From assembly GCA_017478245.1 (NCBI GenBank), contig JAFVDW010000032.1, positions 1 to 37,536 of the forward strand: a stretch of 37,536 bases of DNA, in the 5' to 3' direction. Made by a program: the position numbers and the translations under genes. The notes below the pieces were generated by a model, which saw only the letters and a program-made list of their open reading frames with translations, was not told the origin of the DNA and did no database searches. This document shows, in pieces, positions 1-37,536 of this stretch; the first letter of the stretch is position 1; every line of letters starts with the position of its first letter. This stretch comes from Lachnospiraceae bacterium. Its GTDB lineage: Bacteria > Bacillota > Clostridia > Lachnospirales > Lachnospiraceae.

Positions 1-543
1 CTCTTGCTACCCTTCAAGCAGCAAAAGATGCGTGTAAAGCAGGCAGATAAAGTGCTTGCAGCCCTCTATATCGACAAGAGCGGCAGGCTGTGCGCCACCA
101 CCAATGTTTATGAGAATCTGCGCACTGACAGTCCCTATGAGAAGGACGCTCAGGTGACGGGAAGAGTATATGAGATCAGCGATAATTTTGGCGCTTTTGT
201 GGCGGTGGACAATCTGTATTCTGCGCTGATTCCAAGGAAGGAGCTGTACGGCAGGGTGGAGCTGGGAGAAGATATATCTGCCCGTGTGATTGAGGTGCGT
301 CCGGATGGGAAGCTGACACTGAGCATCAGGGAAAAGGCGTATCTGCAGATTGGGAAAGATGCGGAAGAGATTATGAAGCTCATTGACAGCTATGATGGTG
401 TGCTGCCGTTCAATGACAGGGTATCCCCTGAGATTATCAAGCGGGAGACAGGAATGAGCAAAAATGAATTTAAGAGAGCCGTGGGGAATCTGTTGAAAGC
501 AGGGAGAATCGAGATAAAAGAAAAGGTTATCCGCAGAAAATAA
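1..543 (+). CDS. cvfB: CvfB/YitL-like S1 RNA-binding protein, C-terminal part (5' truncated by window)
   Basis: The reading frame is open from base 1 and ends in TAA at 541-543, so the true start lies upstream of the window. The visible 180 residues begin with LLLPFKQQ, a stretch typical of the middle of CvfB proteins. They contain one clear S1 (OB-fold) domain, running from about QVTGRVYEI to LTLSIREK. A C-terminal region (EIIKRETGMSKNEFKRAVGNLL) looks like the winged helix that closes this family. CvfB proteins bind RNA through tandem S1-like domains and influence virulence and post-transcriptional gene expression in Gram-positive bacteria; the usual length is about 280-300 residues, so roughly a third is missing here. 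It is not obviously co-transcribed with the next gene, which has its own promoter just after this stop. The identification is confident at family level, and the cellular role in this organism is unknown. Confidence 0.85.
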   Translation, partial: LLLPFKQQKMRVKQADKVLAALYIDKSGRLCATTNVYENLRTDSPYEKDAQVTGRVYEISDNFGAFVAVDNLYSALIPRKELYGRVELGEDISARVIEVRPDGKLTLSIREKAYLQIGKDAEEIMKLIDSYDGVLPFNDRVSPEIIKRETGMSKNEFKRAVGNLLKAGRIEIKEKVIRRK

Positions 544-546
544 GCC

Positions 547-575
547 TTGCTTGAAAGGTATTTTTTTGATATACT
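547..575 (+). promoter_or_regulatory. Sigma-A-type promoter for the DUF2628 gene
   Basis: A -35 box TTGCTT (547-552) and a -10 box TATACT (570-575) are separated by exactly 17 bases. Both are close to the vegetative consensus. They lie directly after the cvfB stop and about 75 bases before the chosen start of the next gene. No terminator is visible between cvfB and this promoter, so read-through is also possible. Confidence 0.6.
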
Positions 576-649
576 GTGTTCACAAAAGAATGGTCATAAC
601 AAAGGCTTTGTATGCCTTGATTGCACAGGGTCTCAAAGGGGAAGAGCAG

Positions 650-1327
650 ATGAGTCAGAATAACATGTACAGTAATTATCATCAAAGGATGGAGAACACC
701 CCCAATATTTTGGAAGTAGATGACAGGCTTTGGGAATATGTGATTGTGAAGCAAGGGTATTATAAGGGCAAGTATTACAGCATGAAGAAAAAGGAGAATG
801 CCCTTTCCTGGAATACGGCGGCGTTCTTTGTGCCCACGCAGTGGTTTGCGTACCGGAAGATGTATCTTGAGGCTTTGATTATGTGGGTTGTGAATAATGG
901 CATCGTTTTTGCGCTTTATTCCTGGCTTAGAAGGACTTATATTCAAATGATGGCGAACTTTGGTATGACTGCCGAGAATTTTCGACAGATGCGTTTTATG
1001 ACCAGAGAGCAGATAATGGAAGTGTTTAATGCCAATTTGGACTTTTCGGCTTATTCAGAGGAATATGTAGCTGAGGTGTTTTTGGGGTGGTTTCGGGATA
1101 TGCGAACCGCAGCGGCGATTGCACTGTTTGTGTGGCTGGTGGTTCATCTGTTTGTGAGCATGAGTGCCAACGCCCATTATCTGGGCAGGGTGGAGAAGCT
1201 GGTGGCATCTGAGGAGGGGCTGCATAAGGAAAATATCCAGGTGCGGCGCCAGAAAAAAGGCGGTGTCAATGTGCCGATGGTATTTGTTACATTGATTGCA
1301 TCTTTGATAGCGTCATTTGTTATGTGA
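650..1327 (+). CDS. DUF2628 membrane protein
   Basis: This is a 225-residue protein. The frame stays open upstream to 551, but the ATG at 650 is preferred because AAAGGGG sits just before it and the upstream residues overlap a good promoter. Residues after about 50 carry the DUF2628 signature, with a tryptophan-asparagine pair followed by AAFFVPTQWFAYRKMY. This is followed by hydrophobic segments (LEALIMWVVNNGIVFALYSWL, AAAIALFVWLVVHLFVSM and a C-terminal VPMVFVTLIASLIASFVM), giving about three or four membrane passes. The family occurs widely in Gram-positive and some Gram-negative bacteria, and no biochemical function is established. It sits 35 bases upstream of a small motility-linked gene, and the two could share a transcript. 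The family call is fairly sure; any role in motility is only a suggestion from the neighbour. Confidence 0.75.
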   Translation: MSQNNMYSNYHQRMENTPNILEVDDRLWEYVIVKQGYYKGKYYSMKKKENALSWNTAAFFVPTQWFAYRKMYLEALIMWVVNNGIVFALYSWLRRTYIQMMANFGMTAENFRQMRFMTREQIMEVFNANLDFSAYSEEYVAEVFLGWFRDMRTAAAIALFVWLVVHLFVSMSANAHYLGRVEKLVASEEGLHKENIQVRRQKKGGVNVPMVFVTLIASLIASFVM

Positions 1328-1347
1328 TGACATTTGTGTCATATATA
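1317..1347 (+). promoter_or_regulatory. Candidate promoter with an inverted repeat in its spacer, upstream of yjfB
   Basis: TTGTTA (1317-1322) and TATATA (1342-1347) could form a sigma-A promoter with a long 19-base spacer. The spacer holds a perfect inverted repeat, ATGACA-TTTG-TGTCAT (1327-1342), which overlaps the stop codon of the preceding gene. An inverted repeat between -35 and -10 is a common operator position. No sigma-28 flagellar promoter pattern is seen. The call is weak because the spacer is non-optimal. Confidence 0.3.
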
Positions 1348-1362
1348 GAAAGGAGTGATGTC

Positions 1363-1554
1363 ATGGATATCGCAGGAGTTTCAATGGCACTTTCCAACGT
1401 TTCTCTTCAGTCCAAGGTCGGTACTGCAGTACTGGATAAGGCTATGGATACCAATGAAGCATTGGGTCAGGGACTTGTTCAGATGATCGACGCAGCAGCG
1501 ATGGAGCGAAGCGTCAATCCTTCCGTAGGAAGTAATTTTGACTTAAGTATCTAG
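1363..1554 (+). CDS. yjfB: YjfB-family putative motility protein
   Basis: This is a 63-residue protein. The ATG at 1363 follows a good AAAGGAG with standard spacing, so the in-frame start at 1324 is rejected. The sequence begins MDIAGVSMALSNVSLQSKVG and has the pattern (S-x-Q-x(n)-A-V-L-D-K-A-M-D) typical of YjfB proteins, small proteins found in flagellated Firmicutes and Proteobacteria and annotated as putative motility proteins. No mechanism is established. It has no signal peptide or membrane segment; the fold is probably helical. It ends just before a strong intrinsic terminator, so it closes its transcription unit. The family is rather secure; any motility role rests on distribution in other genomes and on flagellar genes elsewhere in this window. 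Confidence 0.78.
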   Translation: MDIAGVSMALSNVSLQSKVGTAVLDKAMDTNEALGQGLVQMIDAAAMERSVNPSVGSNFDLSI

Positions 1555-1574
1555 GGCTGATTTTCAGAAACAAA

Positions 1575-1616
1575 GCAAAAAGGCTGTCCGAAAGTATCTT
1601 CGGACGGCTTTTTTGC
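1575..1616 (+). terminator. Rho-independent terminator after yjfB
   Basis: A long stem is formed by GCAAAAAGGCTGTCCGAA (1575-1592) and TTCGGACGGCTTTTTTGC (1599-1616), with a six-base loop and two G-U pairs. The A-rich and T-rich flanks are part of the stem, so it could work in both directions. It separates yjfB from the downstream regulator. Confidence 0.85.
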
Positions 1617-1749
1617 AAAAAAAAGGAAAAATTGCATAAAAAAGTATTGCTTTTTTGTTGGTTTTTTTGTACATTTATTATGTATTATCTTTTTTTAGCT
1701 ATTTGAAAAGCTTGAATAGTATCTGGGGCGAGGGGCAAAGGAGCAAACT

Positions 1750-2832
1750 ATGATATCAAATCAGATTTTACAGAACACAATCGAGGGGTTGAAGGGTATT
1801 GCCAGAGTGGAACTGGCTGTCCTTGACACAGACGGCAAGGAAGTGGCTGCTACAGTGGATATGTTGAACTGTTCCAAGGCGGCAGTGGAATTCGCATCAT
1901 CTCCCGCGGATTCTCAGGAAATACAAGGGTATCAGTATTTTAAGATTTATGACGAGCAGCAGCTTGAGTATATATTGGTTGCCGGCGGAGTGGGAGAAGA
2001 CGTTTATATGATCGGCAAGATGGTGGCTTTCCAGATTCAGAATCTTCTGGTGGCTTACAAGGAGCGCTTTGATAAGGATAACTTTATCAAAAATCTGCTT
2101 TTGGACAATCTGCTGTTGGTGGATATTTATAGTCGTTCCAAGAAGCTGCATATTCAGACAGATGTTCCGCGCGTGGTACTAATCATCGAATCGGGAAGCG
2201 GCAAGGATACCAACGTACTGGAGTTGACAAGAGGTCATTTCGGTAACAATGGCAAGGATTTCATCACGGCGGTGGATGAGAATAATGTGATTGTTGTCAG
2301 AGAGCTGACCGAGAGTGATGCTGCAAAGGAGATTGAGAAGGTGTCCAGAAGCCTTGCCGATTATTTGCAGAAGGAAGGCATTCGTAAGCTGCGTGTGGCT
2401 TATGGCACAGTGGTACAGGAGATTAAGGAAGTAAGCCGTTCCTACAAGGAAGCTAAAATGGCTCTGGATGTGGGCAAGATTTTCTTTGATGAGCGGAATA
2501 TTATTGCATACAGTGAATTGGGAATCGGGCGTTTAATCTATCAGTTGCCCATTCCTCTTTGTAAGATGTTCATCCGTGAGATTTTCGGCGGCAAGAGCCC
2601 GGATGAGTTTGATGAGGAGACTCTGACTACGATTCACAAGTTCTTTGAGAACAGTCTGAATGTGTCCGAGACCTCCAGACAGTTATTTATCCATCGTAAC
2701 ACACTGGTATATCGTCTGGACAAGCTGCAGAAGAGCACTGGTCTGGATTTGCGTGTGTTCGAGGATGCCATAACGTTTAAGATTGCGTTGATGGTTGTTA
2801 AGTACATGAAGTATATGGAGACATTATTGTAA
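1750..2832 (+). CDS. PucR/CdaR-type helix-turn-helix regulator
   Basis: This is a 360-residue cytoplasmic regulator. The ATG at 1750 follows GGCAAAGGAG. The C-terminal 60 or so residues are a PucR-type helix-turn-helix (pattern NSLNVSETSRQLFIHRNTLV, then YRLDKLQKSTG and an F-E-D-A-I-TFKIAL tail). This is the DNA-binding module of sugar-diacid regulator (CdaR) and PucR families. The N-terminal half has an alpha/beta sensory region, roughly residues 10-100, with no motif that names a ligand. The central part resembles the GGDEF-like linker of CdaR proteins. It lies 18 bases upstream of ftsE, so it may be co-transcribed with the ftsEX cluster, but nothing in the sequence shows that it controls those genes. 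The 133 bases upstream are strongly A/T-rich, with several -10-like hexamers but no convincing promoter pair. Note that this CdaR family is unrelated to the cyclic di-AMP CdaR at 21663. Confidence 0.82.
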   Translation: MISNQILQNTIEGLKGIARVELAVLDTDGKEVAATVDMLNCSKAAVEFASSPADSQEIQGYQYFKIYDEQQLEYILVAGGVGEDVYMIGKMVAFQIQNLLVAYKERFDKDNFIKNLLLDNLLLVDIYSRSKKLHIQTDVPRVVLIIESGSGKDTNVLELTRGHFGNNGKDFITAVDENNVIVVRELTESDAAKEIEKVSRSLADYLQKEGIRKLRVAYGTVVQEIKEVSRSYKEAKMALDVGKIFFDERNIIAYSELGIGRLIYQLPIPLCKMFIREIFGGKSPDEFDEETLTTIHKFFENSLNVSETSRQLFIHRNTLVYRLDKLQKSTGLDLRVFEDAITFKIALMVVKYMKYMETLL

Positions 2833-2850
2833 TTTTAAAGGTGAGATTTC

Positions 2851-3594
2851 ATGACTAGAAAAGAATTGTTGCGTAAAAAAAGGGAACAGATAATAGAGGA
2901 GAATGGTATTATCTACCTGGACAATGTAAGTAAGTCTTATTCTACCGGCTCTCCGGCACTGAATGGCGTGACCTTAAGTATACAGCCGGGAGAGTTCGTG
3001 TTTATAGTGGGTGATGGCGGTTCCGGAAAGTCTACTCTGATTAAATTGCTGCTGCGAGAGCTTACTGCTACCAGCGGCAGTGTTTATGTTATGGGGAATG
3101 ATTTGGCGAAGCTTAAGCACAGACAGATTCCTAAGTTCCGACGCAATCTGGGGGTAGTATTTCAGGACTTTCGTCTCCTGAAGGATAGAAATGTTTATGA
3201 GAATGTTGCATTTGCGCAGCGGATTGTGGAGACACCGGGCAGTGAGATACGCAGAAATGTGCCTGCGATTTTGGCTACAGTGGGGCTTGCTGGCAAATAT
3301 AAGGCGAAGACGAAGCAGCTTTCCGGTGGTGAGCAGCAGAGAGTTGCTTTGGCGCGTGCTTTGATTAACAAGCCATCTATTTTGTTGGCAGATGAGCCTA
3401 CCGGTAATCTGGATCCCAAGAATTCCTGGGAGATTATGAATCTTCTGGAGGAGATCAATGAGAAGGGAACTACCGTGTTGGTAGTTACGCACAACAGAGA
3501 AATCGTCAATGCCATGCAGAAGCGTGTAATTGCCATGAAGAAGGGCATTATTGTCAGCGACGAAGAGGAAGGCGGTTATATTGATGAAGATTAG
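2851..3594 (+). CDS. ftsE: Cell-division ATP-binding protein FtsE
   Basis: This is a 247-residue ABC ATPase. The Walker A motif is GDGGSGKST with Lys60, the signature is LSGGEQQRVALARAL, Walker B is ILLADEPTGN, and the switch histidine is in VVTHNREI. The Q-loop lies in VVFQDFRLL, a motif characteristic of FtsE. With FtsX it forms the membrane complex that couples the division ring to periplasmic or extracellular murein hydrolases. In Gram-positives the partner is a PcsB- or CwlO-like enzyme. Compared with most FtsE proteins it has an N-terminal extension of about 18 charged residues (MTRKELLRKKREQIIEENG). The Walker A serine usually found as GxSGxGKS is a glycine here, which is still compatible with the general P-loop pattern. 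ftsX overlaps its end by 11 bases, which suggests translational coupling. Confidence 0.95.
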   Translation: MTRKELLRKKREQIIEENGIIYLDNVSKSYSTGSPALNGVTLSIQPGEFVFIVGDGGSGKSTLIKLLLRELTATSGSVYVMGNDLAKLKHRQIPKFRRNLGVVFQDFRLLKDRNVYENVAFAQRIVETPGSEIRRNVPAILATVGLAGKYKAKTKQLSGGEQQRVALARALINKPSILLADEPTGNLDPKNSWEIMNLLEEINEKGTTVLVVTHNREIVNAMQKRVIAMKKGIIVSDEEEGGYIDED

Positions 3595-4483
3595 TACATT
3601 GTTTTATACCATTAAGCAGGGCTTTGCCAACATTTTCCGTAATAAATGGTATTCCCTTGCTTCAGTGGCAACGATAGCTGCCTGCTTGTTTCTGTTTGGT
3701 CTGTTCTACGCGATTCTTGCCAATTTTGAGAATGTATTAAAGACGGCGGAGGAAGGCGTGTCTGTCACTGTGTTTTTCTGGGAGGGCACCACGGATGAGC
3801 GAATTGAGGAGATTGGGCAGATGATAGCCAGACGCGCCGAGGTTGCGGAAGTGAAATTCCAATCGGATGATGAGGTTTGGGCGGCTTTTGGACCGGATTA
3901 CTTTGGTGAAGATTATGCGGAAGGATTCCCGGAGAATCCCCTGGAGGGAGAGGATAACTATGAGGTGTATCTCACCGATGTGTCTATGCAGGATTCTTTG
4001 GTGACATGGTTGAATTCCATACAGGAGGTGCGCAAGGTCAATTATTCCGAGATGACTGCCAATACCTTGAGTGGCGTGAATTTGCTGATAGCATATATCT
4101 CTTTGGGGATTATTGTGATTTTGTTGGCTGTCAGTATTTTCCTGATCAGCAATACGGTAGCCATCGGCATTTCTGTGCGCAAAGAGGAGATTAATATCAT
4201 GAAATATATCGGAGCCACAGACTTTTTTGTGCGAGCTCCCTTTGTGTTGGAAGGAATGTTGATCGGTCTGATCGGTGCTGCACTGCCGCTTTGGATCATA
4301 TATATGCTATATAACTATGCGTTGAATTATGTAGTGGCGCGTTTTGCGATTCTCAGCGGTTTTTTGAACTTCCTTACAGTGGAGCAGATTTTCAGCTTCC
4401 TGACGCCGGTATCGTTGTTAGTTGGAGTAGGAATTGGATTTTTGGGTAGTATATCTACCGTAAGAAAGCATTTGCATGTGTAA
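3584..4483 (+). CDS. ftsX: Cell-division permease-like protein FtsX
   Basis: This is a 299-residue membrane protein. The ATG at 3584, which overlaps the 3' end of ftsE, is chosen because it follows GAGGAAGGCGG and gives the normal start MKISTLFYTIKQGFANIFRN. The in-frame ATG at 3551 would add residues inside ftsE. The layout is typical of the family: one N-terminal membrane segment (about residues 20-42), an extracellular domain of about 120 residues, then three membrane segments including LLIAYISLGIIVILLAVSIF. The motif ISVRKEEINIMKYIGATDFF, on the cytoplasmic side before the second-last segment, is the standard FtsX loop that contacts FtsE. FtsX relays ATP-driven movement to a hydrolase outside the cell, and the gene for the probable hydrolase follows 54 bases downstream. 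Confidence 0.95.
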   Translation: MKISTLFYTIKQGFANIFRNKWYSLASVATIAACLFLFGLFYAILANFENVLKTAEEGVSVTVFFWEGTTDERIEEIGQMIARRAEVAEVKFQSDDEVWAAFGPDYFGEDYAEGFPENPLEGEDNYEVYLTDVSMQDSLVTWLNSIQEVRKVNYSEMTANTLSGVNLLIAYISLGIIVILLAVSIFLISNTVAIGISVRKEEINIMKYIGATDFFVRAPFVLEGMLIGLIGAALPLWIIYMLYNYALNYVVARFAILSGFLNFLTVEQIFSFLTPVSLLVGVGIGFLGSISTVRKHLHV

Positions 4484-4507
4484 GAATCGCTTCGGCGGTT
4501 CTTCTTT
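4483..4507 (+). terminator. Terminator-like UUCG hairpin between ftsX and the M23 hydrolase gene
   Basis: AGAATCGC (4483-4490), loop TTCG and GCGGTTCT (4495-4502) form an eight-pair stem with one G-U pair and the very stable UUCG tetraloop, followed by TCTTT. The U tract is short, so this probably gives partial termination that sets the hydrolase level relative to FtsEX. A simple mRNA-processing or stability hairpin is the alternative. Confidence 0.5.
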
Positions 4508-4537
4508 GCAGTCACAGAGAAAGGCAAGGATATTAGA

Positions 4538-5818
4538 TTGAATATATGGAAAAGAAGCCGTGCGTGGGTCTGTGTTTCTCTTTGTCTGGCAATGCTTGCG
4601 GGCATCGGTGTTAGAGGAATGGCTACCGGCAGCTTAGCCCAGCCCGGTGATGGCAGCGAAAAGAAGGCAGAGTCCAGCAGCGATGTCAAGACCTACGAAA
4701 GTATTATCAACAAGCAGAATGAGATATCTAAGATTGAGGATGAACGCAAGGACTTGCAGAATGGTCTGAGTGATCTGAAGAAGATTAAAAAGCAACTGGA
4801 AGACCAGAAGACGAATCTGAAGAATTATGTATCTTTACTGGATAACTCTCTGGCGGAAATGGAAGCTAAGATCACAGAACTCAAGGTACAGATTGCCGCA
4901 AAGGAGCAGCAGATAGATAATACGCAAAAGGAGCTGGACGCTGCACTTTTGAAGCAGGAGAATCAGAGGAATGCCATGTACGCGCGGATGAGATTGATGT
5001 ACGAGAAGGGCGACTCTTATATGACAGAGATGATGTTGAAGGCAGCAAGCTTTGGAGAATTTCTGAATCGCGCGGACTACATGGAGAAGATTATGGAGTA
5101 CGATCAGCGTATGTGGGAGGAATACAAGGCGAATGCGCAGCTCATTGCACTCATCGAGCAGGAATTGGAGATTGAAAAAATTTTTCTGGATCAGGCAAAA
5201 GCTACTGTGGAGGAAGAGCAGAAAAACATTGAAACCCTGATTGAACAAAAGAATCGGGATATTTTGGATTATGAGACGGATATAAACAATAAGACGCAGG
5301 CGATTAGGGACTATGAGTCGATGATTGCGCAACAGAATTCGGAGATTGAGGCGTTGGAGCGCGCGATTGCGGAAGAGAAGCGAATCATGCAGGAAAATAA
5401 CGGTACTGTACTGACATACGATGGCGGAACCTTTAAATTCCCTCTGGCATCCTACACGAGAATTTCTGATGACTATGGTATGCGCATGCACCCTACACTG
5501 GGAGTGGAGAAGTTCCACAATGGTATTGATCTGGCTGCTCCGGCGGGGACGGCGATTTACGCCGCCTACAATGGCAAGGTGGTTGCGGCTGCCTATAGCG
5601 AGTCTATGGGAAATTATGTGATGATAGACCATGGAGACGGATTGTATACGATTTATATGCACGCCTCGGCGCTCTATGTGAGCAAGGGTGATGTGGTGAC
5701 GAGAGGCGAGACGATTGCGGCGGTGGGAACCACCGGACGCTCCACGGGTAATCATTTGCATTTTGGTGTGCGTAAGGACGGAGCCTATGTGTCTCCTTGG
5801 AATTATCTATCGCTGTAA
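4538..5818 (+). CDS. Secreted coiled-coil M23 murein hydrolase (PcsB/EnvC type)
   Basis: This is a 426-residue protein that begins with TTG at 4538, preceded by AAAGGCAAGGA. No in-frame ATG fits the signal peptide. Residues 1-35 form a signal peptide (basic start, then VCVSLCLAMLAGIGV). Residues about 50-290 are a long coiled coil rich in Glu, Lys and Gln with heptads such as IEDERKDLQNGLSDLKKIKK. The C-terminal domain, about residues 300-425, is an M23 peptidase with metal ligands His327 and Asp331 (HNGID) and His408 in HLHF; His375 and His406 are the other conserved histidines. Such proteins cut peptidoglycan cross-links during septum splitting, and their coiled coil docks on FtsX, which frees the peptidase. 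The gene position right after ftsEX supports this partnership. All catalytic residues are present, so it should be an active endopeptidase rather than an EnvC-like activator. It could not be assigned a more exact symbol from the sequence alone. Confidence 0.92.
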   Translation: MNIWKRSRAWVCVSLCLAMLAGIGVRGMATGSLAQPGDGSEKKAESSSDVKTYESIINKQNEISKIEDERKDLQNGLSDLKKIKKQLEDQKTNLKNYVSLLDNSLAEMEAKITELKVQIAAKEQQIDNTQKELDAALLKQENQRNAMYARMRLMYEKGDSYMTEMMLKAASFGEFLNRADYMEKIMEYDQRMWEEYKANAQLIALIEQELEIEKIFLDQAKATVEEEQKNIETLIEQKNRDILDYETDINNKTQAIRDYESMIAQQNSEIEALERAIAEEKRIMQENNGTVLTYDGGTFKFPLASYTRISDDYGMRMHPTLGVEKFHNGIDLAAPAGTAIYAAYNGKVVAAAYSESMGNYVMIDHGDGLYTIYMHASALYVSKGDVVTRGETIAAVGTTGRSTGNHLHFGVRKDGAYVSPWNYLSL

Positions 5819-5862
5819 TGTGAAAAATAATTTAAAATATTTAGAAAGAAGGGAAGCTGCAT

Positions 5863-7206
5863 ATGCGAAGCTGCGTGTGCGGCAGGAAAATGGCAGAGAA
5901 TAACGAGAACAATTATTTTGATCTGGAGAATCCGCAGCAGGTGAAGCCTTCGGGCGAGGCTTATGGGCAGGAACCGAGGCAGGGAGCCGGGTTCCTGACA
6001 GGGCTGTTGGTGGGGCTCCTTGGCGCGTTGGTGATATCTGGAGGCGTCTATCTGGGCAATCGCTTACAGGCTCGGCTGCAGACTGTAAAAGGCGGGGATG
6101 ACCCGATCGTATTTGCGGAGGATTCCGCTATTACATCAAAGGTGGTCAATAAGCTGGAGCTTTTGGAAAAGACCATAGATGATTATTATTATCTGGAAGA
6201 GATTACGGACGAGGAACTCACAGATGGTATTTACAAGGGAATGTTAAATGCTTTGGGGGATCCGTACTCGGAGTATTATACTGCTGAGGAACTGGATACG
6301 ATTATGGAGCAGATGGAGGGCACCTATTATGGAATCGGTGCTTATGTCAGCCTGGATAATGATTTGAATATTCCCAAGATTGCCGGCGTGATTGCAGGTT
6401 CCCCCGCAGAGGAGGCACAGCTTCGGGCAGATGTTCTGATCTATGAAGTCAATGGCGAATCTACATATGGACTGACGCTCACAAAGGCGGTGTCCATGAT
6501 AAAGGGTCCGGAGGGAACGGAAGTGGTGTTGACCATTTACCGCGAGGGAGAACCGGATTATCTGAAGGTGTCTATGATACGACGGAGAGTGGATACACCC
6601 AATGTGGAATATGAGATGTTGGATGAACGAACAGGCTACATTCACATATTGGAATTCGGTGATTCCACGGTAGATCAGTTCGCAGACGCACTTGCAACGG
6701 TGAAGGGCTCAGGAATGGAGGGGCTGATTATTGATTTGCGCGCCAATCCCGGCGGCAGCCTGACGGCGGTGGTGGATATCTGTCGCATGCTTTTGCCCGA
6801 AGGTATGATTGTGTACACGGAAGATAAATATGGTGAACGGGTAGAGTATACTTGTGATGGCACCAGACAGCTTGAGGTACCGTTGGTGGTTTTGGTGGAT
6901 GGCAATTCGGCGAGTGCATCGGAGATTATGTCGGGAGCAATCAAGGATTACGGAATTGGTACTTTGGTAGGGACGACTACTTTTGGCAAGGGAATCGTAC
7001 AGCAGGTGATGCCGCTTAGGGATGGCTCGGCAATCAAGCTGACGGTCAGCAGTTATTTTACGCCCAATGGAAATAATATCCATGGAACGGGAATCGAGCC
7101 GGATGTGGAATGTGAATTTGACGGAGAAGCATATTACGGTTCGGAAGAGCATCCGGATAATCAGCTTGACAAGGCGAGAGAAGTATTGGAAGAGCTGATG
7201 AAATAA
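5863..7206 (+). CDS. Carboxyl-terminal processing protease, S41 family (CtpA/CtpB type)
   Basis: This is a 447-residue membrane-anchored serine protease. The ATG at 5863 follows AAGAAGGGA; a second ATG at 5890 is possible and would remove a short cysteine-containing leader. A membrane segment (FLTGLLVGLLGALVISGGVYL) precedes the extracellular part. A PDZ domain lies at about residues 130-215 (YYGIGAYVSLD...AGVIAGSPAEEAQL). The S41 domain follows, with the catalytic dyad Ser351 in NSASASE and Lys376 in FGKG, plus Gln380. The 25-residue Ser-to-Lys and 4-residue Lys-to-Gln spacings match those of the Bacillus CtpB family. CTPs trim or destroy secreted and lipid-anchored proteins, and several regulate murein hydrolases or sporulation signalling. 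It follows the M23 gene by 44 bases and is closed by a hairpin terminator, so it is probably in the ftsEX unit. Substrate unknown. Confidence 0.93.
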   Translation: MRSCVCGRKMAENNENNYFDLENPQQVKPSGEAYGQEPRQGAGFLTGLLVGLLGALVISGGVYLGNRLQARLQTVKGGDDPIVFAEDSAITSKVVNKLELLEKTIDDYYYLEEITDEELTDGIYKGMLNALGDPYSEYYTAEELDTIMEQMEGTYYGIGAYVSLDNDLNIPKIAGVIAGSPAEEAQLRADVLIYEVNGESTYGLTLTKAVSMIKGPEGTEVVLTIYREGEPDYLKVSMIRRRVDTPNVEYEMLDERTGYIHILEFGDSTVDQFADALATVKGSGMEGLIIDLRANPGGSLTAVVDICRMLLPEGMIVYTEDKYGERVEYTCDGTRQLEVPLVVLVDGNSASASEIMSGAIKDYGIGTLVGTTTFGKGIVQQVMPLRDGSAIKLTVSSYFTPNGNNIHGTGIEPDVECEFDGEAYYGSEEHPDNQLDKAREVLEELMK

Positions 7207-7223
7207 TAGTAGATAAAGCAAAG

Positions 7224-7265
7224 AAGGTACAGAACAAACATTCGATTTTGCTCTGTACTTTTCTT
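7224..7265 (+). terminator. Terminator after the S41 protease gene
   Basis: GTACAGA-a-CAAA (7227-7238) pairs with TTTG-c-TCTGTAC (7247-7258) around a short loop, followed by TTTTCTT. The stem is 11 pairs with an internal A/C mismatch and is A/T-rich, so strength is moderate. The loop overlaps a LexA-box-like sequence, described separately. Confidence 0.6.
7231..7244 (+). promoter_or_regulatory. Possible LexA/SOS-box-like site upstream of uvrB
   Basis: AGAACAAACATTCG at 7231-7244 fits the Gram-positive SOS box core GAAC-N4-GTTC with one mismatch (GAAC-AAAC-ATTC). uvrBA is a classic SOS regulon member in Firmicutes. The site is about 30 bases upstream of the extended -10 element, so it would overlap or lie just upstream of the -35 region. 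It also lies within the hairpin of the previous gene's terminator, so the match may be accidental. Confidence 0.3.
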
Positions 7266-7273
7266 GTATGGTG

Positions 7274-7282
7274 TGGTATACT
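7274..7282 (+). promoter_or_regulatory. Extended -10 promoter for uvrBA
   Basis: TGGTATACT has the extended -10 form TGN followed by TATACT (7277-7282). The -35 region 17 bases upstream (TGTACT, 7254-7259) is poor, as is usual for extended -10 promoters. The expected start of transcription, near 7289, leaves an untranslated leader of about 90 bases before uvrB. Confidence 0.5.
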
Positions 7283-7380
7283 GTGTAGACATGGAGCGTG
7301 TTGGCAGGAGCTTTTAAGCAGGAATACACGCAAAGAAATTGGCGTCGCCGAAGGCGGCAGCTACAAAGGGGACAGGCTAT

Positions 7381-9372
7381 ATGGATCACTTTGAATTAGT
7401 ATCAGAATATCAGCCAACCGGAGATCAGCCTCAGGCAATCCGGGAATTGGTGGAGGGCTTTCAGGCAGGGAATCAGTTTCAGACGCTTTTGGGAGTGACG
7501 GGGTCCGGTAAGACGTTCACGATGGCGAATGTCATACAGGCGCTGAATAAGCCCACACTGATTATTGCTCACAATAAAACCTTGGCAGGACAGCTCTATG
7601 GGGAATTTAAGGAATTTTTTCCCAACAATGCGGTGGAGTATTTTGTGTCCTACTATGACTATTATCAGCCGGAGGCTTATGTGCCCCAGTCCGATACTTA
7701 TATTGCCAAGGATTCGGCAATCAATGATGAGATTGATAAGCTGCGGTTGTCTGCGACAGCGTCCCTGACGGAACGGAAGGATGTTATCGTTGTGGCAAGT
7801 GTGTCCTGTATCTATGGACTGGGAAGTCCGGATGAGTATCAGGATATGATCGTGTCTCTGCGTCCTGGAATGATAAAGGACAGAGATGTGGTGCTGCGAG
7901 AGCTGGTGGACATCCAGTATAATCGCAATGACATGGATTTGCAGAGAGGATGCTTCAGGGTGCGCGGAGATGTGATAGAGGTTTATCCGGCACAGGGCGG
8001 CGATTATTTGATCCGTGTTGAATTTTTTGGAGATGAGATTGATCGTATTGCGGAAGTGGACCCCTTAACAGGGCAGATTCATGCAGTATTGAATCATATT
8101 GCTATTTTTCCGGCGTCCCATTATGTGGTTTCGCAGGATAAGATTAAAATTGCCTGTGATAATATCGAAAAGGAGATGGAGGAGCGGGTGCGTTTTTTCA
8201 AAGGCGAGGATAAGCTGATTGAGGCACAGCGCATAGCAGAGCGTACCAATTTTGATGTGGAGATGCTCAGGGAGACGGGTTTTTGCTCCGGTATTGAGAA
8301 TTATTCCAGACATTTGAACGGTATGCAGCCCGGAGAACCGCCCATGACTCTGATGGACTTCTTCCGGGAGGATTATCTGATTATTATAGACGAATCGCAT
8401 ATGACGATTCCGCAGATTCGTGGTATGTATGCAGGAGATCGCTCGCGTAAGACGACTTTGGTGGATTATGGTTTCCGACTGCCGTCGGCACTAGATAACA
8501 GACCGCTGAACTTTGAGGAGTTTGAGGCACATATTGACCAGATGCTGTTTGTGTCTGCCACTCCGTCGGATTACGAGGAAGCGCACGAACTCTTGCGAAC
8601 GGAGCAGATCATTCGTCCCACCGGACTGCTTGACCCCGAGGTGGATGTACGTCCTGTGGAGGGACAGATTGACGATTTGATTGGCGAGGTCAACAAGGAG
8701 GTGGACAAGCACAATAAGGTGCTGATCACCACCCTGACCAAGCGTATGGCGGAGGATCTGACTGATTATATGAAGGAGGTAGGAATTCGTGTGAAATACC
8801 TCCATTCTGATATAGATACGTTGGAGCGCGCGGAGATTATCCGTGATATGCGTCTGGATGTGTTTGATGTGCTTGTGGGCATCAATTTGTTGCGAGAGGG
8901 CTTGGATATCCCGGAGATATCGCTGGTGGTGATTCTGGATGCAGATAAGGAGGGCTTCCTTAGAAGCAGCACTTCTCTGATTCAGACTATCGGACGTGCG
9001 GCGCGTAATGCGGAAGGACATGTGATCATGTACGCAGATACGATTACGGATTCTATGCATATTGCATTGGACGAAACCACCAGACGTCGTGAGCTTCAGA
9101 TGAAGTATAATGAGGAGCACGGTATCACGCCCCAGACCATCAAGAAGGCGGTTCGGGATTTGATCAGCATCTCCAAGGTGATTGCAAAGGAGGAGATGCA
9201 GTTCGAGAAGGATCCGGAGTCCATGGATCGGAGAGAACTGGAAAAGTTGATCGGAGAGGTACAGAAGAAGATGCAGAAGGCGGCAGCGGACTTGAACTTC
9301 GAGGCGGCAGCAGAGCTGCGTGACAAGATGATCGAATTGAAGCAGAAGCTGAACGAATTGGATAAGGAATAG
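7381..9372 (+). CDS. uvrB: Excinuclease ABC subunit B
   Basis: This is a 663-residue UvrB of normal length. The frame is open to a TTG at 7339, but the ATG at 7381 is chosen because it follows AAAGGGGACAGG and gives the standard start [20 protein letters not shown]. Walker A is GVTGSGKT with Lys44. The damage-probing beta-hairpin region is intact ([18 protein letters not shown]), as are the DESH Walker B motif and helicase motif VI region (TIGRAARN). A C-terminal UVR motif (about residues 618-653, [17 protein letters not shown]) binds UvrC. UvrB receives damaged DNA from UvrA, verifies the lesion and recruits UvrC for dual incision in nucleotide excision repair. uvrA follows 48 bases downstream, so the two probably form an operon. 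uvrC is not in this window. Confidence 0.97.
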
Positions 9373-9420
9373 AAATTTTGCAAACACCTATATATTTCAG
9401 GATGAAAGAGGAGATACAGT

Positions 9421-12285
9421 ATGGACGAAGTAAAGAAGATGCTCCCTAAGGAGTATATCAGGATTCGGGGGGCTAAAGAGCACAACCTGAAAAACATTAA
9501 TGTAGACATTCCCAGAAATGAGCTTGTGGTTTTGACCGGCATGTCCGGTTCGGGCAAGTCTTCGTTGGCTTTTGATACCATTTATGCAGAGGGACAGAGA
9601 CGCTATATGGAGTCCTTGTCCTCCTATGCCAGAATGTTTTTGGGACAGATGGAGAAGCCCAATGTGGAGAGTATTTCAGGGCTTTCACCTGCTATCTCTA
9701 TCGACCAGAAATCCACCAACCGTAACCCTCGCTCCACTGTGGGTACGGTGACGGAGATTTACGATTATTTTCGTCTGCTCTATGCCAGGATTGGTACACC
9801 CCACTGCCCTAATTGCGGACGTGAGATTGCCAGACAGACGGTGGATCAGATGGTAGACCAGATTAAAGCACTGGGTGAAGGAACCAAACTGCAGCTTCTT
9901 GCACCTGTGGTGCGGGGGCGTAAGGGCGAACACGCCAAGGTGCTGGAGCGAGCCAAGAGAAGCGGCTATGTGCGTGTGCGTATTGACGGCAGTATGTATG
10001 AACTGACAGAAGAGATTAAATTGGATAAAAATATTAAGCACAATATTGACATTGTAGTAGACCGTCTGGTGGTAAAGGAAGGCATTGAGCGCAGACTGAC
10101 TGACTCCATTGAGAATGTGCTGGCATTGTCGGAAGGGCTGTTGGTGGTGGATATTATCGGCGGGGAGCCGCTGACCTTCAGCCAGAGCTTTTCCTGCCCG
10201 GACTGTGGCATCAGTATCAGCGAGGTAGAACCTAGAAGCTTCTCATTCAACAATCCCTTTGGTGCATGCCCGGAGTGCGTGGGCTTGGGATATAAGATGG
10301 AGTTTGACGTCGATCTGATGATTCCGGATAAGCGGCTTAGTATCAATGAGGGCGCTATTCAGGTGATGGGATGGCAGTCCTGTACAGACAAGTCCAGTTT
10401 TACCAATGCGATTTTGCAGGCGCTATGCAAGGAATATAAATTTGACCTTGATACCCCTTTTGAGAAATATCCCAAGAAGATTCAGGAGATTCTGATCCAT
10501 GGAACAGATGGAAAAGAGGTGGAGGTTCATTATGTAGGACAACGGGGCAGAGGTGTATATCCGGTAGCCTTCGAAGGACTCATACGAAATGTGGAACGCA
10601 AATACCGGGAGACCTTCTCGGATACCATGAAGCAGGAGTACGAGACCTTTATGCGCATCACCCCCTGCAAGCTGTGTAAGGGGATGCGTCTGAAGAAAGA
10701 GGCGCTTGCAGTCACTGTCTGCGACAAAAATATTCATGAAGTGACTTCGCTTTCCATCGGCGATTTGTATACATTTTTGCAGGAGATGCAGCTTACCCAT
10801 CAGCAGGAGTTGATTGGAAAGCAGGTGTTGAAAGAGATTCATGCCAGAGTGGGCTTCCTGATTGATGTGGGATTGGATTACCTTTCTCTGGCAAGAGGAA
10901 CGGCGACATTGTCAGGAGGCGAGGCACAGCGTATTCGTCTGGCGACGCAGATTGGCTCCGGCTTGGTAGGTGTATGCTATATTTTGGATGAGCCCAGCAT
11001 TGGTCTGCATCAGAGAGACAATGACAAGCTGTTAGCGACTTTGAAGAATCTGCGGGATTTGGGCAATACGCTGATTGTGGTGGAGCATGATGAGGATACG
11101 ATGTTGGCGGCAGATTATGTGGTGGACATCGGACCGGGAGCAGGCTCTCACGGTGGAGAGGTGATTGCCTGTGGTACAGCCCAGGAGATTATGGACAATC
11201 CTGATTCCATCACGGGCAAGTATCTGAGCGGGGAATACTGCATCCCTGTGCCTTCCACACGCAGAAAGCCCACAGGTTATCTGGAGATTCTGGGAGCACA
11301 GGAAAATAACCTAAAAAATATTAATGTGGAGATTCCGTTGGGTGTAATGACATGCGTTACCGGTGTGTCGGGCTCCGGCAAGAGTTCGTTGGTCAACGAG
11401 ATTTTATATAAGCGTCTTGCAAGAGACTTAAACCGTGCGAGAACCATTCCCGGTAAGCACAAGGATATTCAAGGACTAGAGCAGTTGGATAAGGTCATCG
11501 ATATTGACCAGTCTCCCATCGGAAGAACACCCCGCTCCAATCCTGCCACTTATACAGGCGTGTTTGACCAGATTCGTGATCTCTTTGCATCGACGGCGGA
11601 TGCAAAGGCAAGAGGTTACAATAAGGGGCGTTTCAGCTTCAATGTGAAGGGGGGACGTTGTGAGGCATGCGGCGGCGACGGTATTAACAAGATAGAGATG
11701 CACTTTTTGCCGGATGTGTATGTGCCCTGTGAGGTGTGCGGCGGAAAGCGTTACAACCGTGAGACACTGGAAGTGAAATACAAGGGAAAGAGTATTTTTG
11801 ATGTGTTGGATATGACGGTGGAGGAGGCGTTGCCTTTCTTTGAGAACCTGCCCTCCATTCGTCATAAGATAGAGACGCTTTATGATGTGGGCTTGTCTTA
11901 TGTGAAGCTGGGGCAGCCATCCACGACGCTGTCGGGAGGCGAGGCACAACGTATCAAGCTTGCTGCAGAGTTGTCCAGACGCAGCACCGGCAAGACTATC
12001 TATATTCTGGATGAGCCTACTACAGGCTTACATTTTGCAGATGTGCATAAACTGGTGGAGATACTGCATCGACTGGCAGACGGTGGCAATACAGTAGTGG
12101 TTATCGAGCACAATCTGGATGTGATTAAGACGGCGGACTATATACTGGATATCGGACCGGAGGGCGGCGACAAGGGTGGCACAATCATAGCCAAGGGTAC
12201 GCCGGAGCAGGTTGCGAAGAACAAGAAATCCTACACCGGATATTATGTAGGGAAGATGTTGGAGAAGGCAAAAACAAAAAAATAG
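9421..12285 (+). CDS. uvrA: Excinuclease ABC subunit A
   Basis: This is a 954-residue UvrA of normal length, starting at ATG 9421 behind AAAGAGGAGA. It has two ABC ATPase modules. Walker A motifs are GMSGSGKSS (Lys46) and GVSGSGKSS (Lys654). Both signature motifs, [12 protein letters not shown] and [12 protein letters not shown], are present, with Walker B regions [13 protein letters not shown] and [13 protein letters not shown]. Zinc modules are visible as CPNCG near residue 125, CPDCG...CPEC near 260, and CEACGGDG...CEVCGG in the C-terminal half. UvrA dimers scan DNA for lesions, load UvrB and leave. The gene is transcribed with uvrB and is followed by a strong terminator. No truncation or missing key residue is seen. 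Confidence 0.97.
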
Positions 12286-12347
12286 GTGCCGGAGTATAAA
12301 GTTATAGCGGTCTTTTGCCGATATTTCTTACAGAAACGAGGTGCACG

Positions 12348-12397
12348 GACGCAGGAGTAGAACAGAAGGAGCTGTTCTACTTGCTGTGTCTTTTTTT
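12348..12397 (+). terminator. Strong terminator after uvrA
   Basis: GACGCAG-ga-GTAGAACAG (12348-12365) pairs with CTGTTCTAC-ttg-CTGTGTC (12372-12390) around the loop AAGGAG, followed by seven T. The stem has two helices of nine and seven pairs with a small internal loop. It ends the uvrBA unit. The rest of the 302-base gap to mbl (12286-12587) holds the mbl promoter and a leader of about 135 bases in which I see no riboswitch. Confidence 0.88.
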
Positions 12398-12417
12398 AAA
12401 AAATTTTACAAACCCCC

Positions 12418-12446
12418 TATGAAAATCATCTATTTTCAGTTATAAT
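12418..12446 (+). promoter_or_regulatory. Promoter of the mbl-flagellar rod gene cluster
   Basis: A perfect -10 box TATAAT lies at 12441-12446. With 17-base spacing the -35 would be TATGAA (12418-12423), which is weak; shifting one base gives ATGAAA. The pattern is sigma-A type, not sigma-28, which is notable for a unit that also carries flagellar genes. The untranslated leader to the mbl start is about 135 bases and could fold a hairpin between AGTCGG (12465-12470) and CCGGC further on, but no known regulatory RNA matches. Confidence 0.55.
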
Positions 12447-12587
12447 ATATTTCGTATGACTAAAAGTCGGCATGTAGTCAAGAATAAAAAGGGAGACTGT
12501 TTGACCGGCAGATATGACTAGAGGTAGTTAAAGCAACTGAAAATATAGAACACTATGATTAGAATTCATAGAAAGGGGCATAAGGTA

Positions 12588-13580
12588 ATGCAGTGCACAG
12601 ACATTGGAATTGATTTGGGTACAGCCAGCATATTGGTTTACATTAGAGGAAAGGGTGTCGTTTTGAAGGAGCCGTCAGTGGTGGCTTTTGACAGAGACAC
12701 CAATCGTATTAAAGCGATTGGCGAGGATGCGAGACTGATGCTGGGTAGAACTCCCGGCAATATCGTAGCGGTAAGACCCTTGCGTCAGGGTGTTATTTCA
12801 GATTACACCGTCACAGAGAAAATGATGAAGTATTTCATCCAGAAGGCGTTGGGCAGAAGAACCTTCCGCAAACCGCGTATCGCAGTATGCGTGCCCAGCG
12901 GAGTGACAGAGGTTGAGAAGAAGGCAGTGGAGGATGCAACCTATCAGGCAGGTGCAAGAGAGGTTTCTATCATTGAGGAGCCTATTGCGGCAGCGATTGG
13001 AGCGGGAATCGATATTTCCAAGCCCTGCGGTAATATGATTGTGGACATTGGCGGCGGTACCTCCGATATCGCGGTGATTTCCCTGGGTGGCACGGTGGTC
13101 AGCGCGTCCATCAAAATTGCCGGAGATGATTTTGATGAAGCGATTGTCCGTTATATGCGCAAAAAGCATAATCTTCTGATTGGTGAAAGAACCGCGGAGG
13201 ATATGAAGATAAAGATTGGCTCTGCTTATAAGAGAGCAGAAGTCGATTATATGGATGTCAGAGGGCGAAATCTTGTAACAGGTCTGCCCAAGACAGTACA
13301 GGTTTCTTCCGAGGAGACGGAGGAAGCGCTGCGAGAGACGACTTCACAGATTGTAGAGACGATTCACAGTGTTCTGGAGAAGACGCCGCCTGAGTTGGCT
13401 GCGGATATCGCTGACAGAGGAATTGTGCTCACCGGCGGCGGCAGTCTGCTGCGCGGGTTGGAGGATTTGATTTCTTCCAAGACCGGCATCAACACCATGA
13501 CCGCTGAGGATCCGATGACAGCGGTTGCAATCGGTACCGGCAGATATGTGGAGTTCCTGGCAGGATATCGAGACAACTAA
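12588..13580 (+). CDS. mbl: MreB/Mbl-type rod-shape actin homologue
   Basis: This is a 330-residue actin-fold ATPase. The ATG at 12588 is chosen over the in-frame ATG at 12555 because it follows AAAGGGGC and gives the normal start, with GIDLGTASILVY close to the N-terminus. Phosphate-binding loops GIDLGTAS and DIGGGTSDIAVI, and the adenosine motif GIVLTGGGSLLRGL, are all present. MreB/Mbl filaments under the membrane guide lateral cell-wall synthesis. The gene order mbl, then two flagellar hook-basal-body genes, is the same as Bacillus mbl-flhO-flhP, which is why I prefer Mbl. No membrane-inserting amphipathic helix longer than usual is seen. The next gene starts 25 bases later. Confidence 0.9.
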   Translation: MQCTDIGIDLGTASILVYIRGKGVVLKEPSVVAFDRDTNRIKAIGEDARLMLGRTPGNIVAVRPLRQGVISDYTVTEKMMKYFIQKALGRRTFRKPRIAVCVPSGVTEVEKKAVEDATYQAGAREVSIIEEPIAAAIGAGIDISKPCGNMIVDIGGGTSDIAVISLGGTVVSASIKIAGDDFDEAIVRYMRKKHNLLIGERTAEDMKIKIGSAYKRAEVDYMDVRGRNLVTGLPKTVQVSSEETEEALRETTSQIVETIHSVLEKTPPELAADIADRGIVLTGGGSLLRGLEDLISSKTGINTMTAEDPMTAVAIGTGRYVEFLAGYRDN

Positions 13581-13605
13581 AATTTGATGAAAAGAGGGCA
13601 CTGGT

Positions 13606-14385
13606 ATGGTAAAAGGCTTATACACGGCATACACAGGTATGTTAAATGAACAGCACAGAATGGATGTCATGACGAATGCGTTAGCCAATGTTACCACGGT
13701 GGGCTATAAGAAAGAAGGCACTACCAGTCAGTCCTTTGACGATATTTTGGCACTGAAGATTAAAGACAGTTCCGTAGGACTGCAGAATGTTCAGCGCATT
13801 GGAATTAACAATCCCGGCGTAAAAATTGGGGAGAACTATGTGGATTACTCTCAAGGCTCTTTCCGCATCACAGATAACACCTATGATCTGGCATTGTCCG
13901 GCGATGGTTTCTTTGCCATTGAATTTACCAACAAGGCGGGGGAGACTTCTACCAAGTATACTCGTGCCGGACAGTTCACCTTGAATAAAGAGGGCTTTCT
14001 TGTGACACAGGAAGGCGATTATGTACTGGACACCAATAACCGTCGTATTCAGTTGGATACCTTAAAGGATTCCAAAATATACAGAGACGGTACCATTCAG
14101 CAGGATGGGGTAGATGTGGCGAGGATTCAGGTGACAGATTTTGAGAACTATGATTACCTGCAAAGATACGGTGAGACTTACTTTGAACCCATTGAAGGGG
14201 CGCAGATGAGAGCCGCGGACGCAGATATGTACTCCGGATATCTGGAGATGGCGAATGTGCAGTCCGTGTCGGAGATGGTAAATCTGATTTCCATCACGCG
14301 CCAGTATGAGTCGAATCAGAAGGTCATTCAGACAATCGATGATACCTTGCAGGTAGCAGTGACGCAGTTGGGCAGAGTACAGTAA
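13606..14385 (+). CDS. flhO: Flagellar hook-basal body protein, FlhO-like (FlgF/FlgG family)
   Basis: This is a 259-residue axial flagellar protein. The start MVKGLYTAYTGMLNEQHRMD, followed by VMTNALANVTTVGYK, is the N-terminal rod helix motif (ANV.T.GYK) of FlgB/C/E/F/G proteins. The middle has the conserved flagellar basal-body core (ALSGDGFFAIE, YTRAGQFTLNKEGFLVT). The C-terminal helix NLISITRQYESNQKVIQTID lacks the exact MIxxQRAYELNSK pattern of FlgG, so a proximal rod or FlhO role is more likely. These proteins are exported by the flagellar type III system and form the rod. The start codon follows GAGGGCAC at short spacing. It is followed by the second rod gene after 11 bases. The exact placement, FlgF versus FlhO, cannot be fixed by eye. 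Confidence 0.85.
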   Translation: MVKGLYTAYTGMLNEQHRMDVMTNALANVTTVGYKKEGTTSQSFDDILALKIKDSSVGLQNVQRIGINNPGVKIGENYVDYSQGSFRITDNTYDLALSGDGFFAIEFTNKAGETSTKYTRAGQFTLNKEGFLVTQEGDYVLDTNNRRIQLDTLKDSKIYRDGTIQQDGVDVARIQVTDFENYDYLQRYGETYFEPIEGAQMRAADADMYSGYLEMANVQSVSEMVNLISITRQYESNQKVIQTIDDTLQVAVTQLGRVQ

Positions 14386-14396
14386 AGGAGTAGTGT

Positions 14397-15215
14397 ATGG
14401 TACGCAGTTTATGGACAGCAGCGACAGGAATGATCGCACAGCAGGTAAATGTTGACACCATTGCCAACAATCTTGCCAATGTAAATACCAATGGATACAA
14501 AACACAGGTCAACGAATTCAAGAGCCTGTTATATCAGAATATTCAGACCAAAACCACATCTGCCAACGGAGATGCGAAGCCGTCAAGTGCACAGGTAGGA
14601 CTGGGCGTGCGCAATTCATCCATTTCCTCTGTATTTAAGACAGGAAGTCTGCTTGCTTCTGAAAGCGACACTGCCTTTGCGATTGATGGTAAGGGATTCT
14701 TCTCCGTCAGGGGCGAGGACGGTAATACATACTACACCAGAAATGGTAATTTTAAATTTACATTGGCGACCAATGGCGCGAATATGCTGGCAACCTCAGA
14801 TGGATTGCCGGTTATGGACTCCACAGGTAAGCCGATCATACTGGATCAGAGTTATATTATGAGCGAGATTAGCGTTACGAAGGATGGCGAACTATGTTAT
14901 CCGGACGAACTGAATAATCCCCAACCTTTGGGCATCCGTATTGGTGTATACCAGTTCAACAATCCCAATGGTCTGGAAAAACTCTCAGACAGCTTATTTC
15001 AGCAGACTGCGGCAAGCGGGCAGCCTTTAAATGAGGCGACCAATGATAGACTGGAGAAGAGTAAAGTTATTCAGGGCTACCTGGAGGGCTCCAATGTACA
15101 GGTGGCAGACGAAATGGTTAATATGATCGTAGCGCAACGCGCCTACGAACTGAATTCCAAAGCAATCACTGCATCCGACGAGATGCTGCAACAAGCCAAC
15201 AACTTGCGGAGGTAA
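14397..15215 (+). CDS. flgG: Flagellar distal rod protein FlgG (FlhP-like)
   Basis: This is a 272-residue protein. It begins MVRSLWTAATGMIAQQ and continues with NNLANVNTNGYKTQVNEF, the classic FlgG N-terminus. The core contains FAIDGKGFFSVR and YTRNGNFKF. The C-terminus MVNMIVAQRAYELNSKAI, then SDEMLQQANNL, is the FlgG signature and will form the coiled-coil rod wall together with the N-terminal helix. FlgG builds the distal rod between the proximal rod and the hook. It follows its paralogue closely, with AAAGGAG eight bases before the start. In Bacillus the gene in this position is called flhP and is thought to replace flgG in function. The two adjacent paralogues probably arose by duplication. 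Confidence 0.9.
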   Translation: MVRSLWTAATGMIAQQVNVDTIANNLANVNTNGYKTQVNEFKSLLYQNIQTKTTSANGDAKPSSAQVGLGVRNSSISSVFKTGSLLASESDTAFAIDGKGFFSVRGEDGNTYYTRNGNFKFTLATNGANMLATSDGLPVMDSTGKPIILDQSYIMSEISVTKDGELCYPDELNNPQPLGIRIGVYQFNNPNGLEKLSDSLFQQTAASGQPLNEATNDRLEKSKVIQGYLEGSNVQVADEMVNMIVAQRAYELNSKAITASDEMLQQANNLRR

Positions 15216-15236
15216 CGCGCCAAGGAGGAGAATCAT

Positions 15237-15608
15237 ATGGATATAAACAGCATTTCTTCCTACTATAATGATATGTATACCAATGCTTCCAAACAGCAGG
15301 CGGACAAGCTGGAGGACAAGCTGAAATCAGACTATTCGCAGGCTACGGATGAGGAGCTGATGGACGTCTGTAAGCAATTTGAGGCTTATTTTGTTGAGCA
15401 GATGTTTAAGGAGATGGCTAACACCATCCCTGTCAATGAGGAGAGAACCGGAGCAAACGCTACGCTGGTGGATTATTACAAAGATCAGATGATTCAGAAT
15501 ATTGCTACGGAATCCACGGAGCAGAGCGGCTTGGGACTGGCGCAGATGTTATATGAGCAGATGAGGCGCAATTATGGTCTGGATGCTGCGGATATTGCAA
15601 CAGAGTGA
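15237..15608 (+). CDS. flgJ: Rod-binding protein, FlgJ N-terminal domain only
   Basis: This is a 123-residue protein with a strong AAGGAGGAG ribosome site. It matches the rod-binding domain of FlgJ. The pattern is LMDVCKQFEAYFVEQMFKEM, followed by a helix with YYKDQMIQNIA and a C-terminal GLGLAQMLYEQM motif. In proteobacteria FlgJ fuses this domain to a muramidase that opens the cell wall for the rod; here the protein stops after the rod-binding part, as in many Firmicutes. It would cap rod assembly and needs a separate wall hydrolase. It ends the mbl-flhO-flgG-flgJ unit. A hairpin overlaps its stop codon. Confidence 0.88.
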   Translation: MDINSISSYYNDMYTNASKQQADKLEDKLKSDYSQATDEELMDVCKQFEAYFVEQMFKEMANTIPVNEERTGANATLVDYYKDQMIQNIATESTEQSGLGLAQMLYEQMRRNYGLDAADIATE

Positions 15609-15629
15609 GGGGAGAGCCTGCTCTGTTGC
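15597..15629 (+). other. Hairpin over the flgJ stop codon
   Basis: GCAACAGAG (15597-15605) and CTCTGTTGC (15621-15629) are perfectly complementary, nine base pairs, with a 15-base loop. The left arm lies in the end of the flgJ frame and the TGA stop is in the loop. No T-run follows, so it is not a standard terminator. It may protect the mRNA 3' end or moderate read-through into recD2. Confidence 0.5.
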
Positions 15630-15665
15630 GAAAATATGTAAATAATCAAAAGGTCTAAAATTCTT

Positions 15666-17900
15666 ATGGAAACAATCAATGGTTATGTGGATCACATAAT
15701 TTACCAAAATGACGAAAATGGTTATACAGTTCTTGCACTTATTTCAGAGGGCGAAGAGATAACCTGTGTGGGGAATTGTAAAGGGCTGACGCAAGGGGAG
15801 ACCATTGCGGCGCAGGGGGATTATGTGGAACATCCGCTTTATGGGATGCAATTTAAAATGAATGAATACCATGTGGAGGCGCCCAAGGACAGTGTGAGCA
15901 TGGAGCGGTATCTGGGGTCCGGCGCAGTCAAGGGTGTAGGAGCGGCTCTGGCAGCCCGCATTGTAAAGAAATTCGGAGATGATACTTTTCGGATTATTGA
16001 GGAAGAGCCGGAGCGTCTTGCTGAGATTAAGGGGATCAGTCTGCGCAAGGCACAGGAAATAGCGGTACAGATGGAGGAAAAAAAGGATCTCAGAGAGGGA
16101 CTGGTATTTTTGCAGCAGTTTGGTATTTCCAATGCCTTGGCAGTACGAATTTATGACACTTATGGAGCCGGTCTATACTCGGTTATGAGGGAAAATCCTT
16201 ATCGGCTAGCAGAAGATATCAACGGTGTGGGCTTTCGAATGGCTGATGAAATCGCAGGAAAAATCGGGATTCACACGGATTCGGATTATCGCATTCGCAG
16301 TGGGATTTTCTATACGCTGTTGCAGGCGGTGGGGGAAGGACATTGCTATCTTCCGATGAAATTACTGTTGGAACGCTCCAGAGAACTGCTGCAGGTGGAG
16401 GAGGAATATATTCGTCCGCAGGTAGATAATCTGATGATGGATAGGAAGCTTGTCATCAAGGGTGACTGTGTTTATGCTGCCAATTATTATTATGCGGAAT
16501 TAAATTGTGCGAGAATGCTTCAGGAGCTGCATATTCCTATGTGGGACACAGAGAATCTGCCTTCGCAGGACACAATGCTTCGCAAGCGGCTGGAACGTTT
16601 GGCGAAAAGCCTTGAGATGGAATTGGACGACCTGCAGCTTGAGGCGGTGATGGAATGTATACGCAATGGAGTGTTCGTGCTTTCCGGCGGACCGGGAACG
16701 GGAAAGACTACTACCATCAATATGATTATTCATTATTTTGATGCTGAAGGGTTGGACATTTTGCTGGCAGCGCCAACCGGGCGGGCAGCAAAGCGAATGA
16801 CAGAGGCAACCGGATATGAGGCGAGAACCATCCACCGACTGCTTGAACTCAATAGTGCGCTCTCCAGCGAGGATACCAGAAAGGTAAATTTCGAGAGGAA
16901 TGCTGAGAATCCGCTGGAGGCGGATGTGGTAATCATCGATGAGATGTCTATGGTGGATATACAGCTCTTTCAGGCGCTGCTCAAAGCGATTGTACCGGGG
17001 ACGCGTCTGGTGCTTGTGGGAGATGTGAATCAGCTCCCCAGTATTGGACCGGGACAGGTCTTGCGGGATATTATGGAGAGTCGCGAACTGCCCATGGTGG
17101 TGCTGCAAAAAATTTTTCGGCAGGCGATGGAAAGTGACATTGTTGTCAATGCACATCGGATAAATCGTGGAGAACAGATTTCCATGGATAACAAGTCGAA
17201 GGATTTTTTTCTGTTGGAAAGAAATGACAATAACGTCATATATAAGCATATGATTCAGCTCATGCAGGATATGCTGCCGGGATATGTGAATGCCACTCCC
17301 TTTGATATTCAGGTGCTGACCCCCATGCGAAAGGGGGCGTTGGGATGCGAGGTGTTAAACGGTATTCTACAGAAGTATTTGAATCCGCCGGATACGGCAA
17401 AACGAGAGTATAGTAGCGGAGAGCGCATCTACCGGGAGGGCGATAAGGTGATGCAGATTCGCAATAATTACCAGTTGGAGTGGGAGATTTTGAGTAAATA
17501 TGGTATCCCCATTGATAAGGGAATGGGAGTCTTTAATGGGGATATGGGACGGATTGTTGAGATAAATGAGACTGCATCCTGTATGGTAGTGGAGTATGAT
17601 GAGCATCGCAGAGTGACATATCCCTTCACATTGTTGGAGGAATTGGAGCTGTCTTATGCGATTACGATTCACAAGTCTCAGGGAAGTGAGTATCCTGCAG
17701 TCATCATTCCATTGTTGGGCGGTCCCAGAATGCTGTTTAATCGCAATCTGCTATATACTGCGATTACGCGGGCGAGAAATTGTGTCATGATTTTGGGCAG
17801 CAGTGGCACAGTGCGGAATATGATTGAAAATGTCAGCGAGAATCAACGATATACGTCGCTTGCCACCAGGATTCGGGAAATCTATGGCAGTGTACTGTAA
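15666..17900 (+). CDS. recD2: ATP-dependent 5'-3' DNA helicase RecD2
   Basis: This is a 744-residue RecD-like helicase of the RecD2 class, longer than RecD of RecBCD because of an N-terminal region. That region has an OB-like part (residues 1-75) and a helix-hairpin-helix part (AVKGVGAALAARIVKKFG, then EIKGISLRKAQEIA). The superfamily 1B helicase core has Walker A GGPGTGKTTT with Lys347, the DEMSMVD Walker B and, near the end, the THKSQGSEYPAVIIPL motif with YTAITRAR. RecD2 unwinds DNA with 5'-3' polarity and works outside RecBCD in replication-fork maintenance, mismatch repair and stress resistance. The start at 15666 has only a weak AAAAGG upstream. It precedes comFC by 57 bases. Confidence 0.94.
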   Translation: METINGYVDHIIYQNDENGYTVLALISEGEEITCVGNCKGLTQGETIAAQGDYVEHPLYGMQFKMNEYHVEAPKDSVSMERYLGSGAVKGVGAALAARIVKKFGDDTFRIIEEEPERLAEIKGISLRKAQEIAVQMEEKKDLREGLVFLQQFGISNALAVRIYDTYGAGLYSVMRENPYRLAEDINGVGFRMADEIAGKIGIHTDSDYRIRSGIFYTLLQAVGEGHCYLPMKLLLERSRELLQVEEEYIRPQVDNLMMDRKLVIKGDCVYAANYYYAELNCARMLQELHIPMWDTENLPSQDTMLRKRLERLAKSLEMELDDLQLEAVMECIRNGVFVLSGGPGTGKTTTINMIIHYFDAEGLDILLAAPTGRAAKRMTEATGYEARTIHRLLELNSALSSEDTRKVNFERNAENPLEADVVIIDEMSMVDIQLFQALLKAIVPGTRLVLVGDVNQLPSIGPGQVLRDIMESRELPMVVLQKIFRQAMESDIVVNAHRINRGEQISMDNKSKDFFLLERNDNNVIYKHMIQLMQDMLPGYVNATPFDIQVLTPMRKGALGCEVLNGILQKYLNPPDTAKREYSSGERIYREGDKVMQIRNNYQLEWEILSKYGIPIDKGMGVFNGDMGRIVEINETASCMVVEYDEHRRVTYPFTLLEELELSYAITIHKSQGSEYPAVIIPLLGGPRMLFNRNLLYTAITRARNCVMILGSSGTVRNMIENVSENQRYTSLATRIREIYGSVL

Positions 17901-17957
17901 TCTATGCAGGCTGCCGCTTGTACCGGCGATTTTGGAGAAGGTCGGAAAGGCAAAATA

Positions 17958-18692
17958 ATGAGAAATACGCTGATGGGTTTGGAGAAAACCGGCAAGATAT
18001 TGACAAAGCTGCTGTTCCCGCCGCGCTGTCCTGTCTGTGATGGAATTGCTCCGTGGGGCAGTCTGATTTGTCCCGGATGCAGGGATGGATTCCGACTATT
18101 AACGGCGCCCTGGTGCATGCAGTGCGGGAAAAAACTGACCACGGATGAAGAATATTGTACGGACTGCCGAAGGAGCAGACATCAGTACCTGCGCGGACGC
18201 GCACTCTATGAGTATGAGAGTGTGGCGGATGCGATTTATCGAATGAAATATGGCAGCCGACGAGAGTATGCGGAATATTTCGGAGGGGAGATGGTAACGC
18301 ATCTGGGCGGATTCATTGCGCAGGCAAGACCGGATGCGTTGATTCCGATTCCTCTGCATCCAAGGAGAATGAGGAAGCGCGGGTACAATCAGGCTGCGCT
18401 TTTGGCAAGAGCTGTGGGGGGCAGAATTGGAGTGCCTGTGCGGGAGGATTTGGTGTTTCGGATTAAGAATACCACGCCGTTGAAACAACAAAATCCCGCA
18501 GAACGGCAAAATAATTTGAAAAAGGCTTTTATTATCAAGCAAAATGATGTAAAATTAGAGTTAAAGTCTACCATTCTCATTGATGACATTTATACTACCG
18601 GCAGTACGGTGGATGAGGTGGCAGGCCTGTTGAAAGTGCAGGGTGTGGAGCGGATTTATGTGCTCACACTTGCTTGTGGAGCAGGAATATAG
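17958..18692 (+). CDS. comFC: ComFC-family phosphoribosyltransferase-like DNA uptake protein
   Basis: This is a 244-residue protein. The ATG at 17958 is preferred over one at 17904 since GAAGGTCGGAAAGG lies directly upstream and the shorter form matches the usual length. The N-terminus holds a zinc-ribbon region with paired cysteines (CPVC, CPGC, CMQC, CTDC). The C-terminus is a phosphoribosyltransferase fold with the PRPP loop ILIDDIYTTGST and the conserved PIPLHPRRMRKRGYNQA. ComFC (ComF) proteins are needed for DNA transformation in Bacillus, Helicobacter and others; the exact activity is unsettled. The frame begins 57 bases after recD2. The following gene is yvyF, and the pair comFC-yvyF is a known Bacillus neighbourhood between competence and flagellar genes. 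comFA and comFB are not in the window. Confidence 0.92.
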   Translation: MRNTLMGLEKTGKILTKLLFPPRCPVCDGIAPWGSLICPGCRDGFRLLTAPWCMQCGKKLTTDEEYCTDCRRSRHQYLRGRALYEYESVADAIYRMKYGSRREYAEYFGGEMVTHLGGFIAQARPDALIPIPLHPRRMRKRGYNQAALLARAVGGRIGVPVREDLVFRIKNTTPLKQQNPAERQNNLKKAFIIKQNDVKLELKSTILIDDIYTTGSTVDEVAGLLKVQGVERIYVLTLACGAGI

Positions 18693-18750
18693 GCAGGGCA
18701 GTGATTTGCCCGCCTGAGCGTGCAAAAACAGAAAGGTAGGGTATAAACTT

Positions 18751-19161
18751 ATGGAAGTAAGAAATTGTAGAGGGTGTGGACGTATATTTAACTATGTGGC
18801 AGGACCTCATCTGTGCCAGATATGCAGAGAGAAGATGGAAGTAAAGTTCCAGGAAGTGAAGGAGTATATTCGTGCCAACCCCGGTGTCGGTATGCGCGAG
18901 GTCTCAGAAGCATGTGATGTGGAAATGTCACAGATTCAGCAGTGGCTGCGGGAAGAGCGCCTGGAGGTTACGGAGAATTCTGCGATTTTTATTAGCTGTG
19001 AGGGATGCGGGGCAAATATCCGCAGCGGAAAGTATTGTGATAGCTGCAAGGCGGCTATGACGAACGGCTTCAGGAATATTTTAAATGCCAATAAGCCGAA
19101 GCAGGAGCTGCCGAAGCCTTCCCGTGACAGAGACAACCCTAAGATGAGATTCCTGAACTGA
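18751..19161 (+). CDS. yvyF: YvyF-family flagellar operon protein (zinc-ribbon and HTH)
   Basis: This is a 136-residue protein with AAAGGTAGGG upstream. It has an N-terminal CRGCGRIF...CQIC zinc site (Cys6, Cys9, Cys22, Cys25), a helix-turn-helix in the middle (PGVGMREVSEACDVEMSQIQ, then QWLREERL) and a second CEGCG...CDSC zinc site. This is the architecture of YvyF, which in Bacillus lies between comFC and flgM and is annotated as a flagellar operon protein. It probably acts as a regulator, but no target is known. flgM does not follow here: the next genes encode unrelated membrane proteins. So the flagellar neighbourhood is broken in this organism after yvyF. Confidence 0.85.
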   Translation: MEVRNCRGCGRIFNYVAGPHLCQICREKMEVKFQEVKEYIRANPGVGMREVSEACDVEMSQIQQWLREERLEVTENSAIFISCEGCGANIRSGKYCDSCKAAMTNGFRNILNANKPKQELPKPSRDRDNPKMRFLN

Positions 19162-19207
19162 TTCTTGCATGAGAGCTTAGATTATTTGGAAAGGCAAGAA
19201 CAGAATT

Positions 19208-19594
19208 ATGTTGAATGAAGAACGAATTATCCTTATGACCCAGATGGCGGCATATGAGGAGAACGAAGGGAAGAAGAATGTATCTATTGGGAATTATTTC
19301 CGCAGCGATTATATTGCCGTTCAGATGTTGAAGTCCATTGTTTATGCGACCATAGCATTTGTAGCGGTATTCGCCATGTACATTTTTTATGACTTTGAAA
19401 CTTTTATGCAGGACATTTATAGGATGGATCTGCTTACATTTGGAAAGAATGTATTGATTTATTATGGAGTAACGATAGTGGTATATGGCGTGATCTGTTA
19501 CGCTGTGTACTCTTATCGGTATGCAAAAGCAAAAAAAAGCCTGAAACATTACTATCAGAATTTGAAAAAGCTGAATTCCCTATATGGAAAGTAA
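19208..19594 (+). CDS. Small two-segment membrane protein of unknown function
   Basis: This is a 128-residue protein, ATG at 19208 with GGAAAGGCAAG upstream. There are two membrane segments, about residues 43-62 (SIVYATIAFVAVFAMYIFYD) and 84-103 (VLIYYGVTIVVYGVICYAVY). The N-terminal 40 residues are charged and probably cytoplasmic, and the C-terminal 25 residues are very basic (YAKAKKSLKHYYQNLKKL). I do not recognise a named family. It follows yvyF by 46 bases and precedes a larger membrane protein by 36 bases, so it may belong to the same transcript as that gene and cdaA-cdaR. Confidence 0.75.
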   Translation: MLNEERIILMTQMAAYEENEGKKNVSIGNYFRSDYIAVQMLKSIVYATIAFVAVFAMYIFYDFETFMQDIYRMDLLTFGKNVLIYYGVTIVVYGVICYAVYSYRYAKAKKSLKHYYQNLKKLNSLYGK

Positions 19595-19630
19595 TGGGAA
19601 GACGGCAGAAGGCTTGATTTGGAGGATGGA

Positions 19631-20755
19631 ATGACAGGTTTATTGGAATTTAGAGAAAAAATAAAGCAGCTTTACAGTAGAGGCGAAGTATTTATCATAC
19701 CGATTATCAAATTTCTGGTAGCATTTTTTGTGCTGAACATGGTGAATGGTTCGTTGGGGTACATGACAAGGCTCAATAATATAGCGATTGTGCTGATCGT
19801 GGCGCTACTCTGTTCCTTTTTGCCCAATGGGGCAATCGTATTTTTTGCGGCGCTTTTCAGCTTGCTACACATGTATGAGCTGTCCATGGAAGTGGCGTTA
19901 GTGGGGTTGTGCGTGTTCCTTCTGGTATTTCTGCTTTTTGGACGATTCAGTGCAAAGGAATCTCTTGTGGTGGTGTTGACCCCGATCACCTGCCATCTTG
20001 GTATTCCCTATGTGATGCCTGTGGCGATGGGACTGATCGGTACACCTGCATCCGCAGTGTCGGTAGGCTGTGGTGTCGTGGTTTATTATTTGCTGATGAC
20101 AGTGGTGAACAACGCGACTACAATCAATGCCATGGATGATGAGACCACAGAGAAGATTCGTCTGATTATTGACGGACTGATGAATAACAAAGCAATGCTG
20201 GTGTTGATTACAGCATTTGCCATTACGGTGATTGTAGTGTATCTCATTCGCAGGATGTCCGTGGAGCACTCATGGACCATCGCAATCATTGCGGGTGTGA
20301 TGGCAGAATTGGTAATCCTGTTGGTGGGAGATTTGCTTTACGATACGAATATCTCGGTGTTGGGTGCGATTCTAGGAGTGATTTTGACGGTGATGGTCGC
20401 CAAGGTGATTGAATTTTTCCGGTTCTGTGTGGATTACAGCAGAACGGAAAAGGTTCAGTTTGAGGACGATGAGTATTATTATTATGTGAAAGCAATTCCT
20501 AAGATGACGGTAGCCACTGCAACCAATACAGTCAAACGGATCAACACACAGACCAGAACCTCCACGGCATCCGGTGATGGCGCTGTGAGAAGAAATGTCA
20601 CCACAGAGAGAACAGGGTATTATCAGGACAATGCGCAGCGCGGGAGAGGCTCTTATAATCGGCGCAATGAGCACAGCGGCAACAGTCGTAGCGTCACAAT
20701 CAACAGCAATATGCTGGATGGGGATGACGATATTGAATACGAAGATATTTTTTGA
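19631..20755 (+). CDS. Polytopic membrane protein of unknown function upstream of cdaA
   Basis: This is a 374-residue protein. I choose the ATG at 19631, spaced five bases after GGAGG; a TTG at 19619 would place that Shine-Dalgarno inside the frame. Residues 20-265 contain about seven or eight hydrophobic segments (for example FFVLNMVNGSLGYMTR, IAIVLIVALLCSFLPNGAIV, VALVGLCVFLLVFLLFG, MLVLITAFAITVIVVYLI). Residues about 265-374 form a soluble tail that starts after FFRFCVDY with KVQFEDDEYYYYVKAIPKM and continues in low-complexity Thr/Arg/Asn-rich sequence. The family is not named by any motif I can see. It ends 32 bases before cdaA, and this position suggests a link to cyclic di-AMP signalling or envelope homeostasis, but that is inference. 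It has no ATPase partner next to it, so an ABC permease label would not be supported. Confidence 0.75.
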   Translation: MTGLLEFREKIKQLYSRGEVFIIPIIKFLVAFFVLNMVNGSLGYMTRLNNIAIVLIVALLCSFLPNGAIVFFAALFSLLHMYELSMEVALVGLCVFLLVFLLFGRFSAKESLVVVLTPITCHLGIPYVMPVAMGLIGTPASAVSVGCGVVVYYLLMTVVNNATTINAMDDETTEKIRLIIDGLMNNKAMLVLITAFAITVIVVYLIRRMSVEHSWTIAIIAGVMAELVILLVGDLLYDTNISVLGAILGVILTVMVAKVIEFFRFCVDYSRTEKVQFEDDEYYYYVKAIPKMTVATATNTVKRINTQTRTSTASGDGAVRRNVTTERTGYYQDNAQRGRGSYNRRNEHSGNSRSVTINSNMLDGDDDIEYEDIF

Positions 20756-20787
20756 CAGAGAAATAAAGAAACAGGGATTGAAGCAGT

Positions 20788-21666
20788 ATGGAGTGGATTG
20801 ACAAGGCAATAGAGTCTTTCAAAAATTTAAATTTTTATGGTACCAGAATGGAAATTGGGGATTGGCTCGAAATTCTGATTATTGCCATGGTGCTTTATTA
20901 TGTCCTGGTATGGATTAAGACAACCCGTGCATGGACGTTACTGAAAGGACTTTTTGTCATTTGTGCTTTCTTGTTTTTTGCGTACTTTATGCACATGAAC
21001 GTCATACTTCGAATGGCTCAAAGTATCCTGGGATTTGCCGTGACGGCGTTGGTTGTGGTATTGCAGCCGGAGCTGCGTAAGGCGTTGGAGGAGCTGGGTA
21101 AGAAAAATCTCTTAGCCACGCTTATTCCGTTTAATATTTCTCACAAAGAAGAGGAGATTTTTTCAGAAAAGACCATAGGCGAGATTACAAAGGCATGTGT
21201 GGAAATGGGCAAGGTGAAAACAGGTGCCTTAATCGTAATTGAGCAAAAGGTGTCCCTGCATGATTATGAGAGAACAGGGATTGATGTGGATGGTATCGTT
21301 ACCAGTCAGCTTTTGATTAATATTTTTGAACATAACACACCGCTTCACGACGGAGCAGTTATCATTCGAGGGAACAGAATCACGTCGGCAACCTGTTATC
21401 TGCCTTTGTCAGATAATCTGGGACTGAGTAAGGAATTGGGAACAAGACATCGCGCAGGTGTAGGGATCTCCGAGGTGACAGATTCGCTGACGATTATTGT
21501 GTCTGAGGAAACCGGTAAAATCAGTGTGGCGTTTGACGGTGGACTGGAGACCAATTTGGATGCAGAACGGTTGCGCAACCGCATGCAGCAGATTTTGAAC
21601 AAAAGCGGAGAAGACGAAAAAAAGAGTAAGCGGAAAAGAAAGGGAAGGAGCCATACCAAGGGATGA
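20788..21666 (+). CDS. cdaA: Membrane diadenylate cyclase CdaA
   Basis: This is a 292-residue protein. Three N-terminal membrane segments (LEILIIAMVLYYVLVWI, GLFVICAFLFFAYFMHM, ILGFAVTALVVVLQPEL) lead to a DAC domain with the two catalytic motifs, DGA (Asp188-Gly189-Ala190 within LHDGAVII) and RHR (Arg220-His221-Arg222, followed by AGVGISE). CdaA joins two ATP into cyclic di-AMP, which controls potassium and osmolyte transport and cell-wall homeostasis in Firmicutes. It overlaps cdaR by four bases (ATGA), which implies coupled translation. The C-terminal 25 residues are highly basic (KKSKRKRKGRSHTKG). In most Firmicutes glmM follows cdaR; here it does not. The ribosome site is weak (AGGGATTGAAG). 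Confidence 0.95.
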   Translation: MEWIDKAIESFKNLNFYGTRMEIGDWLEILIIAMVLYYVLVWIKTTRAWTLLKGLFVICAFLFFAYFMHMNVILRMAQSILGFAVTALVVVLQPELRKALEELGKKNLLATLIPFNISHKEEEIFSEKTIGEITKACVEMGKVKTGALIVIEQKVSLHDYERTGIDVDGIVTSQLLINIFEHNTPLHDGAVIIRGNRITSATCYLPLSDNLGLSKELGTRHRAGVGISEVTDSLTIIVSEETGKISVAFDGGLETNLDAERLRNRMQQILNKSGEDEKKSKRKRKGRSHTKG

Positions 21667-22943
21667 AGAAGCTATTATTGAACAACTGGTCGCTGAAGCT
21701 TGCCTCGGTTTTGCTCGCAGCGTTGCTTTGGTTCCTCACGGTACAGATTTATGATCCCCAGGATGTAAAGACATTTTCCAATATTCCGGTTAAGCTGATC
21801 AATACGAGCTTATTGGATAAGCAGGATAAAGTCTATGAGGTGTTGGAAGGGACAGATACCGTGCGTGTGACGATCAAGGCTCCTACCAGTGTCATCGGGC
21901 AGTTGCGTGCCAGTGATATAGTGGCAGAAGCGGATGTGAGCAGGTTGACGGATATCAACACTGTACCGATCACCTATTCTGTTCAGAATGTTGATTCGGA
22001 AAATATAACCGGCGACCACGATGTGGTTCGTCTGGATGTGGAAAATCGCAAGACGAGATGGATTAGTGTGGTATCTAATACCATTGGAGAAGTGGCTGAG
22101 GGCTACATGGTGTACAGCGCCACTCCGGATCAAAACCGTATTGAGGTATCCGGACCGGAATCCGTTGTAAATAGTGTAGATCATGCAGGTGTGGAGGTAG
22201 ATGTCACCAATGCCACGGTAGATCTGTCTGCCAATGTAGAGATTACACTTTATGACGCGGAGAATCAGATTGTTGATCAGGACAATCTTACCTTAAATGA
22301 AAAATATATGCACATGACAGTAGAGGTGCTGGCGGCTAAGACAGTGCCTGTAGAGGTGGATTATTCAGGAGTTCCCGAGACGGGATATGTGGTGACGGGA
22401 GAGCTTACTGTGGAGCCTTCCTCCATAGAGATTGCAGGAAGACAATCTGCCATAGAAGGTGTGAGCAAAATTACGATTCCGGCAGAAAAATTGAGCATAG
22501 CCGGAGCTACGGAGGATGTGGTGGAGACGATTCGTATCCGGGATATTCTTCCGGAAAATACAAGACTTGCGGACAGTAGCTTTAATGGCAGGGTCACTGT
22601 CACGGTTGGAGTGGAGCCGATTGCAGAGAAGACTGTGGAGGTTCTCTCTGAAAATATATCGATTGTGAATATTCCCCAGGGTGTGGAAGCAGAATTGACA
22701 GATTCTCTTTCACGCAATATGGTGCGGGTTTCCGGACTGAACGCCCGAATTTCTCAGCTTCAATCAGGAAATATCAAGGGAACAGTGGATGTGGCGGCAT
22801 GGCTTGAAAGAAATAATATTCAGACTTTGGAATCGGGTGTGTATACGCTTCCGGTAGAACTGAATTTAGAGAATGATATTACGCAGGAAAATGATATCTC
22901 TGTGCGTGTGACCATCACAGTGCCCCAAACACAGGAGGAATAG
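21663..22943 (+). CDS. cdaR: YbbR-domain regulator of diadenylate cyclase (CdaR)
   Basis: This is a 426-residue protein. It has an N-terminal membrane anchor (LKLASVLLAALLWFLTVQIY) and an extracellular part with four YbbR-type repeats. The repeats are recognisable by recurring patterns such as DTVRVTIKAPTSVI, NRIEVSGPESVV, SSIEIAGRQSAIE and NMVRVSGLNARI. CdaR binds CdaA at the membrane and changes its activity. Its start codon lies within the last codons of cdaA. It has the same name as, but no relation to, the sugar-diacid regulator family at 1750. There is no glmM gene after it: a promoter and HPr follow. Domain count and length match the family. Confidence 0.92.
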   Translation: MKKLLLNNWSLKLASVLLAALLWFLTVQIYDPQDVKTFSNIPVKLINTSLLDKQDKVYEVLEGTDTVRVTIKAPTSVIGQLRASDIVAEADVSRLTDINTVPITYSVQNVDSENITGDHDVVRLDVENRKTRWISVVSNTIGEVAEGYMVYSATPDQNRIEVSGPESVVNSVDHAGVEVDVTNATVDLSANVEITLYDAENQIVDQDNLTLNEKYMHMTVEVLAAKTVPVEVDYSGVPETGYVVTGELTVEPSSIEIAGRQSAIEGVSKITIPAEKLSIAGATEDVVETIRIRDILPENTRLADSSFNGRVTVTVGVEPIAEKTVEVLSENISIVNIPQGVEAELTDSLSRNMVRVSGLNARISQLQSGNIKGTVDVAAWLERNNIQTLESGVYTLPVELNLENDITQENDISVRVTITVPQTQEE

Positions 22944-22967
22944 CTATAGGGATACTAAAGAAAAAGC

Positions 22968-22996
22968 TTGTGATAATATTGTAAATCTGCTATAGT
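22968..22996 (+). promoter_or_regulatory. Sigma-A promoter for ptsH
   Basis: TTGTGA (22968-22973), a 17-base spacer and TATAGT (22991-22996) form a good vegetative promoter. The expected start near 23003 gives an untranslated leader of about 67 bases to the HPr start. No terminator is seen between the cdaR stop and this promoter. Confidence 0.65.
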
Positions 22997-23069
22997 TAAA
23001 ATAGAAGGTATGGGAATTACAAGACAAAATTTATATATAGAATGTCAGATAGGAATTGGAGGGTGATCT

Positions 23070-23333
23070 ATGGTAAGTCAGAAAGTTGTGATTAAGAATC
23101 CTACCGGTCTACACTTGAGACCAGCCGGTATTTTGTGTAAAGAAGCAATGCAGTTCAAATCACTGATTACATTTTCGTTTCGTGATAATACGGCGAATGC
23201 AAAGAGCGTATTGAGCGTGCTCGGCGCCTGCGTAAAGTGTGGGGACGAGATTGAGTTCACATGCGAGGGCGAAGATGAGGAAGAGGCGCTAGAGACATTG
23301 GTGGCAGCCGTAGAAAGTGGACTTGGAGAGTGA
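23070..23333 (+). CDS. ptsH: HPr phosphocarrier protein
   Basis: This is an 87-residue HPr with TTGGAGGGTG upstream. The active-site histidine is His15 in GLHLRPAG, phosphorylated by enzyme I and passed to sugar-specific IIA domains. The regulatory serine Ser46 lies in NAKSVLSVLG, the site of HPr kinase in catabolite repression. Because His15 is present it is HPr rather than Crh. ptsI (enzyme I) is not next to it, so it is a detached ptsH transcribed alone between a promoter and terminator. A small oddity is Cys residues (CVKCGDE) in the third quarter of the protein. The fold and motif are complete. Confidence 0.93.
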   Translation: MVSQKVVIKNPTGLHLRPAGILCKEAMQFKSLITFSFRDNTANAKSVLSVLGACVKCGDEIEFTCEGEDEEEALETLVAAVESGLGE

Positions 23334-23336
23334 CTG

Positions 23337-23361
23337 ACAGCCTATCCATAGGATAGGCTGT
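23337..23361 (+). terminator. Hairpin immediately after ptsH
   Basis: ACAGCCTATCC (23337-23347), loop ATA and GGATAGGCTGT (23351-23361) form a perfect 11-pair stem one base after ptsH's last few bases. It is followed by TAGTTTG, a poor U-tract. It may stabilise the ptsH transcript or give partial termination before the stronger hairpin at 23402. Confidence 0.55.
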
Positions 23362-23401
23362 TAGTTTGTACTATAGGAAAGTTCTCGAGTACAGTAGTGA
23401 G

Positions 23402-23431
23402 AAGAGCGTGCTCGAAGGAGCACGCTCTTTT
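23402..23431 (+). terminator. Intrinsic terminator between ptsH and leuA
   Basis: AAGAGCGTGCTC (23402-23413), loop GAAG and GAGCACGCTCTT (23418-23429) give a perfect 12-pair G/C-rich stem followed by a short TT(T)TG tract. It ends the ptsH transcript and could act as an attenuator for leuA if transcription starts upstream. The 81 bases from here to leuA hold no clear -35/-10 pair. Confidence 0.7.
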
Positions 23432-23512
23432 GTGTAGGAAAGCTCCTTGTGACATGCGGAGCATGAGCGCATGCAGACGATGAGCGAATGAAAGAAAGGA
23501 AGGACAAGTAAT

Positions 23513-25192
23513 ATGTTGAATTACGGCAGATATCGTAGAAATCCGGTGGTGGATTATCCGGAGAGAGAGTGGCCGAACAAACAGATTGAGAAGGCGCCTA
23601 TATGGTGCAGCGTGGATTTGCGTGACGGGAATCAGGCGTTGATTGATCCTATGGTTGTGTCGGAAAAGATTGAGATGTTCGAGTATTTGGTGAAGCTTGG
23701 ATTCAAAGAGATTGAAATCGGGTTCCCGGCGGCAAGCCAAATCGAATACGACTTTTTGCGTCAGTTAATTGATCGTAAAATGATTCCTGACGATGTGGTG
23801 GTTCAGGTGTTGACACAGTGTAGGGAGGAATTGATTGACCGCACCTTTGAGGCGATTGAGGGCTGTAAGCAAGCGATCGTGCATATTTACAATTCCACTT
23901 CTACGTTGCAAAGGGACGTAGTGTTCCATATGGATAGAGAGCATATCACAGAAATTGCGGTGAATGGCACCAAAATGGTAAAGGAACGCGCTGCGAAGTT
24001 TCCCGGCAAAATCATTCTGGAGTACTCACCGGAAAGCTTTACCGGTACAGAACTGGATTATGCATTGGAAATCTGCAATGCGGTAACCGCTACCTGGGAA
24101 CCTACGCCGGAGAATCCCATGATTATGAATCTGCCCTCCACAGTGGAGATGAATACCCCCAATGTATATGCAGATCAAATTGAATGGATGATCAGACATC
24201 TGGATAACCGCGAAAGCATTATTGTGAGTGTACATCCTCACAATGACAGAGGAACCGGTGTGGCAAGTGCAGAGCTGGCTCTTTTGGCAGGAGCTGACCG
24301 TGTGGAGGGAACCTTGTTTGGCAATGGTGAACGCACCGGTAATGTGGATGTATTGAATATTGCATACAATATGTTTTCTCAGGGAATTGATCCCAGGCTG
24401 AATATTGAACATGTGAATGAGATTATAGAGATTTATGAGCGTTGCTGCAAATTGCCCATCCATCCCAGACACCCTTACGCCGGAAAGCTTGTATTTACGG
24501 CATTCTCCGGTTCACATCAGGATGCGATTAACAAGGGCGTGCAGGCGATGAAAGAGCGGGGAAGTGAGATATGGCAGGTTCCTTATCTTCCCATTGATCC
24601 TGCGGACATCGGAAGAGAATATGAGCCTATTGTGCGCATTAATTCCCAGTCCGGCAAAGGCGGTGTGGCATTTGTCATGGACACCTATTTTGGATTTAAG
24701 CTGCCCAAGGCAATGCACAAGGAATTCGCCAATGTGATTCAGGAAATTTCTGAGAAGCAGGGAGAGGTATCGCCGGAACAGATTATGGACAGCTTCCGGG
24801 AGGAATATCTGAACCGCAAGGAGCCGATTCATTTCCGTAAATTAAAAGTCGATGATTTAGGGAGCGATCAGGAGACAGAATTTGACACCTCTGTCACAGT
24901 GGTCTACACGGATCATGGACAGGAAAAGACCTTTGAGGCGGTGGGGAACGGTCCGATTGACGCAGTGCAAAGAGGTCTGGCGGAGGCGTTGGGTGTATCT
25001 GTCAAGATTTTGGATTATGAGGAGCATGCGCTACAGAGCGGTGCGAATTCACAGGCGGCAGCGTATATTCACCTGTTGGATAGCGAAAGCGGTCGAGTAA
25101 CCTACGGTGTGGGTGTGAGCTCCAATATTACACGCGCCAGTGTACGCGCCATCTTCTCTGCCATCAACCGTTTGGGACTGGGTGAGAAATAA
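23513..25192 (+). CDS. leuA: 2-isopropylmalate synthase
   Basis: This is a 559-residue enzyme behind AAAGGAAGGA, the first committed step of leucine synthesis: 2-oxoisovalerate plus acetyl-CoA gives 2-isopropylmalate. The TIM barrel has the metal/substrate motif DLRDGNQALIDPM near residue 36 and the metal pair in VHPHNDRGTGVA; GNGERTGNVDV and the SGSHQDAINKG motif follow. The C-terminal regulatory domain (about residues 430-559) is the leucine-binding allosteric part. The length and the N-terminal sequence match the yeast-like long form (LeuA type 2) rather than the short E. coli type. leuB, leuC and leuD are not next to it: a glycosyltransferase follows. The gene is therefore alone in its pathway here and likely feedback-controlled by leucine. 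Confidence 0.94.
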   Translation: MLNYGRYRRNPVVDYPEREWPNKQIEKAPIWCSVDLRDGNQALIDPMVVSEKIEMFEYLVKLGFKEIEIGFPAASQIEYDFLRQLIDRKMIPDDVVVQVLTQCREELIDRTFEAIEGCKQAIVHIYNSTSTLQRDVVFHMDREHITEIAVNGTKMVKERAAKFPGKIILEYSPESFTGTELDYALEICNAVTATWEPTPENPMIMNLPSTVEMNTPNVYADQIEWMIRHLDNRESIIVSVHPHNDRGTGVASAELALLAGADRVEGTLFGNGERTGNVDVLNIAYNMFSQGIDPRLNIEHVNEIIEIYERCCKLPIHPRHPYAGKLVFTAFSGSHQDAINKGVQAMKERGSEIWQVPYLPIDPADIGREYEPIVRINSQSGKGGVAFVMDTYFGFKLPKAMHKEFANVIQEISEKQGEVSPEQIMDSFREEYLNRKEPIHFRKLKVDDLGSDQETEFDTSVTVVYTDHGQEKTFEAVGNGPIDAVQRGLAEALGVSVKILDYEEHALQSGANSQAAAYIHLLDSESGRVTYGVGVSSNITRASVRAIFSAINRLGLGEK

Positions 25193-25254
25193 AAAAATAG
25201 AGGGCTTGGAAAAATATTGTGGAAGCCGATGAGATGGAAATTATGGAGGAACGA

Positions 25255-26184
25255 ATGAGTCTGTTGAGTGTAATTGTTCCCTGCTATAATGAAGAAGAGA
25301 GCGTGGAATTATTTTATTCGGAATTATTTAAGAACCAACCCTTTTTTGATGAAAAAGATATTGACGTAGAGCTACTTTTCATTGATGACGGTTCCAGAGA
25401 CCAAACAGTTGCTGAGGTGAAGCGTTTGCGCGCGCAGGATGAGAGAGTGCGCTTGATTTCCTTTTCGCGAAACTTTGGAAAGGAAGCTGCTATGTATGCC
25501 GGTTTAGAACACTCCAAGGGAGATTATGTGGTTATCATGGATGTGGATCTACAGGACCCACCGGCGCTTTTGCCGGAGATGTACAGCTACATGGAGGAAG
25601 GCTATGACTCTGTGGCAACCAGACGGGTAACGCGCAAGGGAGAACCGCCTATTCGTAGTTTTTTTGCAAGGCTGTTCTATCGGCTTATGAAAAAAATATC
25701 GAAGACAGAGATGATGGACGGCGCAAGGGACTATCGTTTGATGACAAGACAGATGGTGGATTCTATTCTTGCCATGGAGGAGTACAATCGCTTTACCAAA
25801 GGCATTTTTGGTTGGGTAGGCTATCGCACCAAGTGGCTGGAATTTGAAAATGTAGAGCGCGCCAAAGGCGAGACCAAATGGAATTTCTGGAAGTTGTTAT
25901 TGTATTCTCTGGATGGAATTACGGCATTTTCTACAGCGCCCCTGATGCTTTCCTCCTTTATGGGAGTGCTGTTTGCCATAATTGCTTTTCTGTTGATTGT
26001 GTTCATCATTGTCAGAAAATTGATTTTCGGTGATCCGGTATCGGGATGGCCCTCTTTGGTGTGCATTATTTTATGTACCAGCAGTATTCAGTTTTTCTGT
26101 ATAGGAATTGTAGGACAATATTTGGCAAAAACGTATATGGAGGTCAAGCGACGTCCAATTTATCTGGTGAAAGAGGAATTATAG
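25255..26184 (+). CDS. GtrB-like polyprenyl-phosphate glycosyltransferase (GT2)
   Basis: This is a 309-residue membrane glycosyltransferase. The ATG at 25255, five to six bases after GGAGG, is preferred to a GTG at 25219. It starts MSLLSVIVPCYNEEESV, the GT-A fold opening. Asp96 and Asp98 in IMDVDLQDPP bind the sugar nucleotide and metal. KGEPPIRSFFARLFYRL and NRFTKGIFGWVGYRT are typical of the DPM1/GtrB/bactoprenol glucosyltransferase group. Two C-terminal membrane segments follow (LMLSSFMGVLFAIIAFLLIV, WPSLVCIILCTSSIQFFCIG). Such enzymes charge undecaprenyl phosphate with one sugar, which a GT-C enzyme then transfers to glycans or proteins outside the membrane. The next two genes encode a membrane protein pair that could be that enzyme. 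The sugar is not deducible. Confidence 0.88.
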   Translation: MSLLSVIVPCYNEEESVELFYSELFKNQPFFDEKDIDVELLFIDDGSRDQTVAEVKRLRAQDERVRLISFSRNFGKEAAMYAGLEHSKGDYVVIMDVDLQDPPALLPEMYSYMEEGYDSVATRRVTRKGEPPIRSFFARLFYRLMKKISKTEMMDGARDYRLMTRQMVDSILAMEEYNRFTKGIFGWVGYRTKWLEFENVERAKGETKWNFWKLLLYSLDGITAFSTAPLMLSSFMGVLFAIIAFLLIVFIIVRKLIFGDPVSGWPSLVCIILCTSSIQFFCIGIVGQYLAKTYMEVKRRPIYLVKEEL

Positions 26185-26186
26185 AG

Positions 26187-27227
26187 GTGATAAGGAAAAA
26201 TAGGGCTGAGAAGCCACAGAGTATACACAAAGCGGGGCTTTCCGGAGGGATATTGCTCACAGAAAGCTTGCTGATAGGATGGATGCTTGTTATATGGCTG
26301 GCTGAAGCGGCGCACTTATGTGCGCTTGTTTTCGGTTGGTCTTTTTCTATGTGCGAAAAGCTGTTTATAGGGGAGATGTCGGTTTTTCTGGCGGCGGTGG
26401 TCGTGCTGCTTCTGGTAAAAAGACATCAGGAGCACAAAAGTGTCAGCAGACGTAAGGAAAGAGAAAAAGTGAAGGCGCACAGGAAAATGGGGGACAGACA
26501 AAAGGGGATAGCGCAACAAGTGATGGGATTTCTGTTTGCGGTTCTTGTACTGTTGCAAATCATCCTGCTGCTGATGGAGCGGAAAAGCTATATGGTGGGT
26601 GATGCCACCACAGAAACGGTGAATACCATATTGTCCACAGATACCATTTATCAGATGAATCCTTTCACCGGACGGGCTTATACGGAGGGGATTCCACTGA
26701 GACTGCGCATTCTGTGTCTGCCCACGCTCTATGCGTTTTTGTGTGACATTTTCAAGATACCGGCATACTTGATGACATGGACCATTGCGCCGATGATTAC
26801 GCTGCTTTTGGGGTATGTGGCATTTGATATGGTGGGACAAGCGCTCCTTGTAAAGGAGAAGCGCAGACTGTTTCTGCTGTTGGTGGCGGTGGTGCTTACC
26901 GTAGGCAACTATGCGGTGGGCATGGACGGTTTCGGCGCGCAGTATGCCGGTGGGAGCGGAACGACGATTCGTGCGCTCATCCTGCTTCCCTGTGCGCTTG
27001 CTGCCATGCTGCGACGCAAGTGGTGGATGGCGGGGATGTGTGTTGTGACGGAAGGTTGTCTGGTATGGACCTTGTACGGTATGGGGATGTGTCTGATGTT
27101 GGCAGTGGGGATGCTCTGTGTACAAGCTGCCACAGAGGGTGTACGGCGTTGGAAGCGGAAGTCATGGCAGAAAAGTGATGACGGCTCCACAAGACAATCC
27201 GACTTGCGAAAGGAGGATAAAGCATGA
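26187..27227 (+). CDS. Multi-pass membrane protein, DUF6077-like, N-terminal half of a possible split GT-C enzyme
   Basis: This is a 346-residue protein. The start is GTG at 26187, two bases after the glycosyltransferase stop, with AGAGGA upstream. An open frame back to 26046 overlaps that gene and is rejected. About eight hydrophobic segments occur (for example ESLLIGWMLVIWLAEAAHL, FLAAVVVLLLVKR, LFAVLVLLQIILLLM, FLLLVAVVLTVGNYAVG). A loop after the third has DATTETVNTILSTDTIYQMN, then PFTGRAY, a pattern I associate with the DUF6077 family of GT-C-like membrane proteins, which have a catalytic acidic residue in such a loop. Its C-terminus is a charged linker (RRWKRKSWQKSDDGSTRQ). It overlaps the next gene by four bases. 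I infer an undecaprenyl-linked sugar transfer role from the upstream GtrB, but no catalytic residue is proven. A plain transporter is the alternative. Confidence 0.7.
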   Translation: MIRKNRAEKPQSIHKAGLSGGILLTESLLIGWMLVIWLAEAAHLCALVFGWSFSMCEKLFIGEMSVFLAAVVVLLLVKRHQEHKSVSRRKEREKVKAHRKMGDRQKGIAQQVMGFLFAVLVLLQIILLLMERKSYMVGDATTETVNTILSTDTIYQMNPFTGRAYTEGIPLRLRILCLPTLYAFLCDIFKIPAYLMTWTIAPMITLLLGYVAFDMVGQALLVKEKRRLFLLLVAVVLTVGNYAVGMDGFGAQYAGGSGTTIRALILLPCALAAMLRRKWWMAGMCVVTEGCLVWTLYGMGMCLMLAVGMLCVQAATEGVRRWKRKSWQKSDDGSTRQSDLRKEDKA

Positions 27228-28084
27228 GCGGGCTGATGGCTGATGGATGGGCAGGGTGGCTGGCATGGAATGCCAATGGCAAGTTTATGGCGCTTTTTCT
27301 GGCGGTGCTGCTTTTTTTGTGGTTTGGCGATGCCAGGCGGCGACAGGGAAAGGCGGGGTGGATGCTAAGTTATACCACAGTGTTTGCTGCGTTTTGCATT
27401 TTTCCGCCCACGGCGGCAGTTCTGTTGCGGTATCAGACAGGATTTTATCATTATGAATGGCTGTGGAGTCTAGTGCCGGTCACGGTGCTGCTGGCTTACG
27501 GAGGCACATTGCTGTCAGACACCTATATCAGGGACGGTGTTCGGGGTACCGCACGGGAAAAATGGCGCAGTGCGGGCTTGCTTGTCCTGCTGGCGGCAGT
27601 ACTGCTTTTGAGCGGTGGTCTGGGGCAGAGCGTGGAGGGTGTAGAGATAACGGCGCAGCGCACAGCAGATGTGGCGGATATTCTGGATGAATTAAAAAAG
27701 GAACAACAGGACGCTGGGGAAATCTGTCTATGGGCCCCCAGGGATATTCTGCAATATACCAGGGCTGTGGACGGAGATATTACGTTGCTCTATGGGCGCA
27801 ACATGTGGGATCGCTACTTGGACGGCTATACTTATGATACCTATGATGAGACGGAGAAAGGGCTGTTTCTCTGGATGGAACGGCTGGCGGGACAGCCTTC
27901 ATCAGAGGACATAGGCACATGGAATGTGCGGGAGGCGGTGTCGCTGGCGCAGGACAAAGGAGCCAACACAGTGTTGCTTCCGGTTGCGCTTCCGGAGGAG
28001 GAGCTTATTGCGTTGGAGAAGGAATTGGGGCAGCAGGCACGGAAGATAGACGAATACTACCTGCTCGTCCTGACAGAACGATAA
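27224..28084 (+). CDS. Membrane protein with C-terminal soluble domain, partner of the preceding gene
   Basis: This is a 286-residue protein. It starts with ATG at 27224 inside an ATGA overlap with the previous stop, behind a strong AAAGGAGG. There are about four membrane segments (FMALFLAVLLFLWFG, TTVFAAFCIFPPTAAVLL, WLWSLVPVTVLLAYGGTLL, GLLVLLAAVLLLSGGLG). An extracellular domain of about 140 residues follows (ADVADILDELKKEQ to the end), with CLWAPRDILQYTRAVDG and LLYGRNMWDRYLDGYTYDTY. The last region looks like the end of longer DUF6077/GT-C proteins. The total of 346 plus 286 residues matches a single long GT-C-type membrane protein that is split in two here. The family assignment is uncertain. 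The next 294 bases (28085-28378) contain no gene apart from the palindrome described below. Confidence 0.65.
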   Translation: MSGLMADGWAGWLAWNANGKFMALFLAVLLFLWFGDARRRQGKAGWMLSYTTVFAAFCIFPPTAAVLLRYQTGFYHYEWLWSLVPVTVLLAYGGTLLSDTYIRDGVRGTAREKWRSAGLLVLLAAVLLLSGGLGQSVEGVEITAQRTADVADILDELKKEQQDAGEICLWAPRDILQYTRAVDGDITLLYGRNMWDRYLDGYTYDTYDETEKGLFLWMERLAGQPSSEDIGTWNVREAVSLAQDKGANTVLLPVALPEEELIALEKELGQQARKIDEYYLLVLTER

Positions 28085-28162
28085 GTCACTTTGAAGGCAT
28101 GATGATATGAGATAATAATAAACAATGTAGGTAATTGCGAAGCTTAAGTTTTGATTACTGCC

Positions 28163-28318
28163 GATTGTGCATCTTATACAATCCCACCGCAGGCACGCTC
28201 GCGCTACATGAAATCAGTAGTGGTACTAAGGCGCCTAGCGCTTTAGCGCTATGGTACAGCGCCTAAGGACCAACGGATTTCAAGTACCTGCTTGCGGAAT
28301 TGTACAAACTGCATAATC
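28163..28318. repeat. 156-bp imperfect palindrome (MITE-like or large hairpin)
   Basis: The left end GATTGTGCATCTTATACAAT (28163-28182) matches, in inverse orientation, the right end ATTGTACAAACTGCATAATC (28299-28318) at 16 of 20 positions. Going inward the arms continue: GCAGG/CCTGC, TGAAATC/GATTTCA and CTAAGGCGC/GCGCCTAAG. At the centre is a 16-base near-palindrome TAGCGCTTTAGCGCTA. The left arm carries about 12 extra bases (GCTCGCGCTACA). No clear target-site duplication flanks it. Symmetry over the whole length, with no coding capacity, suggests a MITE or a very large RNA hairpin that could end the upstream membrane-protein unit. It contains a near-consensus -10-like CATAAT (28312-28317) near its right end. 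Confidence 0.8.
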
Positions 28319-28378
28319 TAATTAATGAAAACAGGAGTTTCGCAAATGTCTAAATAGTCAATGAATATGGAGGGGAAT

Positions 28379-29035
28379 ATGATACCAAAGATATGGACAG
28401 GCATTGCCATGATGATTTTACTTGGAAGCACAGCAATGAATGGGACGGAACAATATGAGTACGATGAATTGAACCGGCTCACAAAAATCATTTACCAGGA
28501 TGACAGCTATGTACAGTATGAATATGACGCCAACGGTAACATCACACATGTAGAAGTGCATGATGCGTCGGAGAAGCAAGAGACAGAAAAAGAGAAGCCG
28601 GAAGAGCACTCCGGAGGCACGGAAGAAAAAGAGAAGCCGGAAGAGCACTCCGGCGGCACGCAAGAAAAAGAGAAGCCGGAAGAGCACTCCGGAGGCACGC
28701 AAGAAAAAGAGAAGCCGGAAGAGCACTCCGGTGACACAGAAGAAAAAGAGAAGCCGGAAGAGCACTCCGGTGGCACGCAAGAGAAAGAGAAGCCGGAAGA
28801 GCACTCTGGTGGCACGCAAGAAAAAGAGAAGCCAGGGGAGCACTCCGGTGACACAGAAGAAAAAGAGGAGCCGAAAGAGCACTCCGGTGACACACAAGAT
28901 GAGGGAAACACGGAGGATGACTCCCAAAGAGGAACGAACAAATCTTTTTTTGATACTGTGAAAAGTATCATTACGAGTGTTGTAAACACAGTGATAGGCT
29001 GGGTAAAATCCTTATTGGGATTTTGGAGACGGTAA
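28379..29035 (+). CDS. Small secreted protein: single RHS/YD repeat, charged tandem repeats, amphipathic C-terminus
   Basis: This is a 218-residue protein. The ATG at 28379 follows GGAGGGG at good spacing; an upstream in-frame ATG at 28361 would add six residues. Residues 1-22 (MIPKIWTGIAMMILLGSTAM) form a signal peptide or membrane anchor. Next comes one complete RHS/YD repeat: YEYDELNRLTKIIYQ, then YEYDANGNITHV. Residues about 72-175 are eight tandem copies of a 13-residue unit (EKPEEHSGGTQEK). The C-terminus is a helix that alternates hydrophobic residues with Lys, Asn and Thr (SFFDTVKSIITSVVNTVIGW and KSLLGFWRR), amphipathic and rich in aromatic residues. No cell-wall sorting motif is present. 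No known family covers the full length. It lies 87 bases upstream of a giant surface protein; YD repeats are hallmarks of RHS toxin systems, so a common system is possible but unproven. Confidence 0.72.
   Translation: MIPKIWTGIAMMILLGSTAMNGTEQYEYDELNRLTKIIYQDDSYVQYEYDANGNITHVEVHDASEKQETEKEKPEEHSGGTEEKEKPEEHSGGTQEKEKPEEHSGGTQEKEKPEEHSGDTEEKEKPEEHSGGTQEKEKPEEHSGGTQEKEKPGEHSGDTEEKEEPKEHSGDTQDEGNTEDDSQRGTNKSFFDTVKSIITSVVNTVIGWVKSLLGFWRR
28592..28903 (+). repeat. Eight tandem copies of a 39-bp unit in the YD-repeat gene
   Basis: The unit begins GAGAAGCCGGAAGAGCACTC and is 39 bases long, encoding EKPEEHSGGTQEK or close variants (GGTEEK, GDTEEK). The last two copies diverge (EKPGEHSGDTEEK, EEPKEHSGDTQDE). 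The unit length is a multiple of three, so loss or gain of copies keeps the frame. The repeat makes all other frames look open, which explains several spurious ORFs on both strands. Confidence 0.95.
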
Positions 29036-29089
29036 TAGAGGAGCTTCATAAACGCCTATAAAATACAGGAAGATAAGGAGAAACATAGT

Positions 29090-29103
29090 CTGCCATATGG
29101 CAG
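29090..29103. promoter_or_regulatory. Perfect 14-bp palindrome upstream of the giant gene
   Basis: CTGCCATATGGCAG is a perfect palindrome 19 bases upstream of the start codon and just before the ribosome site GAGGGAGAAA. The position would allow it to act as an operator or mRNA hairpin near the start. Upstream, TATAAAAT (29057-29064) is -10-like without a clear -35. The role is unknown. Confidence 0.4.
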
Positions 29104-29122
29104 GCAGTGTGTGAGGGAGAAA

Positions 29123-32100
29123 ATGAATCACAAAAAAATACATATGGCGATTGGTAAAAGAAGTGTGGCATGCTTGCTTGCGGTGGTGCTTGCCACCACA
29201 GGCAGTCTTTCGGAGCTGTCCACAGTACAGGCGGCGGGGAATGAAACTATCCCAACGCAGGAGATAGAGATATTCAGTGCAGTGTCCGACAATGACGTAA
29301 TGCTTGCGGCAAATGTCTCGAACCCGATGGAGGTGACCATAGACGAGACACTGACGGAAGATAGGATGATAGACGAACTGATTATCCGGGAGGGTACACT
29401 GGATTTGAACGGCTACACGCTTACCGTGTTGGGTGACATACATATGATGGGCGGTACGCTTGATTTGCATCAGGGAAGTGTGATCTGTGGCGGCAATCTG
29501 TTGCAACCGGGCGGAACCATCAGCATAGAGGGCGGTTTATTACAGATTGAGGGAGACTATCGCCTTTGCTCCGAGGAATATGATGCGGATGCCCATCAGT
29601 ACGGCAGTGGTGACGGCGTCCTCCTTATGTTGGAGGAAGAGAGCACAGTGCTTGTAAAGGGAAGCTTTACCAATACAACGAGTGTAGACCACCGACAGAA
29701 ATTGGAGATGGGAACGTTTCAGGTGCAGGGAGATTTCTTTGTGGACTGCGCCTATTCAGCGTATGCTTTTACAACAAGCTATAATTTAGAGGTGGTACTT
29801 GGCGGTCAGGGGCAGCAGACCATATCCTTTGCACATAATGAAACATACGATTCCTATCTTTACGATATAACGTTCCAAGGGGGAGAGCATCAGAGGATCA
29901 CTCTTGGAGAAAATGTGTATGTGACAGGCGAGATAGAAGATAACGGTTGTGAAAAGGCGGGATATCTTCTGTGTGGGAATAACTGTTATTTTGTCAATCC
30001 CTATTACGGAGACCTTTATTTTGTGAAAGACAGTAATGTCAGAGGAACCATATATGGTAATGTACTGTTTTCGGAGGTTTTTTGGATAAGTGAGGTGGAG
30101 ATTCACGGGGATTTGACGAGTGTCGGTGCACATCATCAGATTTATTTGAGTGGAGGAAAGCTGTCCGTCTACGGCAATCTGACGCTGGATGGCGCCGAGG
30201 AGTCGGGGGGAATCGCCACAGGCTATCCCGGATATATATATGTGCAGGGAGATGTTTACTGCGGGGAGCATGAGCCGATTTATTTACATAATGGAAACCT
30301 TTGGGTGGATGGAAATCTGACCGTAAGTAAGAGAATAAATACAGAATGTACGCTTATTTTGGGCGGTGAGGAAAAACAGACCGTCACATCAGGGGACGGT
30401 ATCTGTGTGCGTACCCTTGAGCTGCGCAATCATAGTGAAGAGGGCGTATACTGTGCGGAAACCATCGTGTGTGATACCCTGATTCAAAATGGATGTAGGC
30501 TACAGTTCGGTGATTTTGAAAGCGTAAGCGGTTGGACACTGGCAGAGGACGAGGTGTATGAGGGGGATCTGGTGTTGGGCGAGGGCACGCTGAAATTAAA
30601 TGGGCATACACTGACCGTGACAGGTGACTTGATTCATATGGGGGGAGAGCTGCTTGTGGATGGCGGCAGCCTGTTGGTACAGGGTGATTATTGTCTTGCC
30701 ACCGCCAGTGAACAGGAAGGGGAACGGCTCTATGGACTGGGTGACGGTGTGCTCATGATGGTGGATGAGCAGGATTATGTGTCTGTAGGTGGCAATTTTC
30801 TGCTAAATTGTGCCAGAAATCAGGGCAGCCTATGGGCAGGTACCTTGGAGGTACAGGGGGACCTGCGCAATGAAAGTTCTTTTTATGCGCTCGGTTTCTT
30901 TATCGGTGACTCCTTTACCTTGAGATTTACCGGTACAGGACAACAGACAGTAGATGGCAGAGCATACCCTCTTGCCATGACAAATGTAGAATTTGCCAAT
31001 GAGAGCGAAGAGGGAATCCGGGTGGGTGGCAATGTGTCGGTCAGTGGACGGATTGAGGACAATGGGTGCCCCAAAAGCGGTTCCCTTGAAATTACGAAGA
31101 CAGCAGTCTTTGCGAGCGGAACCTACACCGGAGATATTTATAGTCAGCAAAAGAGAAGCTTTGAGGAACCGCTTGTTATTCGTGGAACTGCGACATTTGA
31201 TGCAGATGTGACCATCAACAGTGATTTGACGGTCTATGGCAATATGACAGTGGCACGCTCCAAAACACTGGAGCTTTCATCAGCCCGCCTGAGTATATAT
31301 GGTGACCTGATTGGTGATTTATACGCCAAAATGCGTGTAAGCGGGACATCTCCTTATGTATGCGTGGATGGTAATCTGGACTGGCAAGGCAGCTTATATG
31401 CGAGTACACCGGTAACCGTAGAAACACACTCGGATATACGGTTTACAGATACTGCCATCACAGACGCCAATATCACCTTCCTTCTGAGTGGTGATGAAAA
31501 ACAGTGCTTTTATGTGCCAAAGTATTCACGGATTGCCCGGTTGGAACTGCAAAATAGCAGCGAAGAGGGCGTCTGGTGTGAGAACCCCGTAGAAATTTAC
31601 GCGCTCGTGCAAAATGATACCCCTTTTTGGTACGGTGATACCCTTGCCGTGGCAGGTTGGAGGCTGGAAGCCGATCAGGTGTATGAGGGCGACCTTATTC
31701 TGGCGGCAGATACACTGGATTTGAACGGACATACACTGACAGTGCAGGGAAATCTGATACAGTTGGGCGGTGTTGTCTCTGCCAATGGGGGCAAGCTGCT
31801 CATTGCGGGGGACTATTTGGTGTCAGCCCAGTCCTCGGATACAGCAAATGAGAATCAGCGCAAAAGCTTTGGAACCATATCCATGCGTAATGATGCGGAT
31901 TACGTTTTGGTGGAGGGAAATTTTGTGATGGACTCCGACGCTTCACAGGAGGGAGTGCTTTTCGGCGGTGTGCTGGAGGTGAAAGGAGACTTCACATGGA
32001 CGCAGGCGAATGCGTTTAGAATAAGTGCTTCCCACAAAATACGCTTAAGCGGTACAGACAAGCAGCTTGTGTCTGTGGCGGATGGTGTCACCCTGGGAAC

Positions 32101-35100
32101 AGTGGAGTTGGATAACCACAGTGAGGAAGGGGTATATTGTGCACAGATATTCAAACGTGCGGCGTTGCTTCGTAATGGTTGCAGATTGCGCTATGCAGGA
32201 ATGGAGGGAGAGTTCGGCTGGACGCTTACGGAGGATTATGAGGTTGAGGGTGATTTTGTATTGTTGGATGACACCCTTGATTTAAACGGACATTGCATGA
32301 GCGTGCAGGGAGATTTGATTCAGATTGCCGGTGAGGTTCGGATGAATGGCGGCAGTCTGAAGGTACAGGGAAACTACCGACAGCAGGCAAGAATCGGTAC
32401 GGGAGAGGAAGCCCGGTATGAAGCCGGCGCCGGAAAGCTTCGGATGCAGAAGGGGGAAGACAGGGTATCGATCGGGGGAGATTACATCCTCCAGACCAGC
32501 GAGGAGGTGGGAACCTTCAGTGCCGGAACATTGGAGATTGGCGGCGATTTGATACAGCTTGGCACCAACACCCTTTCTGCGTCCGTCGGTCATACCCTGT
32601 CCTTCGCAGGAAGCGGCAGGCATACTGTCACGGCAGCATATATGCCTACGGTGGGCAATCTGACCATTGCATCTTCGGAAGAGGAACCCTTCGTGCTGAA
32701 CAGCCCGCTTACCGCCTTGGGCATAGTGACTGTGGGAGACAGAGAGATTGACGGAACAGGAACGCTACGAATCAGTGCCGTAGAGCAGCTTACGCAACGA
32801 AGCTGGGACGGAAACCTTACACTGACAGAGAGCAGCAGACTTTCCTGTGACTTAAATGTGGGTGGCAAGCTGACAAACAGCGGTAGACTGTACACCAATG
32901 ACCACATGATTCGCGCCGGCGCCATAGAAGTTAAGAATGATTTTTACCTGGAAAACGGCAAGGTATGGTGTGACGGTGATTTCCGCGTGGATTCATACGG
33001 TAAATTGTATATGCAGCAGCCCTTTGGCAGAATCGTTGTGGGCAAGGATTTTTATATGGCATCCCGCTATTCCCATAGCGGCTGCCTGACGGACGGATTT
33101 TTGGAAATTCGGGGAGATTTTACGCAGAATAGCTCCGCCAACTTTATTGCCAGTGAGAATCATACCACCATCCTGAGCAAGAATCCCTTAAGGGAAGGTG
33201 GTAATTATGTTCAGACGGTTTATTTTGCCTATGGTGGAAGTGCAGCCTCCAAGGTAAGATTTAATAAGCTGGTGTTGAAAAAATCTCTGGAAGGATACCA
33301 TTTTAAGAATACTCTGGAATACCTATACAACGAACTGGTGATTGATGAGGAGGAGAAGCTGCCCACGGCAATCGGCACATTAACCGCCACAGAGGTCACA
33401 GCCGCAAGCATCACCCTCTCCTACACAGAGGCGGAAGCGGTGATGGATGTGGCGGGCTATGTGATTTGCCGGAATGGTGTGCAGATAGGAGCGACCAAGG
33501 AGCTCGTCTATGTGGATACCGGACTGACGCCCGAGACAGGCTACACCTATCAGGTGTATGCTCTGGACAAGGTGGGAAATACCGCAGCGGAATCTCCCCT
33601 TCTTTCGGTACAGACCATTGCTGATACAGTGGCGCCCGCACAGCCACAGCCACCCACAGTCACTGCGCTCACAGGTGCGTCCATAGAGCTGAAGTGGACG
33701 GTGCCCTTTGATGAAACAGGTGTGGCGGGATACCGTGTGTATCGAAACGACGAACTGTTGGCGGAGTCTCTGACCGCCAATGTCTATAAAGATACAGGGC
33801 TTGCCCTTGAGAAAACCTATGCGTATACATTGGAGGCGTATGACCATTACGGCAATGTCTCTGTGAAAAGTGAGGCTCTACAGGTGAAGACACAGGCTCC
33901 TCATATCAGTAGTGTGAAGCCGGCGGATGGTAGCGCTTTTGCCACCAATCCAACCTTATATGTATATTATGCAGACCGTGGCAGCAATGCCAGACAGACA
34001 CTCAAGATAGAATATCAGACCACCGAGGGGGAATGGCAGCTTGTAACGGAAGAGAATGTGAGATGGAAGGTCATTGAGGCGCGGGTTTCTTATGTGTGGA
34101 GCCTGAAAAACTTTACCGGGGAGCGACAGGTTCCGGTACGCTATACCCTCAGTGATGCCGATGGCTTCCAGGATGTATGGGAAGTCACCTATCGCATCGA
34201 CAAGGAGGCACCCGAACAGGTACAAGGGCTTTCTGCGCCGCATCCCGGTCGTACCATAGCGCTTACATGGGAGCCGTCAGAAAGTGACGATTGTGTCAAA
34301 TATATAGTTTACCGACGAAAGACTCAGAGTGAAAACTGGACAAAGCTTGCTTTCGTCACCGGCAGGGACAACACCGGTTATATAGATAAAACAGGTGTGG
34401 TGGGTGATACCTACGAGTATGCGGTAGCCGCGGTGGATGACCTGGATAATGTGAGCGTTTTGTCGGACTACATTACCGTCCAGGTGTTGGAGGACGCCGA
34501 AGCTCCCATTGTGGACAGTCTGACTCCCGCAGGTGGAAAACTCTACATACCGCCTACGCTCACTGCCCATGCCACGGACAATTTTGCGGTGGAAAAGATA
34601 TCATTTGCATACCGCAGACAGGGGGAAGAAGCCTGGTTGCCCCTGGCTGCTGTGACTACGCAAGATGGCAGTGCAAGCTATATGTGGGATACCGCAGCCC
34701 TGCCTGATGGTGCATACGAGATAGGTGCCTGGGCGATAGATTCCAGCGGCAATATCAGTGAGGCGGAGTATATAGCGACCTTTACAGTATATAATACAGG
34801 CATGGAGCCGGTATTGGAAGAGAACCTTACATTGACGCACGACGCGGAGGTAGACGACCTGACGGTGCTGTCAGGAATGCTAGATTTGCGTGGACATACC
34901 CTGACGGTACATGGAACTCTGCTGCAAACAGGTGGCTATATAGACTTAAAAGGTGGAAAACTGATTGTAGAAGGGGATTATCAGCTACAGTCCGCCGGAA
35001 GTCTTATCATGACGTACCAGACGGATGAAGTGTTTATCGGCGGAGATTGGCTGCTTCATCTGAATTCGGGCGGTCAGGTGGTCTTAACACGCGGCGTATT

Positions 35101-37536
35101 AGAGATAAAGGGAGACATCCGTGGAGAGGTGAAACCCGGCTTTCGCAAAGTGGACGTGGGGACAGACCACACCCTTCGACTGAGCGGGAACAGGAGACAG
35201 GCACTTGACTGCGCGGGAGTCTTTATTGGTTTTGATAAATTGGAAATAACCAATGATAGCGAGGACGGAGTGTGCTTCGTCTCTCCTTTGTGTATCACAA
35301 ATTATGTGAAGGATAACGGATGCCCCAAGGAGGGGACCCTGTATGTTTACCCTACCACCAAATTCGAGGGCGGGGTATATACCGGAGATCTTTTGGTGTG
35401 GGGCAGTGGAACCCTTGCAAGGACACTTGCTGTTAAGGGAACAGTGACGAATCGGGGAATTATGACTGTCACGGGAGAGCTGCAGGTTGAGGGAGATTTT
35501 GTCAACCAGAGAAAGCTGGAGCTGTACGGTGGACGACTTACGGTATCCGGTGATTTTCGTTCCGACACAGACGATAGGGACAAGGGATTGTTTATGACAA
35601 GCACTGCGGCTTACCTCTATGTGGGCGGCAACTTTACCTATAAAGGCTATGTGAACGGTCAAATCAGCAAGGGAACTCTGGAGGTGGCGGGAGATTTTAC
35701 TGCCACATCGGGATTTTGGGCAACGGATAGCCACAAGCTGATTTTAAGCGGTGACCGGAGACAGACCATAACCATGGCACAGAACCTGAAATTGGCAACA
35801 CTGGAGCTGCGCAACTACAGCGAGGAAGGAGTGTACTCAGACAGGATTCTGTCCGAGGATAAGCTGGTTGGCAATGGATGTCGGTTGACCTACTCTGACA
35901 TGACTGGTCTGGTGGGGACAACCCTGACAGAGGATACAACCATAGAGGGAGACTATGCGCTGCTTGATGGCAAATTGGATTTGAACGGACACACCCTGAC
36001 TGTGAAGGGTGATTTCATTCAGATGTTGGGGGATGTGTATGTACATGGCGGAGCATTGATTGTACAGGGAGATTACCGGGGGCAGCTTGCACGACATGAG
36101 GAAGAAGACTGGAACTATGATCCCGGCACAGGCGGACTGCTCATGCAGACGGACGCAGACTATGTGCAGATAAAGGGCGACTTTATCTTCCAGCCTGCGG
36201 AAGACAATCGAACCCGTCTGACGGCGGGTACACTGGAGCTCGCCGGTGATTTGAGGCAACTGGGCACACAAGGGCTTGTGGCAGAGGGAAAGCACACCTT
36301 GCTCCTTGCGGGAGAAGACACCCAGACCATTACGGCGGACACAGAGATAAAAGCAGCCAATCTACGCATAGCGAACCCCAGTATGCAGGGACAAAGCGAT
36401 ACAGCCAGAACCCTGGTATTGCAGGCAACCATTGCCGCTTCCGGTACAGTTACAGACGGCGGTGCGACCATCCTGGGGGATGGCGCACTCTCCCTTGCAG
36501 ACCCCGACTGTTTGGAGGAACACTCCTGGAGTGGGAATCTGGTGCTGGAGACGGATCAAACCACAGAAGAAGCAGCGACGGATACGATATTGCTTGCGCA
36601 GGATCTGACGGTGGGAAGAGGACTGACGGTCAAATCCCCCCTTGCCCTGGGCGAACACAGCCTTCATGCGAACAGCATTACGTTGGAGGCTGCTCTTGAC
36701 GTGCAAAATGGAGCAGGATACTGTGAAAACGACTTTACCGTGAAAGAACAGGGACGTCTGCTCATGCAGGAGGAGCAGGGACGGATTTTCGTGGGCGGCA
36801 ACTTTACCTTCGCCTCCACATACCCCCACAGCGGACTACTGACTGCCGGAGAACTTGAGATACAGGGAGATTTCACCCAGAAAACAGCCCCCAACTTTAT
36901 TGCCACAGAAACACACACCACCATCCTCAGCAAGGATACCAACCAAAACGCAGGAGCTTACAGACAGACCATCTCCTTTGCCCACCCCGGCAGCGCGAAG
37001 ATGAATATCCTTGTGTTGGAGGAAGATATTACACAATACCTCTATCTGAACGATAGAAACACCATATGCAGACAACTGATTGTCCGCAAAGACGCGGAAG
37101 CACCGGCGACACCGGCACTCCCCACCATAGCCGCACGCACCGGCTCCGCCATCACCCTAAGCTGGAGTGTGCCCTACGATAACGTGGGCGTTGTAGGATA
37201 CCATATCTACCGTGACGATGAAAAGATTGCATCCGGTGTGACAGACACCACCTACAAAGACACCGGACTGGAGGCAAATACCATCTATCACTACACCATG
37301 GAAGCCTATGACGCGGCGGGGAACATCTCCCAGCGCAGCGCCACGCTTGCCACAACCACCGTGCAGCCCCACATCACCCAGATACTCCCCGCAGATCACA
37401 GTGAAATGGGCGGAGAAAAAACAACACTCACAGTACGCTTTGGAAATGCCGGAAACAGCACCGGCAACTGCATTTCCATTGCATACAGGGACGAGACGGG
37501 ACAGTGGAGCATACTCACCCCCACCCCCCTCCCCCA
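29123..37536 (+). CDS. Giant secreted modular surface protein (beta-solenoid modules and fibronectin type III), 3' end outside window
   Basis: ATG at 29123, after GAGGGAGAAA, opens a frame with no stop through 37536: 2804 codons plus two bases. Residues 1-37 form a signal peptide (basic MNHKKIHMAIGKR, hydrophobic ACLLAVVLATTG, end TVQA-A). Residues 40-1400 and 1890-2650 are beta-strand-rich repeats in which short strands ending in G-D/N-hydrophobic recur every 15-25 residues. Landmark LDLNGHTLTV-like motifs lie at residues 93, 490, 865, 1052, 1920 and 2285. Each module also shows SEEGVYC, NGCRL and TLTED-like lines. Fibronectin type III domains lie at about 1414-1497, 1506-1590, 1696-1788 and 2660-2748, with an Ig-like domain at about 1793-1892. 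Such layout fits an adhesin or the N-terminal shaft of an RHS-type protein; the C-terminal end is unseen. The upstream small protein has a YD repeat. Function is unknown. No antisense ORF over this region is convincing. Confidence 0.88.
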   Translation, partial: MNHKKIHMAIGKRSVACLLAVVLATTGSLSELSTVQAAGNETIPTQEIEIFSAVSDNDVMLAANVSNPMEVTIDETLTEDRMIDELIIREGTLDLNGYTLTVLGDIHMMGGTLDLHQGSVICGGNLLQPGGTISIEGGLLQIEGDYRLCSEEYDADAHQYGSGDGVLLMLEEESTVLVKGSFTNTTSVDHRQKLEMGTFQVQGDFFVDCAYSAYAFTTSYNLEVVLGGQGQQTISFAHNETYDSYLYDITFQGGEHQRITLGENVYVTGEIEDNGCEKAGYLLCGNNCYFVNPYYGDLYFVKDSNVRGTIYGNVLFSEVFWISEVEIHGDLTSVGAHHQIYLSGGKLSVYGNLTLDGAEESGGIATGYPGYIYVQGDVYCGEHEPIYLHNGNLWVDGNLTVSKRINTECTLILGGEEKQTVTSGDGICVRTLELRNHSEEGVYCAETIVCDTLIQNGCRLQFGDFESVSGWTLAEDEVYEGDLVLGEGTLKLNGHTLTVTGDLIHMGGELLVDGGSLLVQGDYCLATASEQEGERLYGLGDGVLMMVDEQDYVSVGGNFLLNCARNQGSLWAGTLEVQGDLRNESSFYALGFFIGDSFTLRFTGTGQQTVDGRAYPLAMTNVEFANESEEGIRVGGNVSVSGRIEDNGCPKSGSLEITKTAVFASGTYTGDIYSQQKRSFEEPLVIRGTATFDADVTINSDLTVYGNMTVARSKTLELSSARLSIYGDLIGDLYAKMRVSGTSPYVCVDGNLDWQGSLYASTPVTVETHSDIRFTDTAITDANITFLLSGDEKQCFYVPKYSRIARLELQNSSEEGVWCENPVEIYALVQNDTPFWYGDTLAVAGWRLEADQVYEGDLILAADTLDLNGHTLTVQGNLIQLGGVVSANGGKLLIAGDYLVSAQSSDTANENQRKSFGTISMRNDADYVLVEGNFVMDSDASQEGVLFGGVLEVKGDFTWTQANAFRISASHKIRLSGTDKQLVSVADGVTLGTVELDNHSEEGVYCAQIFKRAALLRNGCRLRYAGMEGEFGWTLTEDYEVEGDFVLLDDTLDLNGHCMSVQGDLIQIAGEVRMNGGSLKVQGNYRQQARIGTGEEARYEAGAGKLRMQKGEDRVSIGGDYILQTSEEVGTFSAGTLEIGGDLIQLGTNTLSASVGHTLSFAGSGRHTVTAAYMPTVGNLTIASSEEEPFVLNSPLTALGIVTVGDREIDGTGTLRISAVEQLTQRSWDGNLTLTESSRLSCDLNVGGKLTNSGRLYTNDHMIRAGAIEVKNDFYLENGKVWCDGDFRVDSYGKLYMQQPFGRIVVGKDFYMASRYSHSGCLTDGFLEIRGDFTQNSSANFIASENHTTILSKNPLREGGNYVQTVYFAYGGSAASKVRFNKLVLKKSLEGYHFKNTLEYLYNELVIDEEEKLPTAIGTLTATEVTAASITLSYTEAEAVMDVAGYVICRNGVQIGATKELVYVDTGLTPETGYTYQVYALDKVGNTAAESPLLSVQTIADTVAPAQPQPPTVTALTGASIELKWTVPFDETGVAGYRVYRNDELLAESLTANVYKDTGLALEKTYAYTLEAYDHYGNVSVKSEALQVKTQAPHISSVKPADGSAFATNPTLYVYYADRGSNARQTLKIEYQTTEGEWQLVTEENVRWKVIEARVSYVWSLKNFTGERQVPVRYTLSDADGFQDVWEVTYRIDKEAPEQVQGLSAPHPGRTIALTWEPSESDDCVKYIVYRRKTQSENWTKLAFVTGRDNTGYIDKTGVVGDTYEYAVAAVDDLDNVSVLSDYITVQVLEDAEAPIVDSLTPAGGKLYIPPTLTAHATDNFAVEKISFAYRRQGEEAWLPLAAVTTQDGSASYMWDTAALPDGAYEIGAWAIDSSGNISEAEYIATFTVYNTGMEPVLEENLTLTHDAEVDDLTVLSGMLDLRGHTLTVHGTLLQTGGYIDLKGGKLIVEGDYQLQSAGSLIMTYQTDEVFIGGDWLLHLNSGGQVVLTRGVLEIKGDIRGEVKPGFRKVDVGTDHTLRLSGNRRQALDCAGVFIGFDKLEITNDSEDGVCFVSPLCITNYVKDNGCPKEGTLYVYPTTKFEGGVYTGDLLVWGSGTLARTLAVKGTVTNRGIMTVTGELQVEGDFVNQRKLELYGGRLTVSGDFRSDTDDRDKGLFMTSTAAYLYVGGNFTYKGYVNGQISKGTLEVAGDFTATSGFWATDSHKLILSGDRRQTITMAQNLKLATLELRNYSEEGVYSDRILSEDKLVGNGCRLTYSDMTGLVGTTLTEDTTIEGDYALLDGKLDLNGHTLTVKGDFIQMLGDVYVHGGALIVQGDYRGQLARHEEEDWNYDPGTGGLLMQTDADYVQIKGDFIFQPAEDNRTRLTAGTLELAGDLRQLGTQGLVAEGKHTLLLAGEDTQTITADTEIKAANLRIANPSMQGQSDTARTLVLQATIAASGTVTDGGATILGDGALSLADPDCLEEHSWSGNLVLETDQTTEEAATDTILLAQDLTVGRGLTVKSPLALGEHSLHANSITLEAALDVQNGAGYCENDFTVKEQGRLLMQEEQGRIFVGGNFTFASTYPHSGLLTAGELEIQGDFTQKTAPNFIATETHTTILSKDTNQNAGAYRQTISFAHPGSAKMNILVLEEDITQYLYLNDRNTICRQLIVRKDAEAPATPALPTIAARTGSAITLSWSVPYDNVGVVGYHIYRDDEKIASGVTDTTYKDTGLEANTIYHYTMEAYDAAGNISQRSATLATTTVQPHITQILPADHSEMGGEKTTLTVRFGNAGNSTGNCISIAYRDETGQWSILTPTPLP

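What the first reader, a model, noticed from the sequence alone, without database searches (positions are those of the whole stretch)
29123..37536. Giant modular surface protein of more than 2800 residues, open at the window edge
The frame from 29123 is uninterrupted for 8.4 kb and has a signal peptide, six LDLNGHTLTV-type modules and four FnIII domains. The modules at residues 93, 490, 865, 1052, 1920 and 2285 are strongly divergent in sequence but keep the same order of landmarks (TLTED, LDLNG, GGxLxVxGDY, SEEGVYC, NGCRL), which looks like a built-up beta-solenoid shaft. I know of no named family with this full layout. The unseen end decides whether it is an adhesin, an RHS shell or a toxin carrier.
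Basis: partly seen in the sequence, partly recalled or inferred. Interest (0 to 1): 0.78.

Follow-up and report, generated by a model that had tools for sequence, protein, structure and literature searches.

The report
Giant RHS weapon with one-repeat partner
The window holds the first part of a giant surface protein of a gut bacterium that, judging by its relatives, is a long stalk carrying a toxin-loaded shell; just in front of it sits a small partner gene that may tether the shell to the cell.

Summary
The 8.4-kb frame and its six modules are real. The window is a whole contig, so the gene is cut by the assembly. A same-genus copy runs on to 4,758 residues, still open; complete relatives reach 5,296. 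After the modules come Fn3/Ig, PKD, a conserved ~520-residue domain (A1), DUF6531, RHS repeats, an RHS core and a variable, toxin-like tip. So this is very probably the stalk half of a Sec-exported, WapA-like RHS polymorphic toxin. The window's own assembly lacks the middle part; a separate contig carries a matching RHS tip, link unproved. AlphaFold2 models one module as an all-beta solenoid (pLDDT 90). The stronger surprise lies just outside the given coordinates: 28361-29035 encodes a signal peptide, one RHS (YD) repeat, a disordered linker and a C-terminal helix. Such a gene sits directly upstream in 28 of 43 related loci with the gene start held. It accompanies 21 of 30 shaft+RHS genes and 0 of 12 A1 proteins without RHS (not significant once corrected for kinship). 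Its ends look like surface anchors. I propose, as inference only, that it tethers the shell in trans.

The parts
29123..37536 (+). N-terminal part (2804 residues, no stop) of the giant shaft + Fn3 protein; cut by the contig end
   Evidence: ATG 29123 preceded by GAGGGAG
29123..29236 (+). Sec signal peptide (about 38 residues, ...STVQA/A), by eye
   Evidence: read from the translation
29327..30517 (+). shaft module 1 (residues 69-465)
30518..31642 (+). shaft module 2 (residues 466-840); modelled as beta-solenoid
31643..32203 (+). shaft module 3, half length (residues 841-1027)
32204..33367 (+). shaft module 4, terminal form (residues 1028-1415)
33368..34792 (+). Fn3 / bacterial Ig stretch (residues 1416-1890)
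34808..35902 (+). shaft module 5 (residues 1896-2260)
35903..37072 (+). shaft module 6, terminal form, 46% identical to module 4 (residues 2261-2650)
37073..37534 (+). Fn3 stretch (residues 2651-2804), cut by the contig end
28361..29035 (+). partner gene 'mini-YD': signal peptide, one RHS/YD repeat, repeat-rich linker, C-terminal helix (224 residues)
   Evidence: Pfam RHS_repeat E 6e-10; the same kind of gene upstream of relatives; model
28454..28567 (+). the single YD repeat of the partner (residues 32-69)
28583..28885 (+). partner linker, eight tandem EKEKPEEHSGGT-type repeats
28940..29029 (+). partner C-terminal hydrophobic/amphipathic helix

Best explanation
The gene encodes the stalk half of a Sec-exported, WapA-like RHS polymorphic toxin. 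A signal peptide sends it out (read from the sequence). Tandem ~375-residue beta-solenoid modules, broken by Fn3/Ig domains, make a long stalk (one module modelled; continuity and stiffness inferred). At the far end sits an RHS shell that holds a swappable toxin (seen in relatives, inferred here). Contact with a neighbouring bacterium would release the toxin; immunity genes protect the producer (inferred from what is known of RHS systems). The gene directly upstream makes a small exported protein whose mature N-terminus is a single RHS repeat, followed by a disordered linker and, across relatives, a membrane-like helix, an amphipathic helix, a basic domain or an LRR_5 domain. Most likely it holds the RHS protein at the producer's surface (inferred). 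The confidence given is for the RHS stalk reading; for the tether role alone I give 0.3-0.4.
For: The longest same-genus copy, L032 (4758 residues, still open), has 5 shaft modules, Fn3, PKD, DUF6531 (E 6e-8) and 27 RHS-repeat stretches (E 5e-154). Of 54 named loci found with the pre-RHS domain A1, 45 show shaft modules. Tips vary: of 20 complete tips scanned, PT-HINT in 6, AHH nuclease and DUF7587 each in one of these, RES in 1 other, RHS repeats only in 1 and nothing in 12. The own genome has, at the end of contig C50, an RHS-core tip (Rhs_assc_core E 2e-19) with an Ntox30-like end (E 3e-5, just under the cut-off); its best match among the A1 giants tested is 53% (E 3e-75); the contig edge lies in a 92-bp exact repeat of the tip junction, as in orphan-tip arrays. 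Partner: adjacent upstream in 28 of 43 named loci with the gene start held, one YD match of at least 30 bits each, against 1 of the other 1967 small ORFs; 21 of 30 shaft+RHS, 8 of 9 shaft with 3' cut, 0 of 5 shaft without RHS, 0 of 7 RHS without detected shaft, 0 of 7 with neither. In 397 family genomes, all 14 other genomes with a short-frame mini-YD (>=50 bits) also carry A1, which 34 of 397 do.
Against: The own assembly holds no A1 match and no RHS array, so the RHS end of this very gene is unseen, and the C65-C50 link is unproved. A1 proteins with a shaft but no RHS exist (L078, L092, L093, L165). The partner is missing at 9 of 30 shaft+RHS loci (L045 and L075 because the locus is cut, L072 a fusion remnant, the other 6 plainly without). 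On the tree, independent pairs never go the wrong way but are too few to be significant. No fixed RHS repeat of the cognate protein resembles the partner's YD best. Two single-YD proteins exist in another family without an A1 match in the genome.
Confidence: 0.85

Rival explanations
1. The window gene is an RHS-less member: solenoid stalk, Fn3 and an adhesive or wall-bound end (LRR_5 or similar), i.e. a plain giant adhesin.
For: Such proteins exist with the same shaft and A1 domain: L078 and L092 end in LRR_5 by Pfam, L093 and L165 by eye.
Against: None of the 5 shaft genes classed without RHS has a mini-YD (one of them, L173, is a broken frame), while the window has one. The four same-genus copies that reach that far (L032-L035) carry RHS repeats. 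The genome holds an RHS tip of this type.
Confidence: 0.1
2. Mini-YD is a folding or capping factor: its YD hairpin closes an open end of the RHS shell during assembly outside the cell, without anchoring it.
For: The YD unit lies near the mature N-terminus, 4-12 residues after an AxA-like site in 30 of 30 by a loose rule, as a donor segment would; the model gives a confident four-strand unit.
Against: It does not explain the long linker and the membrane-like, basic or LRR_5 ends; no RHS repeat of the cognate giant is consistently its closest kin.
Confidence: 0.25
3. Mini-YD is a surface decoy or immunity-like factor that occupies a site on kin RHS shells and blocks self-delivery.
For: A surface location is likely, and its YD repeat mimics the shell.
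Against: Immunity in RHS systems is tip specific and lies next to the tip (established knowledge); mini-YD lies upstream and its YD is conserved although tips vary. Recipients lacking the giant would be expected to keep it, but all 14 other family genomes with it (>=50 bits, short frame) have an A1 match.
Confidence: 0.1
4. Mini-YD is only a relic of a displaced RHS gene.
For: RHS loci rearrange often; a decayed relative of the shaft gene exists (C112 in the own genome).
Against: It keeps an intact frame, signal-peptide-like start and YD in many branches of the A1 tree, with different linkers and ends.
Confidence: 0.04

Closest known systems
WapA of Bacillus subtilis and Streptococcus suis (Gram-positive RHS polymorphic toxins)
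   Same: Signal peptide, surface RHS protein over 300 kDa, RHS core and variable C-terminal toxin; upstream accessory genes matter in S. suis (SecF-like, SrtB; PMC12704120, passages read).
   Different: S. suis WapA has LysM/DNRLRE domains for wall binding (PMC12704120); here a multi-module beta-solenoid shaft plus Fn3, PKD and A1, and the upstream gene is mini-YD. No wall-binding domain was found in P0001, L032 or L034.
RHS polymorphic toxin systems at large (Zhang et al. 2012, PMC3482391, 12 passages seen)
   Same: RHS part, DUF6531, Rhs_assc_core, PT-HINT, exchangeable tips, orphan tips.
   Different: The solenoid shaft modules and the single-YD partner are not described in the passages I saw.
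CdiA of contact-dependent inhibition (recalled)
   Same: Would work alike: long beta-helical stick with a toxin at the tip.
   Different: No TPS/FHA match in P0001 and no CdiB among the 10 neighbouring ORFs scanned; Sec signal and RHS shell instead.
Beta-helix adhesins (PfbA, IgA1 protease passenger)
   Same: Weak fold resemblance of the module.
   Different: No significant match (0 at E<=0.001, top TM 0.31); no family for the shaft modules in Pfam or NCBIfam above cut-off.

Membership tests
RHS polymorphic toxin | tandem RHS/YD repeats and Rhs_assc_core | tested here: inconclusive
   Present in relatives; not in the 2804 residues held of the window protein; a tip with the core lies on own contig C50, link unproved.
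RHS polymorphic toxin | variable C-terminal toxin after a conserved core motif (GNPxxxxDPFGL) | tested here: inconclusive
   Not testable in the window gene. In relatives the motif is in 19 of 24 proteins with a held C-terminus and the tips differ.
RHS polymorphic toxin | cognate immunity genes next to the tip | tested here: inconclusive
   Small ORFs of 136 and 147 aa follow the two C50 tips; no Imm family match in Pfam or NCBIfam.
WapA | Sec signal peptide | tested here: met
   Read from the sequence, also in L032-L035; no predictor run.
WapA | N-terminal cell-wall-binding domain | tested here: not met
   No such Pfam or NCBIfam match in P0001 or L032, no such Pfam match in L034.
beta-solenoid shaft | regular short strands stacked in coils | tested here: met
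   AlphaFold2 of module 2, pLDDT 90.1; strands every 6-7 residues over long stretches. Only one module was modelled.
CdiA/TPS exoprotein | TPS/FHA domains and CdiB | tested here: not met
   No such match in P0001; no CdiB among 10 neighbouring ORFs scanned.
sortase-anchored surface protein | C-terminal LPXTG-type signal | not testable with these tools
   The C-terminus is not in the assembly; complete RHS relatives end in toxin-like tips.

The most novel reading that the evidence does not exclude
A two-part RHS weapon: mini-YD is a donor-type tether. Signal peptidase cleavage exposes a single YD hairpin that pairs with the RHS shell of the giant protein, while its disordered linker crosses the wall and its swappable end (membrane helix, basic domain, LRR_5) holds it. 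The anchor, which several A1 proteins without RHS carry at their own C-terminus, is thus supplied in trans where the C-terminus is taken by the toxin.
Probability: 0.33. Interest if true: 0.85.

Novelty: new variant of a known kind. Interest (0 to 1): 0.72.

Why it matters
How Gram-positive RHS proteins of more than 300 kDa get through the wall is stated as not yet identified in PMC12704120 (passages). This family offers a graded stalk (about 2 to 6 modules in relatives) and a small, testable partner gene that tracks the shaft+RHS layout. It also marks a family of likely contact weapons in Lachnospiraceae (A1 match in 34 of 397 family genomes, 22 of them at E<1e-20) that assemblies often break: 29 of 54 named loci run off the contig at the 3' side.

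Tried and rejected
Searching genome contigs with the whole window protein found no relative; an alignment of the pre-RHS domain did. A self-BLAST of the protein gave no output and was replaced by pairwise alignment with shuffles. A fixed docking site, looked for as the repeat of the cognate RHS most like the partner's YD, was not found: best matches scatter over the shell. I considered that the C112 copy might continue the gene: rejected, it is a decayed paralog with its own signal-peptide-like start between iscS/iscU-like genes and mnmA (gene names recalled from the sequences). I considered that single-YD proteins always go with an A1 giant: rejected, two in another family (G683, G807) have no A1 match in the genome; G683 has only a 54-residue RHS scrap about 2.2 kb away, G807 a 503-residue RHS frame. 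Tree-corrected tests (4 and 6 independent pairs) could not reach significance. Literature: the listed rows (open-licence papers, capped lists) showed no paper on a single-YD partner or on solenoid-shaft RHS proteins of Lachnospiraceae; PMC12704120 and PMC3482391 were seen as passages only. Some 'noshaft+RHS' rows (e.g. L054, L070) start within broken genes, so that class is impure. The C50 tip control is weak: its 15 loci are about 3-kb pieces and some come from genomes that do have A1.

Full report
1. The observation. The window is the whole contig G000:C65 (37,536 bases) of a 2.49-Mb, 119-contig genome. The frame from ATG 29123 is open for 2804 residues to the contig end. Against 30 shuffles each, all 15 module pairs stand out by 21 to 130 standard deviations at 29-46% identity. 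The full unit is about 375 residues; module 3 is a half; modules 4 and 6 share a terminal form. So the modules are real repeats and not chance.

2. The fold. AlphaFold2 on module 2, with the six window modules as the only alignment, gives mean pLDDT 90.1 and pTM 0.87, no helix, and mostly strands of 3-4 residues spaced 6-7 apart (for example over residues 12-60 and 202-245), with some of 7-12 residues. That is what a beta-solenoid of about 20 residues per three-strand coil would show. Foldseek has no significant PDB match (0 at E<=0.001; top TM 0.31); many of its weak matches are beta-helix proteins. At 4.8 Angstrom per coil (recalled) a module would be about 9 nm long; this is inference.

3. 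The unseen end. In 101 same-genus genomes, 9 (own included) match the protein. The longer copies, L032 (4758 residues), L034 (4572), L035 (4055) and L033 (3938), all run off their contigs too. After the shaft come Fn3/Ig, PKD, a weak carboxypeptidase-regulatory-like match, DUF6531 and many RHS repeats (Pfam on L032: 27 stretches, E 5e-154; on L034: 21; L033 and L035 by eye). An alignment of the ~520-residue stretch before the RHS part (A1) found 54 named loci, mostly titled Lachnospiraceae, and 34 of 397 family genomes, 22 of them at E<1e-20, most of the rest matching only its DUF6531 end. A profile of the window's six modules hits the A1 gene in 45 of the 54 loci; several of the other nine are cut or broken at the 5' side. 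Complete shaft+RHS genes have 4048-5296 residues in the named loci, the 4048-residue one (L080) holding a masked run, and 3142 and 4476 in L170 and L172. The core motif GNPxxxxDPFGL is in 19 of 24 proteins with a held C-terminus; the 5 without are L078, L092, L093 (no RHS), L080 (masked) and L082. The tips then differ: of 20 scanned, PT-HINT in 6, AHH and DUF7587 each in one of them, RES in 1 other, only RHS repeats in 1 and nothing in 12.

4. The own genome. No contig holds A1 or an RHS array. Contig C50 ends (89,286) inside a sequence that is repeated exactly over 92 bp. One copy lies in an orphan RHS tip of 548 residues (Rhs_assc_core E 2e-19; Ntox30 E 3e-5, just under its cut-off); the other leads into a second tip of about 145 residues without a Pfam or NCBIfam match. 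Each tip is followed by a small ORF (147 and 136 aa), perhaps immunity genes. The 548-residue tip matches RHS cores of A1 giants (best 53% to L047, E 3e-75), against E 3e-17 at best in 15 partial RHS loci, a weak control since those loci are short and some come from genomes with A1. A second, decayed shaft gene lies on C112 between iscS/iscU-like genes and mnmA.

5. The partner. Directly upstream, 28361-29035 encodes a 224-residue protein with a signal-peptide-like start, one RHS repeat (Pfam E 6e-10), eight EKEKPEEHSGGT-type repeats and a C-terminal hydrophobic helix. The same kind of gene precedes L032-L035 and L037 (5' cut in L034). In the named loci with the gene start held, 28 of 43 have it, each with one YD match of at least 30 bits, ending between 110 bp before and 109 bp inside the giant's open frame; of the other 1967 ORFs of 70-450 residues in these loci only one has such a match (L075, downstream). 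Of the 15 misses, L045, L075 and L085 are cut and L072 is an in-frame remnant fused to the giant; L032, the longer stretch of the L045 genome, has the gene.

6. Which giants have it. RHS against no RHS gives Fisher p 0.0004, but this ignores kinship, and the unnamed loci were chosen mainly because one search showed no partner there. On a quick tree of 66 A1 domains the gene is spread over many branches (12 changes; 18.6 in shuffles), and independent pairs never go the wrong way, yet with 4 and 6 pairs they cannot be significant. In the sampled family genomes, 16 matches in 15 genomes have a short frame (<500 residues) and at least 50 bits; all 14 genomes besides the own one carry A1, 13 of them strongly and G211 weakly (chance 7e-17 if genomes were independent). 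In 11 of the 14 the mini-YD lies upstream of A1 on the same contig and strand, in G429 on the same contig but downstream, in G246 and G211 on other contigs. Below 50 bits most hits are repeats of long RHS frames; a few short frames there were not followed. At class level, 2 of 390 other genomes have a match at E<=1e-12; both are single-YD exported proteins of another family, without A1.

7. What the partner looks like. In 30 of 30 partners examined (window, L032, L037 and 27 named; L046, cut, left out) the YD repeat starts 4-12 residues after an AxA-like site, in 21 within 6; the rule is loose and for the window the site is weak by eye. Ends by my rules: membrane-like helix 12, basic Fn3-like domain 6, LRR_5 2, amphipathic or other 10 (L088, counted as other, resembles the basic type; LRR_5 confirmed by Pfam in L057 and L062). 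The window's own helix is borderline (hydropathy 1.51). The model of the window partner, aligned with 20 relatives, shows signal helix, a confident four-strand unit (pLDDT about 95), a linker near or under 50 and a C-terminal helix near 90; overall pTM is 0.31, as expected for such a chain. Several A1 proteins without RHS carry surface-type ends of their own: LRR_5 in L078 and L092 (Pfam), in L093 and L165 by eye, WYYFD repeats in L162 and a basic-tailed membrane helix in L166 by eye; L159-L161 were not classed. So an anchor seems to sit on the giant where its C-terminus is free, and on the partner where the C-terminus is a toxin.

8. Mechanism, step by step. Shown: exported-type frame with homologous modules and Fn3; a one-YD exported-type partner next to it. 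Shown in relatives: RHS core and varied tips. Inferred: stalk function, killing of neighbours, tethering by the YD hairpin. Against the docking idea: no constant best-matching repeat in the cognate shell, shaft+RHS loci without a partner, and the two outside cases. Three loci without a partner (L079, L096, L070) share a genome with a giant that has one (L071, L064; titles), so action in trans is possible there.

9. Known or new. RHS polymorphic toxins and WapA are known. WapA of S. suis works with upstream accessory genes and has LysM-type wall binding (PMC12704120, passages); here no such domain was found in the three proteins scanned. I saw no description of this shaft or of a single-YD partner in the listings, which cover open-licence papers only. 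I file it as a new variant of a known kind.

Noticed in passing
window 28140-28330: A 170-190-base near-palindrome (fold -63.7 kcal/mol, z -4.1) upstream of mini-YD, with a 75% copy on contig C60 and a short piece on C6: perhaps a small mobile hairpin element or a leader.
   Followed up: partly
L036 (G000:C112) 2602-4273: Decayed shaft-protein paralog with its own signal-peptide-like start between iscS/iscU-like genes and mnmA.
   Followed up: partly
L072 start at 1673: The mini-YD signal peptide and part of its YD repeat are fused in frame to the giant, apparently by deletion.
   Followed up: no
L075 17159-18058: A second mini-YD lies downstream of the giant gene, as if heading another copy.
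   Followed up: no
L172 and the hits G153:C32, G375:C49: Longer single-YD frames (346, 383, 473 residues); the L172 one has an extra stretch after its signal peptide that looks like a carbohydrate-binding domain by eye.
   Followed up: no
L179 405-2324 (G683), L181 53-844 (G807), reverse strand: Single-YD exported proteins with further beta-rich domains (by eye) in another family, without an A1 match in the genome.
   Followed up: partly
L087 and L091, upstream of the giant: In place of mini-YD, large low-complexity proteins without a YD match whose ends look LRR_5-like by eye.
   Followed up: no
window 37515-37536: The contig ends in a C-rich run, possibly an assembly artefact of the last bases.
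   Followed up: no
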